The notes beneath the pieces were generated by a model. It made no database searches. It was not told the origin of the DNA and saw only the letters and a program-made list of their open reading frames with translations. From Polytrichum commune (taxonomy: Eukaryota > Streptophyta > Polytrichopsida > Polytrichales > Polytrichaceae): DNA of 64,000 nucleotides. Positions 1 through 64,000 of this stretch are shown piece by piece (within the stretch, counting starts at the first letter, position 1; every line of letters begins with the position of its first letter). The stretch covers positions 4,092,001 through 4,156,000 of the forward strand of contig OX485809.1 of NCBI GenBank assembly GCA_950295325.1, given 5' to 3'. The translations under genes and the position numbers were made by a program.

Positions 1-216
1 CAACATTTTATTCTATGTAAAATATTAGTTACATTTTCTCAAAGGGGCAAAGTAAGTCAAACGCCCTATGTGTGAAGTAGAGTTTCCCTAATTTGAGCTT
101 CAAAATAGCTTACCAAGCATATGAGTGGACACAAAATGGTAAATTCAATGATGTCCAAAAGTGATCACAAGTGGTGTGAAACAACACCTATCCAGCCAAT
201 CATAGCATCCCACCTA

Positions 217-661
217 CAATCCACCCTCTATAAATGTTACACCTATAAGTGTTAACCCTCTCTAAATGTTAACTTTCTTCTACTCCCCACATATTGCACA
301 CTATAAATGTTAAACGTGTTAACTGTTAACAAAATGGTACTCCCTTCTTTCTAAATTTGACTCTATAAATGTTAATGAATGAAATACAACCATAATATGG
401 ATGATAAAAACTACACATCCAGTTACATTCCTCTCTCTCACCCGTGATTTGTAAACTTGATATTGAATAAAGTTTTGATTGGGTTTGCAATTTTATGAAT
501 GGTATTCTCTCACAAGGACTCTTCACAATTGCTTATATTTATAAATGTTAAGATTTGCATATTGCTCAAAAAAGTAATTTTATAATTGTTAATTGTTAAC
601 ACCTCTATAAATGTTAACTTTGATCCACTCCCGAGGGTTAACATTTATAGAGGGTAGACTA
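217..661. mobile_element. Pogo/Tigger-like non-autonomous TIR element, copy 1
   Basis: The left end reads CAATCCACCCTCTATAAATG and the right end, inverted, reads TAGTCTACCCTCTATAAATG. Both are bordered by TA (215-216 and 662-663), the target duplication of Tc1/mariner/pogo elements. The motif CTATAAATGTTAA recurs inside at several places (near 225, 303, 365, 541 and 606), like subterminal transposase-binding repeats. There is no coding potential. A second full copy of the family lies at 26286-26772. The pogo-like assignment rests on the CAGTC-type terminus and TA duplication and is an inference. Confidence 0.75.
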
Positions 662-1407
662 TATCATTGTATTCTTTCGGGCCACCACTTTACAACAAGC
701 CATTTTTGGGTTCACGCAAGAATCATTCTACCCTTTAGTCTAGTGCACCATGAGTGGCCATTCATTATTTTTATATTTGTTTCATGACATAACTGTGGTT
801 GCATTTGGTAAGGCATGCATGCCATCTCTTATACAATGTGGATTCCATATATAGGCTAAATTAACCAAAGGGTTGGTTTAAGCACCCTCTTACCTCATGT
901 ATCCATCATCTACCCACGTGATGCAACAACATTCAACTCATCATAGGCACACGCAACCCACAAAATTATTTTAAACGAAGGATGGCAGGCTATACATAGA
1001 CTACAATCATACGGGCCATAGATAATTGCCCTTAAAAAATGAGAGAATCATACAAAAGTATTGTGGTAAAGTGTTGGTGACCTATGTCAAATGTCCAAGA
1101 CTTGTTTGTAATGATAACAAGGAATCAAGACTGTCAATTTAGAGTAGAAAATATCTAAGCATTAATTCATTCGTTCACTTCATAATGAATGAATTGGACC
1201 AAGCTATATATATATATATGGAAGCAACGAGGCTTAGTTTTCCCAACCATGGTTCCATGGAATACATGTAAACTCATCCCTAAGAAAAAGTAGTGGACTC
1301 TTTTATATATATAAACTTATTTTATATGGAAAAGCGATTCAATTTTGAAAACAAACAGATCCCAATTTAGTCTATACCAATTACAGTATTAAGTGTCATG
1401 TTCACTA
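662..1407. other. Intergenic, with one solo transposon end
   Basis: No gene is seen. Positions 870-896 carry a lone copy of the terminus GGTTTAAGCACCCTCTTACC that also bounds the element at 58210-58995, so a fragment of that family landed here. A short (TA)n run lies near 1206-1219. The rest is featureless AT-rich sequence. Confidence 0.5.
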
Positions 1408-1555
1408 TAGTCTAACCTCCATGTTATGACACTCCGTTATATGACAAATTTCCCATTGAATAAATTGTTTATTATTAATTTATCTCCATACTGTGACTAT
1501 GATGCTCATAATACAATATTTTTGGACCAAATTTGTCATATAATGGAGGTTTTAA
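1408..1555. mobile_element. Short TIR element, Tigger/mariner-like MITE
   Basis: The left end TAGTCTAACCTCCATGTTAT is mirrored near 1530-1550 by the complement of AACCTCCATTATATGACA. About 18 positions pair across a ~150-bp non-coding element. AACCTCCATtATAtGACA is typical of Tigger-derived MITEs in my memory of such families. The right terminus has diverged, so the exact end is uncertain. Confidence 0.5.
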
Positions 1556-2039
1556 TGTGAATAATTTGTGGGGCCCATATTTGTTTCAAGGTTTATATGT
1601 GATTATATTCTTTGGAATGTGCAGGGTAACCTTGGGGAACGTTGGGGTAATGTTGTGAACATTAAGGAATGTATGAGCATATTTCTTCTATATAATTAGC
1701 ATAATTATCATATTTATGTATCTTAAATATGTAAAAAAATTGAATTTCTAATTTCTAATAGGCCATTAACTTGAAAAACTTGGATAGTACAAAATTTGAG
1801 GCCAAAATGTCATGCTAATGAGAATACAACATTCGGATAATACAACACTTTCTTGCATGACCAAATGTGTCTCAATAAAGAGGGACAACAATTTTTGGGA
1901 ATGGCCTAAACTAGATGCCTAGAGGTCTCAAAGTGCCACGTCTGCTAATTGCCATATGATACATACTATTCATCAACATCAATAGCTTTTTAAAGTGAAT
2001 TTTTTTTTCCACTATGCCATTTAGCATAATATATTGAAA
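1556..2039. other. Intergenic, nothing recognised
   Basis: AT-rich sequence with stop codons in all frames. I see no gene, RNA or repeat that I can support. Confidence 0.5.
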
Positions 2040-2400
2040 TATTTGAGATGTTAGTTTGCATTTTAGTATGCAAGGGACGGATATTGTTTAGCATACTAAC
2101 AACAAGTGTCATATGTTTATATTCTAGTATGCAAGAGGAAGATATACTCAAGCATACTAATGCCAAGTGTCATTTGTGTACACCTAAGTCGACTTGTAGA
2201 CTATTGTGTAACATTGGTAATAGGCATGCACCTCATAACACTAGTGAACATACTCGATGCCAATATATTCGTTAGCGCACTTGAATGCCAAGTGTCAGAA
2301 GGTGACACTCATGGTGAAGTTGTTGGTCATTAGTGTAACCTAGCATACGCCTCAAAATAGGGTAAGTGACATTGATACGCATGTGACACTAAATACTATA
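2040..2400 (+). repeat. Diverged tandem repeat with AAGTGTCA motif
   Basis: Three degenerate units are visible, about 60 bp long for the first two. Each has TAGTATGCAAG or a relative, then AGCATACTAA, then AAGTGTCATnTGT. The motif returns as GCCAAGTGTCAGAAGGTGACAC near 2287 and as GACACTAAATACTATAAATAGTG near 2386. Two overlapping 75-aa reading frames cross the repeat but are by-products of it. This is probably a decayed non-coding mobile element. Confidence 0.5.
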
Positions 2401-4004
2401 AATAGTGTAGTGGACATGTTGGATTGAATTGCTCACATACGAGCCCCAAACATGTAGGAGGCAAGTTTTTACTAGACTCCAAGTTCCATGCCCTTTCATC
2501 CACAATAGATGGATTTTTATACGAGTCTCTCCGGGCTAGTGTGAAGAGGAAATTCTTGCATCTGAGCATACCTCTCATTCATCCAACATTGAAACCTTGA
2601 AGTAATATGAATTTTGGAGTTTACTATTTGAAAATGTCAAGTTCACACTAATATTATTTTTTCAAAGCTCCAAATTAGTCTAATCTTCATTTGAGATGAA
2701 TAAACCACAGGTCAAGTTTTAATATTGCTTGAATGAGAAAGACAAATTAGAAGTTTTTTTCATTGCCAAAAACAAAAAGATCAACAGCACCCAAAAGAGA
2801 GACTGTGTTAGACTTAGCAATGAGCATGCAAACGATGTTTGTTCAAATGTAAATGTAGTTAAGAATGTTAATAAGATTATAATAACTTGTGTGGCTGTAA
2901 TATCCACAAGGTAAAATATTAGACCTGTGGGAGAAAAGGGGGCAACATTCTAAGTTACTTTTAGTCTCATTAGCTTTTTTAGTTTCTTCGACTTTAAAAT
3001 GATTTTAAAGTTTAGAAAGACGAAAAGGTTAATGGGACCGAAAGCATATTATGATTGTTTCAAAAAAGTTCATTTTTTGGAGTGACATAGTGCAATAGCC
3101 TTTATGAGATAGAAGCTAATGCTAATTTGTTTGGTCTAATTGAAAGAAAGACTTCAGGCTCCCTAAAACTTTGTTGTCAGATAGTGATGAAAACCTATCT
3201 CTGATGGGGTTATATAAGGGACACTTCAACACGGAATGTGCCTCATTTTGACTGCATTATGAAAGTAAAAGTGGCATGGTCATGTAATACAAGTCTATGG
3301 TTTGAGGTGTGGTAGGCAACAATGATCTTGCGTTGTGGTGGAGTCAATGATTGCTTCAAGCTCAATTCACAAATTCATATCCAAGAAAATCCTTGAGGTG
3401 CAAGTAATCTACACTAAATATGGTATTTAGTGTCACCAATTTTTTTTTATTGCTCAAAACTAATTGTAACCCGTGGTAAAGTGTCACCACACTAAATATT
3501 AACCCAACACTATTTGTCAATTGTTGTAATTTTTTTGGGGGATTATAAATTCAAAGTGTTGCAATTAGTGTCACTTGCCATTTTCATCCAACATTCATCC
3601 AAAGTAAAATTTAATCCAAATTTAAAATCATCCATGACAAATATTTCATCCCAAGTTGCTGACACGAGAAGGTAGGGTTTTGGCCAATGGATAGACTCAT
3701 CCATCATCCATGATAGTATTTGTTCACTTATTCCAAAGAAGTGTCATCCAAAAAGTTGCCATAGTAACATAAAATATCATATGACACTAAATGGCATATT
3801 TATTGTACTTTCTTTCCATAGGGATGGAAAGAGTTCCATGCTTTTGCAAGAAACGTCTCTTTGATAGCAACATATGTTGTTTTTTATGTGATTGGGTTGT
3901 CATGGGTTCCCCAATGAAATAAAGCCCATGATGTCTTCCACATGATTGTCGATTTATACCAAGTGTTGAATCCTTGTTCGGCTAGGTGTTGGGATAGTGA
4001 GGTT
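2401..4004. other. Intergenic with a repeated palindrome
   Basis: No gene is recognised. At 3412-3434 there is a near-perfect palindrome, ACACTAAATAT-n-GTATTTAGTGT, whose close copy occurs at 5812-5834. Both are preceded by GTAATCT and followed by CAATT. The family motif AGTGTCAC or GACACTAAAT recurs at 3480-3500 and 3783. The two copies bracket the LINE and Harbinger fragments between them, which fits repeated insertion into an older fold-back element. Confidence 0.45.
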
Positions 4005-5640
4005 GCTTTACTGACTCACCATGAGGGGGATAGGTGGGGGGGGGGGGGGCATTGTTAAAAGCCCATAGTAAGCTTGAGAGCATATAATTCTATGGTAAAT
4101 TTGGCCAGTATGATATGATAGACCTGTAGTCAAAAAACACACTTTGATGTGAGACATCATATGCATCTTCATGCCCTTGTCAAAGACTTTCCAATGAAAG
4201 TTCTTCAAGTCGCCTTCCCATTTTTCAGTACCATATGTGAAAGTAGGAAGCACTAAAACCTTGAATATGTGAGATTTGAGTTCCCAACATGTGACGCCTC
4301 CTACCGCTTCTTTCCTTAAAGTCCTCATCAAGGCTTTCATACTTGCAATTCCTCACCATTTACTAGATGGCTCAAAGTAATCATGTGAATGAAAATCAAT
4401 TTCAAGGTATTTGTATACATGGGTAATCTCAACTTGGTCCTTGTCTAGGTAATAGGCCTTTTGATCTAGTTTCCTTTTGTTGTGGCCAAATATCATGACT
4501 TTAATCTTAGCTAGATTGATTCAAGGCTAAGAAGACGTGCAAAACTCATATAGCTTGTTCAAAAGTTTTGTAGGTTTGCACCTAGTCTAGAGAGTAGAAC
4601 AACATCATCAGCATAAAGAAGATTGGCAACCATTGTGTTAAGTAAGCATGGAGAATCCCGTCAATCTCATCCAAATATGTTTCAAGTTCATCACACGGGT
4701 AGATCACTCCATTGTCAAGTTGAACACCACGCGCGACCAAAAAAAATCTTCTTTTGGTAAGTTGCACCACCAAAATGGGTCAAATTTTTATCAAATTTTT
4801 TTCATGAGTAGATATACACAGTACATGTGACATAGTTAAAAGTGGTAACTAAATTTGATGATTTGTTTTTTTCATAAAACATACCGTTTCTAACTAGAAT
4901 GACACATAATTGAACTAAAACAATTACTAAAAAAACAAAGATGACTAAACATTTCAAAAATATATAAAAAGATACTATCAATGGTTATGTATATGTAGAA
5001 AAAATATCATAAATTTTAAAATTATATATGGCATGTAATATAGGGGTAGCAAACTTTGTCCACAAGTTGTGTCAACTTGACAATGAAGTGACCTCCCCGT
5101 GGTTCATCAATGTACAAGTTGAACAACGTGGGGAAGAGGGGACATCCTTGTTTAACACCAATGTCGGACATTACTTCACCACATGTGTCAGCATTTATTC
5201 AAACTTTTGTGTAGATTGTGGTGTACATGGTTTTTACAACCTATTGCAAATGAGGTAGTTCCCTTAATTTTTTATGCGTTCCAAAAACTTGTCATGCATG
5301 ACTGAGTCAAAAGCTTTTTTTAAATGACAAAGCGAGAATAGAGACATCAACTTGCAAATTTATGTTGTTTGATTAAAGTACGTAGTGAAAGGATGTGGTC
5401 CAAAGTAGATCTACCTTCTTTGAAACCTACTTGTCCTCTCACCCTAACCCTTTTCAATTTTGCCCATCGACTAATCATTTTTTCTAAAACAGAGCCATAA
5501 AGCTTGCTAAAGATTGTTCCTAGCATTATGGTTCTATAATTCCTTGGGGAGCACCTTTCACCAAATTTGAAGATCGTTTGAATGATGTTAGTCCATGAAG
5601 CCACTGTACTCTTGTTAGTAAAAGTTGAACTCATCAATAA
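4005..5640 (-). pseudogene. Degenerate LINE reverse transcriptase
   Basis: Reading from 5640 down, the first segment (5637-5347) has NYRTIMLGTIFSKLYGSVLE and GFKEGRSTLDHILSLRTLI, the fingers/palm of a non-LTR reverse transcriptase. At 4627-4588 another frame reads NLLYADDVVLLS, the catalytic YADD box. The segment at 4340-4008 reads FKVLVLPTFTYGTEKWEGDL, a typical C-terminal LINE segment in plants. Stops and frame changes separate the parts, so the element is dead. No poly(A) tail or target duplication was identified. Some sequence between the palm and YADD is missing or scrambled. Confidence 0.8.
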
Positions 5641-5702
5641 GTTAATGCACTGTGTAACTCCAAATAAATAACATGCACTAGTTGGGATAATTAGTGTGCT
5701 TA

Positions 5703-5801
5703 GGGTGAGTTTCCATCACGTTTCCATTTAGACCGCTCGCCCACCAAATTCTAGTGTGAATAAGAACAAACCCACGCAAATGCATAGGGAATCTAGTGGG
5801 G
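5703..5801 (-). mobile_element. Truncated end of a Harbinger-like MITE
   Basis: It begins TTA + GGGTGAGTTTCCAT. Positions 5738-5801 are the reverse complement of the right end of the MITE at 15201-15623, with the shared block CAAACCCAC and TCTAGTGGGG. Only about 100 bp of the ~420-bp element remains, abutting the palindrome at 5812. Confidence 0.65.
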
Positions 5802-5810
5802 TAATCTACA

Positions 5811-6182
5811 CTAAATATGATATTTAGTGTCATCAATTCTAATTGTCTCGCTCAATACTAATTGGATCTCGTAAGGAAAGTTGTTCTTAAAGTTGGCCAC
5901 TCCAAAAAAAAGGTTTCGTCCTAACTGTAAATACCATCCCAAGGCTCTCTTCTTCAAGATAACTGGGGATAATTGTAACTTGTTAATGTTGGTGTCTTCT
6001 TGATTAGCTAAGCACAATTTATTAAATTCTTGTATATAGGTATTTGGGTCAGTTTTGCCTTTGTAGATTGGTAAGTGGATTAAGTTTTTAAACGAGATTT
6101 TTTTCCAAGGTTTAAAACTGTTTGAGTTTCTTGTCAAATTTTCTCTTCAGTTTTTCAGATTCTTCTATGCTAAATGTGTGTG

Positions 6183-6213
<31 letters not shown>

Positions 6214-7500
6214 TTTAATGAAAAGTCTATGTTCTTATTCTTGCATTGCTTATTTTGCTCCATTACACTTGATCCTCCTAAACGTTTCAACTTGTCTTCA
6301 AAACTCATTTTAAGCTCTTCCAAGTCCTCTCTACTTGGGGGTCTCTTTGAGTCCAGTGGGTTTTCATGAGTCCCTTGTCATAAATTCCCCCTTCCGGAGT
6401 GCCTCTTTTTGTATTCTTTGTCTTTAGCACGTAAGTCCCGAGTGGGCCACCAAGTCATCTTCATCTTCCTCAAACCTTTCATATTCTAATTTACCTTCAC
6501 GTCCTTGGCTTGCTTCTCTTTCAGTTTGACTTTTGGTTTAGGAATACGGGAACCTATTGCTAGTGGCTTGGAAACATGCCTTCTTTATTCATTTCCTTTG
6601 GTTCTCTATCGCGTGTGTCTTTTATAAACTCTCCTCATTTGTTGTTCAATCCACCTTACCGGGTCTTCTCAAGATTGCATGCATTCCACATGCTTATTTT
6701 CCACCTCTCGATCTCTGCAAGTTGGTGATGTACTTCTTGTATTGGATGTATCTTCATGTCACCACTTGGAATGTTTCGGAATCAACTTTTTGGTCAAGTT
6801 TCTTGGCTTTATTGCCTCAATGCATTTGTACTTCATCTTTTTGCCTATGGTTGATTGCTTTGAAATATTTGTAATTCTTGTGGTTTATGGATGCTTCCCT
6901 TTTCCTTGTTTCTTGTTTCCCATACTACCATATAAATCTTTGTGGTCAAGTGTGTGCATCTCATATAATCTAATATATCCCTTACGATTTGTTAATCCGA
7001 TGTAAAATGGTAACCAAATTCTTTGGACACATAGTTCGTATAACCAACCTTCTTGCAAGTAATGGTGGCCTCAATGTTTTGTAGCACTGGGGGCATGTGA
7101 CCCTATCCCTTCTCAATTCCAAACTTTGGCAGCTACAAGAGATTGCACTTCTTGTAGCAATTTTAAAAAAATGTTTTTCTAAACTAGACCTATTTGTAAA
7201 ACCTTTTTTTTTCCAAACAATCTCCAAGTCTCGTTTGCATACGCTCTTTGCATTTCCCACGTTAGGTCGTGGAATCTCCTGGTGCCCATTGATTTCAAAT
7301 GATCGTATTGATTGGTTTCATACCTTGGATAGATCCACGGCCATATGTTTTTGGTCTCTTGATTTTCACTTATCAACTCTTGATGTCGCCTAATTTGGTC
7401 AACTCTTTGAGGTTGCCTTTTAGGTTAAAAGATTTCCCAACCTTAGACATATTAATATGCTATTTGTTCGTGAACACAAGTTCTATAACTCTACAGGATT
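5811..7500 (-). pseudogene. Degenerate Ty3/gypsy gag region
   Basis: The frame at 6137-5811 reads PIYKGKTDPNTYIQEFNKLC and then ALGWYLQL, the F-x-G-x-x-DP...yl-x-eF...A-x-x-Wy pattern of retrotransposon gag. Farther 5' on the same strand, 7376-7179 and 7260-6982 give broken frames with a CPQC knuckle (VTCPQCYKTLRPPLLARR) that look like the upstream part of the same polyprotein. Frameshifts and a (TG)n/T-run at 6175-6216 break it. No protease or reverse transcriptase follows, so this is a fragment. The gag motif is clear; the 5' part is an inference. Confidence 0.55.
6175..6216 (+). repeat. (TG)n-(T)n microsatellite
   Basis: About eleven TG units run directly into roughly twenty T. On the minus strand this is A-rich then CA-rich and interrupts the gag relic. 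Confidence 0.9.
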
Positions 7501-8045
7501 AGGTTGACCTTTTGATGCCTTAATTTCCCTTGTATTTGTTTGGGTGATAGTATCTCCTAGGTATACATTGAACTCCTTTCAAATGTTCCAAGGTCACATA
7601 TCTATATATCCTAAAATTGAATTTGTAAAACGTCAATGTGATACAAGACTTATCCTTAGATACACCCTCGAAATCCTTAGGGAGTCACGTGCTCTCTCTC
7701 ACATAGTCATAATGATGTCAACTTGTTGTGGTTGGAATGCTACTTAGTTAGTGTGATCCTACACTTTGTCATGGTTAGACCCAAGTGTCCAATTCATATA
7801 AGTAATTGACATAGGCCCACTTACCTTAGGAGTATTCAATAACATGCTCTTGCACAATCAACTTCATTTTTTATTTTTATTTTTTAATATTGTGTGAAAA
7901 TTGAGGAGCTATAGTAGTCATCCTTTCTTTGGTCACTTTTGTTATTAGGACACCTATACTTGAGTGATATATGATTACTTGAGTCACGTGTGGCTCCAAG
8001 AACATATACCCAAAAGGGAATTCTTTAAAAGAGATTGGACTGCAC
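7501..8045. other. Intergenic, nothing recognised
   Basis: Short frames only. It may continue the retrotransposon leader from the gag relic, but I see no motif that shows it. Confidence 0.4.
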
Positions 8046-8755
8046 TTTGGGGGGTGGACTCTTCATTGGAAACCTAAATGATGTGTGCGGGTCATAGTGA
8101 AATTAAACCCTCTATATACGAGATTGTATTTAGAGAAAAATGTATACATACTAACTAAATGCTAGAAAATGGACTCATGTATTTATACTAAGCTTTTCAA
8201 TTCAGTGAGATAAATGCCGCCACTAAGCATACAAAATATAACGCATCAATCAAATAGGCATTTACTACATATAAAATTTACTTTCACTTTTGAATGAGAA
8301 ATTTATTCAACATTTTTTTAATCCATACCATGTAACTCAATCATTGCATCAAACAAACAAAGACAAGAGCATAATAACTTAGCCTAAATGAGCAACACTC
8401 CAGGGAGCTCATGAGCGCTTCAAGAGCCTCATGGGTAAAAATCTAGAACCAAAGTGCAAACCCTAACAAGAATGGACACGATAGTCATTGAGGACTATTA
8501 GCATATGACAACAATCAATAAAAAAACGTGTATTGAATGAAACTAAAACATCTATTGTCAATTTTTATCTAACCGTAGGGTCCCCTTTTGTACATCTACC
8601 TTTACTTCAACATTCTTAATAACCTTTTTAAATGTACATAGTAGAGAAAAATAATACCTCTCCCTTATGTATACTACGTATGCTAATGCCTCAAATAACA
8701 CCCCTTCTTACACTCACGCAAGTTCGTATGGGGATATGAAGAGTCCACCCCTAGG
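8046..8755. mobile_element. hAT-like non-autonomous element, copy 1
   Basis: The termini are GGGGTGGACTCTTCAT (left) and ATGAAGAGTCCACCCC (right). Flanks match as GACTGCACTT (8038) and GACTACACTT (8756), an approximately 8-bp target duplication with one change. The interior has no usable reading frame. The same ~710-bp element occurs inverted at 34135-34836 and, interrupted, at 21075-22989. Long shared interior blocks include AGGTAGATGTACAAAAGG and its complement. hAT-like is inferred from the (C/T)AGGGG terminus and 8-bp duplications. Confidence 0.85.
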
Positions 8756-8894
8756 GACTACACTTGCTCAAAATATGATAACCATTCTAGACTCAATATT
8801 CAACTTCATTGAGGAAACATGTCTGACCATTTTATGAACAAAGAAATACGTGGTTTGATAATGAGTACGATATTCATATAAGCTCGAAAGTTGT

Positions 8895-10225
8895 TGAGAA
8901 AAATGGCTACGGCTTTGCTATGAATTTGCTGCCCATTTTGCACTAATCGCATGTTTCGTATACTAGGAGAAGTGGAATAGGTGGAAAGCTGGTCCGAGAT
9001 GACCTTAAACTACCGGATGATGGTGGAGAGATACCCAAATCTCAAGGAAGAGGTTGGCGGTTCGAATCCCGGCTGTGAAATCTCCTCTCTACTTGAGGAA
9101 AACTTGCCAGGTGGTCAACTGCCTCATGTGCTTTGGCGTTGGCCTATTAGCCTTCTGTCTCAAATTTTTTTTAAAAAATAGGTAGAAAGCGAAACCATTT
9201 CACACCCATCTACCTTAGTAAAAGTTGTTCTAGAGGTAAGTTCATAGAGAGAGAGAGGCCCATTACTACCCGAGTCCCTACAACATGAGGTCAATTGATT
9301 CCTTTCAAAGTTCATTCTAGTCCAAGCCATGACATCATCTGTCCACTGTTCCTGGCACAAACGTCAATCATCTTCATTCCGTCCATATATATACTTTCTA
9401 CTACTAGTATTATGCCCCCTCCCCACCGGACCTGACCAAATAACCAAAGTCTTTCTTAAAACCGGGTAAAGCTCCCTCGGTTATAGGGGAGGCATCTGGC
9501 TATTCCAATGCACCTACAAGAACTTGCTCCGGAGATTTTTTAGTAGGTTTTAGTTAAGTAGCTTTAACACATGTTGGTGCGGCTCGTCACAATAGCTTAA
9601 AGCATTAAATCAATATTCTGACACTAAGGGTCACATTTCACCAGAGCTTGAGGGCCCGGTGACCATTGAAATGTAAAAGCTTTGCGATGGATTTGGTAAC
9701 CATTTTGCACTAACTATGTGTTTTGTATAGTGGAAGACATGGGCATCGTCAGGCCTACCCTAGGCCTGAAGGGCCCACCTGAAAGCCTACGTTATATTAA
9801 AAAAACGACATTTTTCTTTAAAGAATATGCATTGGATAAAATTTGATTTCCCGAGCGGGCCTACCATGAAAATCAAGGCTAATGACACCCCTGCTGGGAG
9901 AAGTGGGTTAAATAGAAAGAGTAACCATTTAACACCCATCTACGTTTAACAAATTTGTTAATAGAAGAAAGTCCATGGGGAGAGAGGCCCATGACTACCC
10001 GAGTCCCTACAACATGGGGTCAACGGATTCATTTCAAAGTTTGTGTACAAACTTTGGTCAACTTCATTCCTTCCAAATACTTTCTGCTACTAGTATTCTG
10101 CTCGTGCTGTTTGTCACAATAACTTAAAGCATTATATCAGTATTCCAACACTGAGGGCCACATTACACTAGAGCTATATAGAGGGGCCCCGGACCATTGG
10201 ATTATAAAATCTCTCAGTGGTAGAT
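8895..10225 (+). repeat. Old tandem duplication, two diverged units
   Basis: Unit 1 (about 8895-9670) and unit 2 (about 9671-10225) share several blocks in the same order: CCATTTTGCACTAA; CACCCATCTAC; GAGAGAGGCCCAT followed by ACTACCCGAGTCCCTACAACAT; TGCTACTAGTATT-like sequence; and GTCACAATA-CTTAAAGCATTA. Unit 2 is shorter. Part of unit 1 (9425-9570) recurs again at 14045-14190. No reading frame is conserved, so this is non-coding repetitive DNA. Confidence 0.7.
8985..9175 (+). mobile_element. Possible tRNA-derived SINE
   Basis: GGTTCGAATCCCGGC at about 9057-9072 is a perfect pol III B-box with T-arm pairing. About 60 bp upstream, GCTGGTCCGAGATGACC resembles a degraded A-box/D-arm. A T/A-rich tail (about 9160-9180) follows after ~90 bp. 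A true tRNA is unlikely because the acceptor and anticodon stems do not pair and the spacing is wrong for a functional molecule. SINE is the best reading, but no second copy was found in the window. Confidence 0.4.
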
Positions 10226-10794
10226 GTTGCCAAGACTGTTCCACTTCACTTTACATATAGATCTTGAGGGTCAAAGGGACCAAGGAAGTATCAATGGATG
10301 AAGACTTACATGAAGTCATAATACCTACATGGTATGCAATGGATAATGTTTTAGAGTTGTCTAGATTTGAAGAAGTGGGTCAAATACAAAACTAGAAGAT
10401 TATAACCCTTGATTTATAATAATTTGTTATGCGGGGAAATCCACATGAACAAGATCGTAATGAACTAACAATTCGTTGAGAGCCCAGTCGCATATGTCTT
10501 TGCACTATACTTGAAGGCTCGTGACCACACAATATTTGTATCACGTTGTCCATAGGGCAGCCTTTGGATTGAGCTTCAAGGGCCCTCACAATATCAAGGT
10601 CATGGCCATTGGTCACAATGTAAAATGACCCCTAAAGTTGTGCACAATCATGTTTGGGGTGCATAACATAATTCAGTTGCATGGTTGTGTTCCATTCTAT
10701 ATTTAGCATATAGCATGGGCCTCCACTATCTTACCTATATGGTAAGAAACTTAAATAATAAGAAGAAACTATTGGTTGTACAAATAATGAATCA
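10226..10794. other. Intergenic, nothing recognised
   Basis: Only short frames. No motif or repeat is recognised. Confidence 0.4.
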
Positions 10795-10985
10795 TTCCGG
10801 TATGAATAGTAAGATTATTGTGAATATCGGTATTTTCAGTGATAATGTTGCTATGAATAGTATTGTCAGTGAATAATACCAAGATGAACATAGTTTCTTG
10901 TGAATAATGCCCGAATGAAAAATGATTCTTGTGAATAATGCCGGGATGAATAGTGATTCTTGTGAATAGTACCAAGAGTATAACT
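10795..10985 (-). repeat. Degenerate ~33-bp minisatellite
   Basis: Five to six units of the form ATGCCnGGATGAATAGT-GATTCTTGTGAATA follow one another. The last three are the most alike. Overlapping frames on the minus strand, rich in I, H and T, are translations of the repeat and not genes. Confidence 0.75.
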
Positions 10986-11118
10986 GCAACCAAATGCTAA
11001 AGGTCAGCTTGAATTTGTGTATAGTATAAAAATGTTCTTATTTTATTTAGGAACTCCACAAAATATAGTCAACATTTCTAGGATCATGGAACTTACCCAT
11101 GTGGTTGAATAATAATTA

Positions 11119-12033
11119 GGGTGAGTTTATACTGTAGACCAGGAAATCATCTCAAGGCGTTGTAAAAGCGTTGATTGGCTACGGAACTTGTATCATGACC
11201 ACTTCGGTTTACACCAAGGAAAAAATGGTAGAGTGGCCATGGAGGTCGAGGTCCCCAAAAGACATATTTTAAGGCCTTATTAATACACTGACATGGTCCA
11301 ACGGATTTTGCGGTGAGGGGCAAGGATGGTGGTCTGGTAGGAAAAGGCAAGGGCCCATGGCAAAGAATTGTTGTTATAATACTTTATTAATGAAATTTTT
11401 AGGGGCTTTATATACAACTTTTCCCACTAGGTAAAGATCGCTCTTCTATATGATGTAATGAATCTTGAGAAGCAAGTCCACCCTCTATGTGCTTAGATCA
11501 TATCATAACCCATGAGACATACCATTCCTTCCATGCCCTACCCCTTAAACTTGCTCCCACATGTTTCATCAAACAATGTGGGACATCTAGAACTCAAGAA
11601 TTTGAGTACACATGGTGAAGCGGGTTGCAAATAATGCTCAATGTACAACACAAGGTTCATGTCACATGTAAATTACATTGAACACGTACAAATCAAATCG
11701 CTAATTATTTTTGTGAGAAGATTTGCAAGCCGTATCTTCAACACATTTAACAAGAAATGAAGACAAGGAAAACCCAAGAGAAAACAAGAGAGTGAACAAA
11801 CTTGATTTTTTTTTCTTTCAAAAATGCATTTTTTGGACATGTATTAAAAAAAAATCAGCACATTCATTTTTTGGTGCATGATGATTCTTCTTAGTCCACA
11901 TTCGGTTTAGACCTAGTGAGGGGCCCAGGGCTTTCAAAACTGATTTTTTAAGAAGTCGGACCATGGAAGTTGAACTATTGAAAAAGGCCCTCTTTCATGG
12001 TCCGACTTCATGGTCCATGGTGTAAACCAGCCC
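11119..12033. mobile_element. PIF/Harbinger-like non-autonomous element
   Basis: The left end GGGTGAGTTTATACTGTAGA pairs with the inverted right end GGGCTGGTTTACACCATGGA. Both are flanked by TTA (11116-11118 and 12034-12036), the 3-bp duplication typical of PIF/Harbinger. Near the right end, AAGTCGGACCATG is mirrored by CATGGTCCGACTT (about 11950-12010), a secondary hairpin. There is no transposase. The 915-bp length distinguishes it from the ~420-bp family at 14.7-15.6 kb, which shares only the outermost bases. Confidence 0.7.
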
Positions 12034-13332
12034 TTAGTGACCAGAAGGAGAAGTAAACCGCCACCACCACCATGTTGATGCTCTGCTACGTTTTGCAACA
12101 ATTGAATCTGAAGAAACACACAATTGAACGGGGAAGACAGAAGATGATGACGTTTTCAAGGTTTCAAGGTGACGTGGCCTCACGAGAGGCCGCAACCCTG
12201 GTTCGCCTCCCATAGACTTCTTCTCGACAAAATTGAATGAAAAAAGTTGCCATTAAAAACAATATTACTTGCAGGTCCTTCACTAGAATTCTCCTGCAAA
12301 ACCTGAAATCTATGGAAGGTACGGATTGTATATATTCTTTAGAGCCCGGACTTGTGCTGTCAACGTGCGAATTGTCAAACTCCAATGATCTTGAAGTAGC
12401 AGCTTCTTCACTGTATGATCGACCGAAAACAATGATGTTTTTGAAGCGCTTTATATATAGAACATTTCAGTTTCTCATTTCTTGGAACCTGACTAAGGGA
12501 GGGAGGGTTACATTAGAGTCCAAGTCTTCAAGACCAAAGCCAAAATTGAGTGCTCCTATTGGTTGAGGCTGGAGGACAAAATATTTGGACCCAAGGAGTC
12601 TATAGTAGGGTCCAAGTCCAAAGTTTGAAAAAAAATTTAAGTGGTATAAAAGTGGCAACATTTATCTATCAAATCTTGTGAGTTCCAAGTCAAGAAAACA
12701 CTCACCCAACTGAAGAAATCAAACTTTAAGCTCCGCTGTCAAGTTCAAAAGTAAGGTCCAATAACTCCTAAATGCTCTTAACAATTTCACATTAATTAAA
12801 CATGTTTTTTTTGTACTAACTTATGGGGAATTCGAGCTACTATGTGTGGGTCGAACTCTAGATATGTAACCTTGCAAGACAACAACCTAAGTGTAATCAC
12901 TATCTACTCAAAAAGCACATCACACGTTCATGTTACACAAATTTAAACTATTGTATGTATGAGAACCTTCCCACTTGGCTCCAAAAATGTTTAGGGCCAT
13001 AATTAAATTGTGTTTTAGACCCCAAGTTTCTTTGGACTTGGACATGGACGTTAATGTAAGGTTAGCATGCTTAATACAATTACTTACCTTAGGTGGCTAC
13101 GTGTTATATTCGAGTGGTGTGTGGTTAGGTGTGGATATAAGAATGGACACCAAAAGACATGTATATAAAAGAGATTGGAGCACATGCTGAAATTTTGTTA
13201 AAATTCTAGGTCAAAAATTGAATAAATAAGGGGAACCCAAGTGAACATTGAAGAAGAAAAAGAATGCACCCTCACTATGCTCATATGTCAAGCTCTGAAT
13301 ATCATGATTTAAAAATGCTATAGTCTTAATAA
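12034..13332. other. Intergenic with an inverted repeat-family member
   Basis: Two opposite frames (12237-12566 and 12164-12385) have no recognisable motif. Positions 12970-13085 are the approximate reverse complement of 35525-35625 (shared blocks TTGGCTCCAAA, CCCCAAGTTTCTTGGACTTGGA and GCATG). The similarity resumes at 13120-13140 (GGTTAGGTGTGGAT) against 35475-35490. This is an unclassified dispersed repeat present in both orientations. Confidence 0.45.
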
Positions 13333-13432
13333 GGATTTGCTAATCATCTTGTAAGGTAGACTAATCTTAAATAAATAATTTCATCAATCAGCTCACTTCT
13401 CCCGTGATTAGTGTGAGATGATTAGCAAATCC
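13333..13432. repeat. 100-bp hairpin MITE-like repeat
   Basis: GGATTTGCTAATCATC (13333-13348) is mirrored perfectly by GATGATTAGCAAATCC (13417-13432). Sixteen base pairs close a ~68-base loop that contains a weaker inner GACTAATC/GATTAGTG pair. It is non-coding and may be a tiny TIR element. Confidence 0.65.
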
Positions 13433-14671
13433 ATGGAATAGAGTTTCGTCATAGCCATTTACCAGTTAATGTTTAGAACTTATGAGAACATCTTATTCAT
13501 TATGAAAGTAAAGACTCTCTTTCTTTTAAAATTATGATGTAGGTCCACCAATTATGTTGAGCACTGAATCTCAAATAGTTAAAAACAAATTGAACATGTC
13601 ATCCAATGTCTCTTAGACACATGTTTTCAATTGGTGTTGAACCTCACATGCCCACCTCACCACACTTCACTCAAAATATAGGCGTCCCTTTCAGTAACAT
13701 TATTAGACCCGCTTACTTCACTAAAAGCGTGTCCAATACCCAAAGAGAAGTGGGCTTATTGGAAAGAAAGAAAAGAAAACAAGTTAAGGTGTTGGATCTT
13801 CCAGTTTACTCAATGTAATGAAACAGATACAAAACACTCTTTATTGATTGAAAAACACGAAATACATGCTATGGGCCAAGAGAATTGGACCAAGGACTAT
13901 CCAACAACATGGATGCAAAGGCTGTTCTGTAATGACCCACAGACACACCATGTGTAAAATGAGAGTTTCGAGAGGAGTAAGTCTTTGGATACATGTCTAT
14001 CACCCTAAACCAAGCAGAGCTCTCTAATGCCCCCTTCCCATCTAACTTTACCAAATAACCAAAGTCTTTGTTAAAATTCAGGTAGAGCTCTCTTGTTTAT
14101 AGTGGAGGCATCCAGCTATCCCAATGCACTTACAAGAACTTGCTCTGGAGATTTTCGAGTAAGTTTTAGTTAAGTAGTTCTCACACATGTTCATTGTTTT
14201 ATCTCCAGGCAATGAATGTTGGATGGTTTTTGTCCCATCCCCCTATGCCTTACCACTCATCTATTTTACCATCGGTTTTCGTTAATAAGGATCCTCGTGC
14301 CCTCATAACTAAGACTAAAAGCAACCAATCACAAGGGCTAGAGGCGACACTTTTAAAGGTTCTACATTCTTGCCTCAAGTCTAGGTACCGATGGGAGGGT
14401 CGGTGCTTGAGGCTTAAAACCTCCACGTTTAAACCATGCCACATCATTTGCCAACTAGGCTCGGGACTAGATAGTGTCGATGGTGTGAAGGCCGTGTTTT
14501 TAGAACCAACTTTTAGGCTTAGCTATAGTCAAGTGGGAAGGGGTCATAAGTCAACCTCATGAGCCTCGACATCCACAGTACCTAAGGCTAGTCAATTGCC
14601 AAGGTCACATTTGAAGGAGGGCTTACCTTTGGAGGCTAGCAATTTCAATCAAGGGCGGATCTAGATGCTAC
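13433..14671. other. Intergenic, repetitive
   Basis: Positions 14045-14190 repeat 9425-9570 (CCAAATAACCAAAGTCTTT, AACTTGCTC-GGAGATTTT and TTTTAGTTAAGTAG). The frame at 14194-14562 (122 aa) has no motif and no codon signal that I would trust. No gene is called. Confidence 0.45.
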
Positions 14672-15072
14672 GGGTGAGTTCCACCTAGGCTGCTCGCCCA
14701 CTAGATTCTAGATAATGGTGGGTTGGAGGTGTCCTTATATAGATAAGCACAAGCCACCAACCAACCACATTTTGGTGGTTTGCTAGAATGTGGAGGGCTA
14801 TGGACACATGCCGCTAGATTTTCATGTGGTTACTAAAGCACTTTTCAACCTACAAGTTCCAGTCATTGAAGGATTGAAGACCAATTTTAAGAGGAGGAGG
14901 AGGGTTTTAGCATGGAGGAGGAGGTTAGTAGGTGGACCAAGATTTGAGAAGATGAGAGTAGCTAATTGACATAGACGAACCCTACCCCACTAGATTCCAT
15001 CTAAATTTGGGTGGGTTTGTCCTTATCTCCACTAGAATCTTGTGGGCAAGCGGCCTACATGGAAAGCTCCCC
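14672..15072. mobile_element. Harbinger-like MITE, copy H1
   Basis: The left end GGGTGAGTTCCACCTAGGC pairs with the inverted right end GGGGAGCTTTCCATGTAGGC. TAA follows the right end, but the left flank has decayed. The whole ~400 bp aligns in the same orientation with copy H2 just downstream, including CCAACCACATT-TGGTGGT-TGCTAGAATGTGGAGGG. H1 is the older copy, with more imperfect termini. Confidence 0.75.
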
Positions 15073-15200
15073 TAATTCATCCAATTTAGTCACCACAAAT
15101 CGCGAATAATTAAATGGTGAGCATTCCTTGGAACATGGTGTCAATGTGAAGACATGGCCCATTAATATGAGGTGGTCACCTAGAAAGTCTCCATTACTAA

Positions 15201-15623
15201 GGGTGAGTTTCCATGTAGGCCACTCGGCCACTAGACTCTAGATAATAGTGAATCAGAGGTGTTCGCATGTAATTAAGAATAAGCCGCCATCCAACCACAT
15301 TCTGGTGGTCTGCTAGAATGTGGAGGGTTGTGGACACGGACTGCAAGACTTCCATGCGCCCACTAAAGAATCTTTAACCTACATGTGCTAGTTGCCAAAG
15401 GATTAAGACCGGTTGAAGACTTAAGAGAACCCATGTTGATCTAGAACTCCATCCTTGGTAACGAGGAGGAGGAGGTTAGTAGGTGGACTTGCATTTGAGA
15501 AGATGTGAGTAGCTGGTTGGCACATACCAACCCTACCCCACCAGAATCCCTCTACGTTCGGGTGGGTTTGTCCTCATTCATACTAAAAGTTGGTGGGCAA
15601 ATGCCCTACATGGAAACTCACCC
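15201..15623. mobile_element. Harbinger-like MITE, copy H2
   Basis: The termini GGGTGAGTTTCCATGTAGGC and its complement near 15604-15623 enclose 423 bp, flanked by TAA on both sides (15198-15200, 15624-15626). There is no coding capacity. H1 and H2 lie 128 bp apart in the same orientation, either independent insertions or a tandem duplication. A broken end of the same family lies at 5703-5801. Confidence 0.85.
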
Positions 15624-15883
15624 TAAGAGGAGAGCAAGTGAAGAAGATGATGACTCGGATCACAAAACTCTAGAACCCCATCGACCTTTGCAATTGTACC
15701 TTATGTAGGTGAGGCACACTCTTCCACCAACCTTGGACAAGTGGCGAGTAAAGGATATGCCGGAGGATGAGATGTTAGCGGATTGCATCCCCAAAACACA
15801 AAACCTAGACCAATGTACTAGTCAATTTGCAAATGTGGTGCTATCATTGCCCACATGGCTGAAGGGAGGGGACGGACACCTTC

Positions 15884-16248
15884 CCCTAACATTACCCAAC
15901 CCAATACTCTTAACTCCGGCGCGGAGTTCGATGCGGCTCCGATGCGGCTCCGGGGAGGTTCGGATGCCAGCTCCGGTGGGTCCATTTTTCTGGCCCTCCC
16001 CGTTTTGGCCCCTTGATGACTTTTTTGGGTTTTTTTTTGCTAAATTTGGGTTCTACGGCCCCAAATTACTATAGGAGGCCCCTTATGAGATCAAGTAAGG
16101 CCCCACCCAATCAAAAAAATAGGGGGCAATTTTTGCCCCAACCCACCCGAACCCACCGGAGCTGGCATCCAAACCTCCCCGGAGCCGCATCGGAGCCGCA
16201 TCGAACTCCGCGCCGGAGTTAAGAGTATTGGGTTGGGTAATGTTATCC
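15884..16248. mobile_element. Mutator-like MITE with 95-bp near-perfect arms
   Basis: Positions 15887-15981 and 16151-16245 are reverse complements at 94 of 95 positions (single C/T difference). The element is flanked by a perfect 9-bp direct repeat, GACACCTTC, at 15875-15883 and 16249-16257. Long terminal repeats with 9-bp duplications are the hallmark of Mutator-like elements. The arms are GC-rich (GGCGCGGAGTTCGATGCGGC and a doubled GATGCGGCTCC), unlike the AT-rich surroundings. The near identity of the arms implies a young insertion or strong arm conversion. There is no coding potential. Confidence 0.9.
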
Positions 16249-16334
16249 GACACCTTCTCTATGGCACGCACCATCTTTCTCCCGTGCACCTGTGAAGAAC
16301 GTTCATCTCGTGCCTAGGAAGGACATGCCATTAG

Positions 16335-16554
16335 TGATCGGGGAGGATTTTGGGCATAATCGGTTGAGATACTAGTGTTTGCAAGTCCAACCGGTTACAT
16401 GTTGACATCCTCCGGTTTTCCTTTATTAAATTGGGGTATATTCTATAAATTCCTCTCAAATGATCGGTAATTTTCCTGCAGTCTTGAACTTCAACCGGTT
16501 CTTTTTCAAACTCAACCGGTTCATTTGTAACTAATTGCCGGTTCTCCCCGATCA
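16335..16554. mobile_element. 220-bp MITE with TGATCGGGGAG termini
   Basis: A perfect 11-bp inverted terminal repeat, TGATCGGGGAG / CTCCCCGATCA, bounds the element. Inside are several CAACCGGTT motifs. Relatives occur at 55179-55282, 55475-55706 and (inverted) 55751-55970, all sharing GATTTTGGGCATAAT and the ACCGGTT motifs. No clear target duplication was found, so the superfamily is not assigned. Confidence 0.75.
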
Positions 16555-16984
16555 TTGAATGCAACAACCATCCTCAAGCATATCGGGTCTAGGTGAAGAG
16601 GAGGATCTTGAGATCTTTGTTGATGTAGTAGATGACATGTCCACCCCAACCTCTCCAATAACCAAGGATGACACCATGCTTGCATTCATTCCGCCTAAGG
16701 TGGTGTTCACACGAGTCGAAGCTCATGTAGTGTGGAGGCACTTATCTTCACTGGAGGAACGCACTAAGAGGTTAACAAGGTGTCGGGTGTTTGGGGCATG
16801 AAGTCTTATGCAAGAAGGAAGACCCAACAAAGCAATGAGGTGGCACCTAGCTTCAACTTGTGGTGGAGCTTTAGTAGGTTATTTTCCGAAAATACGAGTG
16901 AAAAAAAGCTCAGGTAACATCCTTTCATCTTCTACACCTTCTCAATGAAATTACACCCCTTATCTATTATTGTACGGGGCATCA

Positions 16985-18380
16985 ACAATGATAAAACATT
17001 TAGGGGTTATTAGGGACTACCTTAGTAGCTTCTCCTCAAAGGTTGATGTCTTTTGTTTGTAAGAACATAAACTAAGAGGTGGTGATGTGAACATGAATAT
17101 TAGAATGCTTTGGAGGAGTGCTAACTTTTGGTCTCTTGAAGCTAGTCCTAGTAATGACGTTGAGGATATGAGACTAGGAATTGGAAGAGGTGGCACTAAC
17201 ATGTGTTTCCATCATAGACTTCAATTGTAAATTTATGATCAAGGTTCTTTAGCTGGTAATGAGCCCAATGGATAAGATTCAAAGGGTTAGAAGGCATGTA
17301 TCTTGGGGTTCTTGATGTTTATTCTTCAAATATGGTTGGGGAGAGGTGTGCCATGTGGAATGAAGTCCTCCAATTACTTCTATGTATTGTAGGTGGATTA
17401 TAACTAGTGATTTTAACATGGTTGAGAGCCCTTTGGATAGGTCCACATCATCATGTCGCCGGCTAATGAGTTTAAAGGAAAAATTGACTTGGCTTGATAT
17501 TAAAAGTAAATTTAACATTGTACATAAGTAGACGCGATGGTCCAATCTATTCATGGGACAATCTACAAGATGACAATATTCGGGTGCTTCCTAGATTAGA
17601 TAGATTCTATTCGTTTCTAGTTCGGTCAAAAAAAAACTTCTCATATTGTGCACTATAAGATCCTTGGTTTTTCATTGTTTTCTGATAATCACCCAATTTC
17701 TCCTCCCATTAAACCTTAGCAATAGCCCTTTGGGTTGGGTCCTCTTGGAAGGTTCATTCTAGATTTCTCCATGAGGCTTAAAACTCAATTCAAGCCCTAT
17801 GGGAAATGGCTCCTCCCCAAATGTTGTTATTTACCAAAATTAGGAAAATAGGAAATATTACAATCAATTTTATATTGCTGAAGCAATTGCACATGAGTTG
17901 GAAGAGGCTTGACTTAGAACATCTCTTGAATTTTGGAAAATTTTATTTCGTTTAGAAGTAAATAATGAAGTTAATAAATCCACCGTTAAGGAGTAAGGTT
18001 TCAACTACAATGATTGGTGGCTAGGAAAGAAGATGTCTGTAGGATTTGGTCTAGAAACAAATGGATAAAGTCCGGGAACATAATGAATAAGTATTTTTTT
18101 CCCTCCATCAAGGAGCATTTAGTGGGAGGTCTTATTTCATAATTATGCGATGAAGATGACACAATTATGTCCTTGAATGCGGATCTTGCTCGGGTGTGTA
18201 ACACATTCTACTCCAAGTTATACGATGGTTTAATCTTGAATGAAAAAGACCGGGTTGCTACGCGGAGCTACTGAGACATATCACATGTAACTTTTCTTTT
18301 GCAAATTAGAAGGTGCTAGAAGCTCCAATTACAGAAGAAGAACTTACATTTATTTCCACGACACAAGTCTATTTCAACAA
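16985..18380 (+). pseudogene. Degenerate LINE (endonuclease to RT linker)
   Basis: Around 17395-17470 the plus strand reads WIITSDFNMVESPLDRS, matching the W-x-x-x-GDFN metal-binding box of APE-type LINE endonucleases with G changed to S. Later segments (18040-18100, NKWI and SIFFP-like) resemble the linker before the reverse transcriptase. Stops are frequent and no catalytic RT box is seen. This element is independent of the minus-strand LINE at 4.0-5.6 kb. Confidence 0.55.
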
Positions 18381-18783
18381 CACGTGTACCATTTAGCAAA
18401 GTACGGGCCTTGTGAGGCATCATGTGCACTTTATCTTCCAACAACGTCAAAAATGTGGCAGTACCTTGCTGAGTGGATACACGATTCCATTTCATATTAG
18501 GCTTCCATGATTGCGTGAAAGTATACCGCACTTGAATTCTGAACGGTTTTTATAGAATGTCGTTTTTGAGATGACAAATATGTGTCTCCATGCTTTTTCA
18601 CATACATCGTGACCACTCAAAAGTGACAACATTCCTAGAACCTCCAGGAAATACATGTAATTGGTTGTGGAGCTTGAATTGTTTAGCATGTCTCGTCCTT
18701 GTCAAACAATTATAAAAATTGGTTCGTAATGCAAGTGCCTTATCCATGGGAAAGTACCTAGTGCACTTGCGATTATAGCACAC
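18316..18783 (-). pseudogene. Frameshifted transposase-like fragment
   Basis: Three overlapping minus-strand frames join into one broken protein: GGSRNVVTFEWSRCM, then VCEKAWRHIFVISKTTFYK, then LTLLEDKVHMMPHKARTL. The pattern VCxKAWxxIxxISKTTFYK followed by MPHKARTLxNGTR resembles, from memory, large DNA-transposon-like proteins found in mosses and invertebrates, but I cannot name the family. At least two frameshifts make it non-functional. It could also be a decayed host gene. Confidence 0.35.
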
Positions 18784-19800
18784 AATAACAAAAAAAATGA
18801 TGGATACTCGTATTATTAAGTATTTGCGATTTTTGGGTCAATTTAATATGCAAGGTTGTACATGATGAGACGTATACCTTCTTCCCTTATTTTCTTCGTT
18901 TATCCAACAATTTGATTTGCTCACGCAATCTATGTGTGTTCACAAGAAGGTGGTGTGCAAGAATACATCTCTGGTGGAAAACATGAGAAAATGGTCACAT
19001 TCTCAATGAGAACATTGATCCCATGTTTATCATTCGCTCGAGTGGTTCCATAATAAGGATATCAATGTGATCTACTCCAAGACATTCGTCTTCCACATAA
19101 TCCATTGGGTTGATATTGTGACTGATTCATTTTGCCACATTTTATCCATCTTCATTCATAAACATCATTGGAAGGTTTATCCATTCTTTTTTTAAGCCCA
19201 CTGCATTCTACATCAATATCCTCAATGCCGACCTTAGTTTCTTCTTCCGTGAACATTGCTTCAGATAGAGATGATCCCTACATCGTGTAATGATGTGAAT
19301 ACATGTCCAAATCAATAATTGATATCGCAATATTTGGTTACATGACATAGCAATGCATGACAATAAACAAATTACCTCCTTGATACTTGCTGATTCTGGA
19401 TCCATTCGCTCCATTACTCTAAAAAACAAATGACATGCAAATTTATTAATAACAAAAATGTACATAAGATACGTAAACATAAAGAATTATTCCATTCCGA
19501 GTTTTGTGTTCCAAAAATTATACCCAAGATTTCATGCATGACATTGCCCAACTACAAGAACGTTTTCGAGACGTGTTAACAATAATATAAATCTTTGGAG
19601 ACTTACAATTGCACTACTAGAACTCTCTGTCTGCTAGGCCATGATACACCCACAAGAACCATCCCCATTTCCAAGTACATAATCAACTAAATTGACCTTA
19701 GAATCCATCTTTAGGTCTATTCATTTGCCTACCATTACAACTAATACATCCCATTGATCACCAAGGCCAAATGTAGTGGAACCTCCCAAAAACATCCTTG
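18784..19800. other. Intergenic or decayed upstream part of the fragment
   Basis: The minus-strand frame at 19480-19208 may be further sequence of the same relic, but no motif supports it. Nothing else is recognised. Confidence 0.35.
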
Positions 19801-20062
19801 GGCAAGATCTCCATTGAGAGGTCCCACAAGATCAAGTGGAATGCCATTGAGAGGATCCACTTGATCTTATGGAACCTCTCAATAGAGATCCATACGGTGG
19901 ATCCATTCAATCGGGTGGAGGGATCCACTTGATCTTGTGGAACCTCTCTATAGAGATCCCCTTGATTTTGTGAAACTTCTCAAGGAGGATCTACTTGATC
20001 TTGTAGAACCTTTATAAGTGGATCCACTTGATCTAGTGGAACCTCTCGAAGGGGATCTCCAC
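19801..20062 (+). repeat. BamHI-like GGATCCACTTGATC tandem repeat
   Basis: The motif GGATCCACTTGATCT-GTGGAACCTCT recurs at 19853, 19921, 19986 and 20020 with spacings of 34-68 bp, joined by AGAGATCC or GGGGATC. An inverted version of the motif (AGATCAAGTGGAA) begins the array near 19829. No reading frame spans it. Confidence 0.75.
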
Positions 20063-21074
20063 TTCAAGAAATCCAACCTCATTTAGAATACCTACTCCAT
20101 CCTGTTATAGATACAATGGTCAACTATGTCAATAACTTATCAATAAATTAGCATAATTTCATCCTAGACTTTAAAAAACACATGTAGAATGATCCCAAAT
20201 TAACTAATGTAATTACGTTTATACTTTAGAGTGTCGCAAAATTTATTCATTACAAGTCTTCTAGCATAAACCTAGTGTTCAGTTGAATTACATTGTGGTG
20301 CATTTCCCATTGATTGTATGACAATTTATTTTCATTTAATAAAAACACTAGTCTTGCATATTTGTACGTTCCCATCACTTAGGATCTCAATGTGTAGTTG
20401 TCGTTGATAAACAATGTTTATGGTGCAAAAACCCCTGTATTTCAAAGCATGCATGCATCCATGGCTTGGGTTGTTCTCATCATTGTGTTCCCAATGAGTT
20501 CCCACTATCTTCATAATAGTCCCAAAATTGTCTTAAAGCCCCAAAATGTTTATTATAGTGTTCTAGGTGTATATACTATAGCACTTTGCTTGCCTCCAAG
20601 AATAAGAGTAGGACTCTTTAGTGGAAGATTAACATGAAATAGCAACTGGCATAACCATATAGCCTCTTTGGTAGCAATACATGCATCAAAATACTCGGCC
20701 TCTGCTATGGAAGTAGTTGTAAATTCTTGTCCTTGGTTGTTCCAAGCAATCAAACCTTCTCCTAGTGGAAGACATAACTTGTGCAAGAGTGCGAGTATCA
20801 GTATGACCTCTGAAATCAATGCTACGAAAGCCTTTGACCCTACCAGAAATAAAACCAATGGAATAAACCAAGCCAAAATCAATAGTGCCTTGAGATATGG
20901 TATAGTCCTTTGGACAGCTATGTAGTGTCGTGTCTGGTTTTTCAGAATACTTTGCCACAATATTGATTGAATAGGTTATATCAAGTCATGTAAGAGTAGA
21001 GAGTTACATGAGGCATCCCACATGTTCCTTGTAAGGAACATTGAGAGGGATAACATTTTCAATGTCAGTCTATT

Positions 21075-22989
21075 TCAGGGGGTGGACTCTTCATATCATG
21101 TACGCACTAATGTGGGTGTAAGAAGGGGTACTATCCCGGGTACGCAACTTCCGTATTATATGGTCCTGATTATAGTCACTTATAATGCACTTTAGTCCAA
21201 TATTGAGTGATACAATTTGTTTTAATGTAGGAAACCCTTGTAGCCCTTCTAACAAGGAATCCAAAAATGTAATTATATATAGGAAATTAATATATTTTGA
21301 AGCATATAATTGCATTAAAAACCTAATTATATGATTTTTTAATACATGTACCATAGGTCAAACTACCCAACTTTTTGGACTTTTTAATAAAATTTTAACA
21401 TTGTGAATGACTTATAATTTTAATGGGAGGCAACTATTCGTGGCTTATAATTCTAATCGGAGGCAAATATTCGTGTGGATTTTTTTAAATTATGCATAGG
21501 CAACTTACTGGTCTAACTGTTGGGATATAAAACTAATGATTTGTGTTAGGATATAGTTGAGGTATGTATTTTTAAAACCATATACATCATATGGTGCCCC
21601 GACTACTCAAGGGTATCACGGGGTATTTCAAAATATCATGGGTTCCCGGTTTAGGGTTAGGGCTTAGGGTTTGAGGCTTCTATATATTCGCTTTGAAGCT
21701 TTTGTGTTCGGTTTTGGAGCCTTTGTGTCTTTGCTTTGGAGTGTGCGGCTTTGCTTTGGAGCCTTTGTGTCTTTGCTTTGGAGTGTGCGGCTTTGCTTTG
21801 GAGCCTTTGTGTCGTCGCTTTGGAGTGTGCTTGTGCTCATTTGGGAGGGTCATCCTTGGCTTAAACAAACACATGGATTGTGAGATGAAGCGTAGAGGCT
21901 CATGTAGTGGAGGTAGAGATAGGGAGAAGGAATATGTTACACCTGTAATTACCACAACTCCTTCCAAAAGATGGAGACCTCGAAAGGACCCTCTATCATT
22001 TGTGAATATTAATCCGACATCTACATTGAATACCCCTCTTAGATGCTCTACAAGGTTAAAAAAACTAGGTGTTTCAATTGTTTATATACGTTGGAGTCTT
22101 TTTTTAATAAATATGCAACCCAACTTTTTATTTCATCTCATTTTATTTAATTTGGTCTTTACCCAACTTTTTTTTCATCTCATTTTATTTAATTTGGTCT
22201 TCACCCAAATTTTTGATCATTTTAATTTGATATAATTTGATATAATTTTTACAAAAGCCATCCTCTAAGCCGTTTTTAATACGATGCCCCCTGCGTATAA
22301 TATGGGAGTTGCGTACCCGGGGGACTATTTGAGGCATTAGTATACATAAGAGAGAGGTATTGTTTTTCTTTAGTGTGTACATTTGAAAGGTTATTAAATC
22401 TTATGAAGCAAAGGTAGATGTACAAAAGGGGGTCGTAAGGTTTGGAATCTTTTTTTGACAAAAGATGTGTTAGTTTCATCCACTTGATCACATTTTCATT
22501 CATTGTTTTCAGATGGTCATAATCCTCAATAACAACCATGTGCCTCCTTGTTAGTGTTTGCATTTGGGTTCTAGGTTTTTATAAACTAGAGGATCTTGGA
22601 GCTCCCATAGGCATCCTTTAGTTTTGCTTTCTAGTTTGTGACTAAGTTATTGTGCTCTTTTCTTTGTCTCTTTGATACAGTCATTGAGTAACATACTATG
22701 GATGAAAAACATTCAGTTACTTTGTCTTTGGAAAGTGAATGTGGATTTTATACCTAATTGAGAATTATTTCATTCATGATGTATAGTTTGTATATGTAAT
22801 GGAGGAATTTATCACATTAAATTGAAAAGCTTAGTATAAATACATGAGTCCGTTTTTAGTATGCCATGAGTACGTATACTTTTTTGTTTTTTGAAAAAAA
22901 ATTCCTATCAACTTCTCTTTTATAGGGTTTTTAATTTCATAGTGACCCACGCACATCATTTAGGTTTCAAATGAAGAGTCTGGCCCCAG
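21075..22989. mobile_element. hAT-like element copy 2, itself interrupted
   Basis: The left end CAGGGGGTGGACTCTTCAT and right end ATGAAGAGTCTGGCCCCAG carry a perfect 8-bp target duplication, AGTCTATT, at 21067-21074 and 22990-22997 inside the copia relic. Removing the nested insertion at 21135-22323 leaves about 720 bp, the same length as the copies at 8046-8755 and 34135-34836. The orientation matches copy 3. There is no transposase. Confidence 0.9.
21135..22323. mobile_element. 1.19-kb TIR element nested in hAT copy 2
   Basis: The ends CCCGGGTACGCAACTTCC and, inverted, CCCGGGTACGCAACTCCC enclose the element. A 5-bp direct repeat, ACTAT, lies outside each end (21130-21134, 22324-22328). The uninterrupted sequence in copy 3 (near 34187-34200) shows the filled site. 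Inside, 21700-21840 holds about two and a half copies of a ~42-bp GCTTTGGAGCCTTTGTGTC/GTGTGCGG repeat, and 22125-22210 doubles TTTCATCTCATTTTATTTAA. The 180-aa frame at 21693-22235 crosses both repeats and a basic KRWRPRKDP patch. It has no transposase motif and is probably spurious. Superfamily not assigned. Confidence 0.85.
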
Positions 22990-25055
22990 AGTCTATTGGG
23001 TGGAGACTGAAATTAGAATCCTGCAGACCAAATTTGTTCAGAACATGATGAATATAACGAGAGTTTGATGGAGAAAAGTGATTTCTTGGTCAATACAGAG
23101 AGTAACTTCGAACCCCCTGTAATAATCCAGATCTCCTCGAGTAGTCTTGAATGCTGAATCCAAATCCTGTAGAATAACTTCCATCCGTTCCTGGCTGGTA
23201 GAACAAATTAGCGCCATCACCAACAAAGATATCGAGAATAACAGGGGGTTCAGTGAGATTGTGATAAACAAATGGATCGGCTTCACTGGGAATTGGACCA
23301 AACTTGATGAGAAACTTGTCAAACTTTTGGTTCCATTGCCGTGCTGATTGTTTAAGGCCATATATAGAGACTTTGAAGTGAGAAACAAAGCCAATCAGGT
23401 ACTTTCACACTACTTAAACTTAGAGGTTGCTCCATGAAATTTCTGACATTCAAGTCCCCATTAAGGAAAGCAGACATCAAATTCCTCCATCGTCATCTTT
23501 TCCTTTGTAACCATAGCTAGATGATTCGGAGAGCATCAAACTTGATGACAGGAGCGTGCGTCTCGCTATATTCAATTTCTTCGACTTGTGAATATCCTTT
23601 TGTAACCAGTCGGGCCTTAAATTGCTCAATCTCTCCATTTGGTTTAGATTTGACTTTATAAACCCATTTGCATTTAGTAGCTTTTCTTCACGCTGGAAGA
23701 GGGGCTAACCTCCAAGCATTGTTCTGCATAAGTAAGTCATACTCAAACTACATCGATGCTTGCCACTTATTCGCCTCGAGAGATCGCAAGTCTTCTGCAT
23801 AGGTTTTTGGTTTATCAATAACATGAATACTACTAGCTATCCAAGCAACAGAGCGAGTAGTGGTACCCAGTCACCGTATCGCTGAGGAGGTAGTCAAGTA
23901 CGTGGTCGTAAATCCTCAGGAGGATTTTTGGTCCTCGTGGTCTGTTGAATAATTACTAGCAACACTAGTTTATGAGGAAACTGAGGGATCTAGAATGATA
24001 GGTAATACAAGGTCTCTAGCTGAGAAACAGGGGCCTCCTCATTAACATTCTGGGGAAGAGGTTGTCCTTCATGATTGTTGTGATCTCCGTCAACGGGCGC
24101 TGGATCTGGATGAATTGGTGCTGAGATCAAAGCTAGCACTGATGTTGAAATTGGTGGAACTGGGAATCTAGAACATGAAGATTTCCAGAGAGAGCACACT
24201 GCCTCCATTTATAGAAACACTGCCTCCATCTATAGTGGGTAATTCTTATGTGACAACATTAAATCGAGTATCAGTAGCAGTTTGAAAAATATGAACATCA
24301 GAAAAAATGGAGATCTTCTTTGAACCTGGATGCCATAGCCGATAGGATTTTCCTCCACCTGTATATCCTACAAAGATAGCCTTCTTGCTTTCCACAGCTA
24401 ATTTGTTCCGATGAGATCTAGGAACATGCATGCATGTAACCTGTGCTGTAAGAATGCAAAAATATGACACATCAGTCTTCGAATTGGAAACCTTCTCATA
24501 AAATGTGATGTCCTTCAATTGGGTATTGACAGCCCGGTTCCATACATGGACTACTGTAATACCAACTTTGGCCCCAAAGACCTAAACGTAAGGAAGCGAC
24601 TGAGTGTAACATACGACGTACAGCTATTATCGTCCACTATTGTGCGGTTACTTCTTTCAATGAAACCATTCTGTTCTGGTGCAGAAGCTGCAGTAAGCTC
24701 ATGCTGAATTCCAGAGTCGTTGAGATAGTGCTTGAACATTATTCTCGTAAAATCCCCTCCTCTGTCTGACTTGAGTTTAACAACCTTGACTTTGAGGTCA
24801 TTCTGGCTGAGAGCAACTAGCGCCTTCAAACATTTCAGCGCATCTGATTGTTTTTAAAAAAAAAAAAATCAATGAACAAGTAGCCACTGGAATCATCCTT
24901 AAAAGAATGAAGTACTTTGCCCCTCCGATCGAAGTCTGACTTATCGGTCCACATAAGTCCGTATGAATAAATTCCCCAGGAGTAGGCCATCTAGTTTAAT
25001 CAGGGTGGGTCACATGTGAAGACCTAGTTTGCTTTCCAAACAGACATGGTTCATA

Positions 25056-26285
25056 GCTGAGAGAAAACCTATGGCTACATATATATGGTCAATTGCCGGT
25101 TGTAGCTTGAGGAGGAATGTTGAGGAGATTTGGGGGCTATATATGTTTGTGGTGAATGCATATTATGGAGGTGAAAGCATGTTCGTTGTACTTATAGTAG
25201 ACTGTGTGGGAAACTCATATTGGCTCAATAATCCATGGCGAGTGGGGGGAGGTTTAGGATAGTAGGAACATTTAGGACAAAGTTGAATTGTATGTGGTGA
25301 CTTTTTCCAGTATGTGTGTTGTGGGATGATTATTGAGATGATGAATTGGTTTTCTTCTGCAGCCATGCGAGCCTAGTGTATGGCTTCTATTGTGGATTGG
25401 TGGTCTAGCGGGTGGGCATATCCCAACCCTCCCCATTTGTGGGAAAGTGCAGGCCATGTGGAACCAAATAAGCTATCTCTTAGGTGCGGTGAGTGATATT
25501 GTGTGAGTTTCATTGGGCATGTGAGGGGGGAGGAGTAGTATGAGTGAGTGATGTTAAAAATGTTGATTAGGATGGTCACGATGTTTTCATAAAGGTGATG
25601 ATGCCGGTTGTTTGGGGTGATCGATCATTTTGGATTTATTCCTTAGGAGCGGAGAGATGTATCATTTTATTAAACCCAAGGACTTTGGTTTCGAAGTCTT
25701 GGGGTGATGGTTGCATGTGTGGTCACGTCTATCCCATAAGTCATTATAGTTGGCTATCAAAATTGGTGGTGATGTAGGCACCAATATGGTTGTACATATG
25801 TGTCCATGGTGGTATTAGTTGGATAGTGGATTTGGAGGTTACATTGTTGGGTATTTTAAGGTGAGGTGTGGGGTGACTGGGGGGGGGGGGGGGGGGGGAA
25901 GTGTATATGTCTATTGTTGAGCGATTATTGTTAGTGGTGGTGGGTGTGGTGCATGGATTTCCAGTGTGTGGTGTTATGGTGGTTGAAGTATTGGGTTAGA
26001 AGTAGTAGATTGTGTTCCAAAGTGATATTGTCATATGGGATAATGTGGTGGTTGGGATTCATGAGGTCCCACTAGAAGGGGGCCATTGGCATAGACTATG
26101 TTGGCTAAAGCATATGCTCCCCATTGATCTTCTCTTAAGTGAATGTGGAATTAATTATTTTTTGTATGGGCGGACAAAGTGGGGGGTGGGATGGTAGGGT
26201 GGGGGGAGTGTATAAGGTGTGTGGGGTATGCTATTGTGGTGAGGTTGAAAGATGTGTTTAGCTTGGGATAATGCAACTTTAATTA
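25056..26285 (+). other. G+T-biased tract, no gene
   Basis: The plus strand is strongly biased to G and T (runs such as TGGTGGTGGGTGTGGTG) and holds a 20-base G run at 25879-25898. It adjoins the 5' side of the copia relic, so it could be old retrotransposon leader or gag sequence. No gag motif is legible. A similar tract lies at 32690-33770. Confidence 0.5.
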
Positions 26286-26772
26286 CAGTCCACCCTCTTT
26301 AAATGTTAGGCTTTGGAGTAAAAATTTCCTAACATTTATAGCGAGTTAACATTGTAACAGTTATAAAGGGAGTTTTTTGAATGCTTAACAAATATAAATT
26401 CATTACAATTATGGAGGGAGAGTTTTGCAAAATTATCATATATGAAATATGTGCATCAAATCAATCTTTTATTTTTATGAAACAAAATAAGAATCAATAT
26501 AGTCCAGATGAATAATTTGATCACAAAAGTCAAATTTGGTGGCTTTTGACACTTTGAAAGGTTGTGAGTCAATGTAATGGATGTCATCACACAATATTGG
26601 ATGTATTTCGTAGGTTAACAATTATAAGTGGCAAATTAACAAAGAGGGGAGTAAATTATTGTTAACATTTAACATAGTTAACATTCTAGTTAGCAATATG
26701 AGGGAAGTATGATTTTGTTAACAAATATAATGAGTAACGTTTATAAGTGTAACATTTATCAAGGGTGGACTG
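26286..26772. mobile_element. Pogo/Tigger-like non-autonomous TIR element, copy 2
   Basis: It begins CAGTCCACCCTCTTTAAATG and ends with the complement of CAGTCCACCCTTGATAAATG. TA lies on both sides (26284-26285, 26773-26774). The interior repeats TTAACA-TTATAA motifs as in copy 1 at 217-661. It is 487 bp, non-coding, with more intact termini than copy 1. Confidence 0.85.
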
Positions 26773-29700
26773 TAGTTGGGGGGTTGATTTATATATGGTT
26801 TGGAATACTTACAGGGAGAGAATATGTGTTTGGTATGTGCTCTTAATTTGGCTCATGATGAAGATGTGAAAAACAAAGGGGATTGATATTTCCACACCTT
26901 TTTTGGCTAGATTCGCACCTTTTTGCCGGTTCGGTTGCCGTGTCACTGAGGCGCTATATATGAGATTCTTCATGGTGCATCCTGACCGTTGATCCACCAA
27001 GGCCCATCCAAGGGCCTCAATGATCCTAGGTGGCGGTGGGGTGGGGGGCGGGGGTGGTGCTTGCCACCAAGGCGGGATGGGGCCGTGGGCCTCATGTCTT
27101 TTTTGGGGAGGCCGGAGTTAGGGTGGTGTCGGGCCTAGTGGCTAGGCCTACTTATTATATAACTAGTTGGTTACCCTTACTCTACTTACTAAATGACTAG
27201 TTTGGTATCTTTCTAACAAGGCATTTCATTTGAGTTGCTTAATATATGGATTAAGAAGTCCATGGTTCAAAGGAAATTGCCTTCACAAAACATAATTTAA
27301 GATAGGGTGTCTGCAGTTAGCTTTAGGAACAAGAAGGAAGGGAGAGGGAATTGGTGGGCCTTCTTGAATCGCACAATCAAGGAGGTCCAAATATTCACAT
27401 ATGGGGTTTGAAGTGTGACAATCTTGTATATTTTCAAGATCTATTAGGTATGGGTAATGGCAGAGATAGCACTAGGCATTTGGGGGTTGTTAGGCCTAGA
27501 CCCGAAGAGAGGGAGAGGTTAGCTGATAGACAACGCCTTTGTTGCGCTCACAAAAGGGGTGCCAAAAAAGCTTTAAATTGTGTGGTCGTGGTGCCGTGGT
27601 TGTATGTAATTGACAAGTGCATATAGTGACCCATGATATTGTTTCCTCCATTCATACCATATTAAGAGTTTCCCACATCATGTTACCAAGGATTTTGTCA
27701 TACAAAAAGTCCTTGCTAGCCCTTTTGCAAGTTCTAATAGTATTCCTCAATCAAAAACTGACCTTGTCCAACAATATATTATCCATGAGCTTGTGAAGTG
27801 ACTATCCTAGGTCAAGAACCCTAGTTTGTCTATCAATATTGCAACTAAACATGCTAATCTGATTAAGGGGTATTGATCTGTAGACTTGAAGAAGTTATCA
27901 TGGACGAGCCACATGCAAAGGAAACTTGCGCGTGTGGTTATGACCAGACCCATTATGGCCTTATCTTTTCATAGCCCCTATTTGTTCGTGCTATTTCAAT
28001 TTTGGCTCTATGTGTCGCAATGTGGTCAAGTCGTTTGCATAACCTTTCATGTGATTTAGCTCAGGAAAGGCTTTTGCGCCATAATGTTGGCATAGTTGAA
28101 TTTGAAGGATGCAATTCCTCATTTAAATAGAAATCTAGTGTTGTAGGTGTCATTCTAGGAAGGTTAGGAATACACCCATACAAAATCAACGGTACCATGG
28201 AAAATTGAATTTCCACATAAGACAACATGGTTCCCATATTTTTCACATGTTATTCCCTAGAGCATTCATTTAAATCATGATAGTTATAGAGGGAAGCCCA
28301 AATATTTTTATGTGGATCATTAGGCAAGTGAAAATTTCACCTTGTACATCCAATGAAATTTGAAATTAATCCTAAGTGTCCTAGGTGTTCTAGGTGTCAT
28401 CCTAGGAATCTTAGTGTTTGGGATTCATAATGAATAGATGTTTTTGGGAGTATGTTGTGGAAGGGTTTGAAGGGTTTGTTTTCACACAAGTGTGGGTTGC
28501 ATCCTATTTAGATGGAATTCTTCCTCGGATTTCAGAAGGCACACACTAGCATGGTCATCGAAAAAAACGTCATTTGATATATTGTGGCCATTCCAAGTAA
28601 AAAGGATGAAATAGCGCAATGTTGCGTTGTTGCATATAATATATTGAGATGAAGGAGTTGCGTACATGTTTCAATAATATACGATTCGAAGGGAGGTATA
28701 CACCTAGAGAACCGGTGTAAGTGTAGTGTAATGAATTTTACCATCCTAATGATTTAGATTCCTCTTTTGTGTAGGCAACCATGCTACTTATTGATCTTGA
28801 CTACGTTATGAGAGTCTATATAGTCCTCACGAGATAACTTCACATAGTGACATGCTAGAGAGTGCATCTATAAGAAATATGAATATTGTGGAGTTGATAT
28901 GTTGCCCATATGCTTACTTGAAGAGGAAGGAGGGTTAGGAATGTTAGTGAGTTGGAAACATTTTGTTATGCAAGACATTTTAACAAAGAATGAGAGCCAC
29001 AAAAAAACTTTCAACTAATTGGTACATTTATTCATCCTAGTGACTTGATTAGATATTTGAAGCCCAAACTTGCCTATTTTGTACATCATAACTTTATTGC
29101 TAGATACCAAGATGCCTAATTCAAGAATTGCTGCAAAACATTTCTTGCAAATATTGTAGTCTTTGTCATTGAATTTGCTGTGAACTACACCTCTGAAATT
29201 CGTAATAAGGTCCAATCAATGCATTGGCACTCCATTCAAATCACTATTCTAGCTCATTTTTGTTGGTTTACAAATTCTAGTTTCAAAGATAGAAGAAGAT
29301 CCAAAGATAGTCAAGAATTATCATTTCAATGTATTTAATAATCCTATTCATGATTCGTGTTTTTTTCAACATTGCCTACAAGTACATTAAAAATACATGG
29401 TTGAATAAGGTCTTTGGCCCAATATGAACTAAAATAGGTACTCCTTTGATTTTCAATCCAAAGATGAATTTATGCTTACAGTTGAATCACAAATAAACTA
29501 AAATTAAGATTTGAAAGTCTTGGTGAGTAAAATGGATCTAGATAGTCTTACTAAACATCTAATGTCCAAGCTAAGGTTAGTTGCCGTAAAGTAAGCAATT
29601 TAAATCATTTTATTGAAATTTATTTTCTATAATGTAGCCCAATGTGGCCTAACCTCTAATATAATTCTTTATAAAACCTGATTTTTTCTTTGAAAAATAG

Positions 29701-30249
29701 AGAATAGAGGATTTTGGGAGTCGCATCATAGAAACATCTATGACTTTATGTCAGAATTTGAGAATGAAGTAAGATTTATTTCACTAATAATAAAACTTTA
29801 ATATCTACCTAATGATATAAAACTTATAAAAATGAAGATTATGGCTAGCTATGGTGAAGCTACAGAGTTGGCTATCCTAAAACAAAAATTGTTATGTAAA
29901 ATAACTTATAACTTATAGACATGATTTTATATTTTTACAGGACTAATTTGATTGGAAACAAGACTTCAAGATCTATGCACACATATTAGTTGTGTGAGAA
30001 ATAGACTTAGAATAAAATTGTAACAAGTTTTTAGAATAAAATGTCCTTATCTATTTAAAATTATTAAAAATGAAACAATATGAAAAATCCACCTATTTTT
30101 TAATAGATAAAATAAGAAAGGCTAGAGTGCAAGTTTAATACAAAGAACAAAAAATAAACAAAACATCAAAAATTAATAATAAAGTAAAATTAACCTCAGT
30201 TATTTTTGAGATGTATTTGCAATGAAACTACTAATAAAATTTAAGTCAT
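26773..30249. other. 3.5 kb without a recognisable gene
   Basis: It contains a G-rich patch near 27030-27080 and a 91-aa frame at 27351-27626 without a motif. Broken plus-strand frames at 27640-28000 and minus-strand frames at 28061-28744 and 29015-29215 look like decayed retroelement coding sequence but carry no box I can name. GGTGTCATTCTAGGA occurs at 28147, and the similar GGTGTCATCCTAGGA at 28393. From 29230 to 30240 the sequence is very AT-rich and featureless. Confidence 0.45.
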
Positions 30250-31844
30250 ATGGTAACCGATCCTAATATTGCGCAGCAATGTTCATGCTGCCCTTATGTT
30301 GCGTAGCAATTGCTCATTGGAAATTCTCTCACTTCCATCACAAACATGGAGGGAAAACATGAAATTCACCAATTCCTACATGCAAAATCCTTGCCAAGAG
30401 TCAACCAGAAGAGATTCTCGTCTCATGCCTTTGCTGATTGCATCCATGGTGTCATTGGTGTCTCTAGTCTCACAAAACGGTGGAACCCTACTCCGGATTT
30501 TCTTGTGATTCCTTGGATTTCTTCGTGAACGGTAAGCATTCTAATGAATCGCCTACGAGGTGAAGAATTTTCCTTAAGTGAGAATTGCGATTCTGTACGA
30601 AATTAGTAGTAGCTTCCTGATCGATATATGATCAAACATTCGTATGTGTGGGAGCTTTGAATTGAACAATTCGGATATGTTTTGGAGTCTTCAAGGGCCT
30701 GAAGTACGAGTTGCAGTCCAAATATAGGGTTTGACATGCATTCATACATAGATGCATTCATAGGTTTCGCAGTATTTGCATCATACATAAGTCTTTGCTG
30801 CGTCAGGAGCCTTTCTCTCGCAAATGCAGACATCATCACTGAAAAACTCTTTCCTAGAGACAAATAGAAGAGATTGTCGTCTACCCTTGCAAAATATACA
30901 TACTTCATTGGAATTGATTTCTCTAGTCTCACGAGACGGTGGAATTCTACCCCGGAATGATAAGCAGTCTAAATTTAGGGTTGAGACCACCACAAGTTTG
31001 GCATGCATTCATCCATTAGAGCTTAGTGCACGCAATGATTTCGGGATTAGTAGTAGAGGCAGCTATGGCAGAGAGTACCAGGAGCGGATTGGCAAGTGGA
31101 TTATATCGACCTACAATTCGCCATTTTTTTCTCTTGGTCAAGATTTTGCAGTATTTCTATGTGCTCCAGTAGGAGTGCTTTCTTTTGTGGTTCTGCAAGC
31201 AACAAGAAGACGCCTGCAACTTTCCTTATTGCAGTGTGGTTGCATAATAACCAAATCCAAGAATTCTTGATTGTTTCATAACATACTGCGCATTGACGAT
31301 CAAACCACTTGCAAATGGAAGAGGGAGAGGATCATCAGGACCGCATCGCACCAAATTGGAATCAACGCTAGATTCCAATTTGATCACATATGTGATCCTC
31401 ATCTACTTCCTCATCAATAGTACATAGGAATGTGAATTTTAGGACCGAGGATGTATGATAATATGTAGCTTATGGTGTGATTGAATTTTTTATATGAAGA
31501 ATGTAGAATAAGGACCGGAATTCAATAAGGACCAGAGATGTGCAGTGAATTTGTACCTATCTTTCAAAGAAATTCTTGCCATGCCCTAATATTGTGCAGT
31601 TCATTGCGCACAATTATCTGCGCAGTATTAGGGCGGCATTTTTAAATTCTAAAATATCCACCCCCTTGGTAATCGGGCAAGATTGTTTGTCTGGATTTCA
31701 TCCGTTCTGAAATAATTTTTCTTCCATCCAAATTACGCTTCATCCCACTAGATATTCCCCCCCAAAAAATTAAAAAATTCTAATTTTTTTGCCTGATATG
31801 TCTTGTCGATGTCAACACTGCGCAATATTAGGACCGTCTACCAT
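30250..31844. mobile_element. 1.6-kb TIR element with GCGCA-containing ends
   Basis: The left end carries TCCTAATATTGCGCAG and the inverted right end the same 16 bases, inside ~26-bp termini that differ at about 3 positions. A subterminal inverted pair (GCCCTAATATTGTGCAG near 31582 and CTGCGCAGTATTAGGGC near 31620) repeats the motif. Inside, 30385-30500 and 30835-30960 are diverged direct repeats (AGAAGAGATT-TCGTCT, TCTCTAGTCTCACnAnACGG). A 148-aa frame (30824-31270) lies over the second repeat but has no motif. No convincing target duplication was seen, so the superfamily is open. Confidence 0.7.
31352..31382 (+). repeat. 12-bp perfect hairpin
   Basis: CAAATTGGAATC (31352-31363) and GATTCCAATTTG (31371-31382) pair perfectly around a 7-base loop, within the TIR element. 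Role unknown. Confidence 0.7.
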
Positions 31845-34134
31845 AGGTCCTTAGACCAAGAATTAGATTTATCAAAGCTAAAGTATGTCAGAGCAGATTG
31901 AGACCCAAGTTGAAAAGATAGAATATTAAGGTAGAAGAGTTCGGACCGCCAAAGATCCGAAACCTAAATCACAAGAGATAGATATGAGAGATGTTTGAAT
32001 AAAGCTTAAAACCACCTTATAGAAGGTTGCCTCAAATAGTTGGGGTGAGGTTTTCTTTAATTCTTGCCTCCAAAAGTTTGCATGCCTTGGATACCTGCCG
32101 AAGACTTTAGCCATCGGTTGATTTTCATGTTATAATTTTATATATCTTAGACTTAGTAGTGTCAAAATGCACTTATCAAAATGAAATCCCACATCACAGA
32201 GATGAATTTGCAAAGTCAAAAGGGCCTTCTAATAGTCAACTTCATTTGGCTCCACTTGTTTAATTGATTTGGCACATAATCACCTCAAATTCTCAAAAAA
32301 TCAAAAGCCACATCTTTATCTACCATTCTTATTTTATTTTAGCTGGACTAATTCTAATAAATTTAACAATATTTCTTTGATGTTCTTTGCTTTAAGATTT
32401 TACCTAGTAAGCTAACATTTAATTTAAAGTCCATCAACTCACAACATCATTTATTTCCTAATTTTTATTACCATTACAACAATATTGATTGATTAGAAAA
32501 TTATTTAAATCTTTCACATGTGTGGGCATAGGGATATGTGTAACTTAAGATTAAGTCAAGACACGTATAGGTGCCTCAACTTATAGAGAATGAGATACAA
32601 ATAAAAAACTTGGTGAGGGTTAAGAGAGTTTGTGTAAGGTGACATAAAATTTGGTTTACAAAGAACTGCCGTATCCATGCATGCCTCACTAGCAAATGCC
32701 AGTTGTTATGTAGGTGTGAGGTGGAGAGGTTGATACAATCATGATCCCAAGGCGTATCCTTTGTGCATGCAACTTTTGTTGGATTTGACTAAGATGGCTT
32801 GTAGATTATGTGTTGTGGCACCAAGTGGTAGCTGTAGCTGGGTACATGGTATGATGTGTTGTTTGGGTGTGTGGGTAGGGGCACTATGCAAGGGAGGCAA
32901 GGAATTGATGGAGGGGTTATGAGGAGGGTGTGTCGGGGGAGCCAATGCATGCAAGATAACAACGCATTTGAAGTGAGTGGGCATAATTGCGGGGTAGGTT
33001 GCCGGGATGTGGGTGTATGGGAGTTTTTATGCTTGGCGAGATAGACTTGCTAGGGTGGGTGAGTGGATGTTTGTAGTTGGATTGGGGGGATTTGAGGGGA
33101 TAGGATTGTAGATAGGGGATAGGAGAATGGGTGTGTAGGGGTGCAGAGGGAGCATAGCTTGTAGTAACTTGGTGGGTCTATGTGGGTTCTTGCAGGAAGA
33201 GCAAAGGAATGCTACAACGTCGGGTCACCATTGGGGGTGGGGGGGCATAGGATATGGCTAGCTAGGCAGTGTGGCAATTGAATGTGCAAACAATGGATGG
33301 ATAGTGAGCTCAAGTTGGAGTGGTGTTGGTCGAAAAGATGTTGTCTTTGCTTTGGTGGTCATCGAGACTGTGGCATGTAGGATAGTTGGGTAGTGAGGGT
33401 AGGAAGGAGCAAATTAGAATGAGTATTCTGGGCATTGTTGTGAGACGTCTTATGCATTTTGGAGTAAAAGAGGTGTGTTTGGTGTGCTGCTTTGTTTGCT
33501 TGCTAAGTTATGACTCGAGTCACTACAATGGCGTTGATGTTTTGTTATCACAGCTTGTGATTTGACTAACATTTGGTGTGGATTGCGCCATATGAGGTCT
33601 TTGAACTAGGGTTTTGCTTTTGATGTGCGGGCTATGTCTCAGCCATGTAGTTTGGTTGGCACTTGGTGTTGATGGTTGTTTTTGTGGCTCCTTGTTGCGC
33701 TTGGAGTCGGATTAATTGGCTCTTTGTGCACGGAACATTGTGTGTGGAGGCAGGTGCGGTGCTATCCTTAGACCCATCCTCTTGGTAGCCAAAAGACATT
33801 AGAGGGAAACACTAATCAAAACTAATTAACTAATGTGCCGAGTGGTTGATGTAAGTAATAACATTGGAGAAGATGAATTCACCATTGGTAGGAATTTCGA
33901 ATTGAAGTCTCAAGCCCAAAAACGTGGTGTCATTCCAAAATGTTTTCCTAACAATGATGTCACCATATGATGTGTCATGTAAACAATTGAGGTGGATGCA
34001 CACATATGTGGGTGGAGAATGTAATTTGTTATGCATAATTAACAAAGGGTACGGTTTAAAAAGCTTGGCATCCACAATTATACCTCTTAATGGACCATAC
34101 TTCATACTCAACTTGATTGGACCCAAGCTTGAAC
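31845..34134. other. Intergenic, including a second G+T-biased tract
   Basis: 31845-32690 is AT-rich with no gene. 32690-33770 is strongly G+T-rich on the plus strand, like 25056-26285. Its minus-strand frame (32984-32739) is just P/T/H-rich low complexity. 33780-34134 has two opposite ~100-aa frames without motifs. Confidence 0.45.
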
Positions 34135-34836
34135 CATGCGGGGTGGGACTCTTCATATTACGTATGAACTAATGTGAGTGTAAGAAGGGGTGTTATTTGA
34201 GGCATTAGCATTCATAATATACATAAGGGAGAGGTATTATTTTTCTCTAACGTGTACATGTAAAAAGACTATTAAGAATTTTGAAGTAAAGGTAGATGTA
34301 CAAAAGGGAACCCTAAGATTTATAGGAATATTGAGAATAAATTCATTAGTTTCATCCAATATATGGTCTCATTGATAGTTGTCATATGCTAATAGTCCTC
34401 AATGACTACCAAGTCCATTCTTGTTAGGGTTTGCATTTGGGTTCTAGAATTTTACCATGAGGCTCTTGAAGCGCTCATGAGCTCCCTAAAGTGTTGCTCT
34501 ACATATTAAAGCTAAGTTATTGTGCTCTTGTCTTTGTTTGTTTGATGCAATCATTGAGTTATGTGCTATGGATAAAAAAACGTTCAATAACTCTTTCCTT
34601 GGAAAGTGAAAGTAGATTTTATATATAATAAAGGCTTATTTGAGTCATGATTTATTTTTGTGTACTTAGTGGAGGCATTTATCTCATTGAATTTCAAAGC
34701 TTAGTATAAATACACGAGTCCATCTTCTAGCATGCGGTTAGTACGTATACATTCGTTTTTCTCTATAAATTTCTCATATGTGAGGGGTTTATTTTAGTGT
34801 GACCCACACATGTCTTGTAGGTTTCCACCCCCTGGG
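34135..34836. mobile_element. hAT-like non-autonomous element, copy 3
   Basis: The ends CGGGGTGGGACTCTTCAT and, inverted, AGGGGGTGGAAACCT enclose ~700 bp that is the reverse complement of copy 1 over most of its length and colinear with copy 2. GCTTGAAC flanks both sides (34127-34134 and 34837-34844), an 8-bp target duplication. No transposase is encoded. Confidence 0.85.
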
Positions 34837-34980
34837 GCTTGAACTTGGTTGGTTTCGCAAAGTAGAAGTATTTGAGTCCACCTCCCGGGGCTTGAACTTG
34901 GTTGTTTTCACAAAGTAGAAGTATTCGAGTCCACCTCCCGGGGCTTGAACTTGGTTGGTTTTGCAAAGTAGGAGTATTTT
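34834..34980 (+). repeat. Three 53-bp tandem units
   Basis: GGGGCTTGAACTTGGTTG starts units at 34834, 34887 and 34940, each followed by CAAAGTAG(A/G)AGTATT and a CCACCTCCCG link. The array begins precisely at the right end of hAT copy 3 and includes its target duplication in unit 1. Confidence 0.85.
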
Positions 34981-35680
34981 TTAGATGAAAATTATCGAGA
35001 TCGGCTAGAAGGTGATGCCACATTAGTGCCATTTCATTTCTCAAACCTTGGACCTAGATCTTAGTGTAAACTCCTTGGGTCCAAAAAAAACGGTCTTGAC
35101 CAATAGGATTACTTGACCAATTTTGAAGTTTCCTACCTATTGTGAATCCATGAGACTCATCTAAGGTGTTATTAAGATACTTTTCTCTTTGCACCCACTT
35201 CTTGCAGGATAGGAAAACACACAATTAGCGCAAGATGATAATTTGGGAAATCCGTATTGTCCCCCACCCATAATATTCCCTCATAATTTATGAAGCTCGT
35301 ATGAATATCTTATTCAAATTTATGACAGTGAAGATTCTTGTGCTCATTAAATGGTCATATAGGTCCCTCCCACCATGTTGATTATTAATCTTAGAATTGT
35401 TAGCATAGTTTGAAAACGTAGTCCAATCTTTTGTAAATACAATGTGTCTTTTTGGCATCTAGATCCACACCTAACCATGAACCAATCACATACAAGTATC
35501 CACTTTGAAAACGAACAAGTGGATTAGACATGCTTAGCTTAAATTAACATATGGATCCAAGTCCAAGAAACTTGGGGTCCGAAACATGTTCTTTTATGGC
35601 CCTAGACGGCACTTTGGAGCCAAATTAGGTTTGTTAGTAACACTTAACCCTTCCCTAATGTCACACCCCCCCCTCCCCGG
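34981..35680. other. Intergenic with dispersed repeat
   Basis: 35525-35625 is the inverted relative of 12970-13085. No gene is seen. GC content rises sharply after 35660, at the edge of the gene island. Confidence 0.5.
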
Positions 35681-36287
35681 GCGCCATGTGGATTCTGGGT
35701 GCACGGATGCAGACTACCCGGCTGCGCGTGGGCGAAGGAAGGTCGGATGACTCGACCGCGACGGACGTGAAGGTCAGTTGAACAATGGAAGCATCCGGCG
35801 GCCGAGCCCTCATGGTCATGTTGACCTTGACCCGGAGCGTGCTGTTGTTGAGCCTTCTCAGAGTCGTTGGTCATCGCAGTCGCTAAGTAAGCAATTGACT
35901 CATGCGCCTCCGAAATCGCTACAAGAATATCCCCTCACCCCTTTGCTCTCAAATCCCACACCATCGGCGGGGATCTGCATCCACAGCAATCCGGCCTCCC
36001 CAATCAAGTTACCTTCAAATAGCACATGCCGGGATTCACTTCCCAGTCACGTCCAGGCAGCTGAATTCGGTGAATTCAATTCAAGCCGATCCAACTACGA
36101 GTTGCTTGATTGATTGATCGATCGAGGAGAGTTTGGGAGCTTGCGAGCTTCACCGGGGCTTGAAGGCCCAATTAGTTGCTTGATTGATCGACGAGGATTG
36201 TAATTGTGCGGTGGACAGGAACTTGAAGGTTGCGAGGATTGATTGTAGACTGAGAGCTAGCTGGGAGGTGGGAGTTAGCTAGAAGTC
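35681..36287 (+). promoter_or_regulatory. GC-rich 5' region of the P450 gene
   Basis: This is a GC-rich island directly upstream of the P450 ATG, in contrast to the AT-rich flank. It likely holds the promoter and 5' leader. GTTGCTTGATTGATnGATCGA occurs twice (about 36100 and 36176), a short leader duplication. Frames on both strands (76 and 111 aa) lack motifs and are probably composition artefacts. No TATA box or start site was assigned. Confidence 0.45.
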
Positions 36288-39200
36288 ATGGCTGCGGTGT
36301 TGGGATTCCAGGTGGACCAGAAGGTGCTGCTAGCACTGCTGGTGGGCGCTGTGGGTTTGTTCGTAGCGTGGTGGAGGAGTGTCACCTCCTGGGAGAAGGT
36401 TGCAGGACCGTACGCCAAGACTCTCCCCCCTGGGAAATGGGGTCTGCCTTATGTCGGCGAGTTCCTCGAGTTCATGTTCACGCAGAAATACAACCACGGC
36501 CAATTCGTGGAGAAGCGCAAGGCCAAGTACGCATTAATTCAGTCATTCCTTCCGAATTTATCCTATTTAAGCAGAATCTTCAGCATCTCGATATCCATTG
36601 TTCCTTAGCTCAGTTTCCTTGCACGAAGCGAAATTGTGATGATCTGTCAAGTTTGATCCTCCTTGAGGATTAGTTATGCAGGTGTTGAATCTCCATTGTT
36701 CCGTCATCATGGGGTGGATGAGATAATAGGTACTAGATAGGACCTATTTGAGGAGCCAAACATCAGGTGTTGATTGGGATGTGTGTCGTGTCGGACCATG
36801 ATCCATAATAAAAAAATAGTGCTACTTAGTCTACATGTTGCAAATCTGGGAGGGTTAAGAGAGACATCAGCAACTTACAGAGGTTGAGTTTCAGGAGCCA
36901 AACAAGTAGGTGGTGGGCTGTGTCGGACCATCCATAATCTAACAATAGTGCTAGACGAGTTTTACATGTTGCAAATCTGGGAGGGTTAAGAGAGACACCA
37001 TCATCAAGGTAGAGAGGTTGAATTTCAGAAAGCAAACAGTAGGTGGTGGGCTGTGCTGTCGGCCCCATCCATCACTCAACGATAGTGCTTAAGTAGTCTA
37101 CATGTTGCAAAACTGGGAGGGTTTAAGAAACAATTCGATTATGTCAATGGACGGAAGAGGAGGTTTGATTGTGCCAAAAACATTGGGCGTTTGAATTTCT
37201 GGTGTGAGCTGTCAATCACTTGAGCTGGATTGACTTAGATGATGATTTGGTCTGAACCATCATTCTATGTGCGCAGGTATGGACCTCTGTTCAAGACCCA
37301 CATCTTCGGTGAACCCGTCCTCATCGCCTCCGGCACAGAGGATGTGAAGCTGGTGCTTCAGAGCGAAGGCAAGCTGTTCCACCCCGCCTACCCTGTTGAG
37401 CATACCGGCCGAACCAGTGCCCCTGCCATCCACGGCGAGGAATGGAAGGCATGGAGGCGCTTCGCCCTGTCCAAGGTCGGATTCTTGGCTCTCAAGGATC
37501 GCATCAACGCTGTGGAGGAATTCGCTCTCACCAATTTGAGCACCTGGGAAGGCCGTCGTGTGCTTGTGGGCGAAGAAGCCAGAAGTGTACGCATAACTTA
37601 CCTACAATTAATTTTCAACAACCAGTCCTACTTTGTGTTTTTCAATATTCTATGAAGTCTGAGATTTGAAATTTTTTTCTGCTTCGGAATCATGCACAGT
37701 TCACTAGACTCGCCCTCATTGATCCAACATCACCTAGCTATTAACCGCCTTATGAAACCTCGGTTGTGCTTTCTTGATTCTGTAGATCACGAAAATTGGA
37801 GAGAGGACTAAGTTATCAAATAAATTAGGCAAAAGATTATGTTTCTGAACAACTAGATGCACGCTTGAAATTTTGCGATTGTGAATTAAAATTTGGTGCT
37901 TTCGAATGCGGTGCAGTTCACATTTGAGATCGTGGCCGCTGCTCTCTTCAGCGTCTTGAAGCCAGGAAAGGTGTTGGATGCCTTAAAGCATGAGATGTAC
38001 ACCTACACAGACGGACTCTACACTTCTGGCAAGAAGTTCCAGGAAGCGCAGAGGGTAATTCAATGCCCCTCTTATAATACCTATAAATTGCATTTTAATC
38101 CTTTAACAGCTCAAGTATAGTAATTAAGAAATTCAATGCTTTGAAGGTTTGCTGATATTTCTTCCTGCGATGGAATCTGACAATTCGTTTCCGCAGGCGA
38201 GGGGTAAAGCCTTGCAGATCATCTACCAGGACATCCTGCCCATGTGCGGTCCCAATGACATCAACCAGTTCCAGGAGATTCAAGATGTGAAGAAGCAAGA
38301 GCACCCGGAGCTTAACGAAGCTCAGTTGAGCGAAGTGGCCGAGGATTACGTCCACAGCATCCTCTTCGCAGGCCACGAGTCGGCCACCACGACTCTCACT
38401 TTTGCAGTAAAAAATTTGTCAGAGAATCCTGATATTCTGCGTGAACTCAAGGTAGGATTCACCCAAATCATCGAACCTTCCACAAATTTATTACTTCTTT
38501 TGTATGATTCCTCTTGCTTGGAGTGACAAATTTGCTTCATAGTAAGAAACTAGACTTACGAGGACCATTTGTGCTGATTCAGGCTGAGCATGACAAGATC
38601 CGCGAGAACAAGCCCGCCGATGAGAAGCTGACATGGGAAGAGTACAAGAGCATGACCTTTACTCAACACGTGATCACGGAGTCCATCCGAATGAGCACCC
38701 CGTTGAACCTCCTCATGCGAGAGGCCAAGGAAGACGTCAAAATCTACAGTAAGCACTTGGCATTGCACAAACCTAACTTACATCAATCATCAACACATTG
38801 CAACAAGTTGATGCTCTTTCTCTAATATAACACGATCACTCATAAGGACTTATCTGATGAAATTGAAATTCTGAATCTATTCGCTTGTTGACGAGCAGAT
38901 TACATTGTCCCCAAGAAGTGGAAGGTCTTCACCTCCCTCATGTCTGTGCACTACGACCCTGTGGGATTCAAGGAACCCCTCAAGTTTAACCCTTACCGCT
39001 ACATGGTAAGACTTTACCCTAATTCTTAAAACTTGTGCCTATATCATCACCCTTGAAAGATGCAATAGGATACCATTATTGAGTTGACAATGTGATTATT
39101 TTTCTGTGATATTTGTTTCAGTAGACTCTAAATACTGAGCATGGTGTATTGGTTTAAACAGGGTCCTGATGCTGGCAAGGTTCCCTTCATGGGCTTCGGC

Positions 39201-39517
39201 AATGGTCCCCGTATCTGTCCTGGTGCTGATTTGGCTCGTCTCGAAGTGGCTGTCTTCCTTCACCATTTCGTCACAAAGTTCACGTATGTGTTTGTGACCC
39301 TCTACCAAACAGTTTTGAAGCAATTCTTGAATATTCATCAGAATAGCAGACTGATTTACTCTATCCGTATTTATTATCAAGGTGGGTCAGTTTTAATGAC
39401 ATGATTGTTGTTTGTATCTGCAGATGGGAGACATTCGGCAAGCGCGAGCCAATTTTCCTGCCCATGCCGCACATCAAGGATAACCTTCCCGTTGAAGTGA
39501 AGAGAATCAAGGCTTAG
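36288..39517 (+). CDS. Cytochrome P450, CYP85 clan
   Basis: This is a haem-thiolate monooxygenase, probably ER-anchored by a hydrophobic N-terminus (residues 13-29) followed by the proline hinge LPPGKWGLP (46-54). Eight exons by GT-AG sites: 36288-36526, 37277-37586, 37917-38054, 38197-38451, 38583-38748, 38899-39005, 39162-39283 and 39424-39517. They give 476 aa, the usual length. Visible landmarks are the I-helix oxygen-binding FAGHES (286-291), K-helix ExxR as ESIR (347-350), and the haem loop FGNGPRICPG (417-426) with Cys424. The PPGxxGLPxxGE hinge and FNPYRY (399-404) in place of the usual PERF point to the CYP85 clan (CYP85/90/707/716/720 relatives: brassinosteroid, ABA and triterpenoid hydroxylases). 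The substrate cannot be told and I do not assign a family. All joins keep frame; no defect is seen. Confidence 0.93.
36765..37130 (+). repeat. Three ~133-bp tandem units in P450 intron 1
   Basis: ACATGTTGCAAA-CTGGGAGGGTT recurs at about 36833, 36964 and 37100, preceded each time by GGACCAT-CCAT and an AATAGTGCT/GATAGTGCT motif. The 750-bp first intron is therefore about half minisatellite. Confidence 0.85.
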
Positions 39518-40606
39518 ATGCCTAGATATGGAGTCTTGACAATTATAACGTATCTTAATTCTTTTCTGATGTACACAAAACTCAGAGCCTAGTCTTTGCC
39601 TGGTACAGGAAGGAGCTAAATTTTGGAATAGTTGAATTTGTTACTGAGCAATATACAAGGTCATCCTCCACAACGATGCAGGCGGGGCGACCCCTTCACT
39701 TGGTAAATAAAAATAAAAAGCATACATGTCTTTTCTTTAGGTTTTCCAGTGCACCAACACTTGCAGTTTGTGAAAGTGCTGTTAAGGTAAGTAGTGTCAA
39801 AGGTTTGGGTGGCTAGCCTTCAATACGGATCAATACCATAATTGAAGTTCATCCTCTTCATCCACACATTTCACCTATTCCGTGTTGCCTTTCAAGATAT
39901 TCAGACATACTCTTTTGTTCACTGCACACATCATGCTATTCCCATTGATTGAGTGCAATAAACTCTAAGTTCCATCTTGTCCTTGTTCAAACTTTAAACA
40001 AACCTCAATCTTTGATGACACATAGCAAAACACATAGTATGATAACCTTGCATGCCTAGTTTGAGTCTTGAGAGGTGGGAAATCTACCTGGTTAGTTCTC
40101 TGTATCACAGCGTAGTTCATAATAATGAATACTTCACAACCGATGAATAGGGCAACAGTGGGTACAACTATTGGCCTACAGTTGAATGTATGTTGGCCAT
40201 TGTAATACAGGATACCAAACTTCTATATAAAGTGCTCACGAAATAACAAGACAAAAGCCTTTAACAATACTGCTTGTGACATGAAATTGAGAAGTTTGGT
40301 TGTTATGGTGCTCCCTCCAGCTAATAAAACCATTTTAAAGATCATACTCAATGATCAACGGTGCTCTCTGTGAAGACACTACGCAATCTACACGCCTCTG
40401 TTTTGCAAGTACCGATTCCCACAGCATGCTCTTGTAATAGAGATCGAACATTGCTCTGTTGCATGGCCACTGTGAGCAGTAGCATGAAAATAAATGCTCG
40501 ATTCCTCTCAAAAAGATTCTAAACAATCCTCAAAATTTGCTTCCTGTGGAATTGGGAACAGATGAAGGAAACTAAGAAACAATGTATGAATGAAACTATT
40601 CTGATG
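39518..40606. other. 3' flank between convergent genes
   Basis: This holds the P450 3' UTR and the 3' UTR of the minus-strand tRNA-binding gene, which converge here. No separate gene or repeat is seen. Confidence 0.5.
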
Positions 40607-43600
40607 TTATTGAGGAATGCCAGCTCCCTTCACTTCAGACCCTGGGGGCAGGCGTCCAAGGCCAGGTAATATGACTTTGAAGCTGCGGGGCATTGGAGTC
40701 GGATCATAGTTGAAACCAGTCAGCAATAAACCTGAGACACACCCACAACAAGAAAAAGGTCAACCCCATGGCTTCAACAAAGCATATAGGTGTGTGGGCC
40801 TTATGTGGTCACTATTAGTTGAACACCTATATTTGAGAGGTTGGTAGACATCAAAAAGACATGTGTCATGATGAGATAGGTTCATGTGCTTAGAATGTAG
40901 ACACCATCCTAGGTTCAATTGTTAACACAATTGGGAAGGCCTATGTGATCATTTAAAGAGATTTACAACCTTCAATTTGACCTCCTAAGCATTTTGCAAC
41001 TCAACTCCGACTATGAAACTTGAAATGACAATCTTCATGATTTGAAATTGCTAACCAGATGAGACTATTTGCAATTCAATTGAATGGTCGAATTGTCTGT
41101 AAAGTTGGAAGTGCCCACAATAGGACCACATACCTTACAAGATCACCAAAATTTTGTGCAAGTTACACATGTCATCTGGATTTTTACAGAACTCAAGGTC
41201 ATCTGGCAAATGAACTCAGAACTTGCCGCATCTCATCAGAAAATTATGAAGGCAAATTAATATTCCAGCACTGAGATTAATACTTAATTCTAAGACATGA
41301 CTGATCGTTTTCCTAGGACAATATATACTCACCATGGCTCATGATTCCACAAACTTCAGTTGGAGGTACATTTGCAACAAAGAGAACCTTCTTGCCAACA
41401 GCATCTTCGACGTCCATAACATACTTGCACTCAGAGACGACTGTCCTTTGCTCGCACCCTATATCCACCTGCATTCAATCAAGAATCCCAGTCAGTTCAT
41501 ACATAGCATACTTAAGCATGTGTAAGGACATTCTCTATCTGAGAATAACTTTAAGAATAAATTTTCAAGAATCAACATCCTTGAGTACATGGATGAATGC
41601 CGAACATAATCAAGTGGCAAGCTCTCATTAGGCGACACCTCATAGTTGCCTATCTTCGGACAGAAAGTCGACTTCCATCTACTAAAATTCAATTGAAGAG
41701 GTGCATCCCTAACGGAAACATTCTTAGGTTATTCATATTACCTAAGCTTTCTTCCATTTGTATTGGAACCTAAATAGGCCACTTAAGTATGTTATGCACG
41801 CAATCAAACTTTCTATCAGATGGAAATTGTTACTGGACGGAATCAGACTCTTGAATGCCGTGTTGGTAATGGCTTGATACAACATCACAACATCCATTTT
41901 TTTTTTCCCAGCAAACAGAAGAAGCAGATAAGTATAGACATACTGCAAAATTGCAAGTGCACACCTCTAAAGAACCTCTAAAGAATGATAGACACATTAA
42001 GCGGCAGAATTTGTCAAGAGGAAATCCTTCGGCAGAAGCTGGAAGGAAAACTGGAGTCCAGTGAAAAAAAAAGGACATGATAATACAGTAGACTCAAGAG
42101 GTGAGCTTATTAGATGAATTCCAGTAAACCTTGGGATCATTGACAGATTGGACGATACAGGGCAGCATCGCATGACCATGGCTGGTTAGACTAGAATTCT
42201 TCAGAGATTCTTCATCTCAAAAGAAGATGCAGGTTTTGGTAGGGTGAAGAGATCACACCACAAACAGCATCATGACCAACAGAGAAAATGTAGAATTACC
42301 ATAAGTTGTAGATATTTTCGGCTGAGAGTAGGTTTGCCACGTTTTGCAGTCATATCCGCATCGTGCACTGGCTTTGCATCTGTCTGTACCCACACCATGC
42401 AAATATGTAAATCACATTAGTAAATAAACATTCTTGACCATTGTAAGAATTCTCCCTTTCTATTTTAGCTTCAAGAATATATTACAAAGAATCAAGGTCC
42501 TCGATTCTTAAGCTCCATGTTAAGCTCTTACATTACATTAGATTCCTGAGCCTTGTAAAGATGCCCCCTTGTCTATTCTAGCTTCAAGAAAAAAATGCAA
42601 GGAATCAAGGTCCTTGATTGCACACGTGAATGCCGATCATAGTCTTATGATCACAGTCAAGTGGAAAACTATTATTAGCCATCACCTTATTGTTGCCTAT
42701 CTTCATACATGAAACCTTCTCCCATCTACCAAGATTAAATTGAAGGGATGCTCCCAGATTATGATCATTCTTAGGATATCCGGATAGCCCAAGAAGTATT
42801 CAATTTGCGCAGGAAGACTACATAGGCTACTCAGGAATGCTATATACGAAAACAAGTGTTAACCCGAACCCAAAGTTAGGTTCTATCAAGCCATCTGTCG
42901 TCCATGTTAACAACAATTCTGTAGGGCGAAGTCGTATAGAAGGAACACGAAGAGTTTCCGGAGACTTACAATGAGGCCAACACGGATGTCCAGGGACTCA
43001 AAAGTTGCTGTGTCCACCTCGGGCTTCACAGCCGGGCAGGAGGTCCGGTCCGTGGTTTCTGGTGGAGCTGCAGTTTCAGTGTGACTACGGATATGGAGAC
43101 CCGGAGCCATGTCCTGTGTCTGCCTTCCCATTGCAACTGACAGAAGGAAAATCATCAGCTGTGAGCAGTAACATTCTTCAGTAGCATATTTAGGTACCAA
43201 TGCAAATGGAAGAGTTCTCAGGTAATGCGGATAACCTAAGAATGATTCCATAGGAGACCCAAACCTCTTCAATTAAAATTTGGTTTATGAAAGAAGGCCC
43301 TGTGTTCGAAGATAGGCAACAGTGAGGTGTCAACTAATGATTGCTTGCCACTGGACTATGCTCCCTTTTATGCATCTACTCAGGAACCTTGATTCTTGAA
43401 AGTTTTTAATTCTTGAAGCTAAAATAGAAAGAAAACGTCCTTACACATGCTTAAGAATGTTATGACGATGAATATGATCAACATGGGTACAAAAAAGTGC
43501 AGACATGAATGGTGGCACCGAGATGAATCAGTCAGCAGGTTGGTAACCAACCTGAGCATGGACGAGCCCTGTGGAATGACCGGACAGATCCAAATGAAGA

Positions 43601-43720
43601 GGTCCAAGAAACCCCACATGTAACCTTCGAAGCACTTGCAGCTCCTGAAATCGAGCAGCACAAAGAGTGCTGCATTTTTAGTGCACAGGGTGATGAGGCA
43701 CTATAAGCAACAGCCGCCAT
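40607..43720 (-). CDS. Plastid-type tRNA-binding (EMAPII/Arc1-like OB-fold) protein
   Basis: Five exons on the minus strand: 43720-43552, 43136-42970, 42383-42300, 41468-41333 and 40731-40607. They give 226 aa with every join in frame. Residues 1-56 are rich in S, A and C with R but few acids (MAAVAYSASSPCALKMQHSL...), which suggests a chloroplast transit peptide. From about residue 98 the tRNA-binding domain reads TFESLDIRVGLI, then VDIGCEQRTVVS, then VGKKVLFVANVPP and GIMSHGLLL, the consensus of EMAPII, Arc1p, MetRS C-terminal and PheT N-terminal OB-folds. These domains bind tRNA elbows non-specifically, usually as aminoacylation cofactors. Unusual is a ~14-residue basic insertion (MTAKRGKPTLSRKYLQ region) between the ADA-like turn and the VDIG strand. 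An upstream in-frame ATG exists; the chosen start gives the better transit peptide. Confidence 0.85.
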
Positions 43721-44279
43721 GGCCACTTTCCCTTCACCACCTATAAACCTCACCCAGATATGCAAAAGTGCTAAGAAAGACGGTGTTGCTGCAAGCAGAA
43801 TTGCAATTCTACTGACTAAGAATCCAATGTACAAGACTCTTCAGAATTTGTAACTTCCCAACTGAAGATTCTCGCTGTGGGTTGAGAGAGAGGGGTTTGC
43901 CTTGTATATTAGTCCATCCAAGTGGAAGATGTTTGTTACAAAAGGTTTAAGTACCGAATTTCGGCACTCATCAGAGACAAGATAGATGGAAGTGTTGCAA
44001 TCCTCGAAATCCATGATGGCTTTCCACGGTGGCAAGGAACTCTATCCCCTCCCTCCTGCCTCCGACCGCTGGTCATTGGAAGGTCGTGGTAACCCATCGT
44101 CGTGGGACTGGAAAGTGGGTCCCACCAGAAAGAGGTTGTGAAGAAAGGGAGGACTTTAAAGCACGAAGCCAGAGAAACGTTGTTGGCATTCCGACAGCTT
44201 CGTTAAAGATCGGGGGTGATCTGTTTGTGCATCCAATTTGTGTGGTAGTTGAGATTTTGAGTTGAGAGGATTCGCCGAG
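43721..44279. promoter_or_regulatory. Head-to-head intergenic region, possible bidirectional promoter
   Basis: 559 bp separate the start codons of the minus-strand tRNA-binding protein and plus-strand Clot. Both 5' leaders and promoters must lie here. Opposite overlapping frames (44029-44265 and 44426-44073) carry no motif. No TATA box was assigned with confidence. Confidence 0.5.
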
Positions 44280-45972
44280 ATGCCTGCGGCTATGGTGGAT
44301 GCCGGGCTCGGTGACTTTGAAGCAGTGTTGAAGGTTAGTTAGTTTCAGTGCTCTGAACATTCCTCTGTTTGTTAACCTAGTATTGTAATCAATCGTACTC
44401 CTTAGTTGTTGCTTCCGTTCTTGCAAGTTTCACGGTAATAGGTATGCAACACCACCATTGAAATTGTTATGCGGACAAAAAGAATGAATACAAAAACGTT
44501 AAAGCGTTGTGAGAGCACCCTCAGGGTTGTGCAAATTTTTGATTGCTTTGTCGTAAAGGAAGGCGGCAGTGTTCAACAAAACACAACAAATTGTTTGTCT
44601 GCGATTTTTGTGACTGTTTTGCGAAATTACCCGATGTAAGAAATTTCACTGCCAAGAGCTAAAGTTATCTTTGCACGGAGGAATCAGATGTGAACTGCAT
44701 TACACGCCCTCTACATTTGGTAAAGCATCTCAAGGGTTCTCTCTATGATTTTTCGCCATCTTCCCGACTATACACTTGATTTCGTGGCCATTCCAGTGTG
44801 GAATTTATTTTTCATGTTCTTGTAGAAATAGAATTACAATGATACCTTGCATACCACTAATGTGAGATTTTGGTAATGATCATGTTGTCGGTTGAGCAAT
44901 GAGTACTTTTTTTTTTATATATACCTTGTAACCTTGGCATAGACTGAGTTTGAGAAAGGGGATTGGGACGTGGCAGGCAGCTGAAGCGCAGGGTCCAGGT
45001 CCATTATTTCTCCTGTTTCTCGGTGATCGTATCTCCTCTGTTGGCAAAAGCTGGTGCCCAGGTTTATTCTCATATTTTTCCCTCTTTTGTCCTTATTGTT
45101 GTATGTATCTTAGTTTCATTCTTATTCTCATTCTATGCATGTATGTATCTTTGTGTTTTATTCTGTCTCTTATTGTGGTATGTATGTTTGTATCTTATTC
45201 TTATTCTTATGTTTGTGAATTCTTATTTATATCTTTCCCCTCTTATTTTTAGGTAATCGTTAAATCAACCACGTAGTTTGTAAAAACGACCACACAGATG
45301 TGTTGCGCAATCACAACACTTGTCAAAACTTGATTTTTCATCCCCTATTTTTATTGTTGTATGAATCTTTGTGAAAATCTAGCTAGATCTTGAGAACAAT
45401 AATGTGTCTGGAGAAGCAACAAGGTTCCAAAGTAGAGTCACTATGAAGTTACTATCATAATAAGGCTGACATGTTGCTGTTGTCTATGAATTGTTCACTG
45501 ACAATCAATAATAAGATGCTATGTAAGAAGGATGTTTTATGATGTTTTGGCTGTCTACCCACCATGGCTGTCAAAATGCAGTAGACGTCTATGGCAAGTG
45601 ATAACCATGGCATAGCACAGCACACACACGAGGACTCGATCTTTGTAAAAACATTCGGTTTGGACTGTGTTGCTGAAAAATGCTGTAGATTGCGAGAGGG
45701 CTGAACCAGTCATTTACAAGTTAGTGAACGAGATTGAGAAGCCTGTGACGCTCGTCCGAATCTATGTGGGTGATCGTCCAACTTGGCGCACACCTGACCA
45801 TCCGATGCGTTGTGACGAGCGTTTCAAGCTGAAAGGAGTTCCAACCCTGATTCGGTGGGAGAATGGAGGAGTTGCAGGGCGACTGGAAGATTACGAAGCC
45901 CACAATGAAATCAAAGTGAAGAAACTTCTCAGTGACACAAAACCTGTAGATTCTTTCCCTGTAGAGGCATAA
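44280..45972 (+). CDS. Clot-type thioredoxin-like protein (TRP14/TXNDC17 family)
   Basis: Three exons, 44280-44333, 44977-45061 and 45689-45972, give 140 aa. The exon 2/3 join rebuilds the family's active site WCPDC (residues 44-48), which I take as strong proof of the splice. Following CERAEPVIYKL, residues ~74-110 read YVGDRPTWRTPDHPMRCDERFKLKGVPTLIRWENG, diagnostic for Clot. TRP14-type proteins are cytosolic disulfide reductases acting on small substrates such as cystine and on selected proteins, with the second Cys of WCPDC as resolving residue. No targeting peptide is seen. The exon 2 acceptor at 44977 is chosen because it keeps frame and gives an uninterrupted strand (GPGPLFLLFLGD); GCAG at 44980 would break frame. 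Confidence 0.92.
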
Positions 45973-46755
45973 TGTTTCAGTTGAGGGATGTCTGACTAGT
46001 GCCCGAGTTAGATTATTGTCATTTTGCAATGTGTCATAGACTGTGATTTGTGTCATAGATTCATATAAATGTACAGGATTTCACCACCTAAGATACGAGT
46101 CATTGCAGAATTGACACAGATATTTCCTTTCAATTTGTGTATGTGAGTCATTTCTGTACATGAACAATGTGTCTTCTTACACATGATCATGCATTTGCAT
46201 ACTCTACTGGCTTGAGTGAATACCTAGGCTCAGAGTTAAATACCAATGGGTATTCCTCAGAAAGACCTTTCTTGAATTCCACATGCAACATCACTTAATT
46301 GTCTTCAGTGGTATTTCAGTAAGCAATATTGGTTGATAAGGTCTGCCAGGAATTTTATGAACCTTAATTTCATTCTGAAGTCAGGACCCATTTATTCCAC
46401 ATTCAATGCTAATAGACAGAATGATTTTGTAAGGATATCAATGGCAATTTATCATGATCTGAATACTGTATGCACATATATACTATGCACTATGTTGAGA
46501 AGACATCACACTGAAGCTGGTGTTGGATGTTTTGCTAGAACAAAACCCACTGAAGAATGACACTTATGAATAAATAAATGGCACACATGATTTGCAGAGT
46601 CCAGAGGGGGCAGCCAAGAGTTTGTTCAAGATGTTGTCACCAGCGAATTGTACAAGTGTAACCTACTCAGAGTGTATCATGGTCTACCTATGATGGTAAT
46701 CAGACCTCTGATCACCAAGGTTGTCAATTTGACAAAAAGTGCAAGTCACATGAGA
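45973..46755. other. 3' flank between convergent Clot and methyltransferase genes
   Basis: This holds both 3' UTRs. Positions 46411-46440 match the reverse complement of 47658-47687 (in the methyltransferase gene's intron) over 30 of 30 bases. No separate gene is supported; the 75-aa frame at 46333-46560 runs through that repeat. Confidence 0.6.
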
Positions 46756-49362
46756 TTATGCTTCGTTCTTCAATTTTCTTGAGTACACAATGTACATTGG
46801 ATCACTTCTTCCTGGATTCGGCGAAATGTCCAACGCCTGAGGTGGCTCAAAACCCTTCGTATAGTGAAAATAAGAACCCACAATCATGACATGATCAACA
46901 TCTCCAGTGGATGTCCAGATTGAAATGGCTTTCGTGAAAAAGCATCGGTTTGAGAAACTCATGACTGCCAATCCTCCTGGCTTCAAAACTCGGTGCATTT
47001 CCTTGAACACCTCCAAAGGTTTGGTCAAGTAGTCAACACTGACAACATTGGTTATGACGTCGAAGCTGTTGTCGGCAAAGGGAAGGGACGGGTTGTTATT
47101 CAAATCTTGAACGACGTATTCTGTCAAGGCCTCATTCTTCTTCAACTCTGCATCGTTTAGACCTAGCCCGACAATCTTCTCCTGCTTGTAGCCCTTTGGG
47201 TAATGGCTGATCCAACTACTGCACATGTCCAGGACTGTCACACCAGGAGTGTTGGCAGGTGGGAGTGCCTCTGAATAGTATTTTGTGAGTGCACGAATCG
47301 CAGGATCATCAATGTGGGTGACAAACCGTGGGTTATCATAGAATATCGTGTCTGGTGACCTGTGTACTCCAAACAAACCACGCTGCACAACATTTAGAAC
47401 ATTTGGAACATGAAGAAGAGATTGCAATAACATACCAAAAAAGAACCGATAACACCTATGTTTACCAACACTAGCATGAATGATAAAGTCTCTTCGCCCA
47501 TAGGCTAGTGACTCAATTAAGAGGTGGACTCTTTCTGAAGGCCATAACCGGAGCATCTTTGACACCCACAACTTTGAAGATGTGACCCCCACAATAATTG
47601 GTGCACCATGGCTCGGCGGAGAATGGAACCCATACCCCTTGCAAGGTGGAGATAAGCTGATATCCTTACAAAATCATTCTGTCTATTTTGTAAGGATATT
47701 AGCTTCATGCTTCAATAACATACATATGAACTTCGGCTCATTACACACCAGATTTTGTGTTAACCTAGATCACAAAGTGACAAAAAATATATTTTCTTCT
47801 AGCTACAGAAGCTTCGAGATCCAAGGCACTTTTTTTGAAATAGAAATAAATAGATAATTAGATTTGCCTTGCCTACAGAGAAGACATCATTTCTAGTAGA
47901 AAATAATCAGCTGACCAAACTTCAAGCATTCAAAATTTCTCCTCGATCTCTTATTGGGACTCTTAGCTTTACTTACTACCAAGGATGAGAATCGGAAGCA
48001 CAGTAACGTGCACAGTAACTTAAAGATTGCAATAGAATACATACCAACTCTTCGGATCATCACAGACCAAATTATGCAGCGACCTATACAACAAAGCCAC
48101 AAAGGATACATTTTCTTGTAGCTACAGAAGCTCTGATAACTGACTTTGAAATTTTCTTCCCCATCAGTCATTGCTACATATCATATTCAAACACCTTCGA
48201 TCATGTGTGTAATACTGGCCGCCTATTGGGGCCATGGAGTGCTTTAAATCGATTAACCACAAGACATGTGCAGCCATACTCACCTGTTGGAATACTTAAA
48301 TTACTAGCTGAGGTTATTTTTGCTGCAAAGAAGCAATATGACCTATCAGGACGTTTGAACAATAGATTCTGAAACGTCTTATCCATTCTCTACTTGCTCC
48401 ATAGCCGAACTCTTGAAGCCGCAGAAGAGATTGACTCATTTCCATATTTCCGCGTTCACTCATTTCTGTTAAAACTTGGCAGTAAGAAGGACTCCGAATG
48501 TCAACACTACTTCAGACATCCAAACAATTTTTCTGATTTCTCGGCTGATCCTTCTCACAAATTCTTCGCAAGCAATGTAAGAAGCCACCACAGCTGTACC
48601 CTAGGCTTCATAAGAATGTGCCTAAATCAGAATTCCCGCTTCGACCATGTGTCGTGCACATCGATCAATTAATTCTTCAATGTGGGCAAATCAACTTGAC
48701 AAACATCTGCAATATATGCTCAAACGCTAATCCATTCTCTACTTGCTCTATAGCACAACTCTTGAAGCCACGATAGAGATTGACAACGATGCTCACGCAT
48801 TATGTCAGATTTGGCATTACGAAGGACTCCGAATTCCAAAACGAATTCAGAAAAATCCAACAATTTGATGATCTCTCGGCTTTGATGCCTCTCAAAGCCC
48901 TTTAAAAAAAAATTCAAGAAGTGATCAATAGCTGCACCCTAGGTTTCACGAGAAGGCGCCTAGACCAGAATCCCCAATTCCTCAATAATTGGTCAATGTG
49001 GGCAAACCAACTTGACAAACAGCAATTGAGAGCAGAGGAAGGAGTAGAAAGGCAATAACTTACTCATCGTAGCGTGAAAAATCCTCTTTCTTGAAGGGGA
49101 ATTCCTCCGGCCACTGCACATTCTTGAGCACCTCCTCCGCCTCCGAAATGGTTCTCCCCGCTTGAGCCCGTGCTGGAGTGCCTGCCATCATACCCAACAT
49201 CCCTCCAAACGCAAAAGCCGGGCCCTGGACAGTCAAGAACCGCCTTGTTGTTCCTGAAATTGATACTCTATTCAATTGCCCTTGCACTTGCACTACCCTG
49301 CTCACACTCGTTAATGCTGGCGCCAAGGATGTGACTGCCATCCCCAAACTCCTGACCACCAT
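46756..49362 (-). CDS. Class I SAM-dependent methyltransferase with lumen-type leader
   Basis: Two exons, 49362-49064 and 47359-46756, join at DE|SPDT to give 300 aa. The catalytic part (about 101-300) is a methyltransferase-11-like fold: PRFVTHIDDPAIRALTKYYSE, the cofactor loop TVLDMCSSWISHYP (141-154), DNSFDVITNVVSVDYL (196-211), EMHRVLKPGGLAVMSFSNR (220-238) and NPGRSDPMYIVYSRKL. The usual Gly-rich motif I (GxGxG) is replaced by DMCSSW, as I recall for a plant and bacterial subgroup. Residues 39-68 show TRRFL, a hydrophobic stretch and ARAQA, a twin-arginine signal with an AxA cleavage site, after a basic/S-rich plastid-like leader. I infer thylakoid-lumen delivery. The substrate is unknown. 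The 1.7-kb intron is full of tandem repeats, and copies of the exon-1 start lie upstream. Confidence 0.88.
47658..47699 (+). repeat. 15-bp perfect hairpin in methyltransferase intron
   Basis: ATATCCTTACAAAAT (47660-47674) and ATTTTGTAAGGATAT (47685-47699) pair perfectly around a 10-base loop. Positions 47658-47687 have an inverted 30-bp identical copy at 46411-46440, beyond the 3' end of the gene. This may be the end of a small mobile element. Confidence 0.75.
47740..48180. repeat. Diverged direct repeat in methyltransferase intron
   Basis: 47740-47870 and 48050-48165 share CATCACA-ACCAAATT or its relatives, then ACATTTTCTTGTAGCTACAGAAGCT versus ATATTTTCTTCTAGCTACAGAAGCT. They are about 300 bp apart and non-coding. 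Confidence 0.6.
48375..49020. repeat. ~350-bp tandem duplication beside exon 1
   Basis: Unit 1 (about 48375-48715) and unit 2 (about 48728-49020) share, in order, ATCCATTCTCTACTTGCTC, AACTCTTGAAGCC, GAAGGACTCCGAAT, CCTAGG-TTCA-AAG and TCAATGTGGGCAAA-CAACTTGACAAAC. Both lie in the intron within 700 bp of exon 1. Confidence 0.8.
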
Positions 49363-49440
49363 TTCCTCAAGCTCTTCTACTTGACCCTTTTGACTGCTTG
49401 AACTTAGGAGTTGTATGTTCTTCTGGTTCGAGCAAACAAT

Positions 49441-50030
49441 TCACAGCTTAACCCATGACCACATAGCTCGTCCAATTTGCACTTTCCGGGCGGTCATTCT
49501 GTCTGACTTAACGATTGAAAGTTGAGATGCCTGATAAGTGGCAGCTATTGGGGGGCGGGGGGCAGGGGGAAGGCAAGCGTGGCTTGCTGAGATACTCTCA
49601 AGTCCTTTGGGTCGCAGGATAGCATGTGCAGGTGGTGGTGACATGGACTCCATGAAATGCTGACATGGCAGCCACGCTGCCGTCCCCGAACTCCTTACTA
49701 GCATTCGTCAAGCTCTGACTTGATTTCTTTCCTAATAAGTTTACTTGAATTCCGAGATGCAGTGAGTTCTTCTGGTCGGCTGGAGCAAGCAATTCTCACA
49801 TTGACCTAACCCAAGTTAGCTCATAGCTCGTCCACATTGCGATTTAGAGTTGAAAGTTGAGATGCCTGATGAATGGCAGGTGTGGCGGACGGAAGGCAAG
49901 CGTGGCCTCATCAGATGCTTTGAAGTCTTCCGGGCCGCAGGATAGCATGTGCAGGTGACGGTGATGAGGTGGACTGCACAACGTGCTGACATGGCAGCCA
50001 AGCGGTCCAGAACCGCGAGCTTTTGCAATT
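49441..50030. repeat. ~345-bp tandem units upstream of the methyltransferase
   Basis: Unit 1 (about 49362-49700) and unit 2 (about 49704-50030) share CAATTC-CA---TGACC, AGCTCGTCCA-TTGC, GAGATGCCTGAT-A-TGGCAG, CGCAGGATAGCATGTGCAGGTG and GCTGACATGGCAGCCA. Each unit begins at a copy of the exon-1 start. Confidence 0.8.
49670..49720 (-). pseudogene. Extra copy of methyltransferase exon-1 start
   Basis: On the minus strand 49704 begins MLVRSSGTA, matching MVVRSLGMA of the real exon 1 at 49362. The similarity then passes into the repeat and no RR-leader follows. It keeps an ATG but cannot make the transit peptide, so it is called a decayed copy. An upstream transcript could still begin here. Confidence 0.6.
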
Positions 50031-50139
50031 TGATCGAATACTAAAAGTTTAAATAAGTTTAATTTAGCTTAATTTGGATAAGTTTGTTGGTAGGCTGTGA
50101 AGATGAGGCGATGGCCCACATCTTCAAAAAGCCTGCAAA

Positions 50140-50240
50140 TTCATCAAAACGGTGTCTGCAGATTGCTTATGTTTCATCAGAACGGTGTCTGTAGATTGCT
50201 TGTGTTTTCATCAGAACGGTGTCTGCAGATTGCTTATGTT
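50140..50240 (+). repeat. 33/34-bp minisatellite, three units
   Basis: CATCA(A/G)AACGGTGTCTG(C/T)AGATTGCTT-TGTTT repeats with GGTGTCT at 50151, 50184 and 50218. Block B has only one unit (near 52390), so the expansion is specific to block A. Confidence 0.9.
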
Positions 50241-50864
50241 TTCACCAAAACGAATTTATTTCTACAACAGTATTACATTCTTCCAGAAGTAGTTTGTTTT
50301 TGCCTCGATTACTAGCAGAGCACGTTGAACCCTAAACCCTAAACCATCGTCGCTATATTTCTTCGAGCCCACACATGATCCAGCTTCTGGAGAGTTGAAC
50401 ACTGACGCTCGTTCTTCAGTTATTCGTGGATTGCAATTCGAACTTCATTCGCCCTATTTGCTCTTCTTAATTTTTGTAGATTTACGTACATCCTTGGAGA
50501 CCTATCACTATGACGTTGTAACGGTGTATCCAGAAAGTATTGCGAGGAGAAGTCGTTCCCAAAATTCATGCAACTCACAGGTCAGGTGCTTATGTTGAAT
50601 GATCGAGTTTAAACCCTACCTTTCAAAATACTAATTAGACTTTCTTGGTGATGTTCGGGACTAGGGTATTTGCTGTGAAGTACACTGCAAACTTTCCGAA
50701 GCAGTACTGTACCTCGGCATACAATCTAGCCATTTTCAACTGATTGACATTCTTGAAGCCTGGCTGCCTATTTGTGATGCTGCCTGCAATGTTGTCACCG
50801 CTGTCATCTGCACAGGCAGACCTAAGGAAATGCTGATGCTAAATTCCAGGTTCTTAAGATTTAT

Positions 50865-51343
50865 AGCTTCTTAACATACACTTGTAGTTTCGACAATTTG
50901 CAAATTGTCCATGCTGGACAATTTGCAATCGGAGTTCGACTATTTTCGGAGCGTTTGTCCGCCTTTTCCGTAACTGATGTCCACCGAAGTGTAAGCCTCC
51001 CAATCTGAACAAACATTCGGGTAACGATGGTGAGTTCCCCATGCGGCCCCCACTGATTGTCATACATATTAAACTCCGGCACGTCGTGGTAAACCCTCAG
51101 CTCAAACACTTTTGGAAACGCGACCGCACTATCTGGGCCAACTCCTCCGGCCCGTCGATCACCCTATATCCTATCCGACATGTCGAAGGGAATGGTGGCA
51201 ATGCTGCTCAATTCATAGCTTCTTCATAGACTTTGGGTTTGGGTCGCAACACCCAGCTGTCTATGCTCCGAATGGGAGTTCTATCACCATTTGGACCCTT
51301 TGATCCACGACCTTTTCCGTAACTGATATCCACCGAAGTGTGG
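50865..51343 (-). pseudogene. Decayed copies of the two-block protein, block A
   Basis: 51109-50865 reads VYHDVPEFNMYDNQW, then VTRMFV, then LRWTSVTEKADKR, matching VPEFKMYGRPW, VTRMFVAQ and the segment after it in the intact gene, with frameshifts. 51343-51234 repeats only the last ~110 bp (CCGAAGTGT...CACCCAGCTGT). They correspond to 53616-53960 and to the 3' end of 53975-54739 in block B. The rest of the second copy is deleted at 51343. Confidence 0.75.
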
Positions 51344-51943
51344 TGTCAAAGCATGTGAGTTGACAGTTGAAGCACAATCCGATGCACCTGAGTGTGCAAA
51401 AACGCTCACATTTTGATGAGCCAGGAGCAGGATAATGTTTACTTCCGAAGAAAAGACAGAAGATTGATTCACAAGAAATGAGCCGGCTTTGGAGGGAAAC
51501 TCCAAGAATGTCAAGTGCATCAAAACAAACACGTTAACCCTTTAAAGGTCAAAGGGTGTTTATTTGCAAATTAAGGTGACTTTCAATGCTCAATTGTTGT
51601 TTACACTACAAGAGAGTTGTTATGAAACATTCAAAGATTACAACCATACGGTTGAAAAGCTATGTTTTAGTGTCTTGACATACTCACTAAAAGACCATGT
51701 GTAAGATTTTGATTGGAAATGTTCATAAAAGAAAATCCTAACAAGGTATTACTGTATTTGATGAAAATACAGTATGTTCCAAGGCTCAAAATTAAAGCCC
51801 TGACTCCTAAAAAGGCCTGCAAACTTGTTGTAAACTTAGAATGGGTCAAACAAGGGCCCTGAACTTGCACAAAATCTATGGGTACCTTAAAATCAAAATC
51901 TCAACAGCGGACGTTTTCAACCCTTCCCAAATCCTTTATGGAT

Positions 51944-52076
51944 CGTCAAGAACCTTCTTGTGGTTCCAGGGCTTCATACTCTGTTCAACGGCCCCTTGTA
52001 CTTGCACAACCCTGCTCACAGTCGTCAATCCTGGTGCCGAGGATGTGTATCCCACCCCCGAACTCCTGACAACCAC
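51944..52076 (-). pseudogene. Decapitated copy of methyltransferase exon 1
   Basis: The minus strand from 52076 reads VVVRSSGVGYTSSAPGLTTV, then SRVVQVQG, in frame with real exon 1 (MVVRSLGMAVTSLAPALTSV). The start codon is GTG instead of ATG. Homology stops at the block edge before the RR-leader. The frame is preserved for ~43 codons but there is no start. Confidence 0.75.
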
Positions 52077-53615
52077 TTCCTCAAGCTCTTCTACTTAATC
52101 TCTTACGCTGCTTTATTTTCGAGTAGTATGTTCTTCTGGCTCAAGCAAGCAATTCTCAGCTTAACCCATGAACACAAAGCTCGTCCACGTTGCACTTTCC
52201 CGACGGTATGTCTGTCTGACTTGAGCAATGAAAGTGCTGACATGCCAGCCACGCAGTCCAGAACCTCGAGCGTTTCGCGATTTGGTCGAATTTTGTGGGT
52301 GGACTTCGAAGGTGAGGTGGTGATGACCCACATCGCACTAGTAGGAAGAGGATCATGATTCAAAAAGTATGCGAATATATCAAAATAATGTCTGCAGATT
52401 GTTTATTTTTTCACGAAAACTTGAAATTCATTTCTAGTAACGACAGTATAATTACATCCTTCCAGAAGTAATGTGGATTTTTCTCCATTAGCTGAGCATA
52501 CTGAACCCTAAACTCTACACCGTCGTTGCGTTTCTTGGGGCCGAAACTGGTCCAGCTGCTAGTAGATTGGTAAACACTGACTCTCATTCTTCACTTCTTC
52601 GTAGATTGGTATTCAAACTTCAGGAAGTTCGAGACTCAGTTTTCATTCAGCAAATTGGAGCACCCTAGTTGCTTCTTTTTTTCGCGGCTTTATGTGCTTC
52701 CTCGAAGGACCCATTTTGTGATGCTGTCACGGCGTATCCAGAAAATATTGAAGGGAGATTGGATTGGTCCCCAAAAACAGGATCTTTCTCGCATCTCACA
52801 GGTCAGGTGCTTATGTTGAATGACCAATTTGAACAACGACACACAGAAAGCGCTCAACACAAGGTGCGGTAGAAACCCTAAAACTTCCTTTTTCGGTTCT
52901 TGGGACTACAGATTTGTGTGTAGCACACTGCACACTTCTCCGAAGCAAATCACATCCACATGCAAGCAGCAAATCTTGCAGTTTTTATATGAAATGACAC
53001 TCTTGATGCCCGGCTGCCTATTTGTGATGCTGCCATCATTGTCACCGTTGAGATCTTCACAGGCAGACTTGTATACATGATAATACGAAATATTGGAAAC
53101 TTAAGGTTAGAGTGAACCTGTTCGCATTGAGCGTGTTTCCTACTAGTGATTCATGAACAGTGACTTTGTGTTGGAAGGTTTTGGAGGGTCCTTGAGCACG
53201 CCTTCGCTCACTTAATTCACTGTGAGTTGTGTGTGCGACACAGCCTTCCTGTGTGGTTGTTAGGATTGATGCTCATGCTTATTAAAGTATGCTCAGATAC
53301 AGCAGATGTGTATTGTGATTCCTGTTAATACAATGATGAAGCTCAGTGTGCCATGAGTGGTTGTGTGAAAAGCAACGTGCAGACCATATGAATAATGATG
53401 ATAGTGGTATCTGTCAATCCGGTGTTTGATAGTTTTTCGATGTGCTAGTATTTGCGTTGAGTATGTTGTGAACAGGACAGTAAACTATAGATTACGATAC
53501 TAAATTCGAGCTTCTTGAAATTTATAGCTTCTTCACAGGAATTTTTTTAAAGAGATGGTGGATCTGCGCAGGCAAACTAGAGGAAATCAAGTTAAACTTC
53601 CAGTTTCTTAACAGG

Positions 53616-53960
53616 ACTTTAGGGTTTGGTTCTCAACACCCGACCGTCTATGCTCCGAATGGAGATTCGACCATTTCGATCTGGTTTTCCATCTATTCCG
53701 TACGTTATATCCAACAGCTGCGCGACAAACATCCTTGTGACCATGGTGCCTTTTCCCACTCGACTCTCACGGATGGCCATACATCTTGAACTCCGGCACC
53801 CCATGGTAAACTCTCTCTCCCTTTGCAATCCCCAGCTCCAACAATTTTGGATACACAATCGAACCACCTGTGCCAACTCCTCTGTCCCATCAATAACCCT
53901 AAACCCTGTCCGACATGTTGAACGACATGGCAGATTTCCACAGGTTGCTAAATTCATAGC
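53616..53960 (-). pseudogene. Tandem decayed copy of the second protein block
   Basis: The minus strand reads RVIDGTEELAQVVRLCIQNC, then frameshifts. Another frame continues VYHGVPEFKMYGHP before a stop, then GTMVTRMFVAQLLD. This is block 2 of the 254-aa gene (138-252), placed 15 bp beyond the gene's stop. Because block A carries both this copy and the parent remnant, this duplication is older than the A/B duplication. Confidence 0.85.
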
Positions 53961-53974
53961 TTCTTAACAGGAAT

Positions 53975-54739
53975 CTATGGTTTCGATCGCAACACCCAGC
54001 TGTCCATGCTCCGCATGGGAGTTTGACCATCTGAACTTGAATTTCCGCCTTTTCCGTAACTGATGTCCACGGAAGTATACACCTCCCATCCGGCGCAGTC
54101 CAGCGCGCCAATCAGCTGCGCAACGAACATCCTTGTGACCATCGTGCCTTCCCCAAATGGCTCCCACGGACGGCCATACATCTTAAATTCCGGCACCCCG
54201 TTGTAAATTCTCTCGCCCTGCAATCCCCGGCTCCAGCAGTTCTGGATACACGACCGCACCACCTGGGCCAACTCCTCCGTCCCGTCGATCACCCGCACCC
54301 TGTCCGTCATGTTGAAGGAGATGGCGGCCGTTACGGCTGCCTGCGGCGGCACCGGCTGGCACCGGAAAAACAAGCTGTCCTTGTCGTGCTCTTTGCGGCT
54401 CACGTCGGTGGCGACAACGAGCACCCACCCGCGTTGCAGCATGAACCCTAGGATGCGCGCGATAAGTCGGCGGGCGCCAACGGCCTCCTCGTCCTGGCCC
54501 AGCCATGGCCGGCCCCCCAGCTTGAATTCGTACGAGACCGCGTAGCTCCCTTCCGACTGGATCCCGCGCGTCCACGACGACTGGATCACGGCGCGCAGCG
54601 AATCCACCATTTCGCGCGACATATTCATCACGCGGAGTTTGTCCGTCTCGTGGAGTGAGATGCACACCACGGAGAGCAGCTGCTGCTGCTGGTGCGAGCT
54701 TTCCATATCGGAATCGCGTCTTTGCAACGAATTACCCAA
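53975..54739 (-). CDS. Two-block protein of unknown function, 254 aa
   Basis: This is an intact single-exon frame with two internal repeats. Block 1 (about 24-127) and block 2 (about 138-252) share ISxxxTDxxRV (27-37; 140-150), IQxxWxRGxQ (52-61; 165-174), EFKxxGRPW (71-79; 184-192), ARRLIARILG/TRMFVAQLIG (89-98; 202-211) and GWxxxxxxDxS (104-114; 217-227). Block 1 ends in a basic/acidic SRKEHDKDSLFFR. No signal peptide or membrane segment is seen. The N-terminal half is GC-rich relative to the neighbourhood. From memory the EFKLxGxPW...GWxLxxxxDxSRKxxDKDxLFF pattern resembles uncharacterised repeat proteins in animals and protists; I cannot confirm that or offer a function. The decayed copies around it show a history of duplication and loss. 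An alternative ATG is codon 12. Confidence 0.7.
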   Translation of the reverse strand: MGNSLQRRDSDMESSHQQQQLLSVVCISLHETDKLRVMNMSREMVDSLRAVIQSSWTRGIQSEGSYAVSYEFKLGGRPWLGQDEEAVGARRLIARILGFMLQRGWVLVVATDVSRKEHDKDSLFFRCQPVPPQAAVTAAISFNMTDRVRVIDGTEELAQVVRSCIQNCWSRGLQGERIYNGVPEFKMYGRPWEPFGEGTMVTRMFVAQLIGALDCAGWEVYTSVDISYGKGGNSSSDGQTPMRSMDSWVLRSKP

Positions 54740-55178
54740 TTGACATGAAAGTTAGTCCAAATGAAAATGCAACGGCGAAGTCGCCCATTGATATAGAATT
54801 GAGTGAAACCAAAAGTCCACATTGTTAATTTTCAAAATTTCTAGTTTTACTCACTCTAGAAAATATTCTGCGGTACTTTGAGATTTCTTTTGTTTCGAGA
54901 AAGCCAATTTACCTCTTCGACTTGACCTTGACTGTGCCTCCAAAACTTTGAGGTTTGAAGTTCTTGTCTGCAACAGTAAGCCTTATGTAGGGTTCTAACT
55001 CCTACATTTATGGTGTCGAAGCGTGTGATGAGTTGAAAGCTGGAGCATAATCCGAAGGGCCCAGGTATGTTCGCATTGTAATTTATGATGAGTCACCAGC
55101 AGGATTATGTTTGTCTTCCGAGAAAACAAGGCAGATTGATTCACAAGATATGACTCATCAGCTCGCTTCGGAGCAGCG

Positions 55179-55970
55179 TCCGGGGAGGATTTTGGGCATA
55201 ATCGATCGAGATCCTGATGTTTCCGATGGTTAACCAGTTACATGTTGACGTCTTTCGGGTTTTTTCCTTATTAAATTGAGGAATATTCTGTAAATTTCTG
55301 TGTGGGTGGAAAATTAGCATGGTAATAATTAGCATGGCCCATGTTAATTTTCTAGTTCTAGATGTATGCGTAGCTCATCTAAGAAGTGGAGCTTGGGGCA
55401 CAAATCTCTTGTATTCACAAAAAAAGATCTCTTGTATTTGCAGAAAATCCCAATTTCAGGTCCTTGCAAACAATGTCCGGGGAGATTTTTGGGTCTAATC
55501 CGTCAGGATCCTAGTGTTTCCAAGTCCAACAGGTTATAAATTGTGATCTTTTCGTTTTTCTTTGTGTACTTAGGTACATTTGACAGATTCCTCTGAAATG
55601 ATGGGTAATTATCCTGATGTCTTGAACATCAACCACTTATTCTTCAAACTCAACTGGTTATTTTTCAGACTCAACTGGTTCATCCGGAACATGTTCTCCC
55701 CATTCATTGCTTGCGAATTGACATGCGCGTAGTAAAAGGGTTTGGGCTTATGTCCGGGAAGAACCGGCGGTTAGTTACAGATGAATCGGTTGAGTTTGAG
55801 AAACAACGGGTTGAAGTTGGAGACATCAGGAGAATTACCGATCATTTCAGAGGAATCTATAGGATATACCTCACATGAATAAAGCAAAACCGGAAGATGT
55901 CCACATGTAACCAGCTGGATTTAGAATCACTAAGATCTTGACCAACTATGCCCAAAAACTTCCTGGGCAC
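55179..55970. mobile_element. Cluster of three CCGGGGAG MITEs, two forming a fold-back
   Basis: A partial copy (55179-55282) is followed by two full-length copies, 55475-55706 forward and 55751-55970 inverted, separated by 44 bp. Each shares GGGAGATTTTTGGG-like ends, TTCAAACTCAACTGGTT-type motifs and the GAATC-CTCTGAAATGAT core with the element at 16335-16554. The inverted pair can fold into a ~220-bp imperfect hairpin. Confidence 0.75.
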
Positions 55971-57039
55971 TGGTTTGGGCTTCATGTTCAAAGTGGAGAT
56001 TGTCAAGCTCATTCATAAGTGGTTTTATTGGTCCAATGATGCTAACTATTAGCCCTTCCTTAATTTGTACTCGTGCATTTCAACAGGGCTCAAGAAATGG
56101 GATAACCATGGTTTGAGATTGGTCTACATGCCGATGGAGGCAATGAAAGGGATGGAGCCACAGTGAGTGGTGAACTTCGCCATATTCTGAGATCAAGTCG
56201 GCCAACTCCTATCGATGGGTAATCTACATTCATCATGTGCGTGATGGTTTTTCAAGTATACAAGACATATGGTTTATGTCGAAATCATGTTTATTGTATC
56301 ATGTTATCACGCCGTGTTTTCATTATGGATTTATCCTCAATTTCTATGTGCTTTTGTTTAAATTTGATGAAGGTGCAATATTGGAGGAACCATAACATTA
56401 AGTAACAAGCCCATAATGACCTTTTCAAAAGAGCAACAAACCGGCATGTGCCGGTTTGATGCTCTTTCAAGAGCCATGGTAGCGTAACCTTTGAGTTTCA
56501 CTTAGGTTATTTTTAATTTATTTGGGTAGTTACTTTCAATGCTTAGAATTAATTATGTCGGTTTCTAGGACAAAACTAATGTCAAGTGGTAGTAAAGGTT
56601 CTACTCTAGGCTAAATTACGATCTAAACAAATCTAAACAGCTATAAAGCAATGGGAAAGTTGGTGAGGTCAAATAGGTAGTTCCACTTTTTGGAAAAGTC
56701 TCCCGACACCCGCATTGGAAATCTCTTTGATACATTTTTGAAGTTACTATATTTAATTAATTGTCCATTCATTCACCCTTGCTTTGCAAGCTTTTCCCTT
56801 CTTGTTTAGGTAATATTGCAGGTACTCAAAAGGTACCCTGCTAGCATTGCTACTTAATGGTATGACTCCCCGAAGCAAAAAACCAAAATCCAAATATGAT
56901 TGTGTAACGCCAAAATGCATAAAAAGTGAGTTTTGCAACAAGTGTGCACATAAGCTCAAGGAAAAGAAGTTGTGGAGTGGATGATGGAACAAGCATTTAT
57001 ATTTGCGAGCTGTGAGGACATTTTTACAAATTTTTGAGG
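55971..57039. other. Intergenic, nothing recognised
   Basis: A small inverted repeat, AACAAACCGGCATGTGCCGGTTTG (about 56436-56459), has a perfect GCCGGTTTG-type stem flanked by AAAGAGC/GCTCTTT. Otherwise no gene or repeat is supported. Confidence 0.5.
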
Positions 57040-58216
57040 ATCAATGAAGGCAAACTTGCAACAAGCTTCTTGTTGGTGGAAAGCACAAGATACAATTCAT
57101 AAAGATGACAAAGTGATTACAGGTTGTGAAGAAGTGACAAGAATACAACTTGGAGTGCACAAAATTTTTGCAAAGAAACGTACCATTGGGCGGGGGCGAA
57201 AATGTACAAGTTGGGTCACTTGGTTGTTTGGTGAGCTTTTTTCCATGAGTTTGAACGCTTGAAAAAGGCAAGGGTGAAGTTTTCTAGTGGCTTGGTGATT
57301 GACATTGCAAAAGGGGTCTTTCAAACTTTTGTATCCAAGCCCAATCACACCTATGTGGATCCCTTGCATGGAGTGTCTATAATTTCTAAAAGTTGTCCAA
57401 GTTGGATGTGACATTTCATGCACAAGCGTAACATTGTTTTATTGCATCAGACAGGGATAAAACATGCAGTTTTGACAAAATTTTGCATATAGAGATGCTA
57501 ACAATTTTCACTTTGGAGTTCTCAAAAGAAGTTTCATGTGAGGAGAGTTCAATGAGCATTACATGGAAAATGTGGATGAAATCCTTTTAATATTTGATCA
57601 TGACAATGGTCATACACTTGACATGGTTGGCAGTCAAACTGTCAAATATGCAATTGTCGTAAGCAGTGGAGAAGCCATACCGATGGTGGTGCCAATCACG
57701 GGTGGAAAGAAAGCCTGGATCAAAGCACCTATGTTGATTTTTATGAACAAAAGTCATAATTATCCAATTAGAGGTCTCCCAGACAATGTTCTAGGTGTGT
57801 GCTACCAAACGGCCCCCAAAGGTTGAATAGATATGCACATATTTGCAACTTGGTTTGATTAATCACATTGTTTTTAAGGTGACCCACAAAGACACCCAAA
57901 GCATGTTTGGGTTGACAATTAACAGTGGACACAATGTGAATCAAGTATTGAATAAGGTTCTTACTAGAAAAAGTACAATACTTCGCTACTTGCCTCCTTG
58001 CACAACATATTTGTGTTAGCCAGCTGACACTTTTGTAATTGGAAAGATTAAAGATGTGCAGACAACACAATAGGAGGCAAAGAAGATGGAATTAATTGAA
58101 AATGGAACATGGCAAAATGAAGCAAGGGGAGATGGTAGTTGGTCTGGGAAACTTGCTAATCTTCGGAAGGCATTCTATCTTTGCATTGTAGTTGAAAGTG
58201 TACGTTCAGTAAGGTA
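57040..58216 (+). pseudogene. Degenerate pogo/DDE_1-type transposase
   Basis: The clearest frame (57563-57826) reads DMVGSQTVKYAIVVSSGEA, then APMLIFMNKSHNYPIRGLPD, the T-V-x-x-x-G...P-m-l-I-F-k-n..yP-i-r-G-l-P-d pattern of the DDE_1 family (pogo, Tigger, jerky). After frameshifts, 57905-58020 reads HVWVDNxSGHNVNQVL (second catalytic Asp) and LRYLPPCTTYLCQPAD. The upstream part (57044-57262) has WWKAQDTI and may be the DNA-binding head. Several frameshifts make it inactive. It could be a relative of whatever mobilised the TA-flanked elements at 217 and 26286. Confidence 0.75.
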
Positions 58217-58995
58217 GAGGGTGCTTAAACCAACACTTTAAGCTATTGCACATACATATGGCTACATGGTTGATATATATATATATATATATATATTCAT
58301 ATTCATATTAGCCTTTGTTTTAAACATAGGTATAAAGAAAGAAAATTAGTTTTTAGCCTCAATTAGATATATGATGAATATTCACAGTCAAAACCACTAG
58401 TTTCCTTAAACCAATATATAGGACGTACCTTACTAAACATGCACTTTCAACTACAACCGTGTATGACGACCTTGGATGTGATGAGGACCCCCACCTTCAT
58501 TGCCTAGAACCACCACAACATAGTTGGGTATTCGACCCAAGCTAGATCAAAGACCAACTAGTAACAGTGCAGAAAGCCACATGGCCACCTCGATCCATGA
58601 TCCCACCTAGTTTGCTTGCAAAACCATCACCTTGTATCCTAGGCACCAACCCCCCTTTGTGTTTTGTGGGCCTACCTCCGTGACTTTGTGAATAAAATGG
58701 CTATAACCCCCCCCCCCCTGCACTGCATAGAATGGCTAGAATAGGCATTGACAAGCCACCCACCTTGAACTAACTTGAAATAAAGGGAAGCCCATTTCCT
58801 ACCCTACAAGGAGGTAGTGGAGGTCGATATGAGGTGGCGCCACTAACGGCACCTAAAAGCGTCACTGTGTGGGCCCATACACTCCTACACCATGGGGAAC
58901 GCTTCAGCCTTCAAGGTAGTAGAGTGTTGGTGATTGGGAGGCGTTTATAGCTGTTGGTTTTGAGTGGGGTGTTGGTTTTAGCACCCTCTACCTTA
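58210..58995. mobile_element. 786-bp TIR element, TAAGGTAGAGGGTGC ends
   Basis: The left end TAAGGTAGAGGGTGCTTAAA and the inverted right end TAAGGTAGAGGGTGCTAAAA agree at 26 of 27 positions including CCAACAC. A solo end occurs at 870-896. The first 250 bp also contain an inverted copy of the junction TTGTAGTTGAAAGTG-A-GTT-AGTAAGGTA (58189 against 58404-58460), so the left end is compound. An (AT)n run lies at 58272-58296 and an 11-base C run near 58708. Non-coding. Confidence 0.7.
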
Positions 58996-60535
58996 AATGA
59001 ACAACTCAATTATCATCAATTGTCCTTTCCGAGGAAAACTATGATTAGATGCGGATTATTATTGGATGTTGATGGTGTTTGGCACTCTGAACAACTTTTT
59101 CCTCATTTTCAATAAATTATGGACAAACACATCTTGTGTGTTGGAGGAGAGCCGGTACCCCCCACGCATGTTGGCAAAACTCAAAGAAGTATGCATTCTT
59201 GGATTAAAGTTCGTATGTCAGGTCAATTTCTATGTGTTCGAGTCTTATAAATTTCCCACATGACAAATGTGGATAAAGTTGTTCAAATAGAACTAATATG
59301 AAGGATTGTACTTTAGAATATGTATACACTTTGGATAAACCAAACTAATTGTGAAAACACCATTTAGAAATATTCATGGCTATCAACCACCAATATACCA
59401 TGTGCATCATGAAAAAAATTGTGAGTGATTGAATATTAGTTCGATGACAAAAGTAGCACAACAAAAATCACCCACATTAATTTTTTGAAAAAAAAATTAC
59501 TGTGGCCTACGCTAATTTTCTATTAGAAATTTAGTGTGGGTTGAAAATCAATGTGACCCACACTGATTCTCCTTGTGAGATTTAGCATGGGCTCAGAAAA
59601 TTAATGTGGCCCACAATAATAGGACAAGATTATTATAGTTGTCGATTCTCCCTGTTCATTGTTTGGGAGGGAAACCCAAAAAATATCAACCCCACCAAAA
59701 CAAACATGTTAACCTTTACTAAAGGTCAAAGGGTGTCATCTTGAAAATCATTAAGATGACTTAAGGCGATAAATTTTTGAAATGCTCAAATGTTGCTTAC
59801 ATTAAAAGAACAAGTTGTTATATAAAATTTTAATGTTACTTTCATGCCAAAAATGTGTGTAAGATTTTGTTGCGAAAATCATCTCGATGTGCAATTTTTT
59901 GCACAAAAAAAATTTCACCCACTTTGTATAAATGAAAGGTTTAAAACAAAAATTAAGTGAGAAAGGAGGCAATATTTCAACCCATATTATTATAGGGGGT
60001 ACTCAACTTTAACTTTGACACCTTATAGGGTATGTACACAAGGTATTGTTGCCTAACCATCAATTTATATCTAAGTCAATTTGTCAAATCTTTCATGTAC
60101 TCTTGTGCTCACCATATTGTACTTTCATGCAACTTCGAAATCTTTTGGTGGCAAACTTGTTATTTTGACAGACCTTTAGAAATCATTCTTCATGTTCACA
60201 TGCATACTCAAAGTTAATATCATTCCTTCTCTATCGAGTCTCAACTTTATGCTCATGCATGCATCACGTGTGGGCTAATTTAGGGCATAAACTCCCTTAG
60301 ACCCTCTTAAAGCTAGAGAGGTTGAGGGCTTGAAGGAAGGAAGTTAGGCTCATTGGTATGCTTGTTCACTCTAACCCACTTTACACTTGAGATTCCAACT
60401 TCATAGCTTGATTTTTACTTTGTCGAATACTATAACACCTAGATTGCACTTGGATGGATACCATATGTATATCTAAAGTCTAACAAGTATATGAAGCCAC
60501 ATTGATGATTTGATTTATGCTTTCATGTAGATGCC
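58996..60535. other. Intergenic, with orphan homology to 51490-51720
   Basis: 59665-59880 resembles 51490-51720 (GAGGGAAAC-C-A, CAAAACAAACA-GTTAACC, AAAGGTCAAAGGGTGT, TGTGTAAGATTTTG). 59500-59620 repeats GTGTGGGTTGAAAATCAATGTG-type motifs two to three times. No gene is seen. Confidence 0.55.
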
Positions 60536-61860
60536 ACATTGGATGATTTGATTTGTGTTTCATGTGGATCATGGATGAAAGGGGGTTTCACTAGCAAAAG
60601 CCCGGCTTTAGCATCCTTGAAATTGAAGGCAGTTGCTAGATGTTGGGATCCTAAGTTGCTAGAGGAAGCCATAAGGTATTATCTTGGTGTAGAAGATGTT
60701 AACACCAAAGTTTTATGTGTTGGAGGACTTCAAGGTGTTTGGATCCACCAAACATAAATTGGACTTGCCACCCAGTGGAGATTGCGATTCACACCATCTT
60801 GACAAAGTGAATCACCCTATTTCTCAGCCAAACACTTGTGCAAATCAACCATGCATTGAGGAGTCATCGAATTCTACAAAGTATGGTGTGGCTCATACCA
60901 CATCCATGTTAGAGATGGATTGCACTATAGCCCAGTGACACATTGCAAGATTGCCACCCAACTCTGCCAAAAAATGTTGAGCAATGCAAGCCAAAATTGG
61001 GATTTTGTGCAATGCCAAAGCCAAACAATGCACTCTTACTCCAACATACAAAGGGATGAAGAAATAGTTCCGCTCCACCAACAATGTGGAGTATGAGCTT
61101 TGGTTTTTTCATGACAACATCAAGCTTTGTGAAAGTGGTTGCAAGAAGAAGTATGTATTGGATTGGCTTAGAGTACCCAACAGTTAGCCTACACTTGGCC
61201 GGTGAACATAGATAGCTATTAACACCGGCTCCAGATGGAGCAAGCAACCAGTGAAGATAGGTACCAAATTATTGAAGAAAGAGGTGTTGGTGGTTGAGGA
61301 TGTTGGTTTCTAATTGCAACAGAGGGGTGCATTTTCACCTCATCGTAGGCTATCAACTATTGTATCACCCCCCATCCCTCAATTACATTTCTAAGTGTTG
61401 TCAAACCATGTGCCCAACCAATTTCCAAAAATTCAAAGATAGTGCATCAAAATCTAGAAGCACCAACAGTTGATCACAAAATCAAATGGGAGCTCCAAAC
61501 TCATGGAAAGGTAATATGTTGTTGGAGTCCTTGCCATTCCATATCCAAGATTTGGAGTGATCATGAACATAATATCTAAGAAGGACAACTCCTACCGTGA
61601 TACAATTAGCGATATCCCTCAATACATGTATTCACACCAAAATGTCATCAAGGGCTTTGGAAAAATATTAATTAAAATAAAAAAATATATATATTGCAAA
61701 CACCTTTACTATGTGCTCAAATTTCTTTGCAAGTGGATTTAGAGGGCGACGTATACATACAATGAGGTGTTGGATAACCTCAAGCTTGCTAGTGTGTTGC
61801 ACACTAGTAGTCATGTTAGTCATTTTTTCATATATATTATTATGTGACAATATATGATTT
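60536..61860 (+). pseudogene. Possible SWIM-zinc-finger relic, transposon-like
   Basis: Frames at 60539-60757 and 60696-60938 are non-overlapping readings of one decayed stretch with no motif. At 61557-61742 the plus strand reads NSYRDTISDIPQYMYSHQNV, then YCKHLYYVLKFLC, then YTYNEVLDNLKLA. CKHLYYV plus an upstream IPxCxC-like position (here IPQYMYS) suggests a SWIM finger (CxC...CxH) that has lost its first cysteines. SWIM fingers are common in Mutator-type transposases. This is a tentative inference. Confidence 0.3.
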
Positions 61861-64000
61861 TATCTTATTGTGATTGAATTCAAAAAAATTATAGTATATT
61901 ATACTAAATTGAACATTTGATTGTATTGTTTTCAATTTTCATGATAATAAGTGTCAGTCACACAATGTGCAACTACAAACACATGGGTTGAAATTCCTTT
62001 AGTTGCCCTTATATCTGTGCAAGTTTGGCTAGCATTTTCCCATTGCTCAAAATTTCTTGTTAATCGCTCATAATTTACCACTCACCGCTCATAGCTCATG
62101 TCTTAGCTCCCCTTTCTCAATGTTCATGTAGAAGATAAAACAAGAGTATGTACCTCAATGTTCAAATGCTAATATCTTCTTCTAGTCTTCATCAAATTGA
62201 AAAGTAAAAGAGAGTCTCGTGCCAACCCCCCCCCCCCCCCCCTTCAAATGAGAATCCATTGAGGCATTTGTTACCAATGATATCTCAAAATTCAACTAAA
62301 ATTTATTATTATTTAAAAAAAAAAAAAAAACTATTGGTGGCTCAATGTTAAAGTGCACATGCTACCTCAAATAACATTGAAGAATGTGTAATCCACATTA
62401 CATACACAATGCATAATCAAAGAGGAACCACACAAACAACCCACTATTCAAACTCACCAAATTTCTAAGTTGATGAGGTTGAGTTCATGTTGGAAACAAC
62501 AGGAAGGAAAACTTTTTGTTTTGGAGGAAGGAAAGCTCTAGTGAAAGATGTATTGTGTTGGATGGATGAAGACCATAATGTGAATGGGAAATTTTAAAAC
62601 AATTAATAGGTGACGGGTAAGGATACATGGCTCCACAAATTCTATTGATTGAGTAACGAGTACATGTAAATAACATAATCCCTTAATTGGAGCCGATTGT
62701 TTTGCTCTACGACGGTTTTTTTTTTAAAAAAAAATAAGCTTCATATGTGTTCAAAATAAACATACCACAATCAATGATTATGTAATCACAACCAAGATTT
62801 AATATAGTATCGTCATGATTTGCAACGATAAGGAGCTTAGGTTGCACATATTAATTGGAATCCTGAATTTGAGTCAATTGATTATTAGATAAAGTTGGAT
62901 TGCCATTCAATTGTCTAACAAACACACTTTTGAGATTCTAGAATCCCCTACCTCTACATAAGCCACAATGAACTTCATCAATAAAAAAACTTTTGCTTTA
63001 AAGTCTACTGACACTACCATAAAAAGCACAAATGATGTACATGTTTTAAAGGTCCTCCGTACATGTACATAACTACGAATTTTCATTTGTATAGCATATG
63101 TATATGTAGTACGGCAAGGTTCATATTAATACCCCTTTTGTGCACTCATGTAGAGTTGTACGTGTTTTAGCACAGTGCGCCCCCAAGGATATCAAACTTT
63201 TATCAGTGTTGACATGTCATGGCCAAAACCCAACTTAGCCAAATGTATGTGGCTCAGTTGACAACTAGGTTCAAATTGCAAGCATATTCACATGCCACAA
63301 TTATTGATAATTTCCAGAAATCAACCATTCGTGGTTCTGTAACCGATCAATGATTGGAAAGAAGGTACCCTTTATCAAGAGCATAGGTCAAAGAGAACAT
63401 TCATTTCTCTTACACGGTTTTTTTTTTTTTTTTTTTTTTTTTTTGTTGGTTTGATCATACCTACACCACATATATGCTCAATTGCTTGACTGGTCAAGAA
63501 TAGGTCAACTACCTTATTCCCAAAAAAATCAACAACATATGTAAACTGTGATTTTCACTCAAAAATTTAGGAAGATATTCACCTTGGCCCCAAAAGTAGC
63601 AAGGTCAATGATGATGTACCTCATTTGAATGTAGTCATGCAACTTTTGTATTATTATCAAACCTCTAGATATGTTGAAATGCAAAAAGTGTCCATAACAA
63701 GTGGGGGGAAATGGGGCCAGGAAATGGGCACCTAGTACAATGAGCTTGAATCCCTGATAGATGTTGAAACTCATGAATACACACTTCATCCAAAAGCACA
63801 ACAGATTCAAGTATAACAAGAGAAAAGAGAGAGTACCAGAAACTAAAGTAGGGAGATCTTCAGAGAGTATAGAGATCATGTCTTGGACCGGGCGTTTCCT
63901 CGTACACATTATGCACCATATGTATTCATCCTTTGGTAGATTCTGTACCTACATGTTATAATGCCAAAAGAGACATGATCTCTTCCAATATCTCCTTGAA
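61861..64000. other. Intergenic with long homopolymers
   Basis: No gene is supported. It holds C17 at 62226-62242, an A run near 62316-62330, and T27 at 63418-63444. The minus-strand 116-aa frame at 63559-63909 is hydrophobic (FLLLYLNLLCFWMKCVFMSF) but has no motif and no flanking exon signals. Confidence 0.45.

Follow-up and report, generated by a model that had tools for sequence, protein, structure and literature searches.

A moss gene for a protein of two homologous blocks with a predicted Q4D6Q6-like fold

We examined a stretch of 64,000 nucleotides from the moss Polytrichum commune (contig OX485809.1, positions 4,092,001 to 4,156,000 of the forward strand; hereafter, the window), in which one open frame translates into a protein whose two halves resemble each other. 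The locus raises the question of whether this frame is a real gene, where it comes from, and what kind of protein it encodes.

The frame and its two homologous blocks

Read on the minus strand from position 54739 to 53975, the frame translates to 254 amino acids (aa) followed by a stop, in agreement with a preliminary description of this DNA, which had named an intact frame of that length with no strand given. The frame from stop to stop (53975 to 54751) comprises 258 uninterrupted codons, and the first ATG, at 54706, would give a product of 243 aa. In the frame translated, the plus strand at the gene is broken by stops. The gene has a GC content of 61% and a GC3 of 79%, with GC of 0.58, 0.45, and 0.79 at the three codon positions; the corresponding values are 0.48, 0.39, and 0.47 for a 305-codon frame on the same strand (46756 to 47673) that matches Methyltransf_11 (E value, 1e-12). 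Because the stretch is rich in GC, the length of the frame alone is weak evidence of coding: 47 of 5,000 dinucleotide shuffles of the gene stretch contained 257 or more consecutive open codons in one of the six frames. Coding is supported instead by the conserved relative described below and by codon phasing. The locus appears to be a genuine gene whose product has two domains in tandem, and the gene is probably in use.

The two halves of the protein aligned without gaps over 95 residues, 32 of them identical (BLAST, 65.5 bits). None of 2,000 shuffles reached the half-against-half score of 158, the best of them scoring 56. Each of the four motifs listed in the preliminary description was present in both halves: ISxxxTDxxRV (ISLHETDKLRV in block A and ISFNMTDRVRV in block B), IQxxWxRGxQ (IQSSWTRGIQ and IQNCWSRGLQ), EFKxxGRPW (EFKLGGRPW and EFKMYGRPW), and GWxxxxxxDxS (GWVLVVATDVS and GWEVYTSVDIS). 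Its reading of the protein as two homologous blocks held up in the alignment and in the shuffles. The features of the locus are collected in Table 1.

Table 1. Coordinates within the window of the two-block gene, its blocks, and its decayed copies
Feature	Position	Strand	Basis or remark
Intact coding frame, no interruption	53975..54706	-	243 aa from first ATG; open to 54751
Block A, first domain	54344..54676	-	Repeat alignment; AlphaFold2 pLDDT 83.7; Foldseek
Block B, second domain, same predicted element order	53978..54343	-	Repeat alignment; AlphaFold2 model
Decayed tandem copy: block B and C-terminal end	53620..53931	-	43 bases past the stop of the intact gene, on its downstream side
Second decayed block B copy	50928..51199	-	67% identical over 318 columns; gaps and a stop
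Decayed copy, C-terminal end only	51236..51339	-	Match to the gene

Family libraries, a relative on a fungal contig, and the age of the block duplication

The moss protein had no match in NCBIfam or PHROGs. Its best matches in Pfam had E values of only 0.04 to 0.13, below the cut-off where a cut-off is shown, and its best match among PDB sequences was to a designed protein (E value, 0.68). The relative described below matched nothing in Pfam or among PDB sequences. When a profile of four blocks (A4) was run with hmmsearch against PDB chains at E values up to 10, the sole match was 3hu5 (E value, 1.7), an isochorismatase family protein that we take to be unrelated; neither Q4D6Q6 nor KCTD, which are discussed below as relatives by fold, was found by this profile among PDB sequences at E values up to 10, provided that their entries are within the set used. 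Among the papers listed in literature searches, none dealt with a two-block family, which has no name to search by. The preliminary description had recognized no known family, and this is borne out within Pfam, NCBIfam, PHROGs, and PDB sequences, none of which named one; a clear match to a named domain family was looked for, and none was above cut-off. Its suggestion that the protein is undescribed stands in that the libraries searched hold no family model for it, but the fold, as predicted here, is already known.

We searched phage, plasmid, viral, and prokaryote collections, in which eukaryotes were not sampled on purpose. The moss protein had no tblastn match among phages and plasmids, repeated scans of viral contigs (including scans with motif patterns) yielded no relative, and neither did a first scan of prokaryote genomes. 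When 84,980 prokaryote genomes were then scanned with the motif EFK[LF]xGxPW, 51 loci were returned, and only one of these, L050, was a relative of the moss protein (38% identity over residues 23 to 235, 213 aa; E value, 5e-49). L050 is an uninterrupted two-block frame of 271 aa on contig NYXK01000162.1 (63.7 kb), which is filed under the MAG Deltaproteobacteria bacterium CPC1. The contig carries matches to HET (E value, 2e-26), to Fungal_trans_2 above cut-off, and to Zn_clus just under it (19.4 against a 21-bit cut-off), as well as to MFS and TsaD. Because of the HET, Fungal_trans_2, and near-cut-off Zn_clus matches, we consider the contig fungal and misplaced in a bacterial MAG, and we rejected a bacterial origin of L050. 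Deltaproteobacteria bacterium CPC1 is apparently a contaminated bin in the reference collection.

Like the moss protein, the L050 protein has a two-block layout in an uninterrupted frame, and the identity between the two proteins is 38 to 41% along both blocks. Its own halves share 24 of 91 residues (score, 102; best of 1,000 shuffles, 43). Both its N terminus, ahead of block A, and its C-terminal end are longer than those of the moss protein.

The candidates that ranked behind L050 were taken as chance matches. These were L043, the next best tblastn match (E value, 0.027), and L046, which came next when the open frames of 75 loci were searched with a profile (E value, 0.019). In whole-genome profile searches, the MAG matched when it was searched alone (1 of 1), and 1 of 52 genomes in its phylum matched, this again being the MAG itself; three further searches gave 0 of 6, 0 of 120, and 1 of 101 genomes. 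The last of these matches, L065 (E value, 4e-5; 24.7 bits), was rejected as chance on account of three stops inside the stretch.

To place the block duplication relative to the separation of the two genes, we compared the four blocks with one another. The A blocks of the moss and fungal-contig proteins share 45 of 102 residues (score, 265). Moss block B scored nearly equally against fungal block B (148; 37 of 102 identities), fungal block A (156; 28 of 96), and block A of its own chain (158). In a maximum-likelihood quartet built from 113 columns, the A blocks grouped together, as did the B blocks (bootstrap, 99%); the two other topologies had AU P values of 0.031 each and KH and SH P values of 0.04, and c-ELW kept one of them. 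Most likely, then, the duplication of the block predates the moss/fungal-contig split, whether that split came about by descent or by transfer.

Transfer from a fungus would make the moss gene one for a fungal-type protein with a role yet to be found. A fungal contig is the source of the sole sequence relative that we found, and the moss frame is uninterrupted and has a far higher GC3 than the neighboring methyltransferase frame (79% versus 47%). High GC3 is also seen in ordinary intronless genes, however, which counts against reading it as a mark of transfer. Further, the two proteins are far apart in both block A and block B (45 and 37 identities, respectively, of 102), so that an old shared gene fits equally well, and the search that yielded the single relative covered phage, plasmid, viral, and prokaryote collections. 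We regard transfer as rather unlikely.

Decayed copies and the history of the locus

The gene is accompanied by decayed copies of its 3' part (Table 1). The nearest of them matches the gene at 82.9% identity in a first part of 222 columns and then at 71% in 94 columns, with frame-breaking gaps and one deletion. Past the copy that retains only the C-terminal end, the match jumps, with 51341 to 51481 pairing with 55011 to 55153 (72%), and the rest of that copy is therefore apparently missing. Larger repeat matches in the window pair 50210 to 50861 with 52379 to 53108 (66%) and 50931 to 51339 with 53661 to 54076 (68%). Judging from the positions of these matches, the block B end was probably copied in tandem first, and the entire locus was duplicated afterward. 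The other copy of the locus would then have lost the part matching 54077 to 55010 and thus block A and most of block B. Contamination of the assembly in this window was judged unlikely, given that two other places in it carry decayed copies of the gene.

At 282 sites, changes were polarized by comparing the gene with both decayed copies; 9 of these sites differ in all three. On the branch of the gene there were 11 replacing and 8 silent changes, and on those of the decayed copies there were 16 replacing and 17 silent changes and 29 replacing and 15 silent changes. These counts bear on whether the gene itself is a nonfunctional remnant whose frame, unlike those of its neighbors, was kept by chance. 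Decayed copies do adjoin the gene, a frame of this length was reached in 47 of the 5,000 shuffles, and 11 of the 19 changes on its branch alter an amino acid. The silent fraction of 8 of 19 exceeds the 21% expected, but the decayed copies are similar in this respect (17 of 33 and 15 of 44, likewise above 21%). Against this reading, the frame has no break, its codon positions are phased, and it keeps 38 to 41% identity to the fungal-contig protein along both blocks. We consider it improbable that the gene is a remnant.

Several other features of the window were recorded. A foldback-like element of about 510 bases (55468 to 55975) matches its own reverse complement at 69%, and related stretches lie at 55184 to 55302 and at 16339 to 16550. 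The repeat pair 49226 to 49531 and 51939 to 52246 is 80% identical over 309 columns, and a tandem repeat at 36801 to 37128 has 2.5 copies of a 131-base unit (score, 391). Of the 1-kb steps of the window, those at 25001 to 27000 and 33001 to 34000 have the highest positive GC skews (0.34 to 0.49). The frame at 20553 to 20975, which we take to be retroelement-like, had no match in Pfam.

Predicted fold and proposed role

We modeled the protein with AlphaFold2 from alignments of 2 and 4 sequences. The alignment of the two full proteins gave a pLDDT of 77.8 and a pTM of 0.77; block A, with the three other blocks as its alignment, gave a pLDDT of 83.7 and a pTM of 0.77. Both blocks in the first model and block A in the second have the order strand-strand-helix-strand-strand-helix-strand-strand (eight elements); in the first model, a longer low-confidence loop lies ahead of the last strand of block B (residues 218 to 233, below pLDDT 50).

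The models were compared with the PDB by Foldseek, which gave 640 matches with the single domain and 665 with the full-length model; we considered the best 50 of each set. Among the best 50 of 640, the first eight rows were all chains of Trypanosoma cruzi Q4D6Q6 (E value, 2.3e-4 to 7.9e-4; probability, 1.00; TM, 0.61 to 0.68). They were followed by three T. brucei mt-SSU chains (E value, 2.1e-3 to 3.6e-3; probability, 0.96 to 1.00) and then by a KCTD12 H1 chain and a KCTD1 chain (E value, 0.019 and 0.025; probability, 0.99; TM to query, 0.46); KCTD chains lower among these 50 had probabilities of 0.35 to 0.94. For the full-length model, Q4D6Q6 and T. brucei chains made up rows 1 to 15 (E value, 7e-4 to 1.7e-2), with probabilities of 0.57 to 0.99 for the T. 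brucei assemblosome chains among the best 50 of 665; aspartate kinase and YkoF came next (0.20 to 0.54), and KCTD1 was at row 21 (0.89). No GFRP chain was among the best 50 of either set. Viral structures gave no match at an E value of 0.001 or better, and the highest probability among the matches listed belonged to a pandoravirus BTB/POZ protein (0.97; E value, 0.012). Structure prediction, which the preliminary description had suggested, thus returned the same eight-element order for both blocks with Q4D6Q6 as the best PDB match, and the fold of the two-block protein is predicted to be Q4D6Q6-like. That the blocks are instead ACT-like regulatory domains that bind and sense a small molecule is very unlikely: aspartate kinase, anthranilate synthase, and YkoF do occur in the Foldseek lists, above KCTD in the full-length one, but their probabilities do not exceed 0.54 (Q4D6Q6, 1.00 in every row; best KCTD chains, 0.89 to 0.99), and their rmsd is 11 to 18 Å.

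The Q4D6Q6/Q586B2 family of kinetoplastids (PDB 6xyb and 6xyd) has the eight-element order predicted for the moss blocks in common with them. In the available part of PMC10899635, Q4D6Q6 is described as a propeller-like tetramer whose topology is the same as that order, and its relatives by tBLASTn are given as Trypanosomatidae and Bodonidae only. Q4D6Q6 has a single domain per chain, whereas the moss protein has two in tandem, and the two are 14 to 17% identical, with no profile match. The predicted moss fold may also be similar to that of the KCTD1 and KCTD12 C-terminal/H1 domains (PDB 9foi and 6qzl; best-chain probability, 0.99; E value, 0.019 to 0.025). According to the available part of PMC7618933, the C-terminal domain of KCTD1 has five strands, shares with GFRP both its fold and its assembly into pentamers, and is close to that of KCTD12, and its outer face may bind partners. 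In contrast, six strands are predicted in each moss block, and there is no sequence match to KCTD. Moreover, the moss and fungal proteins are without the N-terminal BTB domain of KCTD, having no Pfam match at cut-off and about 10 to 30 residues ahead of block A. GFRP is tied to the moss fold only via KCTD1 (PMC7618933, available part). The T. brucei mt-SSU assemblosome proteins FQ, FR, FS, FT, and FU (PDB 6sga and 9hny) resemble the predicted fold as well, but they are longer (215 to 277 residues), belong to a mitoribosome assembly complex, and are 10 to 16% identical to the moss protein. The preliminary description had vaguely suggested similar blocks in animals and protists; this finds an echo at the level of predicted fold (Q4D6Q6 and KCTD1/KCTD12), and the sole sequence relative found in the phage, plasmid, viral, and prokaryote collections is fungal.

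Domains of the Q4D6Q6, KCTD1, and GFRP type probably bind partners and are not known to be enzymes. We propose, with confidence and doubt about evenly balanced, that the moss protein consists of two tandem domains of a ring-forming fold and acts as a nonenzymatic scaffold or regulator. Two molecules of it would pair into a four-bladed ring, and this ring may bind a partner. Closed rings are described for the relatives by fold, with four blades in Q4D6Q6 (PMC10899635, available part) and five in KCTD1 and GFRP (PMC7618933, available part). The dimeric scaffold is proposed because chains with two domains each supply an even number of blades, which would suit a five-bladed ring only if rings were stacked.

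A broader proposal, which we hold to be doubtful, is that plants and fungi share an unnamed fused pair of Q4D6Q6-like domains and that the kinetoplastid fold and the KCTD/GFRP rings form one old eukaryotic superfamily of ring scaffolds, with the two-domain form as the missing link. The moss and fungal-contig proteins fall outside every family model of the libraries searched. A two-domain relative by fold in a moss and a fungus would widen the range of a fold that is reported as confined to kinetoplastids in the available part of PMC10899635, and the two-domain form would offer both a testable ring architecture and organisms that allow gene deletion.
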